DNA of 36,022 bases, taken from positions 1 through 36,022 of the IMG/VR virus record IMGVR_UViG_3300028802_000045; one strand, 5' to 3'. This stretch comes from a virus. Made by a program: the position numbers and the translations under genes. This document shows positions 1 through 36,022 of the stretch, piece after piece (position 1 is the stretch's first letter; every line of letters starts with the position of its first letter). Below the pieces are notes generated by a model. That model saw only the letters and a list, made by a program, of their open reading frames with translations, ran no database searches and had not been told where the DNA came from.

Positions 1-444
1 CTAGTTTGCGCCAGGGACCGTAGGGCGCGAGCGCCAGTGTTCGATCAAGTCCGAGACCCAGTCCCCGAAGATGTCGCTCGGGAAATCGTTGACGTCCGGA
101 GTCCCTTCCCTCTTCTTATCGAGCTTCTCGATCGTCGCGCTCAGAAACTCGACGCGCGTCTTCTCTCCCATCGCTCGGACCTCGCGACTCTTGATCCGGA
201 TCTGATCCGCGATCTCATTCGCCTTGTCCGAGAGACGCTCCTCGACAGTGTTCAGCGCGCGCCCCTCGACGATGAGATCGTTCACTTCGCGCGTAAGCGG
301 AGCGGACTCGTCCTCGAAGCGTTCCAGTAGCTCTCGAAGCTCGATGAACTCTCCCATCGTCGGACGTCGGAGAACGACCGTCTTCGAGACGAGTGCGACC
401 GCGACGGTTCCGTCCGCGTTGTATCTCATGAACTCATCCGACAT
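1..444 (-). CDS. Probable tail assembly chaperone
   Basis: 147-residue acidic, mostly helical protein ending in a TAG at the window edge. Its size, a short beta N-terminus followed by a long charged helical region, and its place right after the tail-terminator candidate fit the tail assembly chaperone (lambda gpG role), which keeps the tape-measure protein soluble during tail assembly. A strong ribosome site (AAGGGGTGAGG) precedes the ATG at 444. Such genes normally have a -1 or +1 frameshifted extension, and the tape-measure gene would lie just off the left edge; neither can be seen here. The assignment rests on context and general character rather than a diagnostic motif, so it is moderate. 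Confidence 0.6.
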   Translation of the reverse strand: MSDEFMRYNADGTVAVALVSKTVVLRRPTMGEFIELRELLERFEDESAPLTREVNDLIVEGRALNTVEERLSDKANEIADQIRIKSREVRAMGEKTRVEFLSATIEKLDKKREGTPDVNDFPSDIFGDWVSDLIEHWRSRPTVPGAN

Positions 445-467
445 ACCTCACCCCTTGCTCGTAGTTA

Positions 468-920
468 CTACGGAAGCGTCACGATGATGACGAGATCCCA
501 TCCGCCCATCCCGCCCGCGGGCTCGATCGCTGAGAGACCCTGAGTGAGGTCGATCTCGGTACAACCGATCGCGCCGTCGAAGAGAGTCCCGTCGATCCAT
601 GCCTCGATCACGCCGTACCAGATCGCCGCACCATCGAGAGCGAGATCGAGCGCGGACTCCTGATAGTCCTCCGCGGGGAGAGCGTTTCCGCTTTCGTCCA
701 TCGTCGGAACACACTTGAACCGCGAGACGTGAAGAGTCCACTTCGAGACGATCGAGCAGACGTTCTTATTCGGCTGAGTCGCCGCGATCGACTCGGTCCA
801 GACGACGAGTGAATCGCAATCCGCCGCGGGTCGTCCGTGCGCGATGTAGCTCCGCTCCGCGTCGGGAATCCAAGTCTCCGCTTCAGCGAGGACCGCTTCG
901 AGAAGCTCGGGTAGCGCCAT
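468..920 (-). CDS. Probable tail terminator / head-tail joining protein
   Basis: 150-residue protein beginning MALPELLEAVL, followed by mixed alpha/beta sequence (SLVVWTESIA, KWTLHVSRFKC, WDLVIIVTLP). I chose the ATG at 920, not upstream in-frame starts, because those run under the rightward gene at 1038 and its promoter. The position between the gp10-like neck protein and the tail chaperone is where tail terminators sit in siphophages, and length and fold character agree. Tail terminators cap the tail tube and fix its joining to the head. A good -10 (TATGAT, minus strand) lies 9 bases before the ATG, so it may have its own promoter. Identification is inferred from gene order. Confidence 0.55.
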   Translation of the reverse strand: MALPELLEAVLAEAETWIPDAERSYIAHGRPAADCDSLVVWTESIAATQPNKNVCSIVSKWTLHVSRFKCVPTMDESGNALPAEDYQESALDLALDGAAIWYGVIEAWIDGTLFDGAIGCTEIDLTQGLSAIEPAGGMGGWDLVIIVTLP

Positions 921-928
921 CGAGGAGC

Positions 929-934
929 GATCAT
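929..934 (-). promoter_or_regulatory. Possible -10 element (TATGAT) for the tail terminator gene
   Basis: On the minus strand TATGAT is followed by nine bases and then the ATG at 920, giving a very short leader like the other promoters in this window. No clear -35 is present; a palindrome lies just upstream instead. Confidence 0.4.
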
Positions 935-937
935 AGA

Positions 938-953
938 CCGTATCTTGATACGG
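938..953. promoter_or_regulatory. Perfect palindrome CCGTATC-TT-GATACGG, possible operator
   Basis: Seven-base arms with a two-base centre, and a further half-site-like AATACGG directly adjacent. It lies between the divergent genes at 920 and 1038, immediately upstream of the leftward -10 element, which is a typical operator position. The function is inferred. Confidence 0.45.
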
Positions 954-994
954 AATACGGACCCTCTGACCTGGGCTTTCCCGGATACTTTCGT

Positions 995-1030
995 AAGGTA
1001 CTTGACGACTTCGCTCCCGGTCTGTATCGT
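995..1030 (+). promoter_or_regulatory. Leaderless promoter P1 with AAGGTACTTGAC box
   Basis: -35 TTGACG at 1002-1007, a 17-base spacer and -10 TATCGT at 1025-1030; the ATG at 1038 follows after seven bases, so the predicted transcript starts at or next to the start codon and no ribosome site is present. The AAGGTACTTGAC box at 995-1006 contains the -35 and is shared with promoters at 8.6 and 10.5 kb. Confidence 0.75.
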
Positions 1031-1037
1031 CCTTCGC

Positions 1038-1340
1038 ATGACGACTACCCAAACCCCGGCCACACTCCTCCTCTCGCTTGCCGCGCAAGTCACGGACGCG
1101 AAGACCTCGACCGAGCAGAGCGATCTCTACCTTCTCGCTCGCGGCGTCTTCTACTCGAACCTCGACGCGCTGAGCGATTCGACGACGGGAAACGTCTTCG
1201 AGACCGAGAGCTACAAGACTCTCGTCGCCGCGTGGGATGAAGTCCTCGACGCTTCCTTCGCGTGGAGCGAGACTCACCCTTCGACCGTTGTCGGGCTCGT
1301 CTCCTTCTCGGACGGTTCGGTCTACGGAGGTCGGTCATGA
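1038..1340 (+). CDS. Unknown small protein, first gene of rightward operon 1
   Basis: 100-residue protein starting MTTTQTPATLLLSLAAQ, mainly helical, with WDEVLDASFAW in the middle. I do not recognise a family. The start is fixed by promoter P1: the ATG lies seven bases past the -10. It opens a three-gene operon (1038-2289) that runs against the surrounding virion genes, and its last four bases overlap the next start (ATGA). The MTTT opening matches other first-in-operon genes here. Confidence 0.7.
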   Translation: MTTTQTPATLLLSLAAQVTDAKTSTEQSDLYLLARGVFYSNLDALSDSTTGNVFETESYKTLVAAWDEVLDASFAWSETHPSTVVGLVSFSDGSVYGGRS

Positions 1341-1750
1341 AGGCTCCCGCGAAGTTCCGCTTCACGCGTGAGCCTGGCTCGTACGAGGGTCCGTACTCCT
1401 CGACCTATCTCGCGACTCGCATCGAAGACGGTCGCATCCTCGGGACCGTCTGGCGCGATCGCTCCGGATGGAACTCGCGCTTCTCTGACGGTCTCGCTTC
1501 ACGCGATGCCGCCGCTCGCTCGATCTCCGCCGAGTACCCGGTCGAGACGAAGTCGAAGGTCTGGGTCTCCGTCGTTCACGAGGGACGCTCGATCTCGTTC
1601 ATCGCTGAGGTACTCGACTCGGACGTCGCGGCACTCGACCCGACGAAGGTCTTCCACGGTTCGTGCGCGATCACCTTCGAGGGACGCGGCATCATCGCCG
1701 GTCATCTCTGGGCAGTCGACGAGACGAAGAAGGTCGAGGTCGAGTCGTGA
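1337..1750 (+). CDS. Unknown protein, rightward operon 1
   Basis: 137-residue soluble protein, rich in aromatic and beta-prone stretches (KVWVSVVHEGRSISFIAEV near residue 75), with no signal peptide and no recognised motif. It is coupled to its neighbours by ATGA at the start and GTGA at the end. It may act with the products of the genes on either side; nothing in the sequence shows the role. Confidence 0.7.
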   Translation: MKAPAKFRFTREPGSYEGPYSSTYLATRIEDGRILGTVWRDRSGWNSRFSDGLASRDAAARSISAEYPVETKSKVWVSVVHEGRSISFIAEVLDSDVAALDPTKVFHGSCAITFEGRGIIAGHLWAVDETKKVEVES

Positions 1751-2289
1751 GAATCTTCGTTCCGCGGGGAACGTCGATCCCAGGACGCCGCGCTCCGCAA
1801 CGCGCGATACTCGACGACTTCGCTCTCGGGAGTGAGAACGGAGGGATCGTCTACTGCCCCGGACATCGCGTCGAAGGAATCGCCATCGTCGTCGATCACT
1901 CACGCGAGCTAGAAGCGTTCATCGACGAGCGCGAGGACGCAGGGGACGCGAAGCTCGCGCTCTCGGTCTACCTGACCGATAAGGGAGTCTGGACTCACGT
2001 CGACGTCTGGGCTTCGCCCGATGGTCCCTCGGTCTTCGAGCTTCCGCTCTCGTCGCGCTTTCCTGGGTACTTCTCACGTCGAGTCGGACCTCAGCATCGA
2101 GAGCACCAAAGATGCGAGATCCTCTCGCCCGAGTCCGAGGTCGTCGGAGTCGTCGCGTACGTCTCGGTCGCTCGACGCGGTTCAGGCACCGAGTACGGAT
2201 GGATTCCGGTCGGTCGCCGCTCGAACCGGAAGCTCGAACTCACGTCGAAGCTCGACGCCGTAGCGAAGCTCCCCTACTTCACGACCTAG
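1747..2289 (+). CDS. Unknown protein, last gene of rightward operon 1
   Basis: 180-residue protein with a GTG start overlapping the previous stop. The first half contains hydrophobic strands (GIAIVVDHSRELEAFID, WTHVDVWASPDGPSVFELPL), the second half is Arg-rich. No family recognised. Its stop overlaps by four bases the stop of the leftward gp10-like gene, so the two operons converge with no room for a terminator. Confidence 0.7.
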   Translation: MRIFVPRGTSIPGRRAPQRAILDDFALGSENGGIVYCPGHRVEGIAIVVDHSRELEAFIDEREDAGDAKLALSVYLTDKGVWTHVDVWASPDGPSVFELPLSSRFPGYFSRRVGPQHREHQRCEILSPESEVVGVVAYVSVARRGSGTEYGWIPVGRRSNRKLELTSKLDAVAKLPYFTT

Positions 2290-2765
2290 AGATTCGGCGG
2301 AAGCTCGTCGAAGGCTTCCTGTAGGAAGTCGTGCCACTGAGCGATCGTGAAGTCCCACCATCCCGAGCCCTTGTAGCCCGGATGATCGACCCATCGGAAG
2401 CGCGCGGGGAACATTCCGCCTCGCGGCCAATTGAACACGAGCAGAGGTTCGCCTCGAACGAAGCTCGGCCACTTCGAGCCCGCGACCGCTCCGGGGTTCG
2501 CCTTCGGAGTGATGACGTGAGGAGGAGTCCCGTCGTTCACGAAGGACGCCTGAGGAGTGTCCGCCTTCGCGATGTAGGAGATCGAGGTCTCCGTGAGAGT
2601 GTCGAGCTTGACGGTCGTCGCTCGCTGAGTGTCGCCGCTCTTGCGGTGCGGAGCGAAGGACTTCCGTAGCTCGGTCTGCATCCGGACTGCCGCGATCGCT
2701 CCCGCTCGTGCCGCACGCTTCCGGACGCGGGCTTCGAGCCCTCGTCCTAGCTCAGTCGTCGTCAT
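2286..2765 (-). CDS. HK97-gp10-like neck / tail completion protein
   Basis: 159 residues. It starts MTTTELGRGLEARVRKRA, then has a basic helix (RMQTELRKSFAPHRKSGDTQR), a beta section (SISYIAKADTPQASFVNDGT) and an aromatic C-terminal part (GWWDFTIAQWHDFLQEAF). The order 'helix, SGD/T turn, then VNDGTPPH' is characteristic of the HK97-gp10 family, which joins head and tail in siphophages. It lies two minus-strand genes upstream of the tail chaperone, as expected. Its start overlaps the end of a 36-residue membrane-protein gene by 14 bases. The MTTTEL opening is also seen in the gene at 8374. Confidence 0.8.
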   Translation of the reverse strand: MTTTELGRGLEARVRKRAARAGAIAAVRMQTELRKSFAPHRKSGDTQRATTVKLDTLTETSISYIAKADTPQASFVNDGTPPHVITPKANPGAVAGSKWPSFVRGEPLLVFNWPRGGMFPARFRWVDHPGYKGSGWWDFTIAQWHDFLQEAFDELPPNL

Positions 2766-2862
2766 GACCGAATCGGGGATACCAGAGCGCCCAGAGCGCG
2801 CCGACGACGAGGGAAGCGAGGACCCAGATCCCCAGGATCTTCAGTACGAGGCTAAGGGTCAT
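2752..2862 (-). CDS. Tiny single-pass membrane protein (36 residues)
   Basis: It reads MTLSLVLKILGIWVLASLV... with one hydrophobic segment covering about residues 4-27, then WYPRFGHDDD at the end. It is the first gene after promoter P5 and overlaps the gp10-like gene by 14 bases. The composition (Leu, Val, Trp, Ala, one Lys) suits a real membrane protein. Its place right after the endolysin suggests a lysis role (holin or spanin-like accessory), but 36 residues and a single segment are too little to decide. Confidence 0.65.
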   Translation of the reverse strand: MTLSLVLKILGIWVLASLVVGALWALWYPRFGHDDD

Positions 2863-2875
2863 GGCGGATGACTCC

Positions 2876-2912
2876 CATATAGGTCGAATGACCCATGTGT
2901 GTCTAGTACCTT
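2876..2912 (-). promoter_or_regulatory. Promoter P5 with AAGGTACTAGAC box
   Basis: On the minus strand the box AAGGTACTAGAC (2901-2912) contains a -35 TAGACA (2900-2905); after 18 bases a -10 TATATG lies at 2876-2881, 13 bases before the ATG at 2862. It fits the same box as P1-P4 with one T to A change, and lies in the 62-base gap between the endolysin and the small membrane protein. Confidence 0.6.
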
Positions 2913-2924
2913 CCTTCGACGTCG

Positions 2925-3743
2925 TCAAGCTCGGGGAGGAGGAGCGCTCTCGGGGTTGACCTTCGCGTCGATCGCCGCCACTCGACCCGCGACGAGATCC
3001 CGATGATCCTCTCCCGCGACATGAATGAAGGTCTGGTCGATCTTCTTCCGTATGTCCTTCGCGTTACCTAGCTCGTCGATCCCGAAGTAGTCGTCGAGCT
3101 TCTTCTCGACCCGCGCCAGAAGCTCTCGGTCCTCGTCAGTGAACATCTCCTCATCATCTCCCATCGAAGCCGCTACCCGAGCCCGGAAGTCCCGAGCAGA
3201 CCAGGAGAGCCGAGGTCGACCTCCCGAGTACCAGTCCCCGCCGCCGATCCACGGACCCGCGGGGTCGATCTTCCTCCCCTGAGGAAGAGCCCACTCGTAG
3301 TGACTACAGAAGCGGAGCGGATCGAGAGCCAGGTGACGGAGCAGAGCCGCCACTCCTCGGACGTAGGAGTCGAGCATCTTCTGAGACCAGGGTTCCCCGA
3401 TCCCGTCGTTCTCCGCCTCGATCCCGATCGTCGAGCCATTGCCGAGAGCGGTCCCTTTCCATGCTCCCTTCCCCGCGTGATTCGCGATCCCCGATGCGAT
3501 GACGTACCAGGAGCCATCGCGCCCGAGGAGAAGCTCACAGAGCGGACCCTTCAGGTCGGGTCGCCCAGTGATGACGATCGAGAAGCTCGGGAAGTTTCCG
3601 CTCTTACGATTCGACGCGGTGTGATGACCGACGACGCCGTCGATCGCGTGACTGAACTCGACGCCTCGGGTCTGCCATCCCGCCGCCTCGAAGACCGTCA
3701 GTCCTTCCGATCGGAGGACGTCCGCCAGCCAGAGGAGCCGCAC
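2925..3743 (-). CDS. Endolysin, N-acetylmuramoyl-L-alanine amidase (Amidase_2)
   Basis: 272 residues from a GTG start at 3743, chosen because it directly follows the upstream stop at 3755. It cleaves the amide bond between N-acetylmuramate and L-alanine in host peptidoglycan at lysis. The zinc ligands typical of the family are visible: GVVGHHTAS (His40-His41), SHYEW (His148) and RKIDPAGP (Asp160); IGIEAEND carries the conserved Glu near 109. The last 80 residues (MFTDEDRELLARVEKKL onward) form a charged helical tail that may bind the wall or oligomerise. There is no signal peptide, so release needs a holin. It is the last gene of the operon encoding glycosyltransferases. Confidence 0.92.
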   Translation of the reverse strand: MRLLWLADVLRSEGLTVFEAAGWQTRGVEFSHAIDGVVGHHTASNRKSGNFPSFSIVITGRPDLKGPLCELLLGRDGSWYVIASGIANHAGKGAWKGTALGNGSTIGIEAENDGIGEPWSQKMLDSYVRGVAALLRHLALDPLRFCSHYEWALPQGRKIDPAGPWIGGGDWYSGGRPRLSWSARDFRARVAASMGDDEEMFTDEDRELLARVEKKLDDYFGIDELGNAKDIRKKIDQTFIHVAGEDHRDLVAGRVAAIDAKVNPESAPPPRA

Positions 3744-3754
3744 GAGGGAGGAAC

Positions 3755-4807
3755 CTACTTCGGGGAGCCGACCCAGACGCGGAGAGCTTCGACCGCGCGC
3801 TCGACCTCGGTCCCTTCGTGCGGGTAGACCTCCGCCGTCATCGCCGCGCGCGCCTGAGCGTCGAGGTCGGGATCTTCGTGCGCCGCGAGAGCCGCCGTCG
3901 CCCAGACCTCCGCCGTCCGCTTCGGGTAGCCAGGGAACGGGGAGATCCTCGGGCCGATGTCCGCCCATCGCCAGAAGCGGAGTCCGTGCTCGACGTCCCG
4001 CCGCCATCGGGTCGAGTCGACGACGACGACCGGGATCCCCAGAGCCGCCGCCTCGAAGCCGACCGAGGTCGAGTCGAAGCTCACGACGTCCGCTCGACGG
4101 ACGACCTCCTCGAACTCTCGGACCGGCTCGATCCCCGCTGAGCGGTACAGGGTCTCCGCTCGATCCCAGACCCTCGGGTGAGCGTGACCGATGATCTTCC
4201 CCGCCCAGGTCGAGACGAGGTCGACGAGCGAGGAGACGAACTCGGGGAGCGCCCAGAACGATTCAGGAGCGACGCGGCAGTCCCAATGCCAGCACAGAGC
4301 CAGAACGGGACGTGAACCGGGCTCCGTGAGCCGCTGAGAGGCTCTGGCTTCTCGGAGGTCCGAGAGTCGAGGAGACCCGATTACGACGCTCCTAGGGCCG
4401 TAGAGAGCCTCGTTCGCCCGAGCGACCGCCTCGTTCGTGCAGAGGAAGAGCCCGATCCCGTTCCGCTTCGCTCCTCCTGGGTAGCTCGGATGCGCCTTCT
4501 CGCCCGGAGTGATGTAGGTCTGTCCGGAGCCGTGCTCGACGAGAGCGACCCCCGCGCCCCATCGTCGAGCGTTCTGAGCGTCCCCGATCCCCGCCGTGAG
4601 GACGCGCTTCGCCTTCCAGATCTGCGCCCCGCCTCGACGTCTGCGCCCCTGGGCTTCGAGCACGAGCGGATGCTCGGAGAGCCCCTGACGCTCGTACAGG
4701 ACGTCTCCTCGAAGCTCCTCGGGGAGTCCCCGCCAGATCGGAGCGAGATGATCGAGGTACTGACGCTGAGAGCCGTAGACGTCGATCACAGAACGGACTC
4801 CCACCAT
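3755..4807 (-). CDS. GT-B / CDP-glycerol glycerophosphotransferase-like transferase
   Basis: 350 residues from MVGVRSVIDVYGSQRQYLDH. The C-terminal half has the GT-B pattern ADVVSFDSTSVGFEAAALGIPVVVVDSTR, as in UDP-sugar and CDP-glycerol polymer transferases (a protected-donor-site loop with Ser/Thr, then an 'E-x-A-x-x-G-x-P' strand). It probably transfers a sugar or glycerol phosphate to a surface polymer or to virion protein. Overlaps the upstream gene by 22 bases and is followed after 11 bases by the endolysin. Other in-frame starts upstream would deepen the overlap, so ATG 4807 is preferred. Substrate unknown. Confidence 0.8.
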   Translation of the reverse strand: MVGVRSVIDVYGSQRQYLDHLAPIWRGLPEELRGDVLYERQGLSEHPLVLEAQGRRRRGGAQIWKAKRVLTAGIGDAQNARRWGAGVALVEHGSGQTYITPGEKAHPSYPGGAKRNGIGLFLCTNEAVARANEALYGPRSVVIGSPRLSDLREARASQRLTEPGSRPVLALCWHWDCRVAPESFWALPEFVSSLVDLVSTWAGKIIGHAHPRVWDRAETLYRSAGIEPVREFEEVVRRADVVSFDSTSVGFEAAALGIPVVVVDSTRWRRDVEHGLRFWRWADIGPRISPFPGYPKRTAEVWATAALAAHEDPDLDAQARAAMTAEVYPHEGTEVERAVEALRVWVGSPK

Positions 4808-5754
4808 CCTCGGAGCTTCTCCCAGGATCGAGCCTCCGCCCATTCCCGAACGAAGCCCGAGGTCCGCTGATAGTGGTCCTCGTCGTCGAGGAGGAGGTTC
4901 ACGTACTGCGCGAGAAGCTGAGGTCTCGTCTCGTGATGAACGATCTGATTCCCTCGCATCCGCCGAGTGGACATCTTCCGCGAAGGCACGAGCAGAGAGC
5001 TAGGCCATCCCATCTCGCGGTACCCGCCGACGTCAAGGAGGACAGTCGGGATTCCCATCGCCGCCGCTTCTTGCATCGGGAGGCAGAGACCGCCGTAGCG
5101 TCGAGGAAGGACCAGGACGTCCGCGGTGACGAAGACGTCGAAGTAGTTCCGGAGATCGCGCGCCTCGGATCGACCGCTCTGGACACTGAGGCACAGAGGA
5201 ACCGAGAAGAGCTTCGCCGCCTTCTCGACGAGGAGTGTCCCGTTCCGGTCCCGACCGACGATCCTCCCCGCGGGATGCACGAGCCGACGAGGAGCGCCGA
5301 TCTCGCGAGGGACCGGGTAGTCGAAGCGATCGAGCGCGATCGGAATCGGGATCGTGACGGTCGGAGTCGGGAGCTTGAACGGAGCCCAGGGAGTCGGGTT
5401 GACGTACAGGTCGGGACCGAGCCCAGGACCGAAGCTCGGGAGGTACTCAGGCATGACGACGAGGACCGTCCGGATTCCCTTCTCGCGCGCCATCGGGAAG
5501 AGGTCGGGACCGTAGGGAGTCTCGAACGTGAGGACGGTATCGAGCCCGTCGAGGAAGTCCCCGATCTCTTCCCTCGTCGGGAATCCCGAGGTCCAGTGAG
5601 TCGAGGCAGGGAAGTAAGCCCGGATCGGCGCGTACCCGCGCTCCGCTGAGAGGTCGATCCCGAGGACTCGGTCCGGTCGAAGGTGACGGACGAACTCGAT
5701 CCCGAGGACACCGAGCCCGGTCGAGTCAGCGCGCCCGATGATGCCGAGCGTCAC
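4786..5754 (-). CDS. GT4-like glycosyltransferase
   Basis: 322 residues with GTG start at 5754 overlapping the FkbM stop (GTGA). The N-terminal Rossmann part opens VTLGIIGRADSTGLGVLG; the C-terminal part has VLVLPRRYGGLCLPMQEAAAMGIPTVLLDVGG, the EX7E-type nucleotide-sugar site of retaining GT-B enzymes (GT4). It should move a hexose from a nucleotide sugar to an acceptor in the cytoplasm. The neighbouring FkbM, GT2 and CgeB-like genes point to stepwise building of a glycan on virion proteins or on a host surface polymer. Confidence 0.85.
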   Translation of the reverse strand: MTLGIIGRADSTGLGVLGIEFVRHLRPDRVLGIDLSAERGYAPIRAYFPASTHWTSGFPTREEIGDFLDGLDTVLTFETPYGPDLFPMAREKGIRTVLVVMPEYLPSFGPGLGPDLYVNPTPWAPFKLPTPTVTIPIPIALDRFDYPVPREIGAPRRLVHPAGRIVGRDRNGTLLVEKAAKLFSVPLCLSVQSGRSEARDLRNYFDVFVTADVLVLPRRYGGLCLPMQEAAAMGIPTVLLDVGGYREMGWPSSLLVPSRKMSTRRMRGNQIVHHETRPQLLAQYVNLLLDDEDHYQRTSGFVREWAEARSWEKLRGWWESVL

Positions 5755-6470
5755 CGGAAGCTCGGCTTCCCGAGCCGGTAGTTCGTCCAGAAGAGAAGAC
5801 CTCCGGTCGAGGCTCGACCATGAGTCTCGACCCATCCGTACTCCGCGAGCTTCACGACGATCGGACCGAGCAGACCGGGATCGAGGTCCGTCAAGTGAGG
5901 CATCTTCGGTCCGTGGAACTCCATCGCCAGACGATCGACGCGGTCGAGTAGCTCGGGCTCCATCCCTCGGAAGATCGAGATCTCCCCGCCCTCACAATCC
6001 ATCTTCACGAAGGAGATCCGCTCGAAGGCTCCGAGGACCGCCTCGACCGGAAGGGTCGGGACTTTCCTGCCTTCCTTCTGAGCCGTCGCTCGCGCGCCTC
6101 CGCCTTCGCCAGTGATCCGGAACTCGTCGAGCCCGAAGCCGTCGACCGCGGTAGGCCAAGTCTCGACGACCTCTCGGACCTCGTTCCGCTTCACGTTCAG
6201 GACCAGAGCATCGAAGGTCTCGGGCTGAGGCTCATACGCGACGACGAGCCTCGCTCCGAGCTTCGCCGCGAGGACCGAGAAGGCTCCGAGGTTCGCTCCG
6301 ATGTCGACGACGATCCCGCCCTTCACGTACTCGGATCGAAGGCGATAGTCGTTCCGCTCCCAGACCTCGTGGATCGCGTGCCGATCGGTCTTCCCCTCGA
6401 CGACCTCGAACGTCGCGAAGATCTTCGAGATCCCTCGCCGCGCGGTGAAGCTCGCCCGCTCTTCTTCCAT
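5751..6470 (-). CDS. FkbM-family SAM-dependent methyltransferase
   Basis: 239 residues. The S-adenosylmethionine loop VVDIGANLGAFS (residues 54-65) is followed by the acidic end of strand 2 (AYEPQPETFDAL), and FVKMDCEGGE is the FkbM signature. FkbM enzymes O-methylate sugars or polyketides, so this one probably caps a glycan made by the neighbouring glycosyltransferases. AGGAGG four bases before ATG 6470 decides the start, although a GTG one codon earlier is possible. It overlaps the next gene by GTGA. Confidence 0.9.
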   Translation of the reverse strand: MEEERASFTARRGISKIFATFEVVEGKTDRHAIHEVWERNDYRLRSEYVKGGIVVDIGANLGAFSVLAAKLGARLVVAYEPQPETFDALVLNVKRNEVREVVETWPTAVDGFGLDEFRITGEGGGARATAQKEGRKVPTLPVEAVLGAFERISFVKMDCEGGEISIFRGMEPELLDRVDRLAMEFHGPKMPHLTDLDPGLLGPIVVKLAEYGWVETHGRASTGGLLFWTNYRLGKPSFR

Positions 6471-6479
6471 CACTCCTCC

Positions 6480-7127
6480 TCAGTCGATCCCAGGGTCGAC
6501 GCCGAAGGGGAAGCCGAAGGTCTCGACCCCCGGATCGCCTCCCCATTTCGCCCGGTAGTAAGCCGCCTGACGCTCGTAGTCCACTTCGACCCATCCCTCG
6601 CGCCATGACCGAGCGTGGCCCTTGTCCGTGTAGGTCTCGGAGAGCTTCGGGTCGACGAAGATCTCTCGACCGACGAGCTTCATCCGGTACTCGTAGTCAG
6701 TGTCCTCGAAGTAGATGGGCCAGAAGCCCTCATCGAAAGGACCGGTTACCGCGAGCAGAAGCCCGGAGAGCGTGACGAGATGCCACGCTTGATCTGCGCG
6801 GACCGAGTCCATCGGTTCGAGATGTCGAGCGATCACGTCGATCCTCTGTCCGCCGTCACGGAAGACGACCGCCTCAGAAACGATCACGAGAGAGACGCCG
6901 AGACGAAGCGCCCAGGAGCGCCCGACGTTCCATGACGCCGAGCATCCGAGATTGCTCCCAGTCCTGACGTAGCGGAAGATCCGCTTCGCGAGGAGAGGAT
7001 CGAGACCGTCGACGGAGTTATCGACGACGACGAGAGACTCCCCGATGATCTTCCCTCGGATCGAGCCGATCGTCTCCGCCGCCCATTCGGGCTTCAGCAT
7101 CGGGAGAACCCAGATCGGTCGGTTCAT
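6480..7127 (-). CDS. GT2-like (GT-A fold) glycosyltransferase
   Basis: 215 residues. SLVVVDNSVDGLDPL and YVRTGSNLGCSASWNVG match the donor-binding start of GT2 rhamnosyl/glycosyl transferases; GFWPIYFEDTDYEYRMKLVG has the ED(T/V)D catalytic region. It starts by ATGA overlap with the CgeB-like gene. It acts in the cytoplasm on a nucleotide sugar; acceptor unknown. It is shorter than many GT2 enzymes because it ends soon after the acceptor-site region. Confidence 0.85.
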   Translation of the reverse strand: MNRPIWVLPMLKPEWAAETIGSIRGKIIGESLVVVDNSVDGLDPLLAKRIFRYVRTGSNLGCSASWNVGRSWALRLGVSLVIVSEAVVFRDGGQRIDVIARHLEPMDSVRADQAWHLVTLSGLLLAVTGPFDEGFWPIYFEDTDYEYRMKLVGREIFVDPKLSETYTDKGHARSWREGWVEVDYERQAAYYRAKWGGDPGVETFGFPFGVDPGID

Positions 7128-8080
7128 CGGAAGTAGTCACGCTCGACGACGTCGAGGAGCTTCGCCATCCGCTGAGCGTAAGTGTGCCGTTCCCTCGTGG
7201 ATTCGATCGCCCGCTCCCGCATCCGCTCCGCTCGATCGGGGTCGTCGAGGAGCGCGTCGATCTTCTGTCCTAGCTCGATGTAATCCCCGAAGCGATAGGT
7301 CTCGAAGTCGAGTCCGGGGTCGTACTCCTGACCGATGCCGACGATCTCGGGATGAACGAGGACCCCGCCTCGACCGAGGGTCTGGTAGATCCGATCGGAC
7401 CAGTAGTAGCCGTGAACGAAGTCGGGACAGAACGAGTCCCCGACGACGACCTCCGCCGTCGCATAGAGACGATTCAGGTCGTCGCCGTGAATCCGCTTCC
7501 CGTCCTCGGGGAAGATCCGGAAGTCCTTCCCGTACCTTCGTTCGAGGAAACTCAGCACGTCCGCTCGGTACTGCCACTCACGGTGATAGCTCCTCGCTCC
7601 GCCGACGAACGCGACCCGACACTCGAAGCGCCCGTCTCCGTCGCGCTGAGCCCGGTAGCACTCGTCCTCGGGGATCGCTCCACAGAGCCAGTGATGACGG
7701 ACGAGCTTCCGCTTCCAGAACTCAGACGATGTCCCTCCGTCCGCGGTGAAGACGAAGTCCGCCTTCCACCATCCGTCGAGACCTACGTCGAGGACGCGCG
7801 GGAGACCGGTGAAGATGTCCAAGTGATAGGAGACCATCGGGACGTAGCTCGCTCGGATTCGCTCGATCTCCTCACCGCCGCCGCGCTGACCGCGGATCGG
7901 TCGCGCCGAGAGGAAGATGAGATCGCACTCTCGCCGCTCCGCTCGTCGAGCTAGCTCGACCCAGGACGTTTCGCTCGACTCGATCCTGAAGACGGTCTGA
8001 CCGAGCGCGTCGAGAGCGTCCGCACAATGAACCTCGGTATGCCAGGACTCCCGGAATCCGCCGACGTACGCGATCCGCAT
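7124..8080 (-). CDS. CgeB-like glycosyltransferase
   Basis: 318 residues, GT-B fold. The N-terminal strand MRIAYVGGFRESWHTEVH starts a Rossmann domain; the C-terminal part (SDRIYQTLGRGGVLVHPEIVG, then a helix pattern ending AMRERAIESTRERHTYAQRM-like) is the pattern of the CgeB / Glyco_trans_1_2 group. Members of this group add sugars to spore or surface structures, and similar genes occur in phages with glycosylated virions. It is the first large gene of the glycosylation block and has an SD-like CGGGAG before its ATG. Confidence 0.83.
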   Translation of the reverse strand: MRIAYVGGFRESWHTEVHCADALDALGQTVFRIESSETSWVELARRAERRECDLIFLSARPIRGQRGGGEEIERIRASYVPMVSYHLDIFTGLPRVLDVGLDGWWKADFVFTADGGTSSEFWKRKLVRHHWLCGAIPEDECYRAQRDGDGRFECRVAFVGGARSYHREWQYRADVLSFLERRYGKDFRIFPEDGKRIHGDDLNRLYATAEVVVGDSFCPDFVHGYYWSDRIYQTLGRGGVLVHPEIVGIGQEYDPGLDFETYRFGDYIELGQKIDALLDDPDRAERMRERAIESTRERHTYAQRMAKLLDVVERDYFR

Positions 8081-8090
8081 CTCCCGGATA

Positions 8091-8207
8091 CTAGTCGTCC
8101 CGCCATGACCGTTCGCAGATCTCGCATCCGCAATCCCAGACCGAGCGGGAGGGAGCGTGACCGAGCAGATCTCGCTCGACCTCAGGCTCCTCCTCGACGT
8201 CGCTCAC
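8091..8207 (-). CDS. Tiny Cys-containing protein (38 residues)
   Basis: GTG start overlapping the previous stop (GTGA). It reads VSDVEEEPEVERDLLGH..., then WDCGCEICERSWRDD. The three cysteines (C-x-C-x2-C) could bind a metal. Real coding is supported by the coupled start and by the tight 10-base gap to the CgeB-like gene. Function unknown. Confidence 0.6.
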   Translation of the reverse strand: MSDVEEEPEVERDLLGHAPSRSVWDCGCEICERSWRDD

Positions 8208-8377
8208 GGTACGACGACCGAGTAGCGACCGGAGTCATCCGGAGTGATCGAGCAGAAGGAACCGCGACGGAAGCTCACGGTTACCGATCGACCGTCGAGA
8301 GCGACAGTCAAGATCTTCCCGCGAAGTTTCGTCGCGTTATCGACGACCGTCGCTCCGATGAGCGGGTGACTCTTCAT
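8204..8377 (-). CDS. Small beta-rich protein (57 residues)
   Basis: It starts MKSHPLIGATVVDNATKLRGK and contains alternating hydrophobic strands (KILTVALDGRSVTVSF), as in small SH3-like or KOW-like folds. It is linked by ATGA to the gene upstream and by GTGA to the one downstream. No family recognised. It may have a regulatory or binding role at the head of the glycosylation operon. Confidence 0.65.
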   Translation of the reverse strand: MKSHPLIGATVVDNATKLRGKILTVALDGRSVTVSFRRGSFCSITPDDSGRYSVVVP

Positions 8378-8592
8378 GAGAGCCCGTCACCTTTCAGGAT
8401 GAACGCGTGAGCCGATGCGATCGAGCGGAAGTGAGAGATCCGACGAACGTCGTCGAGCGTCCCGTTGGTGCGCGATGCGCGGAACGTCTTCGCTGAGACC
8501 GGAGTGATCCGGCCGATGATGTCCTCGAACTCGTTCGTGATGCGGAGGGTCATTCCGAAGGGGATGGACTCGGGAAGCTCGGTCGTCGTCAT
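8374..8592 (-). CDS. Unknown small protein, first gene of the leftward glycosylation/lysin operon
   Basis: 72 residues, starting MTTTELPESIPFGMTLRIT. It begins six bases after the -10 of promoter P4, so the mRNA is predicted to be leaderless. Contains beta-like MTLRITNEFEDIIGRITP and a C-terminal helix. No family recognised; upstream in-frame starts were rejected because they overlap the promoter region. Confidence 0.7.
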   Translation of the reverse strand: MTTTELPESIPFGMTLRITNEFEDIIGRITPVSAKTFRASRTNGTLDDVRRISHFRSIASAHAFILKGDGLS

Positions 8593-8598
8593 GCGAAA

Positions 8599-8633
8599 AG
8601 AGTACCGCGGATCTTCGAGGTTCGTCAAGTACC
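8599..8633 (-). promoter_or_regulatory. Leaderless promoter P4 with AAAGGTACTTGAC box
   Basis: Minus strand: -35 TTGACG (8623-8628), 18-base spacer, -10 TACTCT (8599-8604), then six bases to the ATG at 8592. The box GGTACTTGAC (8624-8633) is the mirror image of the P2 box at 8656-8665. It should drive the operon down to the endolysin. Confidence 0.7.
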
Positions 8634-8655
8634 TTTCATCGTCCCTGGTCAGAGC

Positions 8656-8689
8656 GGTACTTGACCGATCGCTCCCCATCGAGTAACCT
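8656..8689 (+). promoter_or_regulatory. Leaderless promoter P2 with GGTACTTGAC box
   Basis: -35 TTGACC (8661-8666), 17-base spacer, -10 TAACCT (8684-8689), seven bases to ATG 8697. It is divergent from P4; the two GGTACTTGAC boxes form a perfect 10-base inverted repeat with 22 bases between arms, a likely shared operator. Confidence 0.75.
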
Positions 8690-8696
8690 TCTCCTC

Positions 8697-8870
8697 ATGA
8701 CGACTACTCAGCTTTCGCTCGCCGCTCGCCGCTTGATCGACTACCTCGATAACGACGAGACCCGAACCGACGTCCCCGGAGATCCCGGAAGGATCACCGC
8801 GAACCGACCGTTCCTCGCTGGGCTCATCGACGAGCTTCGCCTCGCCGTCGTCGCAGAAGAGACCTCATGA
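8697..8870 (+). CDS. Unknown small protein, first gene of rightward operon 2
   Basis: 57 residues, MTTTQLSLAARRLIDYLDND at the start, largely helical. The start is set by promoter P2 (leaderless). It ends ATGA into the next gene. The MTTTQ opening is shared with the first gene of rightward operon 1. No family recognised. Confidence 0.7.
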   Translation: MTTTQLSLAARRLIDYLDNDETRTDVPGDPGRITANRPFLAGLIDELRLAVVAEETS

Positions 8871-9124
8871 GCGCCGCACCGAAGCCAGGCACTCTCGCCC
8901 CGCGGCAACGCGTCGACGTCGAGCGCGTCGAGGTCCGCCCGATCCCCGCGCCGTTCGAGCGCGGACAATGGGTCCGCATCGAGGGACGTCACGGACTCTG
9001 GAAGGTCTACGCCGCGAACTCGGATGGCTCGCTCACTCTGTACCGCGAGCAATTCCGCTCGGTCACTCTCGACAAGGTCCGTCCCGCGACGAAGGCTGAG
9101 ATCCGGAAAGCGGGGAAGTCGTGA
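8867..9124 (+). CDS. Small basic SH3/KOW-like protein
   Basis: 85 residues. After a Pro-rich start, FERGQWVRIEGRHGLWKVYA and a following strand pattern (SDGSLTLYREQF) look like a small beta barrel of the SH3/KOW kind, followed by a Lys/Arg-rich tail (KVRPATKAEIRKAGKS) that could bind nucleic acid. It is coupled on both sides (ATGA, GTGA). Assignment is by fold appearance only. Confidence 0.65.
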   Translation: MSAAPKPGTLAPRQRVDVERVEVRPIPAPFERGQWVRIEGRHGLWKVYAANSDGSLTLYREQFRSVTLDKVRPATKAEIRKAGKS

Positions 9125-9237
9125 TCGAGCTACTGAAGCGACTCGCTCGACGGCTGAACGACTTCTTCGGCTTCGTCCCTGACGACGATCACCGCGTCCT
9201 CGACGCGCTCGACTTCGATCCCGAGGAGGAGTCATGA
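9121..9237 (+). CDS. Tiny protein (38 residues) between coupled genes
   Basis: GTG start in the previous stop (GTGA); ends ATGA into the large gene. Sequence VIELLKRLARRLNDFFGFV..., an amphipathic basic helix, then an acidic end (LDALDFDPEEES). Coupling on both sides supports translation. Function unknown. Confidence 0.6.
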   Translation: MIELLKRLARRLNDFFGFVPDDDHRVLDALDFDPEEES

Positions 9238-10493
9238 CCGAGCATCGGACGATCGTCGACTCGAAAACCTTCGACGCGATCGCCGCCGCCGCAGAGGAGA
9301 CCGGAGCCCGTCCGCTCGACGCGCTCGACGGAGTCCTGAACCTCGTCAACTTCTTCCACTCCCCGCACGGACGAGGGATCGCTCGGGCTCACGTCGATTA
9401 CTACGCTCACCGGAATATCACCGTCGAGGGAGGGAACCTCCCGCTCTCAGTCGATCCGAACTTCGCGCACGAGCAAGAGGGGCAGCTTCTCGCGAAGGGA
9501 TGGCTCGCGCTCTTCGATGACGTCGTCGGAGAAGGGATGGTCTACGTCACGCCGCGAATGGTGAAGATCATCTCCGACCTCGCCGCCGAGCTTCCCGACG
9601 ATCCGCTCCTCCTACCCGAGCACGTCCCGCTCGAAGTCGGGACGGTCTGGCTCGGAGCCCCACTCACCCTCGGAGGCTCGATCGACGCGACCGAATATTT
9701 CGAGGGTCTCGCTTCACAGAATCGGGTTCCGGTCCGCGTGATCTCCTGGACGACCCGAGAGCGCGTCGAGTCCGAGGCTCACGAGATCGCCGGGGATCTG
9801 AACGGAAAGGGAGTGACGATCCTCAGCTTCACGAAGGGAACCGAGATCGCGGAAGTGAACCGTCATCTCGACTCCTTCTCGAAGGAGAACTCGAAGGGTG
9901 AGTCCGCGGTGAAGCTCATCGAGGAGCAGGGGATCGACTGGGTCCCCTGGGAAACGATGGGATGGGGCTATGACGCTCCGTGGCGCGGAGCTACTCCCGA
10001 GGAGACCGAGGAGCTAGAAGCCGACCCGCACGCGTGGACTCGTGATGAGAAGCGCGCGGGAGTCCCCGAGCCCGAGCCTCTGAGGGACGGACCGGTAGGC
10101 GTGAAGAACATCGAGCAGACGGTCCTCCGCCGCTTCCTCTTCGCTCTCTGGCATCTCATGACCGAGGAGGTCGCCGTCGAGGTCCCGTACCGCCCGGACC
10201 GTCACGCTCAGCGGAGAGTCTCCCGCTCGAAGCGCCCGGACCTCGCGGTCTCCGTGATCCATCTCCGCCGCTTGTATGACCCCGCCGTGCCGCACTCCGA
10301 CGAGGAAAGAGCCGAGCGGAAGCGCCTCGATCGGGTCTATTCGCACCGATGGAGAGTCCGGGATCATTGGCGTTGGCAGGCATACGGACCGGGGATGAGT
10401 CTCCGGAAGCGGATCCGGATCGAGAGCTACGTGAAGGGACCAGAGGAGAAGCCGCTCATCGAGAAGCCCCGGATCTACTCGGTCGAGCGATAG
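9234..10493 (+). CDS. Conserved actinobacterial phage/plasmid-type protein, unknown function
   Basis: 419 residues, the largest accessory gene here. The C-terminal 80 residues (SHRWRVRDHWRWQAYGPG, then ESYVKGPEEKPLIEKPR) match a pattern I associate with a widespread actinobacterial family of unknown role, with a Trp/Arg-rich 'WxVxxHWRxQ' block and a 'KGPExKPL' block. The N-terminal region has helices and a Phe/His segment (LNLVNFFHSPHGRG). No catalytic motif or membrane segment is visible. It is the end of rightward operon 2; the next promoter (P3) starts immediately after its stop. Confidence 0.75.
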   Translation: MTEHRTIVDSKTFDAIAAAAEETGARPLDALDGVLNLVNFFHSPHGRGIARAHVDYYAHRNITVEGGNLPLSVDPNFAHEQEGQLLAKGWLALFDDVVGEGMVYVTPRMVKIISDLAAELPDDPLLLPEHVPLEVGTVWLGAPLTLGGSIDATEYFEGLASQNRVPVRVISWTTRERVESEAHEIAGDLNGKGVTILSFTKGTEIAEVNRHLDSFSKENSKGESAVKLIEEQGIDWVPWETMGWGYDAPWRGATPEETEELEADPHAWTRDEKRAGVPEPEPLRDGPVGVKNIEQTVLRRFLFALWHLMTEEVAVEVPYRPDRHAQRRVSRSKRPDLAVSVIHLRRLYDPAVPHSDEERAERKRLDRVYSHRWRVRDHWRWQAYGPGMSLRKRIRIESYVKGPEEKPLIEKPRIYSVER

Positions 10494-10496
10494 GGA

Positions 10497-10532
10497 AAGG
10501 TACTTGACCCGATTCGGGGAAGGTGCTTAACT
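10497..10532 (+). promoter_or_regulatory. Leaderless promoter P3 with tandem AAGGTRCTTRAC boxes
   Basis: -35 TTGACC (10504-10509), 17-base spacer, -10 TTAACT (10527-10532), six bases to ATG 10539. Two direct boxes are present: AAGGTACTTGAC (10497-10508) and AAGGTGCTTAAC (10520-10531); the second overlaps the -10, so a bound protein there would block transcription. Confidence 0.7.
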
Positions 10533-10538
10533 AGATCC

Positions 10539-10721
10539 ATGACGACCTACCGAGTCTCCTGCTCTCCCCGCCACTCGCATTACGCCTCGGGCTCCGAGTA
10601 CCTCTCCCGCAAAGGGACGAAGCTCTCGGGCTGGACCTTCGAGCTTCAGGTCGCCGCCGCCGACGAGGACTTCTTCCTCGCTCTCATGGGCCGATGGAAC
10701 CTCACGGCTCGGAAGGTCTGA
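10539..10721 (+). CDS. Unknown small protein, first gene of rightward operon 3
   Basis: 60 residues starting MTTYRVSCSPRHSHYASG. The start is set by P3 (leaderless). Aromatic and mixed; FFLALMGRWNL near the end may pack as a helix. No family recognised. Two bases separate its stop from the next start. Confidence 0.7.
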   Translation: MTTYRVSCSPRHSHYASGSEYLSRKGTKLSGWTFELQVAAADEDFFLALMGRWNLTARKV

Positions 10722-10723
10722 CG

Positions 10724-10966
10724 ATGACCTACGACGAAGCCTTCGACCTGAACCGCTCGGACGAGGAGATCGACGAGTCCGAGATCGACCCCGCGGACGC
10801 GGGAGATCCCGAGCGTCCCCTGACCCCCGAGGAGATCGAGGATCTCTACCGCTCAGATCCCCGCAACGGAGCCGACTTCACCGTCGACCCTGACGCCGAA
10901 GCGCTCGAACTCGATCGCTACTGGGATTCCATCCGCGAGAACTACACCGAGGAGAACTACCGATGA
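10724..10966 (+). CDS. Very acidic small protein
   Basis: 80 residues with 28 Asp/Glu, seven Arg and no Lys (net charge about -21), spread over the whole length rather than in one run. It has ...DEEIDESEIDP and EEIEDLYRSDP segments likely to be helical. Strong acidity and small size in a phage accessory operon recall DNA mimics or anti-restriction proteins, but there is no sequence match that I can name, so this is a hypothesis. Confidence 0.7.
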   Translation: MTYDEAFDLNRSDEEIDESEIDPADAGDPERPLTPEEIEDLYRSDPRNGADFTVDPDAEALELDRYWDSIRENYTEENYR

Positions 10967-11244
10967 GCACCTTCGACCCCGCCGCCTACGCCGCGCAGCT
11001 TCGCTCGACCGCCGCTCTCATCGAGGACGGGACGGACTGGCTCGACGCGATCGAGCAGATCTTCCCCGCTCGACGCGATGCAGTCTCGGTCCGTCACGAG
11101 ATCGAGTACGCCTTTCAAGCGGACGGAGGACGTCTCTACGACGGACCGACCGACGACTCCGCCGCCTATTGGCTCGGGGTCTTCGCGAAGGACCAGGAGG
11201 ACTACGTCGCGACGCTCGTCCGTCTCGGGAAGGTGTCCTCGTGA
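10963..11244 (+). CDS. Unknown small protein, rightward operon 3
   Basis: 93 residues, MSTFDPAAYAAQLRSTAALIE at the start, helical and acidic, with WLDAIEQIFPARRDAV and YWLGVFAKDQEDYV. It is coupled by ATGA to the acidic protein and by GTGA to the next. No family recognised. Confidence 0.7.
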   Translation: MSTFDPAAYAAQLRSTAALIEDGTDWLDAIEQIFPARRDAVSVRHEIEYAFQADGGRLYDGPTDDSAAYWLGVFAKDQEDYVATLVRLGKVSS

Positions 11245-11465
11245 GCTTCGAGCGAGAGTCCGAGATCTTCGTCCGCGCGATGACTCAGGGTCTCATGCCG
11301 CCCGAGTGTGAGTGCCTCGTCTATCCGGGAAAGCTCACCCTCCTCGAAGGGGAGGTTCACTGTTCGCCTACCCGAGCGATCCCCGTCAAGCATTGTCCCG
11401 TTCATCCGACCCAGGAGCCTCACGTCGGCTTCGTCCTCGTCGAAGCGTGGAGCGAAGAGCTATGA
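11241..11465 (+). CDS. Small Cys-containing protein
   Basis: 74 residues with a GTG start in the previous stop. Cysteines at ECEC (about 22-24), HC (about 40) and KHCPVH (about 49-52) may form a zinc site with the neighbouring histidines. No recognised family. It ends ATGA-like into the next gene. Confidence 0.65.
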   Translation: MSFERESEIFVRAMTQGLMPPECECLVYPGKLTLLEGEVHCSPTRAIPVKHCPVHPTQEPHVGFVLVEAWSEEL

Positions 11466-11848
11466 CCGCGCCGTGGATCAAGACCCCCGAGACGACCATC
11501 GAGCCCGACGTCACCGAGTACGGGGTCGACTGTTTCGTCGAGACGAGCTACGAGCGCGGGGAGCAAGCCGCGACGATCCAGTCGAGTAACGGAGCATGGC
11601 TCTCGCATATGTCCGGAGAAGCCTGGAACGACCTCACGTCGATCGAGCAATTCGACGCCTTCTCGAACCTGAAGGAAGCGAAGCGGACCGTCCGCTCCTG
11701 GGTCGAGGAGTCCGGAGAGTACGTCGCTCCGTTCCGATGGATCGAGTCGCGACCTCGGTACTGGGTCCTCGAAGCGACCATCGCCCGCCGTCGCCGCTTC
11801 TTCGACGACGGGAGCCCCGTCGATACCGATCCCGAGGAGGACGAGTGA
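11462..11848 (+). CDS. Unknown protein, rightward operon 3
   Basis: 128 residues starting MTAPWIKTPETTIEPDVTEYG; mixed beta then helix (FSNLKEAKRTVRSWVEES), basic RRRR stretch and acidic end. ATG 11462 is preferred because it sits in the previous stop; upstream ATGs would bury most of the gene before. No family recognised. Confidence 0.7.
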   Translation: MTAPWIKTPETTIEPDVTEYGVDCFVETSYERGEQAATIQSSNGAWLSHMSGEAWNDLTSIEQFDAFSNLKEAKRTVRSWVEESGEYVAPFRWIESRPRYWVLEATIARRRRFFDDGSPVDTDPEEDE

Positions 11849-12024
11849 TCGAGCGCGTGATCTATTACCTCCTGACGTGCGATCAATGCGGGACCCTCGA
11901 CGACCCCCCCGGAGCCACGATCGACGACGTCCGCCGAGCCGCGAAGGCTCAGGGATGGATCTCGACTTACCGCCGATACGAGAGGCTCGATCTCTGTCCC
12001 GAGTGCGCGAAGGTGAAGACGTGA
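11845..12024 (+). CDS. Zinc-ribbon small protein
   Basis: 59 residues with a GTG start (GTGA). CDQCG near residue 12 and CPEC near residue 52 form a C-x2-C ... C-x2-C zinc ribbon; the middle is a helix (DDVRRAAKAQGW). Zinc ribbons of this kind bind nucleic acid or protein partners. Its exact role is unknown. Confidence 0.7.
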   Translation: MIERVIYYLLTCDQCGTLDDPPGATIDDVRRAAKAQGWISTYRRYERLDLCPECAKVKT

Positions 12025-12302
12025 GCGAGGGTCGCTACTTCATGGGTCCGGGAGGGAAGATCACCGCTGACCCGAAGACCGCCCGAGGCTCGAAGCCGAC
12101 CTCTGCTCGGGTCGACACTCCGGGGACCGATCCGGCACAAGTGAGCGTGAAGCTCGACCGGGAGACCTTCGAGCGCCTCGACGAGATCTCCGATGCGACC
12201 GAACGTCGACTCGCTCAGACCATCCGTCACGCGATCCGCTTCTATCTCGCCCATCTCCCCGAGCAAGACGCCGCGGACCTCGCTCGATGGCGGAAGCGAT
12301 GA
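12021..12302 (+). CDS. Ribbon-helix-helix (CopG-like) DNA-binding protein
   Basis: 93 residues with a GTG start (GTGA). After a flexible N-terminus, QVSVKLDRETFERLDEI (residues 40-56) gives the beta strand and helix A, and RRLAQTIRHAIRFYLAHL gives helix B of a ribbon-helix-helix fold. RHH proteins act as dimers or tetramers binding short repeated operators with the strand. The GGTACTTGAC boxes in this window are possible targets, and this would be autoregulation through P3; that link is inferred. Confidence 0.75.
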   Translation: MSEGRYFMGPGGKITADPKTARGSKPTSARVDTPGTDPAQVSVKLDRETFERLDEISDATERRLAQTIRHAIRFYLAHLPEQDAADLARWRKR

Positions 12303-12514
12303 GGTATCTCCGCCTCGCTTGCATAGCGACCTGGGTCGTAACGGGGATGAGCGCCCAGTACCGGGATCACTCTCCGATCTGGACCTTCGTCCTCTGGACC
12401 TCGGGAGCCTCGATCGTCTTCGGAGCCTTCTATTTCGACTGGAAGCTCGTCCCCCGCGCTAGGACTGAAGAGCGTCCCCCGAGAGACGAGAGATCCCCTC
12501 GCCGCAGAGGATGA
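12299..12514 (+). CDS. Small two-segment membrane protein
   Basis: 71 residues from an ATG overlapping the RHH stop (ATGA); an ATG 12 bases earlier is also possible. Hydrophobic segments lie near residues 4-20 (LRLACIATWVVTG) and 31-48 (FVLWTSGASIVFGAFYF), followed by a highly charged tail. The C-terminal 56 bases overlap the end of the opposite-strand adaptor gene. Function unknown. Confidence 0.65.
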   Translation: MRYLRLACIATWVVTGMSAQYRDHSPIWTFVLWTSGASIVFGAFYFDWKLVPRARTEERPPRDERSPRRRG

Positions 12515-13229
12515 AGTCCGGGTTCACGAAAGCCGAGCGACGGTTCCGCCGCGCGTACCGCTCCGCCGCGAGCCACGAGTCGACCGTCGAGAGACCGGTG
12601 AGCCCCGCGACGAGGAACGCGTTCGGATCACCGATGACCATCGTCACGCCTTGCCGCGCGACGGACTGGACCCGAGCGGGGAGCTTGCAATCCGACGAGC
12701 ACGCGCACGCCTTCGCTAGCTCCTTCGCATAGGCGATCGCCGCCATCTTCGCCGGTATCGGCGGAGCCTGCCCATAGGTGAACCGGACCCCCCAGGTCCC
12801 CGGATCACCGAGCGGAAGATCGAGCCTCTGGATACCGGGCCATCTCTGACGGTTCCCATCGACGTCCGCCATCCGTAGGAGGTAGCGCCGGTTGAGGATC
12901 TGGTACTCGTCAGGTTCGAGGACGTCACCGTCGATCTCGACCTCGACAATCGAGCGGATCGGGTACGCGCCGAGCGTGAGCTTCGAGACGCCGTGATGAC
13001 AGCACGAGCACGAGTCGCGGCAGCATCGCCCATCGTCACAGACCGCGGGAGGTCGGACGAAGTCCTCACAGATCCCCGGATAGACCTTCCCGGAGAGGAG
13101 ATAGAGCAGATAGCTCGACGCTTCGAGGACTTCGAGAAGATCCTCGTCGGTCTGACACTCGAAGGAGCCGCATCCTCCCGCCTCTTCGACCGTCGCCCAG
13201 GTTCCGCAGATCGGGAAGTCGTCGCTCAT
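12459..13229 (-). CDS. Head-to-tail adaptor (connector)
   Basis: 256 residues from MSDDFPICGTWATVEE (ATG 13229, overlapping the upstream gene). The order ASSYLLYLLSGKVYPG, Cys cluster (CCRDSCSCC), LGAYPIRSIVEVEIDGDVL, then WGVRFTYGQAPP and WLAAERYARRN matches the actinophage head-to-tail adaptor family, a ring protein joining portal and tail. The Cys cluster is a usual feature of that family. It is the last gene of the leftward head/tail operon before the accessory genes. Confidence 0.85.
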   Translation of the reverse strand: MSDDFPICGTWATVEEAGGCGSFECQTDEDLLEVLEASSYLLYLLSGKVYPGICEDFVRPPAVCDDGRCCRDSCSCCHHGVSKLTLGAYPIRSIVEVEIDGDVLEPDEYQILNRRYLLRMADVDGNRQRWPGIQRLDLPLGDPGTWGVRFTYGQAPPIPAKMAAIAYAKELAKACACSSDCKLPARVQSVARQGVTMVIGDPNAFLVAGLTGLSTVDSWLAAERYARRNRRSAFVNPDFILCGEGISRLSGDALQS

Positions 13230-13537
13230 ACGAAGACGCTCTCTCGCGCGCAGAGAACCCCCGAGTCGGAAGCGTCGACGTCGTTCCCCGTCCCGACCCA
13301 TTCCCAGGGGAAGCGTCCTCGCTCGGTCATCGGCAGATTGACGTGATAGAGCCCGACTCCGTCCTTCACGATCTCCGCGTCGATGAGGTAGGTCCAGACC
13401 GTCACGTTTCCGTCTGGGTCATGCCACTCGAACGTGACGACCGCGGGGTCCGCGAGCGCCTTCGTCGAGTCGCGGAACTCGACCTCGACCAAAGGAGCCG
13501 AGTGAAGGTTCGCCATCGTGACATCGCATCGACTCAT
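13226..13537 (-). CDS. Small beta-sandwich virion protein
   Basis: 103 residues. LVEVEFRDSTKALADPAVV and VTFEWHDPDGNVTVWTYL, then GLYHVNLPMTERGRFPWEWVG resemble small Ig-like/BppU-like domains common in actinophage structural operons. It could be a head decoration, neck or baseplate-related protein. It is coupled by ATGA both to the repeat protein upstream and to the adaptor. Role inferred from position. Confidence 0.7.
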   Translation of the reverse strand: MSRCDVTMANLHSAPLVEVEFRDSTKALADPAVVTFEWHDPDGNVTVWTYLIDAEIVKDGVGLYHVNLPMTERGRFPWEWVGTGNDVDASDSGVLCARESVFV

Positions 13538-16032
13538 GAGACGTGAGCCCTCGCGCTTCCGTTCGAGACAGTCGCTTCGGTCTTGCCTTCCGAGACTACC
13601 GCGAGAGCTTCCGCCGAGATCGTGACGGTCGTCGAGGTCTTCCCCTTCGAGATCCGCGCCCGAGCGCTCGGGACGTGGAACGAGGTCGAGACGCGCGCCC
13701 GCGCCTGACCGACCGCGGTTCCGACCGGAGCCGAGACGAGGACGATCGAGAGCGCCCCGGTCGGACCGATGACACCGACGAGGAGCTTTCCGGTCTGCCT
13801 CGCGAGGAGCGCCCCAGGGATGATCGCTCCGCCGAGAGCAAGCGTGACCGCCTGAGTCTCCGTGAGCGTCCCTGAAGGCGTGACGGAGCCGCCCGTATGA
13901 AGCCCGGTCTCGTTCGAGGGATCTCCGCTCGATCCCGCCGTACCAGTGAGCGCGACGAGGACGAGGAAGCTCAGATCGCCCGACGACGGGAGCGTCGAGG
14001 TAAGAAGAAGGTTGTTCCCTGCCTGAGCCTGAATCGTCCCCGAGGGAGCGACGGTCCCGTCGAGATCGAAGCCGACGAGCTTCGTCACTGAACCGGAAGG
14101 CGTGACAGAGCCCGAGAGCGACCTCATGACGACGAAGGTCAGGCTTCCCGCGGGAGTGAGTGAACCCGAGAGCGCGACGCCTTCGGGGAATGTGAGCGTT
14201 CCGCTCGGAGTGAGTGCTCCTGTCTTCGTGACGAGGACGAGCTTCGAGACGGTCCCGCTCGAAGCGATCGAGCCGCCGAGCGCGATCGCTTCGGATTCGT
14301 CGACCTCGCCCGAGGGAGTGAGGGAGCCAGTCGCGGAGATCGAGGACAGCTTCGCCACGGAGCCCGAAGGCGTGATCCCTGAGGAGAGAGCGCGCGTGAC
14401 GAGCTTCGAGAGTGAGCCCGAGGGAGCGATCGTCCCCGTAAACGGGAGAACCTCGTTCTGGTCGAGATTCCCGCTCGGAGTCGAGGCTCCGGACGTGACG
14501 TAGTTCGTCCGCTTCGTGACCGCGCCCGAAGGAGTGATCGAGCCTGAGAGCGTCAGGACGTGAGCCGTCGAGGTCGTCAGGCTTCCCGAGGGAGTTATCC
14601 CGCCCGAGAGCGCCTTCGAGATCCGCTTCGTAACGGAACCCGCGGGAGTCAGGGAGCCCGACAAGGGGACGACGAGCGCCTCGTCGATCTCGCCGCTCGG
14701 GGTCAGTCCGCCCGAGGTCCGCTTCTGGTCTTGCTTCGAGACCGAGCCCGAGGGAGTGAGTCCGCCCGAGAGAAGCCAGGAGATCGACTTCGTCAGAGCA
14801 CCGTGAGGAGTAATCCCTCCCGCGAGCGCCTTCTGAGCTTGCTTCGCCAGAGCCCCGGTAAGAGTGCTCAGGGAGCCCGAGAGCGCCTTCGTCGCCGTTC
14901 GAGCCAGAGTCCCCGCAGGAGTCCCCGCAGAGCCGGTGAGCGTCTTCTGGTCCCGCTTCGCCACGGAACCTGAAGGGGTCTCGGAGCCCGCGAGCGGAGC
15001 ACCGATGAGATGAGTCCCGGAACCCGAGGGAGTCTCGCCGCCTCCCGCAATCTTCGAGGTCTGCCGCGTCTCGGCTCCCGAGGGAGTCATCGAGCCCGAG
15101 ACCGCTACTCCGTGAAGGGTCGCGCGGGTCACCGCGCCTGAAGGAGTGACCCCTCCCGAGAGCGGAACCGTGACGAGCTTCGCGACCGCCCCTGAGGGAG
15201 TCTCCGCTCCGCTGAGGGTCTTCGTGAGGACGTTCCGACCCGCGATCGTCCCCGCGGGAGTGATCCCTCCGGGGAGAGGCTTATTCGTCTGACGCGTCTC
15301 GGTCCCAACGAGCTTCGTCGAAGCGACCGCTGCCGTGGACCGAGCTACGTGGAAGCCGCTCGCCGGGGTCCAGAGCTTCGGCGGATCTTCGACGACGGTC
15401 GCGCCGGTGTTCGTCCAGAGACCGGTACTCCCCGCGAGGTCGTACAGTCCCGCTCCCGCGAGAGGAAGGTAGAACCGAGGCTGACCGTGAGCGAAGAGGA
15501 CCGTCCAGTCGCCTTGACGGTATCGCTCCGCCTCATCGAGCGTCATCGCCCACGGAACGAAGAACGCGTGAGCGAGACGGCCGTGCCATACCCGAGCGTT
15601 ATCGAGCGCGCGGTTGCCGATCTCAACCGCGGTGAGACCGGTCTCGCGCGTCCCCGAGCCGTCGTTACTCGTCGAGATCGTCGAGATCGCCATCGGTGTG
15701 GCGAGGTTCCCGATGTAGGGGAACGAGTTAGCGACTGTCAGAGTGCCGTCATTCGTGACGACGGTCGCGTGCCACGCTGACAATTGAGCACCGAGCCATC
15801 CCCACTGAAGATCGAGGTTCGCCGTCGCGCCGATCTGAAACGCGATCTGCCCTGATGAGCCGGGGGCGCGAAGATGAACCCCCGCGCCGGTCGTCCCTAT
15901 GTGAATGAATCGGCCGCTGACCGCGTCGTCGGTATCGGTGTAGAGCCAGCACCCCATCGAGAACGGACCGCTATCGTGCGCGGTGATCGTCCCCGCGACG
16001 TTGTCGGTCGCGCCAGCGAAGAGACGACTCAC
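13534..16032 (-). CDS. LamG-like protein with about 28 TPSG repeats (fibre/host-binding candidate)
   Basis: 832 residues. The first 240 form a ConA/LamG-like jelly roll (FSMGCWLYTDTDD, then HAFFVPWAMTLDEAERYRQG). Residues about 262-750 hold roughly 28 imperfect units of about 18 residues centred on (S/T)G-x-(I/L)TPSG-x(1)-(V/L)-x-K, predicted as beta turns and strands. The last 60 residues are Ser/Ala/Arg-rich. This layout suggests an extended, cell-binding fibre or head-decoration protein. It overlaps its paralogue upstream by ATGA. Confidence 0.8.
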   Translation of the reverse strand: MSRLFAGATDNVAGTITAHDSGPFSMGCWLYTDTDDAVSGRFIHIGTTGAGVHLRAPGSSGQIAFQIGATANLDLQWGWLGAQLSAWHATVVTNDGTLTVANSFPYIGNLATPMAISTISTSNDGSGTRETGLTAVEIGNRALDNARVWHGRLAHAFFVPWAMTLDEAERYRQGDWTVLFAHGQPRFYLPLAGAGLYDLAGSTGLWTNTGATVVEDPPKLWTPASGFHVARSTAAVASTKLVGTETRQTNKPLPGGITPAGTIAGRNVLTKTLSGAETPSGAVAKLVTVPLSGGVTPSGAVTRATLHGVAVSGSMTPSGAETRQTSKIAGGGETPSGSGTHLIGAPLAGSETPSGSVAKRDQKTLTGSAGTPAGTLARTATKALSGSLSTLTGALAKQAQKALAGGITPHGALTKSISWLLSGGLTPSGSVSKQDQKRTSGGLTPSGEIDEALVVPLSGSLTPAGSVTKRISKALSGGITPSGSLTTSTAHVLTLSGSITPSGAVTKRTNYVTSGASTPSGNLDQNEVLPFTGTIAPSGSLSKLVTRALSSGITPSGSVAKLSSISATGSLTPSGEVDESEAIALGGSIASSGTVSKLVLVTKTGALTPSGTLTFPEGVALSGSLTPAGSLTFVVMRSLSGSVTPSGSVTKLVGFDLDGTVAPSGTIQAQAGNNLLLTSTLPSSGDLSFLVLVALTGTAGSSGDPSNETGLHTGGSVTPSGTLTETQAVTLALGGAIIPGALLARQTGKLLVGVIGPTGALSIVLVSAPVGTAVGQARARVSTSFHVPSARARISKGKTSTTVTISAEALAVVSEGKTEATVSNGSARAHVS
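13800..15290. repeat. Tandem DNA repeats encoding TPSG units
   Basis: About 54-base imperfect repeats, with 'cccgagggagtga' and variants recurring at nearly even spacing on the plus strand, encode the TPSG units of the repeat protein. Unit identity is imperfect (some differ by many bases), so the array is old or diverged, but it could still allow copy-number change by recombination. Confidence 0.75.
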
Positions 16033-16835
16033 GTAAACGCTCCGACGAGGAGCTTCTGCTCGACCTTCGCGAGTCCTCCACTCGGGGTGATGAGCCCCGA
16101 AGGCGTCGAGAGATTCAGAGCCGGATCTCTCCTACCGACATGAAATGCCGACCTCCTACCGAAGCCCGCTGAGATCGGCGGATCTTCGACGACGGTCGGA
16201 GTCGACGTGATGGTCCAGTTTGTCCCGGTCGACAGATCACGCGACGCGGCCGTGTTCATCTCCATCGGGACAAACGCGAGAGGGAGACCGTGGACCCACG
16301 CGACCGACCAGTCGCCTTGACGGAACCTCTCGCACTCATCGACCGTCATCGCCCACGGAACAATGAACGGAAACGCGATGACCGCGTCGACCGCGGTACT
16401 CGCCGCCGTGTTCTTCCCGATGACCGCGTTCGTCTGGCTATTGAACGCGCCGACACCGTTCGTGTCGGACGCGTGCGCCGTGATCGCCATCGCGGTCGAG
16501 AGATTCCCGGTGTAGATGTCGCTCAGCGATGACGTGAGGCTGTTACGCCAGACGCCGATCACGCAGTACCACGATCCTGTAGCGGGAGCCGCGACTTCGA
16601 GGACCATGTCCGATGTCGCGCAGTCGATACGGAGCCCGATGCGTTGAGCGGTCGCGACTCCGGTCTGTAGTCCGTGGATAGCCGACGCGCTCGATCCACA
16701 CGCGACGAGAGTGCGTCCGATCGCGTAGGTATTGAACTTGATCCAGCATCCGAACGAGCACGCGGACGCGACCGGATTCGAGATCGCCCGGTTGAGCATC
16801 GTCGTATTCGCCCCACCGGTGAACGTGCGAGCCAT
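16029..16835 (-). CDS. LamG-like virion protein, short paralogue
   Basis: 268 residues. It is homologous to the N-terminal domain of the next gene: SFGCWIKFNTYAIG and FIVPWAMTVDECERFRQGDW align with that protein's FSMGCWLYTDT and FFVPWAMTLDEAERYRQGDW. It ends in one TPSG unit (GLITPSGGLAKVEQKLL). It may bind a surface glycan or decorate the head or tail. The pair probably arose by tandem duplication. Confidence 0.75.
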   Translation of the reverse strand: MARTFTGGANTTMLNRAISNPVASACSFGCWIKFNTYAIGRTLVACGSSASAIHGLQTGVATAQRIGLRIDCATSDMVLEVAAPATGSWYCVIGVWRNSLTSSLSDIYTGNLSTAMAITAHASDTNGVGAFNSQTNAVIGKNTAASTAVDAVIAFPFIVPWAMTVDECERFRQGDWSVAWVHGLPLAFVPMEMNTAASRDLSTGTNWTITSTPTVVEDPPISAGFGRRSAFHVGRRDPALNLSTPSGLITPSGGLAKVEQKLLVGAFT

Positions 16836-16845
16836 CGAGCCGCGC

Positions 16846-17376
16846 CTACGTCGTCGTATACTCGAACGTCGCCTCTTGCAAACAGAGATCGTTCGCGTTC
16901 GTGTCGGACGCGTTGTCAGGATCTCGACCGAGCATGAGAACGCAGGGACGGTTCGCGGCAGCGTTCGTCATCGTGAGCGCGAGCGTGATCTGAGTCTGGA
17001 TTCCCTGAGTCGTCGAGGGAGTCCCGTTCGCCGTGACGACGGTATCGAAGACCGCCGCGTCCGAGTCGGTCGTTCCCGTCACCTGGATCGCGGCCGCGCC
17101 TTTCAGCGTGATTCCGTTCGCGCTCGTCCCCTTCGTCGAGAAGGTCGCTCGGATCGTGCCGCCTGACGCGTAGTCGCCGGGGAGTGTGAAGCTCCACATC
17201 CACGCCTCATCCGTCGTCGGGTCCATGAGGAGCCAGATCCGAGTCACCTTCGGACTGTTCGTCGTCTGAGTGCCAGACGAGATCATGACCTCGGGGGTCG
17301 CCGCGATGTTCACCGTCCCCGAGCCGTCAGGAGCGATCCCTCCCGGAATCGGGAGCGTGACATACCCGGTCGTCAT
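16846..17376 (-). CDS. Probable virion structural protein (beta-rich)
   Basis: 176 residues, starting MTTGYVTLPIPGGIAPDGSG, rich in Thr, Ala and Gly with repeated strand-like segments (VTRIWLLMDP, MWSFTLPG, DYASGGTIRATFST), consistent with a phage structural beta protein. The ATG overlaps the 41-residue gene stop (ATGA). Its exact role is unknown; placement among LamG-like proteins suggests a virion role. Confidence 0.65.
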   Translation of the reverse strand: MTTGYVTLPIPGGIAPDGSGTVNIAATPEVMISSGTQTTNSPKVTRIWLLMDPTTDEAWMWSFTLPGDYASGGTIRATFSTKGTSANGITLKGAAAIQVTGTTDSDAAVFDTVVTANGTPSTTQGIQTQITLALTMTNAAANRPCVLMLGRDPDNASDTNANDLCLQEATFEYTTT

Positions 17377-17498
17377 CGTCGCTCCTTCTCAGTGAGCGTC
17401 CGGAGAGCTTCGAGGACGTAACGAGGGAGAGGCTCGGAGACGATGACGGTCGGCCCAGCGGTTCCCCGTTGCCACCATCCCATCGACCAGGTCGTCAC
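17373..17498 (-). CDS. Tiny protein (41 residues)
   Basis: GTG start three bases after the previous TAG, ending ATGA into the next gene. It begins VTTWSMGWWQRGTAGPTVIV and ends LRTLTEKERR, with a Trp-rich start. Such small proteins are common between phage structural genes. Coding is supported by its exact fit into the gap, with coupling on the downstream side; function unknown. Confidence 0.6.
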   Translation of the reverse strand: MTTWSMGWWQRGTAGPTVIVSEPLPRYVLEALRTLTEKERR

Positions 17499-17501
17499 GA
17501 G

Positions 17502-17882
17502 CTAGCCCTCTACGGGAGGCTGAGAGTCGAGAGCTTCCGCTTGATCGAGGATCGTGTACCAGGATGAAGCCTCGACCTCGACGGGAGGTCGACGGTAGAG
17601 ATGATCGACCGCCGATGCCGCTACCCGCGTAAAGTTCCCGACCTTCGGAGTGAGCCGAGTCCCGCCGTCGCCGTCGTCGACCTCGACGTTCCCGCCGTCC
17701 GTGAGAACGATCCCGTCTCCCGGTTCGAGGGTCGCCACGATCCCGCCGAGCCCCGCGTCGATCTCATCCTGAGTGAAGCCGAGCCAGAGAAGGATCGCGT
17801 TCCGATTCTCCGACGTGACGAGGACCGCCTTCACGCGTCGAGCCCTCTGTCCCCAGATCTCTACGTCGAGTCCCTCGATCAT
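17502..17882 (-). CDS. Unknown protein in structural operon
   Basis: 126 residues, MIEGLDVEIWGQRARRVKAV, mixed beta with NAILLWLGFTQDEIDAGLGG and acidic loops (VEVDDGDGG). Ten bases separate its start from the previous stop. No family recognised; could be a small virion protein. Confidence 0.65.
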   Translation of the reverse strand: MIEGLDVEIWGQRARRVKAVLVTSENRNAILLWLGFTQDEIDAGLGGIVATLEPGDGIVLTDGGNVEVDDGDGGTRLTPKVGNFTRVAASAVDHLYRRPPVEVEASSWYTILDQAEALDSQPPVEG

Positions 17883-17891
17883 GACCGGATG

Positions 17892-18461
17892 CTACCTCTG
17901 CTCATCTTCGGGACGAGTGGACTCCGCGATCTGAAGTCGGAGAGTGTCCCTCGTCGACTGACCGTCGAGAGCGTCGAGCCGAGAAGCGATGTCGAGAGCG
18001 AAGGACACCGCTTCCTCAGCGAACGTAGCCCCGTTCGCGATGTTGACGTCGAGCCGAGCCCCGAGAGCTTCACGCTCCGCCTTCGCCGCAGCGAAGCCCG
18101 ACTCGACCTTCGCACCGAGAGCCGCCGTCGTGACGTCATTCGCCTTCACCGCCGCGCGAGCGAGAGTCGCCTCCTTCGTCGCGGACCGAGCTTCTGCCGC
18201 TACCGCGTGAAGCTGACCGATCATGTATTCGTGAGACGCGAGGATTCGATCGAAGGGACTCGGAGGACCGACGTTCCCTTCTTCGTCAGGGATTCCGTTC
18301 GGTTGAGTGTTGTGTACCGCCATCTCCGCCGCGCTCCGAATCCTCTTCAGTGAGGTAGTAAGAGCTATCACGACGGGAGCCAGGATCGCAGAGATCGCCG
18401 TGAGCGCAGCGATGATGACCGCTGCATCGTTCGTCTCGATATGCGCGATGACGAAAGCCAT
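17892..18461 (-). CDS. Membrane-anchored coiled-coil protein (DUF2746-like, possible holin)
   Basis: 189 residues. One hydrophobic segment (AAVIIAALTAISAILAPVVI, residues about 12-32) is followed by basic LKRIR and a long Ala/Glu helical region to residue 180. The layout is like the DUF2746 membrane proteins of actinophages, some of which are suspected holins. It lies about 14 kb from the endolysin, so a lysis role is unproven; a virion-operon membrane role is the alternative. Confidence 0.6.
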   Translation of the reverse strand: MAFVIAHIETNDAAVIIAALTAISAILAPVVIALTTSLKRIRSAAEMAVHNTQPNGIPDEEGNVGPPSPFDRILASHEYMIGQLHAVAAEARSATKEATLARAAVKANDVTTAALGAKVESGFAAAKAEREALGARLDVNIANGATFAEEAVSFALDIASRLDALDGQSTRDTLRLQIAESTRPEDEQR

Positions 18462-18470
18462 CGACCTCGG

Positions 18471-19199
18471 TTAGCCGCCCGAGGTAAGGGTTAGCTGATA
18501 GGTGAATTGGATCCCGTCACCTGAAACGAGGTTGATCGCCGCGAACTTCGATCGGTCGAGGAGCGTCCCGCCGCCCGTCGCCGCTTGCGAGAGGATGCCG
18601 TGCTCCGTGACTGCCGGGGTCCCTGAGTCGATCGTGTTCGTCCCGACCGTCTGGTAGACGTTCGTCGGAGTCGTCTGGACACCCGTCGCTCGCGTGCTGT
18701 TCGGGTTGTATTCCGTCGTTAGCTCGGTCCCGAGCGCGGTATCCGCCGCCGCCTCCGCGACCGTTCCGGTCCCCATTCCGTGGAAATTGAATAGCTCGTT
18801 CTCGAAGGTGTTTCCGAACGAGTCAGCGATCGCCGCGACCCCCGCATCCGTGACGACCCGAAGCGAAGCGAGACCTAGCTCCTCGATCACTTCACCGTCG
18901 CGGACCTTCGCGACGAAGAGCGCTCCGAAGTGAGTCGGGATCTGGAACGTCTTCGCGAGAGCAACTCGACGAGCACCGCGCCAGAGGTTCGGGAGGTTCT
19001 TCGCGCGCCACTCGTTCACCGAGTCCGGGAGTCCGCGCTTCGGCATCCCGAGAGCGCGGACCGCCGCGAGGTCGACCGTCCTCCGAGGAGTGAGGACCGT
19101 TCCCCATTCGACGACGTCTTCGCCGTGAGAAGGGACGCCGCGAACGACCCTGAGGTCGAGCTTTCCTCCCGCTTCCATCGTCCTCATGACCGCCGTCAT
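18471..19199 (-). CDS. Probable virion structural protein
   Basis: 242 residues. Contains FNFHGMGTGTVAEAAADTALG (residues about 144-164), a Gly/Thr motif often seen in phage structural proteins, and a Ser/Thr-rich end (QLTLTSGG). No enzyme motif. It starts by ATGA overlap with the major tail protein gene, so the two are coupled. Confidence 0.65.
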   Translation of the reverse strand: MTAVMRTMEAGGKLDLRVVRGVPSHGEDVVEWGTVLTPRRTVDLAAVRALGMPKRGLPDSVNEWRAKNLPNLWRGARRVALAKTFQIPTHFGALFVAKVRDGEVIEELGLASLRVVTDAGVAAIADSFGNTFENELFNFHGMGTGTVAEAAADTALGTELTTEYNPNSTRATGVQTTPTNVYQTVGTNTIDSGTPAVTEHGILSQAATGGGTLLDRSKFAAINLVSGDGIQFTYQLTLTSGG

Positions 19200-19867
19200 G
19201 ATGCGACCAGAGCTTGATACCCGCAGACCGCATCCGGGATGGAGTCATCGAGCCAGACAAGCTCGGGACCTTCGGGACCCCAGATCGGGAAGTCGTCGAC
19301 CGGACCGTCACCGATCGTCGGGTTCTCCGTGCCGATCCCGTCGACGGGAATGACCATGATCCCCGCCTCGATCGTCCTCTGTCCGGGGACCCAGGTCGTC
19401 TTCGGCCACGCGAAGTGATGGTAGAGCGGATCTCCGCCCGAGGAGACCGCCTGGCTACCGCCGTCCCATGCCTTCGACCAGATCTCTAGGGAGACGCCAT
19501 TCGATGCGGGAGCCGTCGAGGACGGGAGCACGATTCCGATCGTCCCGTTCGCCGTGACGACGTCACCGATGATCGGGGTCGCGTCGAGCATGAGAGCGAG
19601 AAGCTCGTAGTCGAATTGGCAAAGCTGAAGAGCGAGGGTGACGCGCTTCAGCTTGTCTTGCTCCTTGAAGTTCTGACAGATCGCGCCGCAACCGTTCTTC
19701 TGAATGAACTCCGCGCCGGTCTCGATCTCGTACGAGGTCTGAACCGTGATGAGCGAGTCCGTCACGTACAGGTTGTCCGCGCCGGGGTCCGGAGCGCCCG
19801 CATCGTCGAGCTTCCCGACTCGCATCGCGCACGCCTGGACTGACCCGAAACAGTGTGGATTCGGCAT
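19196..19867 (-). CDS. Major tail (tube) protein
   Basis: 223 residues from MPNPHCFGSVQACAMRVGKLDDAG. The opening 'CAMRVxKLDDxG...', VTDSLITVQTSYEIETGAEF, GCGAICQNFKEQDKLKRVTL and LCQFDYELLALML match the actinophage major tail protein family, whose members polymerise into the tail tube. The SD GGAGGAG lies just before the ATG at 19867; an upstream start would add 38 residues unlike the family. Its position upstream of the LamG proteins and about 19 kb before the tail chaperone is unusual. Confidence 0.85.
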   Translation of the reverse strand: MPNPHCFGSVQACAMRVGKLDDAGAPDPGADNLYVTDSLITVQTSYEIETGAEFIQKNGCGAICQNFKEQDKLKRVTLALQLCQFDYELLALMLDATPIIGDVVTANGTIGIVLPSSTAPASNGVSLEIWSKAWDGGSQAVSSGGDPLYHHFAWPKTTWVPGQRTIEAGIMVIPVDGIGTENPTIGDGPVDDFPIWGPEGPELVWLDDSIPDAVCGYQALVAS

Positions 19868-19869
19868 CG

Positions 19870-19944
19870 CTACTCCTCCTCGGAGATCTCGATCCGCATC
19901 GTAAGCGGACCGGTTGCGTAAATGGAACGATCGGGGTCGGTCAT
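19870..19944 (-). CDS. Possible leader peptide (24 residues) before the major tail protein
   Basis: ATG at 19944 overlaps the LamG stop (ATGA); the peptide MTDPDRSIYATG... ends with EISEEE and TAG two bases before the tail protein ATG. The SD of the tail protein lies in its last codons, so translation would couple the two. It is short, so coding is uncertain. Confidence 0.45.
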   Translation of the reverse strand: MTDPDRSIYATGPLTMRIEISEEE

Positions 19945-20807
19945 GACGGGACCCAGGCAGTCGCGATGATGGCATCGTCAATGAGGACTTCGGTGATTGT
20001 GCGGATCTCCGCTTCCGTCAAGCCGCGAGCCCAGGTAGCGAGGTTCGAGTACGTCATGTCGATCGCGCCGAAGAACGGACCGCCGCCCGCGATCCGGCCG
20101 ATCTGGAAGGAGGTGCCGTCCGTTCCGGTCCCCTCGCGCTGAGATGTGAGCACGAGCACACCGTCGAGCCAGAACTCCCACGTACCGAGACTGTTCACCG
20201 CCGCGGGAGCGTTCAGGATGAGGACGTGAGGCTCACCGAGAGCAAAGAGGACGTCGCGCGACCTGACGAAGTTCCCGAGCCGAGCGAAGGTCGAGTCCGA
20301 GAAGGGGCAGAGATGTCCGGTCGCGCCGATGACGTGCGCCATCTTCGGCGGAGACGTACCCGCCCATGAGAGGAACGGGAAGCCCCCATCGAGCGCGGAG
20401 TTACCGCCGACCGAGTCGTAATCGTCGACCTGCATCACCATCGCGACAGCGAAAGCCTGAGCGGGATTCCCCATATCCGCGACCGGGGGAGGAAAGGCGA
20501 TCGAGCCGCCGTTCGTGTAGCGCGTCGCTTCGAGCGCCTTCGACGTGATCGCCGCGACGCCGTACGTCACCGTCCCGATCGACGAGATCCCAGTGTGTCC
20601 ATTCCCGCTGATGTCGGCCGCGCCGTTTACGTCCATGAGGTAGTACGAGAAGGGGCTCGTCGCCAGGATCACCGTCGACGCGTCGTCTGTGTTCGCCTCG
20701 ATGCAGTAGGGCTGATACGCGTCCGCAGAGCACGCGCAATCACCCGAGCCGCCAGACGCGCCACAAGAGCACCGAGCCCGAGCGTGAGTGACGACCGGGA
20801 CCGTCAT
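19941..20807 (-). CDS. LamG/ConA-like virion protein
   Basis: 288 residues. A Cys-rich N-terminus (CSCGASGGSGDCACSADAY) is followed by a LamG-like domain: YYLMDVNGAADISGNGHTG, VLILNAPAAVNSLG, WEFWLDGVLVL and TYSNLATWARGLTEAEIR, matching the 'GNGHxG' and 'xxaxWxRgLteaEI' pattern of ConA/LamG phage proteins. It may bind a glycan on the host or decorate the head. It overlaps the small leader and is the first of three such proteins in the operon. Confidence 0.78.
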   Translation of the reverse strand: MTVPVVTHARARCSCGASGGSGDCACSADAYQPYCIEANTDDASTVILATSPFSYYLMDVNGAADISGNGHTGISSIGTVTYGVAAITSKALEATRYTNGGSIAFPPPVADMGNPAQAFAVAMVMQVDDYDSVGGNSALDGGFPFLSWAGTSPPKMAHVIGATGHLCPFSDSTFARLGNFVRSRDVLFALGEPHVLILNAPAAVNSLGTWEFWLDGVLVLTSQREGTGTDGTSFQIGRIAGGGPFFGAIDMTYSNLATWARGLTEAEIRTITEVLIDDAIIATAWVPS

Positions 20808-20810
20808 CGC

Positions 20811-21698
20811 TTACGAGCCGCTCGGATCGCAGCACGTCTCACAGAGACCGACCCTGATTCCCGCGTGGCAGCACCCATCCCAGGTAGCTCCCGCGACCCG
20901 CTCCGCGATCCATTGAACGCCGTTGTCGGCGCGTGAGACCGCTTCCTCGATCGCGTCGAGCGACGGGAGAAGGACGATGTCTCCGAGCTTCACGTCGACG
21001 AGCCCGGTCGCGTAGGCGTAGGCCGTCTCACCGGAAGCGTCGACCGAGCCGTCAGGCTCCGAGCCGTCGTATCCCGCTCCCGCGACGATCCAATTCCCGA
21101 AGAAGTCGAGGAGAAGATTCCCGTTCGCCTCGACGAGGTACTCGCGAAGCCATATGTCGACCGTCGCCCTCGTCGCGTGGATCATCCCGCGTCCGCCCTC
21201 GGCACACTGCGCGAGGTGCATCTGAAGCGCAGCGAGTGCGTACCCGCCCGGAGAAACGTCAGAGCCGCCCGGAGTGAGATCGACGAAGTTCGGAGAGCCT
21301 CCCGCGAGGTACAGGTTCACCGCCGCGTCGCCTGACGCGTTGTCGCCGCGCCATAGCTCCCGCTCGATCTTCGAGCCCTGAGACGCTTCGAGGGAAGCTC
21401 GCACCCGAGGACCGATCTCCGCTCGCGCCATGCCGCCGAGCGTCGAGCACCGACCGCCGACCCAGACGAAGGAGGGAACATGCTGAACGACCGCGGGAAA
21501 CGAGTCGATGTCCTTCGTCGTATCCGCGTCGCATCCGTTGGACTGAGAGCCGCCAGTGAGACAGCCGTTCGGCTCGAAGGCGTACCCGCCCTCCCATCGC
21601 CCGCCGCCGATCGTGACCCTCTGACCGAGCGTAGGGAGAAGACCGATCGTCGACGGAAGGATCGGAGGAGCGGGGACTACGTCGAAGAGCGGAGGCAT
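20811..21698 (-). CDS. Virion structural protein (head or tail)
   Basis: 295 residues starting MPPLFDVVPAPPILPSTIG. RWEGGYAFEPNGCLTGGS and VAGATWDGCCHAGIRVG with many cysteines resemble the actinophage structural proteins that lie just after the capsid gene. It starts after the hairpin at 21735, with an SD-like GACGAGG, and its TAA sits four bases before the next ATG. Exact location in the virion is unknown. Confidence 0.6.
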   Translation of the reverse strand: MPPLFDVVPAPPILPSTIGLLPTLGQRVTIGGGRWEGGYAFEPNGCLTGGSQSNGCDADTTKDIDSFPAVVQHVPSFVWVGGRCSTLGGMARAEIGPRVRASLEASQGSKIERELWRGDNASGDAAVNLYLAGGSPNFVDLTPGGSDVSPGGYALAALQMHLAQCAEGGRGMIHATRATVDIWLREYLVEANGNLLLDFFGNWIVAGAGYDGSEPDGSVDASGETAYAYATGLVDVKLGDIVLLPSLDAIEEAVSRADNGVQWIAERVAGATWDGCCHAGIRVGLCETCCDPSGS

Positions 21699-21734
21699 CG
21701 CTTACCTCGTCAGAGCTAGATCGAATAGAGCGAA

Positions 21735-21772
21735 CCTCGGGAGGGTCCGGGGTGAGCGAGACCCTCCCGAGG
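21735..21772. terminator. Strong hairpin between capsid and next gene
   Basis: Perfect 13-base inverted repeat, CCTCGGGAGGGTC and its complement, with a 12-base loop. It has no good T-run after it on either strand, so it may be a processing or partial terminator/attenuator rather than a strict stop. It follows the capsid stop (21790), a usual site for setting capsid mRNA level. Confidence 0.6.
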
Positions 21773-21789
21773 AACTATGACCGGCCCGG

Positions 21790-23487
21790 TTAGGAACCGG
21801 GGACCGAGGTACCGCCGCAGACGTCATCGAGGACGACGTCAGGAGCCGAGAAGGTGCCGCTCGGGCAGAGATCCTCGGTGTTCCAGAGCGACTTCACGCC
21901 GAGATAGGCGTAGCCCTCGAAGCTCTCACCGAAGGTCTGATAGGTGTTCGCCCGGTTGCTCGCCGCATCGCGCACGATCCCGAAGTTCAGGTCCGGTCCG
22001 CCGTCGAGGACGACGTGAGCGCCCTCGTGCCACAGACCCCATTGCACCTTGTCCGGGTAGTCCGCAAGGTTGCCGACTCCCTGAGCCGAGAAGACCTGAG
22101 AGGTCCCCGTCGAAGGGGAGTCGATGTAGAAGATGAGACGGACGTTCAGGGACGCCGCGATCTCGTCGACGTTCGCACGCGTGAAACGAAGTTGCTCCGC
22201 GTAGTTGTGCTGAGCGCGAGCCATGTCACCCGAGAGAGCGTTCACGATCCACGCGGGCCATGCCGAGACGAGCGGAGCTTCGGGGTCCATCCGGTTTGCG
22301 TTCCGGTAGCCCGAAGCCGCGACACCGAGGGTGTACGCGAAGTCCGCGACCGAGCCGAGAGCCCGACCCGAGACCGTCTGAGTCGAAGCCGCCTTGACGG
22401 AGTCGAGGAGAGCCATCTCGGAAGCCTTCGCCCAGTTGACGACCGTCAGGTCGACCGCTTGCGAGACCTGCTCGGGGTTGTACCGAGCGAAGAAGTTCCG
22501 GATCGTGAGGCACCGCGTGAAAGCGCGGACCTCAGCTTCGGCCGGGGTCGCACAGTCGATCGTGTCGCAATTCTTCTCCGCGTTGTCGTCCTCGTTGTCG
22601 TCGTCGTCCCAGATACCGACCGCGCCTGAGAAGTCAGCGAGACCGAAGGGACGATTGAACGCGAGCTTGCCGCGCTCCGAGACGGAGAGGGAACCCAGTC
22701 CGTCATGGAACGGACGAGCAGCGGAGGAGATCTGCGCGAGCGCGTAGTACGGGGTCGGAGGTCCGCACAGAGCCGAAGCCGTGAGCGCGCCTCCCGCCGC
22801 CGTGAGCGTCTCGGGACCGAAGAGACCCCTCATGATCGCTTCATTGTGCGCCGCGTTGCGGAGGTCGAGACGCCGGTTCTCCGGGTACTGACCTCGGATC
22901 GAGAAGACCCGATGATTCATCGAGTACGGAGCCATCCCGACCGTCCGGTCTGCCTCGATGAACGCTTCCGCGATCGAGAGACGGTTCGCGTCGACTCCGG
23001 GAGTCGCGACGAGCCGCATCGGATTGGTCGGAGCGGGAGACCTCGGAGGAGCGTCCGAGCGGACCGAGGACATCGCCGCAGCACGCGGAGCGACTCGGGT
23101 CACGATCGGAGCCGCCGCCGCCGCAACGGGGACCGCCTCGGGCTCGGGGACGACCTCGTCGATCGCCTCAGGCTCGGGCTCAGGCTCGGGCTCGGGCTCA
23201 GGCTCGGGGTCTTGCTCCGCGACGGGACGAAGACGGGACTCCATCTCCGCGACTGCCGCGTCTTCGTCGGCCGCGATCTGAAGGCGGACCGCCGCCTCTT
23301 CGCGGACCTTGTCGACCGCGTCGACGATCTGCGCAAGCTCCGCGAGTGCATCCGCACCGCGAACCCCTGCCGCCCGTCGAGCGTCGAATTCATCCTGAAG
23401 GGTCGTCTCGTGCGCCGCGAGGTCTTCGTTCGAGACCCCGGACAGATCGCCCGAGAGGAGGAGAGCGAGAAGCTCCTGAATCGTCAT
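21790..23487 (-). CDS. Major capsid protein with fused N-terminal scaffold-like domain
   Basis: 565 residues. N-terminal 1-100 is helical (AALDEFDARRAAGVRGADAL-type), like the delta/scaffold domain of HK97-fold capsids, then a Pro/Glu linker of EPEPEP repeats (about 95-125) and a Ser/Arg/Ala stretch. From about 150 on it has the capsid pattern (SMNHRVFSIRGQYPENRRLD, FFARYNPEQVSQAVDL, HNYAEQLRFTRANVDEIAAS). SD AGGAGT precedes ATG 23487. It follows the protease gene, in the usual head order. Probable cleavage near the linker by the protease. Confidence 0.85.
   Translation of the reverse strand: MTIQELLALLLSGDLSGVSNEDLAAHETTLQDEFDARRAAGVRGADALAELAQIVDAVDKVREEAAVRLQIAADEDAAVAEMESRLRPVAEQDPEPEPEPEPEPEPEAIDEVVPEPEAVPVAAAAAPIVTRVAPRAAAMSSVRSDAPPRSPAPTNPMRLVATPGVDANRLSIAEAFIEADRTVGMAPYSMNHRVFSIRGQYPENRRLDLRNAAHNEAIMRGLFGPETLTAAGGALTASALCGPPTPYYALAQISSAARPFHDGLGSLSVSERGKLAFNRPFGLADFSGAVGIWDDDDNEDDNAEKNCDTIDCATPAEAEVRAFTRCLTIRNFFARYNPEQVSQAVDLTVVNWAKASEMALLDSVKAASTQTVSGRALGSVADFAYTLGVAASGYRNANRMDPEAPLVSAWPAWIVNALSGDMARAQHNYAEQLRFTRANVDEIAASLNVRLIFYIDSPSTGTSQVFSAQGVGNLADYPDKVQWGLWHEGAHVVLDGGPDLNFGIVRDAASNRANTYQTFGESFEGYAYLGVKSLWNTEDLCPSGTFSAPDVVLDDVCGGTSVPGS
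23171..23209. repeat. Short tandem repeat encoding (Glu-Pro)n linker
   Basis: Six-base units GGCTCG and GGCTCA repeated, read on the minus strand as Glu-Pro. The EPEPEP run separates the scaffold-like and capsid domains. Confidence 0.75.
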
Positions 23488-23708
23488 CGTTACTCCTGTT
23501 GTCGAAGCCGCTAGTTCGGTTCGAGGAGTCAGACGGGACGTCCTACGGACGCTCGTTCCCGCGCTACGCGACGGTCGCCTCTCTCTGAGTACGGGACTCT
23601 AAAGGGGAGGTAGCCGTAAATGGAACGACCGTCTCCGCGGCGAGGCAGACGAGACGGTCGTTCCTTCCCCTTCGGTCCAGTCCGGGCGAGTGGACGACCG
23701 AGGAGATC
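23488..23708 (-). promoter_or_regulatory. 221-base non-coding leader of the capsid gene, with hairpin
   Basis: No ATG reading frame is seen on the minus strand between the protease stop and the capsid ATG. It holds a perfect 14-base inverted repeat at 23621-23634/23651-23664 (GGAACGACCGTCTC and complement, 16-base loop), the sequence TCGTTCCATTTACG that recurs before the major tail protein gene, and an SD AGGAGT at the end. Confidence 0.55.
23621..23664. terminator. 14-base hairpin downstream of the protease
   Basis: Arms GGAACGACCGTCTC and GAGACGGTCGTTCC with a 16-base loop; on the minus strand it follows the protease stop by about 45 bases. Likely a terminator or mRNA-stability stem separating protease and capsid levels; no clear T-run follows. 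Confidence 0.5.
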
Positions 23709-25127
23709 TCAGAGCTTGTCGGGTAGGTCGAAGGTTCCGAACTTGACCATCGCTGACTGAGCCGCCTCGATGCGATCTAGCCGCTCGACGATCGGACCGA
23801 GCCCCGCAGCGAAAGCACTCGCGACCGTCTCGAAGTCGAGCCCGATCGTCTCGCGGATCTCGGCCCTTTGTCGAGACGCCGAAGCCGCCAGAGGCTCGGG
23901 GAGGGTCTCGTCGCAAGGGTCACGAGGCACTCCACCCGAGACGTAGGCCGCTAGCTCGCCGTTCACGTACAGAGCCGAAGCCGTGAGCACCCGAGGCACC
24001 GGGAAGGCAGGCACCGGGACATTGTGAATCCGGACGAGCGCGTCCTTCCCGCGGATCGGCTTCCACTCACCCGAGGGATTCGACGCGGTCAGAAGCTCGA
24101 CGTCCTCCTCGGTCATCCCCGCGCGCGTGACACCGTGGATCCAGACGCCGAACGAGTCGTGACCCGCTCGCACGAAGCACGCGACCGAGTCCATATCCTC
24201 GAAGCTCCGCCGAAGATCGAACTCGTTCGTCTCCGCGAGCGTCCTCAGGTCGGAGTGAAAGCCTCCGAGGGTCAAGAGCCCGACGTGAATCTTCCCGAGG
24301 TCGGTCGTCTCGAAGGGTGACGCGTGGAAGTACGCGTACCCAGTCCCGTCGAGCGGGACGGTTCGGCATCCGGGGAGCCCGAGGTGACAGACGTTCCGAG
24401 GAGCGATGTGACCAAAAACTTCGTAGGTCCCCTCGATCCCTGGGATCGGCTCGACTGTGAACGGGGTCAGACGGTCGAGCGCGAGGTCGTCGAAGAAGGA
24501 CGAGTCGATCCCCGCGCGCGCCGAAGCCGCGACCGGAAGCGGAGTGACGTCCTCCTCGGGGATGACTTCACCGTCGACCTCGATCGTCGCATCCGCGAAG
24601 GCAGGATGAGGAGTGACGATCGCTCCCATGATCCGACCCTCGTCGAGAACCTCGGTCTCGGAGATGACCTCGCCGCTCGTCCCGTCGACCTCCGCCTCGT
24701 AACGGACCTGGATCGCCTCGACGTCCGCCGACACTCCGCGCACCTTCTGAGAGCGGACCGCTTCCGCCGCGCGCTGACCTTCAGGGTCCGCGGTGAACGC
24801 GCCGGTCGCCATGATGCGGAACGATCCCTTCGAGGGACCGGGAGTCCGGTCGAGCGTCTCGATCCGACCCGCCGCCTCCGCGTCTCCGTGAGGATTGAAT
24901 CCGCTCGGGGTCGTCCCCTGGTATCCGAGGGTCAGAGGAAGCTCGCGCCATGAGAGAGCGTTCGGGGAGACCATCCGACCATCGGTCGTCCGGATGCCTT
25001 CCTCGATGAGCACGGCGCGCCACGGTTGCTCGCCGGGAGTCGCCGCCGCGATCACCGCGGGATCGTCGACAAGCTCGAACGAGACGACCCGGTACGAGAA
25101 GCGAGTCGGGATGAGAGTCGAAGGCAT
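23709..25127 (-). CDS. Capsid maturation protease
   Basis: 472 residues. N-terminal half: WRAVLIEEGIRTTDGRM, ELPLTLGYQG, VVTPHPAFADATIEVDGE and KVRGVSADVEAIQVRYE match the actinophage capsid maturation protease (serine-type prohead protease) family. The C-terminal half (HASPFETTDLGKIHVGLLTL, VELLTASNPSGEWKP, ending in a helical tail) is an added domain. It cleaves the capsid scaffold domain during head maturation and lies in the expected place between portal and capsid. No strong SD is seen. Confidence 0.8.
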   Translation of the reverse strand: MPSTLIPTRFSYRVVSFELVDDPAVIAAATPGEQPWRAVLIEEGIRTTDGRMVSPNALSWRELPLTLGYQGTTPSGFNPHGDAEAAGRIETLDRTPGPSKGSFRIMATGAFTADPEGQRAAEAVRSQKVRGVSADVEAIQVRYEAEVDGTSGEVISETEVLDEGRIMGAIVTPHPAFADATIEVDGEVIPEEDVTPLPVAASARAGIDSSFFDDLALDRLTPFTVEPIPGIEGTYEVFGHIAPRNVCHLGLPGCRTVPLDGTGYAYFHASPFETTDLGKIHVGLLTLGGFHSDLRTLAETNEFDLRRSFEDMDSVACFVRAGHDSFGVWIHGVTRAGMTEEDVELLTASNPSGEWKPIRGKDALVRIHNVPVPAFPVPRVLTASALYVNGELAAYVSGGVPRDPCDETLPEPLAASASRQRAEIRETIGLDFETVASAFAAGLGPIVERLDRIEAAQSAMVKFGTFDLPDKL

Positions 25128-25143
25128 GACCGGGAGGCTACGT

Positions 25144-25165
25144 CTTCCCCGTTAGCTCGGGGAAG
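25144..25165. terminator. Hairpin over the stop codon of the small zinc-knuckle gene
   Basis: Arms CTTCCCCG and CGGGGAAG with a six-base loop that holds the TAA stop of the gene at 25152. It may limit read-through or set protease mRNA; no T-run. Confidence 0.45.
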
Positions 25166-25331
25166 GACCCCCGCCTCGGGCTCGGTATGCGATGTGATAG
25201 TCCGCCCAGGCTCGTCGGCACGCGCCGCACTTACACCCATGATTCGCGTAGCCGTTCACGGTTCCATGAGGGAACGGAGCCCCGCGCTTCGTCTTCGAGG
25301 GAAGCTGAGTCGAGGTCGAGGATCGAGCCAC
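25152..25331 (-). CDS. Small zinc-knuckle protein (HGTxNGY...CKCxxC family)
   Basis: 59 residues from a GTG at 25331; earlier starts are possible because the frame stays open upstream. It carries one copy of FPHGTVNGYANHGCKCGACRRAWADYHI, the same motif found twice in the protein at 35132. The motif 'HGTxxGYxxxxCxCxxCRxAxA' is common in actinophages and probably binds zinc and nucleic acid. It lies after the 48-residue Cys protein and before the protease. Confidence 0.65.
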   Translation of the reverse strand: MARSSTSTQLPSKTKRGAPFPHGTVNGYANHGCKCGACRRAWADYHIAYRARGGGPSPS

Positions 25332-25380
25332 GGAAGCGGATCGTACCTCCGAGGTCGAGCCCAGACGCGGAAGGACCTCG

Positions 25381-25527
25381 TCAGGGTCTCTTCGGAGAAC
25401 AGTCGGGACAGTCGATGTCGACCGCCCAGATCGAGAGCGAGAAGCTCGGGAGATCCTTCTTCGGGATCTCGATCCCGCATCGGGTGAGCGTCGACTTCGC
25501 CGTCGTCTCCGCTATCCGGTGAGTCAT
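25381..25527 (-). CDS. Tiny Cys protein (48 residues)
   Basis: MTHRIAETTAKSTLTRCGIE..., ending with IDCPDCSPKRP. ATG 25527 overlaps the portal stop (ATGA). C-x2-C at the end plus one Cys earlier (RCGIEI) could bind zinc. Function unknown. Confidence 0.6.
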   Translation of the reverse strand: MTHRIAETTAKSTLTRCGIEIPKKDLPSFSLSIWAVDIDCPDCSPKRP

Positions 25528-28109
25528 GACCAGATCGGAACCGCGTCGCATCGACACCCGCCGTGATCTCCGACGAAGAAGAAGTCCCCGATCCACTCGG
25601 CTCCCGTTCCCTCCGTCGAGAGGACCGGGTCGTCGTCGCTTGCGTACTGGACTCCGCCGCCGTCAGGACCCGAGCTACCGAGTGCGAAGTGAGGCTCGAA
25701 GATCGCCTGACCCTCGTCGTTCCAGATCCACTCGAAGCCCTGCCACGGTTGACCCTCTGAGCCCCAGAGCGCCGCGACGTCGTCACCGGTCGAGAAGCCT
25801 CCCGCGTACCCTCCCGTCGAGCCGTCCTTCACGCCTCCCGACGAGGTCTTGATCGGTGAATTACCTCCCGCGACCGACAGAGCGAAGCGGATCACTCCCG
25901 CGGGGACGATCGACGACGAGGTCTCCCCTAGCTCGGCATGAGGAGCGGGATCGAAGACGGACTGTCGAGCGATCGTGAGCAGAGCCGCCGAGAGGAAGAG
26001 CCATCCCGCTTTGCTCCGCTCGTCCGCCTTCGCTCGGTAGTTCGAGATCGCCGTTCCGTCAGGGTCGGTACCGAGCGAACGTGAAGCCGTCGAGACGACG
26101 TCGTCCTGAGCACCCGCGAGCCAGTCGTTCCATCGCTCTTCGAGGTCGTCGAAGTCCGCGGAGAAGAGATCGTCGGGCTCGACCGCGAGAGAGATGATCC
26201 GCTCACGTCCGAGGGTCGCGAGGAGTCGACGGTTCGAGACCGCGACCATCTCGTGATTCAGATCGGATCGCATCGAGCCGACTCGGCCCGCCTTCAGTGA
26301 TGAGCGGAGCTTCGCTCCCGCGCGCTCGACCGCTCGGGTCACGGTTGCATCTGCCGCCACGATGAGCCGCTCTCGGAGTCGACGGTCTATCGCCATGAGC
26401 CGTAGAGCGGAGCGCTTCTGCGCCCTCGATGCGGACGCCGTGATCGGTGAGCCCTCACCCGAGGGAGGACCGAGCGTCCCGCCGCCGCTCTCGACGGGAG
26501 GTGCGGGGAGCTTGTTTCCGCCCGGAGGAGCGGGAGACCCGCCGCCCTGACCGATAGCTACCGCGGGCTCCGTGAAGTTCGTCCCGAAGATCTGATTCAG
26601 GAGCGGGACGACCGCGTCAGGGAGGACCGTCTGTCGGGAGATGATCCGAAGGAAGACCTCTTCGGGAGTCGGCGCGTCCGCATCGGTGAAGCCGAGCGCC
26701 GAGCGGAAGGCTTCGTTCGAGATCGCGATCCCGGAGTGTCCCGCTACCGCGTTGTCTACGCGGTTCGGTCGAGTCGTGAGGTCCTTCGGGTCGCCGTAGA
26801 GGACGAAGTGAGAAGCCGCCTCGGGGTCGACGCCGGAAGCGATCAAGCGGGGACGGAGGTACTTCAGGGTCAGCGCGTCGAAGAGAGGCTGAAGGGTCGG
26901 AGCTACGTAGAGCCGGTACGTCTCCTCGTCGATGAGCCATGCAGTCCAGTGATTCGACTCACCGATCGAGCCGGTGATCCTCTCGGAGGGAAGTTCGAGG
27001 GTCGCGCCGATCCGCTCACGGAGGTACTGGCAACGGTTGACGACCTCGGGGTCGAGGGTCCGCCCAGTGTCGATCATGAAAGCGAGATCCCGAGCGTTCA
27101 CTCCCGCATCGGTCCTCGACGGGAGACGCAGGAGGAACGGGACCGCCGCCGATGCCGACCCTGGGTCCTGGATCGGGGTCGACATATGCTTCACGATCTC
27201 GACGAGCAAGGGGTCTTGCTGAGGGTTCTCCGTATCGTCGTCCTCGTCCGGTTCGAGCGCGACCGGTCGAGGCTCGATGTCATCGGAGATCGCGAGGATC
27301 CCCGCAGGGATACGAGAGAGACCGGTCGCTCGGATCGAAGCGTCGAGGACTCGAAGCTCCTCGCACTCAGTCAGGCATCCGTGAAGGTTCGAGTCGGAGA
27401 GATCGCCGTAGCGTCCGTGCCGCCGCCAGATCCGGAGAAGGATCGCATCGTCGGGAAGATGAATGTCGAGCAGACCGGGAGCGTCCGTACCCGAAGCCGT
27501 CTGGGCTTGACCCGAGCGACGGATGAGGACCTTCGGGTCGCCGCCCTTCGCTCGCTCGTCGCGGACGATCTCATCAGAGGAGAGGCAAAGCCAGACCTCT
27601 TCGAGCGTGACGGGGTCGACGAAGCCGACGACGTACGCCTCTCCGATGACGAAGCTCTTCAGAGCCCAGGACCCGAGAAGCGCGCCTTCGCCTTCCTGTC
27701 CGCTCACGACTCCCTGAACGAGCATCTCAGCGATCGCTACGTCCGCCGCGGAGACGACCGAGTCCTCCTGAGCGCTCTCTAGCTCGGGAGCGTTCGGAGC
27801 GCCCAAGATGAGCCCTCGCTCCTCCGCATCGTGGAGAGCTACAGGGTCCTCCCCGAGACCGGGAATGATGCCGAGCGCGAGGACGACCCTCGACGCCGCG
27901 GACTCCATGAAGCGACCGCCGCCCTTCACTTCCCCGACGTCGTCGAAGGCGCGCCATGCCAGGGAATACCAGCCTTGACGCGTCTGCTCGACCGTCGCGG
28001 GGGTCGAGGTAGAGCCGACTTCGAGCTTCATCGCGGATGCTTGCATCACGACGGGACGAAGACGGGAGGGAGCGGGGAGGACTACGTCCTCGGACCTACG
28101 GCGCGCCAT
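25524..28109 (-). CDS. Portal protein fused to a MuF-like C-terminal region
   Basis: 861 residues from MARRRSEDVVLPAPSRLRP (ATG 28109). The first about 530 residues are portal-like (ARDLAFMIDTGRTLDPEVVNR, VLYGDPKDLTTRPNRVDNA); a Gly/Pro-rich linker follows (GGNKLPAPPVESGGGTLGPP, about 540-580). The C-terminal 280 residues end in FFFVGDHGGCRCDAVPIW, the MuF minor-head-protein signature, with IFEPHFALG before it. It forms the dodecameric DNA entry ring and brings the MuF domain into the head. Longer than usual portals (about 500). No dedicated MuF gene is seen. Confidence 0.88.
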   Translation of the reverse strand: MARRRSEDVVLPAPSRLRPVVMQASAMKLEVGSTSTPATVEQTRQGWYSLAWRAFDDVGEVKGGGRFMESAASRVVLALGIIPGLGEDPVALHDAEERGLILGAPNAPELESAQEDSVVSAADVAIAEMLVQGVVSGQEGEGALLGSWALKSFVIGEAYVVGFVDPVTLEEVWLCLSSDEIVRDERAKGGDPKVLIRRSGQAQTASGTDAPGLLDIHLPDDAILLRIWRRHGRYGDLSDSNLHGCLTECEELRVLDASIRATGLSRIPAGILAISDDIEPRPVALEPDEDDDTENPQQDPLLVEIVKHMSTPIQDPGSASAAVPFLLRLPSRTDAGVNARDLAFMIDTGRTLDPEVVNRCQYLRERIGATLELPSERITGSIGESNHWTAWLIDEETYRLYVAPTLQPLFDALTLKYLRPRLIASGVDPEAASHFVLYGDPKDLTTRPNRVDNAVAGHSGIAISNEAFRSALGFTDADAPTPEEVFLRIISRQTVLPDAVVPLLNQIFGTNFTEPAVAIGQGGGSPAPPGGNKLPAPPVESGGGTLGPPSGEGSPITASASRAQKRSALRLMAIDRRLRERLIVAADATVTRAVERAGAKLRSSLKAGRVGSMRSDLNHEMVAVSNRRLLATLGRERIISLAVEPDDLFSADFDDLEERWNDWLAGAQDDVVSTASRSLGTDPDGTAISNYRAKADERSKAGWLFLSAALLTIARQSVFDPAPHAELGETSSSIVPAGVIRFALSVAGGNSPIKTSSGGVKDGSTGGYAGGFSTGDDVAALWGSEGQPWQGFEWIWNDEGQAIFEPHFALGSSGPDGGGVQYASDDDPVLSTEGTGAEWIGDFFFVGDHGGCRCDAVPIWS

Positions 28110-28133
28110 GAGCGCCGATCCTACGGCGCGGAG

Positions 28134-28173
28134 CGAGGCTCCCCGCGGAAGGTGCGAACCGCGAGGAGCCTCG
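28134..28173. terminator. Near-perfect hairpin before the portal gene
   Basis: Arms of 15 bases (CGAGGCTCCCCGCGG against CCGCGAGGAGCCTCG, one mismatch or G-U) with a ten-base loop, in the 86-base gap between DUF1360 and portal. On the minus strand it precedes the portal ATG, so it could be an attenuator or processing stem. Confidence 0.5.
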
Positions 28174-28195
28174 ACCGTGTAACCCCTCGACGACC

Positions 28196-28534
28196 TTACC
28201 TCTCGACGTAGGCCGCGAGAAGACCAGAGATCTCGGACGCCGCGAGGACCCGAGCGAGGGAGCGCCATCCGGGAAGACGTCGAGCCACAAGCACGAGGAG
28301 CCCGACCCAGATCGAAGCGCACCACGCGCACGAGAGAAGCTCCTCGACGTAGGTCGACTCGAAGTGACCGGGATGCTTCGTGCAGAGATCGCCTTCGCAC
28401 TCGTGAGACTCGAAGATCCTCCGCTTCTCCGCCTTCAGGATTCGAGCCCGGAGCCAGCCGAAGGGGACGCGGTCCTCGACGACTAGGCGCGTGATCCGAG
28501 CGACCGCGAGAGCGTCGACGATCTCGTCGATCAT
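28196..28534 (-). CDS. DUF1360 protein
   Basis: 112 residues. The Leu/Val-rich N-terminus with VARITRLVVED, then EELLSCAWCASIWVGLLVLVARR (C-x2-C plus a membrane segment) and SEISGLLAAYVER match the DUF1360 family of actinobacteria and their phages. It is membrane-associated with unknown role. The start ATG 28534 overlaps the gene before (ATGA). Confidence 0.8.
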   Translation of the reverse strand: MIDEIVDALAVARITRLVVEDRVPFGWLRARILKAEKRRIFESHECEGDLCTKHPGHFESTYVEELLSCAWCASIWVGLLVLVARRLPGWRSLARVLAASEISGLLAAYVER

Positions 28535-28743
28535 GGACTGCGCCAGACGGTCCCGAGGTAGACCATATGAATGATCTTCGCTTGACACTTCCCCCACGGC
28601 TTCACCATTCGGAATCGCCCGAGGAAGGTCCCGTTCCGCTTCAGGTCGATGACGACCTCATCCGCTTCGATCTTCCACTCGGAACCGTCTGGATCACGTC
28701 CGTAGAGAACGACGTCTTCGAGAGTGAGAGGCTTCCCCTTCAT
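28531..28743 (-). CDS. Small protein of unknown function
   Basis: 70 residues, MKGKPLTLEDVVLYGRDPDG, then basic/beta EADEVVIDLKRNGTFLGR and KCQAKIIHMVYLG. Coupled on both sides by ATGA. No family recognised. Confidence 0.65.
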   Translation of the reverse strand: MKGKPLTLEDVVLYGRDPDGSEWKIEADEVVIDLKRNGTFLGRFRMVKPWGKCQAKIIHMVYLGTVWRSP

Positions 28744-28964
28744 CGCCCGAGGCTCGAAGCTACGAGGGTGAGCCCAGGACGGAGAGTCCCGTCCTTCTCG
28801 GGCTCCCAGAGGACGAGACCCATCGCGTGAGCCGCGGTGAGGTAACGATGAGCCGTCTCGCTCGACTTCCACCCGCACGCCGCGCCGACCTCGCGCACGT
28901 TCCGAGCGCCGCAGAGGACCGCCATCGCCGCCGCCGCGACCGGAGGAGGAACGAGCCCGATCAC
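28740..28964 (-). CDS. Small LexA-like helix-turn-helix protein
   Basis: 74 residues with a GTG start (GTGA). NVREVGAACGWKSSETAHRY followed by LTAAHAMGLV (residues about 22-51) resembles the winged helix at the N-terminus of LexA (T-x-R-E-I-A...K-S-x-S-x-V-x-x-x-L). It has no C-terminal peptidase, so it would be a small DNA-binding regulator. Target unknown. Confidence 0.65.
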   Translation of the reverse strand: MIGLVPPPVAAAAMAVLCGARNVREVGAACGWKSSETAHRYLTAAHAMGLVLWEPEKDGTLRPGLTLVASSLGR

Positions 28965-29200
28965 CGATCGTCCCCTTTCAGACCGAGGTATTCGAAGTCC
29001 CGAGCGATCCGATCTGCCTTCACGATCCGACAGCCCGAGCGATCACGGATCACCGCGTCCCCCTTCTCGAAGCCCTTCGATCGGAGACGGACCGTGAGGT
29101 CCATCCCCGACCAAAGCTCTACCTCTTCCCTCGAATCCGGAGAGCCGTCATAGACGATCGCCTCGACCTCGACCGGTCGAGTGCGCCATCGCTCGATCAC
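28961..29200 (-). CDS. Small phage protein of the VEAIxxDG type
   Basis: 79 residues from a GTG overlapping the LPxTG gene stop (GTGA). RTRPVEVEAIVYDGSPDSRE followed by DLTVRLRSKGFEKGDAVIRD matches a common small protein of actinophages ('xxVEAIxWdG... GDxVI'). Role unknown. Confidence 0.7.
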   Translation of the reverse strand: MIERWRTRPVEVEAIVYDGSPDSREEVELWSGMDLTVRLRSKGFEKGDAVIRDRSGCRIVKADRIARDFEYLGLKGDDR

Positions 29201-29802
29201 GGCTTCCGGTGCAAGACGTTCTTCGTGACGAGAGCTAGCCATCCGAGGAAGAGCAGACCGCCCGCGAGAGCTAGCTCGATGTCGGTCTGAGCGCCAGTGT
29301 GCGGAAGCTCGGTCGGAACGGTCGCCGGGACGGTCTGGTCGACCGCCGTCGTATCCGGGATCGTCGTCGGAGCGACCGTCGTCGGAGCGACTGAGACCGG
29401 GAGGGTAGTGGTCGTCTTCGCGACGGTCGTCGTCGTCTGAGGGACCGTAGTGGTCGAGCCGTTCTGACCCGCACAGAGCGGAGCACAAGAGCCGACCGTC
29501 GTCGTCGTCTGAGGGACGGTCGTCGTCTCCTGGGGCTTCGTCGTCGTCGTCGCGATCGTCGTCGCGGTTGTAGTGGTCGCGATCGTGGTCGTCGCCTGAG
29601 TGGTCGTCGCCGCGGTCGTCGTCGGGTAGGTAGTCGTGACGTGAACGGTCGTCGTCGGATCGGGGATGCAAGGCTGACCGTCCGTCGTCGTCGTCGAGCA
29701 GTACCAGTGAGGGACCGATCGAGCTTCCGCCGTCTGACCGAAGGTAAGCCCTCCGATCGCTAGCGCCGCTATGAGCCCGAGCCCCGCCATGAGTCGCTTC
29801 AT
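29197..29802 (-). CDS. Secreted Thr-rich protein with LPxTG cell-wall anchor
   Basis: 201 residues. Residues 1-27 are a signal peptide (KR, hydrophobic LMAGLGLIAALAIGGLTF, cleavage after AEA). The mature part is about 40% Thr with TTT/TTTV runs and four cysteines in two pairs (WYCSTTTTDGQPC, SCAPLC). At residue 166 is LPHTG, then a membrane segment LALAGGLLFLGWLALV and HRKP: the layout of a sortase substrate anchored to peptidoglycan. An SD AGGAG and a GTAAAGTAACCGGG promoter lie upstream. It is coupled to the next gene by GTGA. Confidence 0.85.
   Translation of the reverse strand: MKRLMAGLGLIAALAIGGLTFGQTAEARSVPHWYCSTTTTDGQPCIPDPTTTVHVTTTYPTTTAATTTQATTTIATTTTATTIATTTTKPQETTTVPQTTTTVGSCAPLCAGQNGSTTTVPQTTTTVAKTTTTLPVSVAPTTVAPTTIPDTTAVDQTVPATVPTELPHTGAQTDIELALAGGLLFLGWLALVTKNVLHRKP
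29330..29700. repeat. Low-complexity DNA encoding Thr runs
   Basis: Repeated 'gtcgtcgtc' and 'gtggtcg' units on the plus strand encode Thr-Thr-Thr tracts. The array is imperfect and could vary in length by slippage. Confidence 0.6.
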
Positions 29803-29832
29803 CTGGTCTCCTATTCGGTGAACGCTGAGTGT

Positions 29833-29846
29833 CCCGGTTACTTTAC
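29833..29846 (-). promoter_or_regulatory. Promoter-like element GTAAAGTAACCGGG, copy a
   Basis: Minus strand -10-like TAAAGT (29840-29845) with a 37-base leader and an SD before the LPxTG gene at 29802. It also overlaps the TAA stop of the gene at 29843. Confidence 0.6.
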
Positions 29847-30139
29847 TCTCCGGGATCGCCGGAGTCGAGATCCTCTCCGAGATCCGCGAGGAGCTTCGCT
29901 CGTGAGACGACCCCCTTCTTCGTCGTCGCCTTCGGTTGTTCGATGAGCCTCCCCGTCGCCGCTACGTCGTGAAGGTTGACGTCCTGGGCGCACCGAGAGC
30001 AGAAGTCGTGAGTCGGGCTCTCCGTCCGATCCTTCGAGGTCGCCTTCGCTCGAATCCATTCCTCGGGAGGGAAGCCAGGCATCCCGCCTCGATCCTCGGT
30101 CCCGCATCCGTCGCAGACCCAGATCCCGAGATGACTCAC
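29843..30139 (-). CDS. Zinc-ribbon protein
   Basis: 98 residues from a GTG (GTGA). CDGCG near residue 10 and CSRCA near residue 50 form a two-part zinc ribbon; the rest is basic (KATTKKGVVSRAKLL) then acidic. It overlaps the promoter element at its stop. Function unknown; probably a nucleic-acid or protein binder. Confidence 0.7.
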   Translation of the reverse strand: MSHLGIWVCDGCGTEDRGGMPGFPPEEWIRAKATSKDRTESPTHDFCSRCAQDVNLHDVAATGRLIEQPKATTKKGVVSRAKLLADLGEDLDSGDPGE

Positions 30140-30510
30140 GAGCCCTCGATCTCCCGGAGAGTCTCGATCACTCCGAGGCACGGTTCGAGAGCCGCCGTCG
30201 TCGCGGCACCTGAGACGATCGCCCGAGCTACCGCTTCGAGAAGGAGCAGAGCGCGCGACTCCTTCGCGCTGAGCGGGAGAGTCCGAGCCGCGACCGAAGC
30301 TCTCGGAGCGGGAGGATCGTTCCATCGGACGACGACCTCAGCGAAGCCAGGGAACGGGATCACCGTTCCGAAATGCTCGCCGTGATCCTCGTCGGGATCT
30401 TTGCACGCGATCGTCGTCGGTCCGGAGACCTCAGCGAAGGCTCGACCGATCATCGGGTCGAGGAGGTCCGCTGGATTCTGGACGACGTGAGTCGAGGGAC
30501 ACTTCGTCAT
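30136..30510 (-). CDS. Unknown protein with own strong ribosome site
   Basis: 124 residues from ATG 30510; a GTG two codons earlier also fits. The SD AAGGGGTGAG is identical to that of the tail chaperone gene at 444. It overlaps the end of the upstream gene by 80 bases. C-terminal helix AKESRALLLLEAVARAIV. No family recognised. Confidence 0.65.
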   Translation of the reverse strand: MTKCPSTHVVQNPADLLDPMIGRAFAEVSGPTTIACKDPDEDHGEHFGTVIPFPGFAEVVVRWNDPPAPRASVAARTLPLSAKESRALLLLEAVARAIVSGAATTAALEPCLGVIETLREIEGS

Positions 30511-30862
30511 GCTCACCCCTTGCTAGGTAGTCGAATCGTTTCACCATTCCGGGAAAGGTGCGCGATGCATCTGCTCCCCAGATCTGACACTTCTTGAACC
30601 CGCGTCGATCGAGCATCCCTGAGAGCCGAACGTTCGGGTCGATCACTCGGACTGTCCTCTTCAGGATCTCCCGGTCGAGGTACCGGCCGACGTCGCCGCT
30701 CCCTTCCTTCGCCGCTCGGAGCCAGACGATCACGAGTCCGCCATCGTGATCCGGAGCCGTGACACCGAGGACGCCGGGAGCGAGAAGCTTCTCGTTCTCT
30801 CGGAGTACGTCGTCCTGGTACTGACGAAGCTCTTCGAGAAGTTCCTCAGCGCGGGACTTCAT
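30431..30862 (-). CDS. Unknown protein with helical N-terminus
   Basis: 143 residues, MKSRAEELLEELRQYQDDVL at the start (coiled-coil-like), then mixed sequence (VTAPDHDGGLVIVWLRA). Its last 80 bases overlap the next gene in another frame and look less protein-like, so its C-terminal end may be evolving to hold the next start. Starts by ATGA overlap with the membrane protein. Confidence 0.6.
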   Translation of the reverse strand: MKSRAEELLEELRQYQDDVLRENEKLLAPGVLGVTAPDHDGGLVIVWLRAAKEGSGDVGRYLDREILKRTVRVIDPNVRLSGMLDRRGFKKCQIWGADASRTFPGMVKRFDYLARGEHDEVSLDSRRPESSGPPRPDDRSSLR

Positions 30863-31077
30863 AGGATCTGGATCTCGCGCGCTCGGTCGAGCCGCTCTTC
30901 CCAGTATTGACGTCGGTAGCCGATCGACGCGTGAACGGAGCAGAGCGCGCCGAAGCCCATAATCGCCGCCACCATGAGACCGTGCCGTCCGCCTTCGAGG
31001 AGATACGCGGTCCCGACGAGGACGTCGAGGAGCATGAAGACGCCGAAGAACTTCGCGAGGAAGAGCGTCCGCTTCAC
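30859..31077 (-). CDS. Small two-segment membrane protein
   Basis: 72 residues from a GTG in the previous stop. Two hydrophobic segments (FLAKFFGVFMLLDVLVGTAY and LMVAAIMGFGALCSV), then a charged tail. Unknown function; could be a superinfection or lysis-related membrane protein. Confidence 0.65.
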   Translation of the reverse strand: MKRTLFLAKFFGVFMLLDVLVGTAYLLEGGRHGLMVAAIMGFGALCSVHASIGYRRQYWEERLDRAREIQIL

Positions 31078-31553
31078 CGGTAGAGCTTCCTTCGGTCACG
31101 TAGCTCTACTAGCTCCCGAGTGTGACTCCTGACGAAGTCGACGCCGACCGGAGAGAGAGACCATTCGAGCATCCGTCTCCCGTAGCGCGACTTCGAGACG
31201 CCGGTATCGACGACGAGCCCCGCCTCCTGTAGCTCGTGCCGCCTCGTCTGAATCGAGGACTCCGGACCGGTGAGGGTCTCGATGAGCCATTCGTCCGTAT
31301 GACCGGGATGCGCAGAGAGAGCGAGGAGGATCGCCGCGTGGAGCGGACCGTTCTTCCTCGGGGTCTGAGCCGCCGCCGCTTCGTGAGAGGTCCAAGGGTC
31401 ACGCGCTCGGACTCCTGGGCTCTGAATGATGAGGTCCCCGATCGGGTCTCGACCGGTCCCCTCGTAGCTCTTGCATCCGCAGAGCCGACACGGTTCACCG
31501 ACCGAGAGCCCCGAGTGATCGAGTCGAGCGTGACCGCAAGAACAAGCGTTCAT
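31074..31553 (-). CDS. Zinc-finger plus winged-helix DNA-binding protein
   Basis: 159 residues from ATG 31553. A Cys/His cluster (CSCGHARLDH, then CRLCGC, residues 4-27) precedes a winged-helix region: LHAAILLALSAHPGHTDEWL, SSIQTRRHELQEAGLVVDTG and MLEWSLSPVG, as in small actinophage HTH proteins. The start is set by the promoter element seven bases upstream (leaderless), so longer in-frame starts are unlikely. It may regulate early or late genes. Confidence 0.75.
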   Translation of the reverse strand: MNACSCGHARLDHSGLSVGEPCRLCGCKSYEGTGRDPIGDLIIQSPGVRARDPWTSHEAAAAQTPRKNGPLHAAILLALSAHPGHTDEWLIETLTGPESSIQTRRHELQEAGLVVDTGVSKSRYGRRMLEWSLSPVGVDFVRSHTRELVELRDRRKLYR

Positions 31554-31567
31554 CCCGGTTACTTTAC
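31554..31567 (-). promoter_or_regulatory. Leaderless promoter-like element GTAAAGTAACCGGG, copy b
   Basis: TAAAGT (31561-31566) then seven bases to ATG 31553. A possible -35 TCGACA lies 18 bases upstream. The previous gene stops four bases before the element. Confidence 0.65.
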
Positions 31568-31570
31568 CCG

Positions 31571-31903
31571 CTAGGTCTTCGCCTTGTCGAGGTATGAGTC
31601 GAGTCTCTTCCGCAGACGAGCCCGCTCCGCTTCGAGGTCCTTCCGTTTCGCCGCGTCCGCCGCTTCGCACACTGGGTCAGGGAGCGAAGGCTGAACGTCG
31701 AGAGTCGAGAGCTTCTTCTCGACCTCAGCGAGACGGTAAGATTCGACGATCGGACAAGACGGAAGGTGACTGAGGTTCTTCGGAGCGCGCCCCATGAGCG
31801 CCGCGTACTCGGTCTCGACTCTCTGACGTTCCCCTCGGTCGCACTTGCAAGGGAGAGAGCCCTTCATCTTCGACGTATAGGCCACTACGAGCCAACCCGC
31901 CAT
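31571..31903 (-). CDS. Cys-containing coiled-coil protein
   Basis: 110 residues; CKCDRG near residue 19 (with further Cys near 50 and 79) then a charged helix (AKRKDLEAERARLRKRLDSY) at the end. An internal Met (MKGSLPCKC) could be an alternative start. It overlaps the next gene by 19 bases. No family recognised. Confidence 0.65.
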   Translation of the reverse strand: MAGWLVVAYTSKMKGSLPCKCDRGERQRVETEYAALMGRAPKNLSHLPSCPIVESYRLAEVEKKLSTLDVQPSLPDPVCEAADAAKRKDLEAERARLRKRLDSYLDKAKT

Positions 31904-32184
31904 GCCGCACCGTCGTCACCGACGACCCAGTCCTGAAGCGAGACTTCGATCTGACCGACGAGAGCCGCCGCCGCTTCGAGGGTCGGCATCCCGAAGCGCT
32001 CGTCTCGGACGTCGATCTTCGCTCCGCCTTTCGTGATCGCGACGAGGACGTTCCACTCGATCTCTTCCTCGTAGCCTTTCGACTCACGGAAGTAGGACGA
32101 GTGTCGAGTCTCGATGACGACTGCCGCGACCTCGGAGGCTCGGACGTATCCGACCTCGGTCTTTATCCAGTCTTCGAGCGCCAT
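31885..32184 (-). CDS. Unknown protein, right-hand operon
   Basis: 99 residues, MALEDWIKTEVGYVRASEVAA, alternating strands and a helix (PTLEAAAALVGQIEVSL), ending WRVGS. Starts four bases after a stop with a GAGGGTGAATC ribosome site. No family recognised. Confidence 0.7.
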   Translation of the reverse strand: MALEDWIKTEVGYVRASEVAAVVIETRHSSYFRESKGYEEEIEWNVLVAITKGGAKIDVRDERFGMPTLEAAAALVGQIEVSLQDWVVGDDGAAWRVGS

Positions 32185-32187
32185 GAT

Positions 32188-32343
32188 TCACCCTCTCACG
32201 AGACCGAACCTTCGGACCTCGATCATCATCCCGACTGGGTTCGCTCGACGTATCGCTTCGACTGTCGCTTCGAGCTTGTCGGGTTCGCACCTTCTCTCAT
32301 CCGATCCGCATCGGACAAGCATCCGTTCCCCGCCTAGCTCCAT
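32188..32343 (-). CDS. Small protein (51 residues)
   Basis: MELGGERMLVRCGSDERRC at the start, then a helix (KLEATVEAIRRANP) and basic end. SD AGGGGAG precedes the ATG. It fits the otherwise empty gap between neighbours and has a good ribosome site, so it is probably real. Function unknown. Confidence 0.6.
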   Translation of the reverse strand: MELGGERMLVRCGSDERRCEPDKLEATVEAIRRANPVGMMIEVRRFGLVRG

Positions 32344-32388
32344 CGCGACTCCCCTTGGGTCCGAAGGGACCGGGAAGCCGAAGGTACT

Positions 32389-32616
32389 TCACCCGGAAGA
32401 CGTACACCATAGGACGCCGCGGTCGTCGACGTGACAGACGTCCCCGATCCAAGTCGTCCCCTGATAGGAGTGAACGATCGGCTCGTCGAGATGCTCCGCC
32501 CATCGTCTCGCCGCGAGGAATCCGTACACCGAGAGGAAGGCTACGAGCGCGAGGAGGAGAGCCGTGACGACGAGGATCACCGTCGCTTGACGCTCGTCGT
32601 CACGGACTCCGCCCAC
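32389..32616 (-). CDS. Small single-pass membrane protein
   Basis: 75 residues from a GTG that shares one base with the previous TAG (TAGTG). One hydrophobic segment (VILVVTALLLALVAFLSVYGF, about 13-33), then a short soluble part ending CHVDDRGVLWCTSSG with two Cys. Function unknown. Confidence 0.7.
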   Translation of the reverse strand: MGGVRDDERQATVILVVTALLLALVAFLSVYGFLAARRWAEHLDEPIVHSYQGTTWIGDVCHVDDRGVLWCTSSG

Positions 32617-32969
32617 TACAGAGCGACCCGTTCGCAGAGCGCGCGTAGTTCCTCGATCTCTTGATCGAAGGCGTCCTGAACTTCCATGAGGAGAGTCGTC
32701 AGTCGCCTGACCTCCTGAGCGACATCGCTCGAAGCCGTCACTCCGAAAGCGGGAGAGACGAGGCTCGGGGTCGGATTGAGGATCGCGCTCAGATCGAGGA
32801 CCGGAGAGATCCGGTCGCGTAGCTCGACGACTGCCGCTCGGAGCCGTTCCCGCCGCGTCTCGATCTGACCGATCGTCTGCGCCAGCATCACTAGCTCGGC
32901 ACGGACCGACCCTTCGACGAAGGCGACCCGAGCCGCGTCCTGATACATCGCCTCTCCGACCTCGTTCAT
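32616..32969 (-). CDS. Coiled-coil protein
   Basis: 117 residues. Helical (AELVMLAQTIGQIETRRERLR, TLLMEVQDAFDQEIEELRA). It is coupled to the DUF1508-like gene by ATGA. No family recognised; could be a small structural or regulatory protein. Confidence 0.7.
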   Translation of the reverse strand: MNEVGEAMYQDAARVAFVEGSVRAELVMLAQTIGQIETRRERLRAAVVELRDRISPVLDLSAILNPTPSLVSPAFGVTASSDVAQEVRRLTTLLMEVQDAFDQEIEELRALCERVAL

Positions 32970-33193
32970 CGGGGAACCTTCGTCAGGTCGACGAGATCGA
33001 CGACGTCGAGCTTCAGACCGAGCCTCCCGAGGAACGACGAGACTCCCCGCTTCGCGTTCCCTTTCGAGGAGAACCCCTGAGACGTCGAGCCGACGACGAG
33101 ACCGTTCGGAGCTACGAAGCGGAAGTCGGAGAGCCCGTCCTTCCGTCTGAAGATCTCGACGCGCATCTTCCTCGACGTCTTCGACGGAGTCAC
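32966..33193 (-). CDS. DUF1508 (YegP-like) small protein
   Basis: 75 residues from a GTG (GTGA). MRVEIFRRKDGLSDFRFVAP and TSQGFSSKGNAKRGVSSF match the DUF1508 family ('F-x-x-Y-x-D-x-x-G-x-F-R-F... S-x-G-Y-x-x-K-x-x-A-x-x-G-I'). Members are small beta-alpha proteins of unknown role, widespread in bacteria. Confidence 0.8.
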   Translation of the reverse strand: MTPSKTSRKMRVEIFRRKDGLSDFRFVAPNGLVVGSTSQGFSSKGNAKRGVSSFLGRLGLKLDVVDLVDLTKVPR

Positions 33194-33612
33194 GCCATCT
33201 CACGGACGTTCGGACCGCCGCCAGAAGTGTTCTTTGCCGCGTCGAGAGCTAGCTCCCTCGCGTACTCGAACCGTGCCGCGTTCGTCTCCGGGGACGAGTC
33301 GACCGGAGCAAACTTCTGGTCGAAGGTCGAGCCGACGTGATTCGCCGCGTAGTAGATGATCTCGGGGAGAAGCTCTCCGGTCTCGGGGTCGATCGAGCCC
33401 TTGTAGCCGTCGCACCCTTCCGGGATGAACAGGGGAAGCCAGAGACCTCGGGTCGCGTTGTTGTAGATCGTCGAGGTCCTCGTCTCAGCGTCACCGGGAG
33501 TCGACCATCCCTCGGGGAACATCTGGGAGGTCTCGGAGGCTCCGCCGCTCGGTCCGGTTCGGACCGCGTTCGCCCAGTACGAGTAGTCGCCGTGGCAGAA
33601 GGTGTCGCTCAT
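33190..33612 (-). CDS. Unknown protein, right-hand operon
   Basis: 140 residues from MSDTFCHGDYSYWANAVRTG (ATG 33612, overlapping the upstream stop by ATGA). Asp/Tyr/Trp-rich, no membrane segment, NNATRGLWLPLFIPEGCDGY and IYYAANHVGST. No family recognised. Confidence 0.65.
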   Translation of the reverse strand: MSDTFCHGDYSYWANAVRTGPSGGASETSQMFPEGWSTPGDAETRTSTIYNNATRGLWLPLFIPEGCDGYKGSIDPETGELLPEIIYYAANHVGSTFDQKFAPVDSSPETNAARFEYARELALDAAKNTSGGGPNVREMA

Positions 33613-33881
33613 TCGAGGTTCTCTCTTTCGTCGGTTCGGAGACGGTTGTCCCCAGGGTTGTCCCCAGGATGGGGAAGATCTGCTCTCCTCGGATGACGGA
33701 GCCGCCACTCTCTGAGCGCTTCGGGAGGGTCTGCCCCGTAGGCGTCTTCGAGGAGGTCCGCTAGCTCGTTCCCTCGGGAGATCTCACCGAGGTAGAAGGT
33801 CCCCATCGCATCGCCCTCCTCGGGGCTCGTGAAGCCTTCTAGCTCGACCCCGCAGAAGGGACAGACCGGGTGAGCGGTCAT
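33609..33881 (-). CDS. Small zinc-ribbon-like protein
   Basis: 90 residues; CPFCGVELEG near the start is a half zinc ribbon with no second pair visible. The rest is acidic, then Arg/Pro-rich at the end. It overlaps both neighbours by ATGA. Function unknown. Confidence 0.65.
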   Translation of the reverse strand: MTAHPVCPFCGVELEGFTSPEEGDAMGTFYLGEISRGNELADLLEDAYGADPPEALREWRLRHPRRADLPHPGDNPGDNRLRTDERENLE

Positions 33882-34198
33882 CGGGTGCCGCCGTCCGGAG
33901 GGTCCATCGGCTCGGGACCGTCGAGGCTCGGGTCGTAGTCCGGAGGCAGGGACTCGGGATCGCTCCGCTCGTAGTCGTCGAGGAAGGGGTCGAGGAGCGC
34001 CCAGAGGGTCGAAGCCGTCGTCGAGGTCTGGAAGTCCCCGGAGGCTCGTACGAAGGCTGAGCGGACCTTCTGGTAGGCGTCCTCCGGAAATGCGATCACG
34101 AGGAGCCGTTTCCCGTCGAGCCCTACGAGGTTCAGTCCGGTAGTTGCGATCGCTTCCGCGAAGTCCGCTAGCTCGGAGTCGAAGGCTTCCATCGTCAT
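33878..34198 (-). CDS. Unknown acidic protein
   Basis: 106 residues from MTMEAFDSELADFAEAIATT. Mostly helical, with LVGLDGKRLLVIAFPEDAY, then very acidic Pro/Asp-rich end (DYERSDPESLPPDYDPSLD). No family recognised. Confidence 0.7.
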   Translation of the reverse strand: MTMEAFDSELADFAEAIATTGLNLVGLDGKRLLVIAFPEDAYQKVRSAFVRASGDFQTSTTASTLWALLDPFLDDYERSDPESLPPDYDPSLDGPEPMDPPDGGTR

Positions 34199-34470
34199 CG
34201 AGTCACCCTCTCGGACATAGGACCGGAGAGCAGAGAGGACCGCTCTCGGGATCGGGCGAGAAGCTCTCCGAGACGGAGGATCTCGGGGTTCGGTCGTCGG
34301 CTCAGGAGCCACTCGATCTCGGGCTCGATCTCGACGTCGAGGGAGAAGATCCCTGGAAGGTTCCGCCATCGGATCGCGACGAAGAGGATCTCCTCCTCGG
34401 TCAGACCAGGGAACGAAGGTCCGAGCATCGCCAGAACGACCCCCCGCTCGAAGTCGGAGACCGGGGTCAT
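34195..34470 (-). CDS. Unknown small protein
   Basis: 91 residues, MTPVSDFERGVVLAMLGPSF at the start, helical, with EIEPEIEWLLSRRPNPEILR. Overlaps both neighbours by ATGA. No family recognised. Confidence 0.7.
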   Translation of the reverse strand: MTPVSDFERGVVLAMLGPSFPGLTEEEILFVAIRWRNLPGIFSLDVEIEPEIEWLLSRRPNPEILRLGELLARSRERSSLLSGPMSERVTR

Positions 34471-35135
34471 CGGTAGTCCGCCGATGCGTTCCCGTCGTCA
34501 TAGCGAAAGTCGTGCCATCCGTCGTGCTCATCATCGAGCACACAATGAAGAGGAAGACCCTCGGGCGCGCCATCGAGCGTGACCGAAGGGCATCCTCGAT
34601 GACACCGATGGAGAAGAAGAACCGAGAGGTCACGGAGGGAGCCGTCCCGGAAGTCGATCGAGTCAGGCACCGAAGCTCGGAACGAGATCGTCAGACGCTC
34701 ATCGAGCGGACCGCCGTCCTTCGTGATCGAGAGGTCCCCGAGCATGACCGCCGAGCCGTCCATTCGAGCAGTCGTGAACATGAAAAGCGGATCTGCCTCT
34801 TCGCCCTCAGGGAGCTTCACGCGGGAGCCCTCGGGCTCACAGAGAGAATGATCGTGACCGAGGAACGTCGGCATCCGATCCGGGCCAAACTCGTGACGGA
34901 TCGTCTTCGCTTCGTTGTCGATCGTCAGGACGTCTCCGGGCTGGACCTCGAAGGTCATCCCGTCTTCGACCCAGTCGAGACCGATGAGGACGATGGTCGA
35001 GAGCCGAGCGTCGCGCTTCTCGTTCCATTCGTCCTCGGTCATTCCCCATTGAGTCAGGACCGGAGCCGAGGTCCCCGAGATCTTCGTGATCCCGAGAGAG
35101 CCTCCGGGCTCGACGGCTCCGTGAGTGTCGCTCAT
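34467..35135 (-). CDS. Unknown protein, right-hand operon
   Basis: 222 residues from MSDTHGAVEPGGSLGITKIS (ATG 35135). Mixed, with MTFEVQPGDVLTIDNEAKTI, TFLGHDHSLCEP and a Cys/His stretch (HRCHRGCPSVTLDG, about 178-191). No enzyme motif is recognised. It is coupled to the zinc-knuckle protein by ATGA. Confidence 0.7.
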   Translation of the reverse strand: MSDTHGAVEPGGSLGITKISGTSAPVLTQWGMTEDEWNEKRDARLSTIVLIGLDWVEDGMTFEVQPGDVLTIDNEAKTIRHEFGPDRMPTFLGHDHSLCEPEGSRVKLPEGEEADPLFMFTTARMDGSAVMLGDLSITKDGGPLDERLTISFRASVPDSIDFRDGSLRDLSVLLLHRCHRGCPSVTLDGAPEGLPLHCVLDDEHDGWHDFRYDDGNASADYR

Positions 35136-35398
35136 GCCGATTCGGCTTCCACGAGGAGACGCGCGCGTCGAGCCGTCTGGTACTGAGCGAAAGCCGTACG
35201 GCATAGCTGGCACTTACACCGGTAGTTCGTATATCCGTTCAGCGTGCCGTGACGAGGGTCTCCCGCCTTCAGCTTCCCGCGGTTGTCCCGTCGCTCCTCG
35301 ATGACGGTCGCCCATGCCGCGCGGCACTTCTTACACCGGCACTCGTGCGCGTTGTAGCCCGAGATCGTGCCGTGCTTGAACTTCGCCTTCTTCGTCAT
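35132..35398 (-). CDS. Double zinc-knuckle protein (HGTxxGY...CxCxxC)
   Basis: 88 residues with two copies of the motif: KHGTISGYNAHECRCKKCRA and RHGTLNGYTNYRCKCQLCRT, separated by a basic linker. The same motif occurs once in the 25152 protein. It probably binds zinc and DNA or RNA. Its start overlaps the upstream gene's stop by ATGA. Confidence 0.7.
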   Translation of the reverse strand: MTKKAKFKHGTISGYNAHECRCKKCRAAWATVIEERRDNRGKLKAGDPRHGTLNGYTNYRCKCQLCRTAFAQYQTARRARLLVEAESA

Positions 35399-35718
35399 GC
35401 GGGGACCTCCTCCCAGGCACTAGGCGGACGGAACTTCTTGATCGGTTGCGAACACTGACAACCCTTCAGAGCCTCGAATGAAGCGAAGTCCTCGGGGAGA
35501 TCTCCTTCGATGGCCGCGGGTAGCTCGACTCGGGGACCTCCCGCGACGAGCCGTCGCTTCTCTCCCCAGGAGCGGATATGACCCCCGAAGATGGAGCCGA
35601 GCAGACGACCGCCGCTTCGTCCCCAGACGTAGAAGCGGACGCCGCGCCCGTCGTCGTGAGCGAGGACCGGTTCGAGGACCTCTCCTGTCTTCATCGTCAC
35701 CCTCGCATAGTGCGCCAT
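35395..35718 (-). CDS. Unknown protein, first gene after promoter copy c
   Basis: 107 residues, MAHYARVTMKTGEVLEPVLA, beta-rich (RFYVWGRSGGRLLGSIF), with a C-terminal CQCSQPIKKF. The ATG lies nine bases after TAAAGT of the promoter element, so the mRNA is nearly leaderless. No family recognised. Confidence 0.7.
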   Translation of the reverse strand: MAHYARVTMKTGEVLEPVLAHDDGRGVRFYVWGRSGGRLLGSIFGGHIRSWGEKRRLVAGGPRVELPAAIEGDLPEDFASFEALKGCQCSQPIKKFRPPSAWEEVPA

Positions 35719-35720
35719 AG

Positions 35721-35734
35721 CCCGGTTACTTTAC
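35721..35734 (-). promoter_or_regulatory. Near-leaderless promoter-like element GTAAAGTAACCGGG, copy c
   Basis: TAAAGT (35728-35733) with nine bases to ATG 35718; the element overlaps the TAA of the partial gene at its right. No clear -35. Confidence 0.65.
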
Positions 35735-36022
35735 CTCATCCGGGAGCGGAGGGATAGGGATCTCGACGAGCTTCAGGCACCCGAGCGGGATCGCCCGATG
35801 GGTACCGCCGATGAGGACTTTCGCCATGACTCGACGCTTGTCGACCCAGACGAGTCGACCGGTCGCCCCGTCGTCGAGCGTGACAAGAGCCCTCGACGCC
35901 GCGTGAAGGCTCGTGATCGTCCCGGTCTTGCCTAGCTCCCGGAGAACATCGAGCGCCGCGTCCGCGACGTCAGGTCCCTTTCCGTCGATCTCGCGACCGT
36001 CTGGGAAGTGGACTCGGACGAA
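35726..36022 (-). CDS. Partial gene at the right edge (C-terminal 98 residues)
   Basis: Open frame reading FVRVHFPDGREIDGKGPDVA... to ...IPPLPDEVK and TAA. Its start is beyond the window. Contains basic and beta segments (TSLHAASRALVTLDDGATGR, RLVWVDKRRVMAKVLIGGTH). The TAA lies in the promoter element. No family recognised. Confidence 0.65.
   Translation of the reverse strand, partial: FVRVHFPDGREIDGKGPDVADAALDVLRELGKTGTITSLHAASRALVTLDDGATGRLVWVDKRRVMAKVLIGGTHRAIPLGCLKLVEIPIPPLPDEVK

Follow-up and report, generated by a model that had tools for sequence, protein, structure and literature searches.

A threonine-rich LPxTG protein encoded by an actinobacterial-type phage, a predicted substrate of the host sortase with counterparts in other phages

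A well-known precedent for surface proteins carried by phages is SasX, a wall-anchored LPXTG protein encoded on phiSPbeta-like prophages, which promotes aggregation and virulence (PMC8655729, PMC10232760). In soil and freshwater Actinobacteria, the LAxTG motif is the signal of class E sortases (PMC5148588). The 36,022-nt virus record from IMG/VR analysed here (IMGVR_UViG_3300028802_000045; hereafter the window) carries a gene whose predicted product is, like SasX of Staphylococcus aureus and its homologue SesI, a phage-encoded protein of the LPXTG wall-anchor type. The window also holds portal, MuF/protease-like, major head, major tail, and head-tail adaptor genes, together with an amidase endolysin (2925–4007) and glycosyltransferases. 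No integrase was present in the subset of window ORFs scanned, on a contig that is probably incomplete.

Analysis of the gene product confirmed the elements named in the original prediction, namely a signal peptide, a stalk rich in Thr and bearing two Cys pairs, an LPHTG motif, a membrane segment, and the HRKP tail (Table 1). Hydropathy and a test of the n-region gave a signal peptide that begins with MKR, continues into a hydrophobic core, and ends in ...TAEA, while the C-terminal tail was short and only modestly basic (K, H, R, K). Threonine made up 30% of the residues, a globular domain was nearly absent, and no enzymatic or wall-binding domain was found in the protein. Its score against the NCBIfam model TIGR01167 (LPXTG_anchor) was 18.5 bits in the protein scan, over the cut-off of 15.9, and 22.1 bits in genome mode; against Pfam PF00746 it scored 12.8, which is below the gathering cut-off of 20. 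When 400 third-order Markov windows were simulated and filtered for a signal peptide, LPxTG, a membrane segment, and a basic tail, none contained an ORF with the complete sorting architecture, vs. one ORF in the real window. As to the claim that the protein is exported and fixed to the wall by a sortase, the substrate architecture was borne out by sequence and comparison, and the anchoring itself is a prediction.

Table 1. Features of the LPxTG gene, its product, and the surrounding operon (window positions).
Feature	Position	Strand	Basis or remark
LPxTG surface-protein gene, 201 aa	29197..29802	-	ATG start; TIGR01167 and simulation
Signal peptide, residues 1–28	29719..29802	-	Hydropathy
First Cys pair, C35–C45	29668..29700	-	Counterparts CGGPC in L002, CDEENGREC in L004 and L164
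Thr-rich stalk, ~residues 50–152	29347..29655	-	
Second Cys pair, C106–C110, inside stalk	29473..29487	-	Counterparts CTPDPAFPNKVC in L002, CC in L004 and L164
LPHTG sortase motif, residues 166–170	29293..29307	-	
Hydrophobic membrane segment, ~residues 177–193	29224..29274	-	
Short basic tail KNVLHRKP	29200..29223	-	
Shine-Dalgarno-like AGGAGA before ATG of LPxTG gene	29807..29812	-	
Portal gene, downstream of LPxTG gene	25524..28400	-	Listed ORF; true start probably internal
Next gene (VIERWRTRPVEVEAIVYDG...)	28961..29200	-	GTG start shares 4 nt (GTGA) with LPxTG stop
Upstream Zn-ribbon-like small gene (CDGCG...CSRC)	29843..30139	-	Syntenic in L002 and L004
Promoter-like element GTAAAGTAACCGGG	29833..29846	-	Overlaps stop codon of upstream gene; identical ahead of the LPxTG gene in L002 and L004
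Second exact copy of GTAAAGTAACCGGG	31554..31567	-	In-frame ATG directly after; possible leaderless start
Third exact copy of GTAAAGTAACCGGG	35721..35734	-	2 nt before ATG of ORF 35395–35718

A search for related loci with the window protein alone gave no match because of the low complexity of its stalk, and relatives were reached through the portal gene instead. Three IMG/VR contigs (L002, L003, and L004) carried portals approximately 80% identical to that of the window; L003 does not cover the LPxTG slot, whereas L002 and L004 extend far enough upstream. The slot was occupied in L002 by a 189-aa LPxTG protein ending LPHTG...RRKA and in L004 by a 284-aa one ending LPVTG...RRA. The L002 protein was over the TIGR01167 cut-off, and the L004 protein was just under it in the protein scan and over it in the genome scan. 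The three proteins differed greatly in sequence and aligned poorly; what they kept was the signal peptide, the two Cys pairs, the Thr stalk, E-L-P-x-T-G, the membrane segment, and a basic end. The GTGA stop/start overlap that follows the gene was also found in all three, leading in L004 into a different, HTH-like gene. Judged from its sequence context, the LPxTG gene is a phage gene, since it has the same place, the same 14-bp element, and the same GTGA overlap in two close relatives. Its position in a leftward operon towards the portal and head genes was likewise supported by sequence and comparison, and it lies on the early side of the portal, distant from the lysis gene. Two more secreted proteins were predicted in the related phage (L004 6420–6683 and L167 1633–2118, both on the minus strand), one of them encoded against the operon direction.

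The 14-bp element emerged from the comparison of relatives. Upstream of the LPxTG gene, AGTAAAGTAACCGGGACAC was identical in the window, L002, and L004, and its core is GTAAAGTAACCGGG. Exactly three copies of this core occurred in the window, all on the minus strand, vs. an expectation of 0.71 even with three mismatches allowed; each relative had two, at corresponding places in the operon (263 and 2787 in L002, 3671 and 5079 in L004), and a search of 3.8 Mb of phage DNA from unrelated phages (both strands) found none. The TAAAGT of the element agrees with a −10 box of the TANNNT type, which would place the start 7 nt further on. On this reading the starts at 31567 and 35734 look leaderless, and the LPxTG gene would have a leader of roughly 30 nt from the predicted start. 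We infer that GTAAAGTAACCGGG is a phage-specific promoter. A promoter-like element belonging to the gene itself, as in the original prediction, is supported by the repeated, conserved element at 29846–29833; it has no sigma-70 consensus, and scanning found no sigma-70 promoter, −35 box, or terminator.

Elsewhere in the window, a UDP-GlcNAc-epimerase-like gene, three glycosyltransferase genes, and one methyltransferase gene were clustered at 3755–8080 on the minus strand and may modify virion or wall glycans; by eye, a seemingly similar cluster was present on the contig of L004 (L166 2792–6507). A large minus-strand ORF (13534–16032), which had no PHROGs or Pfam match, contained degenerate direct repeats at 13858–15315 with spacings near multiples of 54–60 nt; a 65-nt unit occurred there 11 times at an identity of at least 60%. 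The largest rightward ORF (9234–10493, 419 aa) matched phrog_15934, of unknown function, and was followed by many small rightward ORFs.

The portal of the window matched 848 isolated phage records, all at less than 60% identity and mostly from phages of Mycobacterium, Gordonia, and Microbacterium, from which we infer that the host is an actinobacterium. In named genomes, the only prophage portals reached were loci of Streptomyces and Streptosporangium with an identity of about 25%, and within the likely host class the identity of portal relatives was close to 30%. A phage-encoded sortase was looked for in phage records and none was found. A sortase was present in 56 of the 60 genomes examined from an actinobacterial class that is itself only a plausible host. 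This class was identified through an additional conserved N-terminal domain of approximately 75 aa, which is part of the L004 protein and absent from the window and L002 versions. The same domain was found in L164, a contig of an unrelated phage that carries genes of the terminase small-subunit and DUF932 types. Its LPxTG protein shares with that of L004 not only the N-terminal domain but also the stalk, including CDEENGRECPTTTLATTT and TTTTGNVGICCL (65% overall), and the stalk with Cys loops (CDEENGREC...GNVGICC) recurs there. In chromosomes the domain occurred in Thr-rich proteins of 4 of 296 genomes, all of the one class, and a separate search of genome contigs gave no match to it. Among secreted or LPxTG-type Thr-rich proteins encoded on actinobacterial chromosomes, two (L179 and L181) have Thr-rich stalks after this domain and a third (L180) combines it with an LPRTG end and RRRRA, whereas the window protein lacks it. 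Peptidoglycan glycosyltransferases were considered as relatives of the domain and rejected, as their PDB profile matches (E ~0.2) were read as chance.

Taken together, the product of the window gene is probably a surface coat, made during infection and anchored by the host sortase, which would alter access to the cell surface. For the steps beyond the sequence, this proposal draws on established knowledge of LPxTG proteins. The gene would be transcribed by the phage from the GTAAAGTAACCGGG element, and the small surface protein would be exported through the host Sec pathway during infection. The host sortase would then cut LPHT/G between T and G and link the protein to peptidoglycan, so that the infected cell would carry a cover of stalks that are rich in Thr, knotted by disulphides, and probably O-glycosylated. 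Export, cleavage, wall linkage, glycosylation, and timing are all predicted steps. As to what such a coat would do, our leading guess, which we hold at somewhat under even chances and only provided that anchoring occurs, is that competing or sibling phages would adsorb less to the doomed cell or to its debris. What favours a shielding role is the retention of the stalk despite variation in sequence and head domain. Counting against a single reading, the additional N-terminal domain of L004 and L164 could equally mean adhesion.

Adhesion is the reading that survives best after shielding, although we consider it rather unlikely: the anchored stalk would act as an aggregation factor that sticks infected cells together or to surfaces and brings new hosts near the progeny. 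By analogy, SasX is a prophage-encoded LPXTG protein that promotes intercellular aggregation (PMC10232760), and the N-terminal domain of L004 and L164 is shared with the Thr-rich chromosomal proteins; that domain is nevertheless missing from the window and L002 versions, its fold was not obtained (structure model with pLDDT 49), and a short lytic cycle would leave little time for aggregation to act. The Thr-rich LPxTG style and the occurrence of the relatives' domain in chromosomal proteins could also suggest a host surface gene acquired as a moron, without any role in the phage cycle. This is improbable given that the same operon place is occupied in three diverged phages with the element and the translational coupling conserved, that LPxTG proteins recur in unrelated phages, and that no frameshift or decay was seen. 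An effect on the wall or on lysis, whereby the anchored protein delays or focuses lysis or guards the wall against the lysins of other phages, would suit an envelope location in a phage with its own amidase endolysin, but it is quite improbable for a protein in which wall-binding and enzymatic domains were not found and whose gene lies remote from that for lysis and, relative to the portal, on the early side. That the product belongs to the virion or stays in the cytoplasm, its LPxTG having arisen by chance, as the operon shared with head genes might suggest, is hardly credible in view of its signal peptide and complete sorting signal (0/400 by chance), the latter conserved in relatives.

Further candidates in other phages were found by several routes. 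A strict DNA pattern for a stalk with LPxTG gave no match, and a looser pattern gave 73 loci, a handful of them with the entire sorting signal. The complete LPxTG proteins from IMG/VR adjoined phage genes such as those for a dNMP kinase (L102), a helicase (L104), a NinG/HNH nuclease (L126), and a DNA methyltransferase (L161). The protein of L104 (239–1045, plus strand) is an LPRTG phage protein with a collagen-like stretch, matching NF038329 at E 2e-11, below the cut-off. An Excalibur-like Cys/Asp-rich motif (CDDV/F...DxDxDGxxC) preceded the sorting signal of a phage sortase substrate in L206 (IMGVR_UViG_3300006846_000001) and likewise that of gp246 of phage Cece (L218 843–2171). With TIGR01167, 14 control genomes all gave matches at E 1 and 9 of them exceeded the cut-off; because such matches are common, HMM matches were accepted only once the ORF ends had been read. 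Phendrix (15.2 bits) and two IMG/VR records were rejected as sortase-signal phages, with scores under the cut-off.

Among 60 records scanned, nine of them isolated phages, TIGR01167 was over the cut-off in the Microbacterium phages Pumpernickel, Leaf, Megan, and Cece, and reading of the ORFs gave the signals LATTG, LAQTG, LAQTG, and LAATG, respectively, followed by a membrane segment and basic tails. Pumpernickel gp243 had no clear signal peptide from its annotated start, and its open frame is longer. Krampus gp58, encoded beside a DNA polymerase in a phage listed as lytic (PMC7302621), had a signal peptide and LAQTG. All five further homologues (Metamorphoo gp82, Jayden gp81, Squash gp73, FuzzBuster gp74, and Magritte gp249) ended in an LAxTG signal. 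Leaf gp123 matched 134 phage records and Krampus gp58 matched 131, many of these matches being partial and the signal not established in every one. The LAxTG motifs of these Microbacterium phages agree with the signal that class E sortases recognise in Actinobacteria (PMC5148588). These genes were annotated "membrane" or "hypothetical", and one relative, Paschalis gp81, as a glycosyltransferase. The text of a 116-phage Microbacterium genome paper contained neither "sortase" nor "LPXTG", and our literature search found no paper recognising sortase signals in isolated Microbacterium phages. The original prediction had called phage-borne LPxTG proteins of this sort little described; this agrees with the annotations and with the literature search and does not hold for the well-known SasX. 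Sortase signals themselves proved to be common among isolated Microbacterium phages.

More broadly, actinobacteriophages, many of them lytic, may commonly coat infected cells with sortase-anchored proteins, as a general, hitherto unnoticed layer of surface remodelling and phage–phage competition, using a signal that fits the host (LAxTG in Microbacterium, LPxTG here), a generalisation that we regard as possible rather than probable. If true, actinobacterial phages borrow the host sortase to remodel the infected cell's surface during their own replication, and "membrane" or "hypothetical" annotations could be corrected in possibly more than 100 phage genomes. As the set includes phages cultured on Microbacterium foliorum, function can be tested with laboratory phages. 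The surface proteins known from phages have mostly been interpreted as lysogenic conversion to the benefit of the bacterium, whereas a coat made in the lytic cycle would serve the phage.

Compared with the window protein, the LAxTG proteins (including Krampus gp58, Leaf gp123, Pumpernickel gp243, Megan gp43, and Cece gp246) have in common the C-terminal sortase signal and, in the majority of the N-termini read, a signal peptide. They are encoded by single genes beside replication or small genes and have about 430–730 aa with globular repeats and no Thr stalk, whereas the window protein is smaller and carries LPHTG; by tblastn against phages with the low-complexity filter on, it had no match at E 1, Krampus gp58 and Leaf gp123 included. 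The gene for SasX, on a staphylococcal prophage, acts in lysogenic conversion and favours colonisation by the bacterium; the window gene, in contrast, belongs to an actinobacterial-type phage operon and encodes a Thr-rich stalk. The likeness to SasX and SesI lies in the phage origin and the predicted LPXTG wall anchor; the low-complexity stalk makes homology hard to judge. Phage-borne LPXTG proteins are, as SasX illustrates, not new; the versions with a Thr stalk and those of lytic phages look like an overlooked variant.
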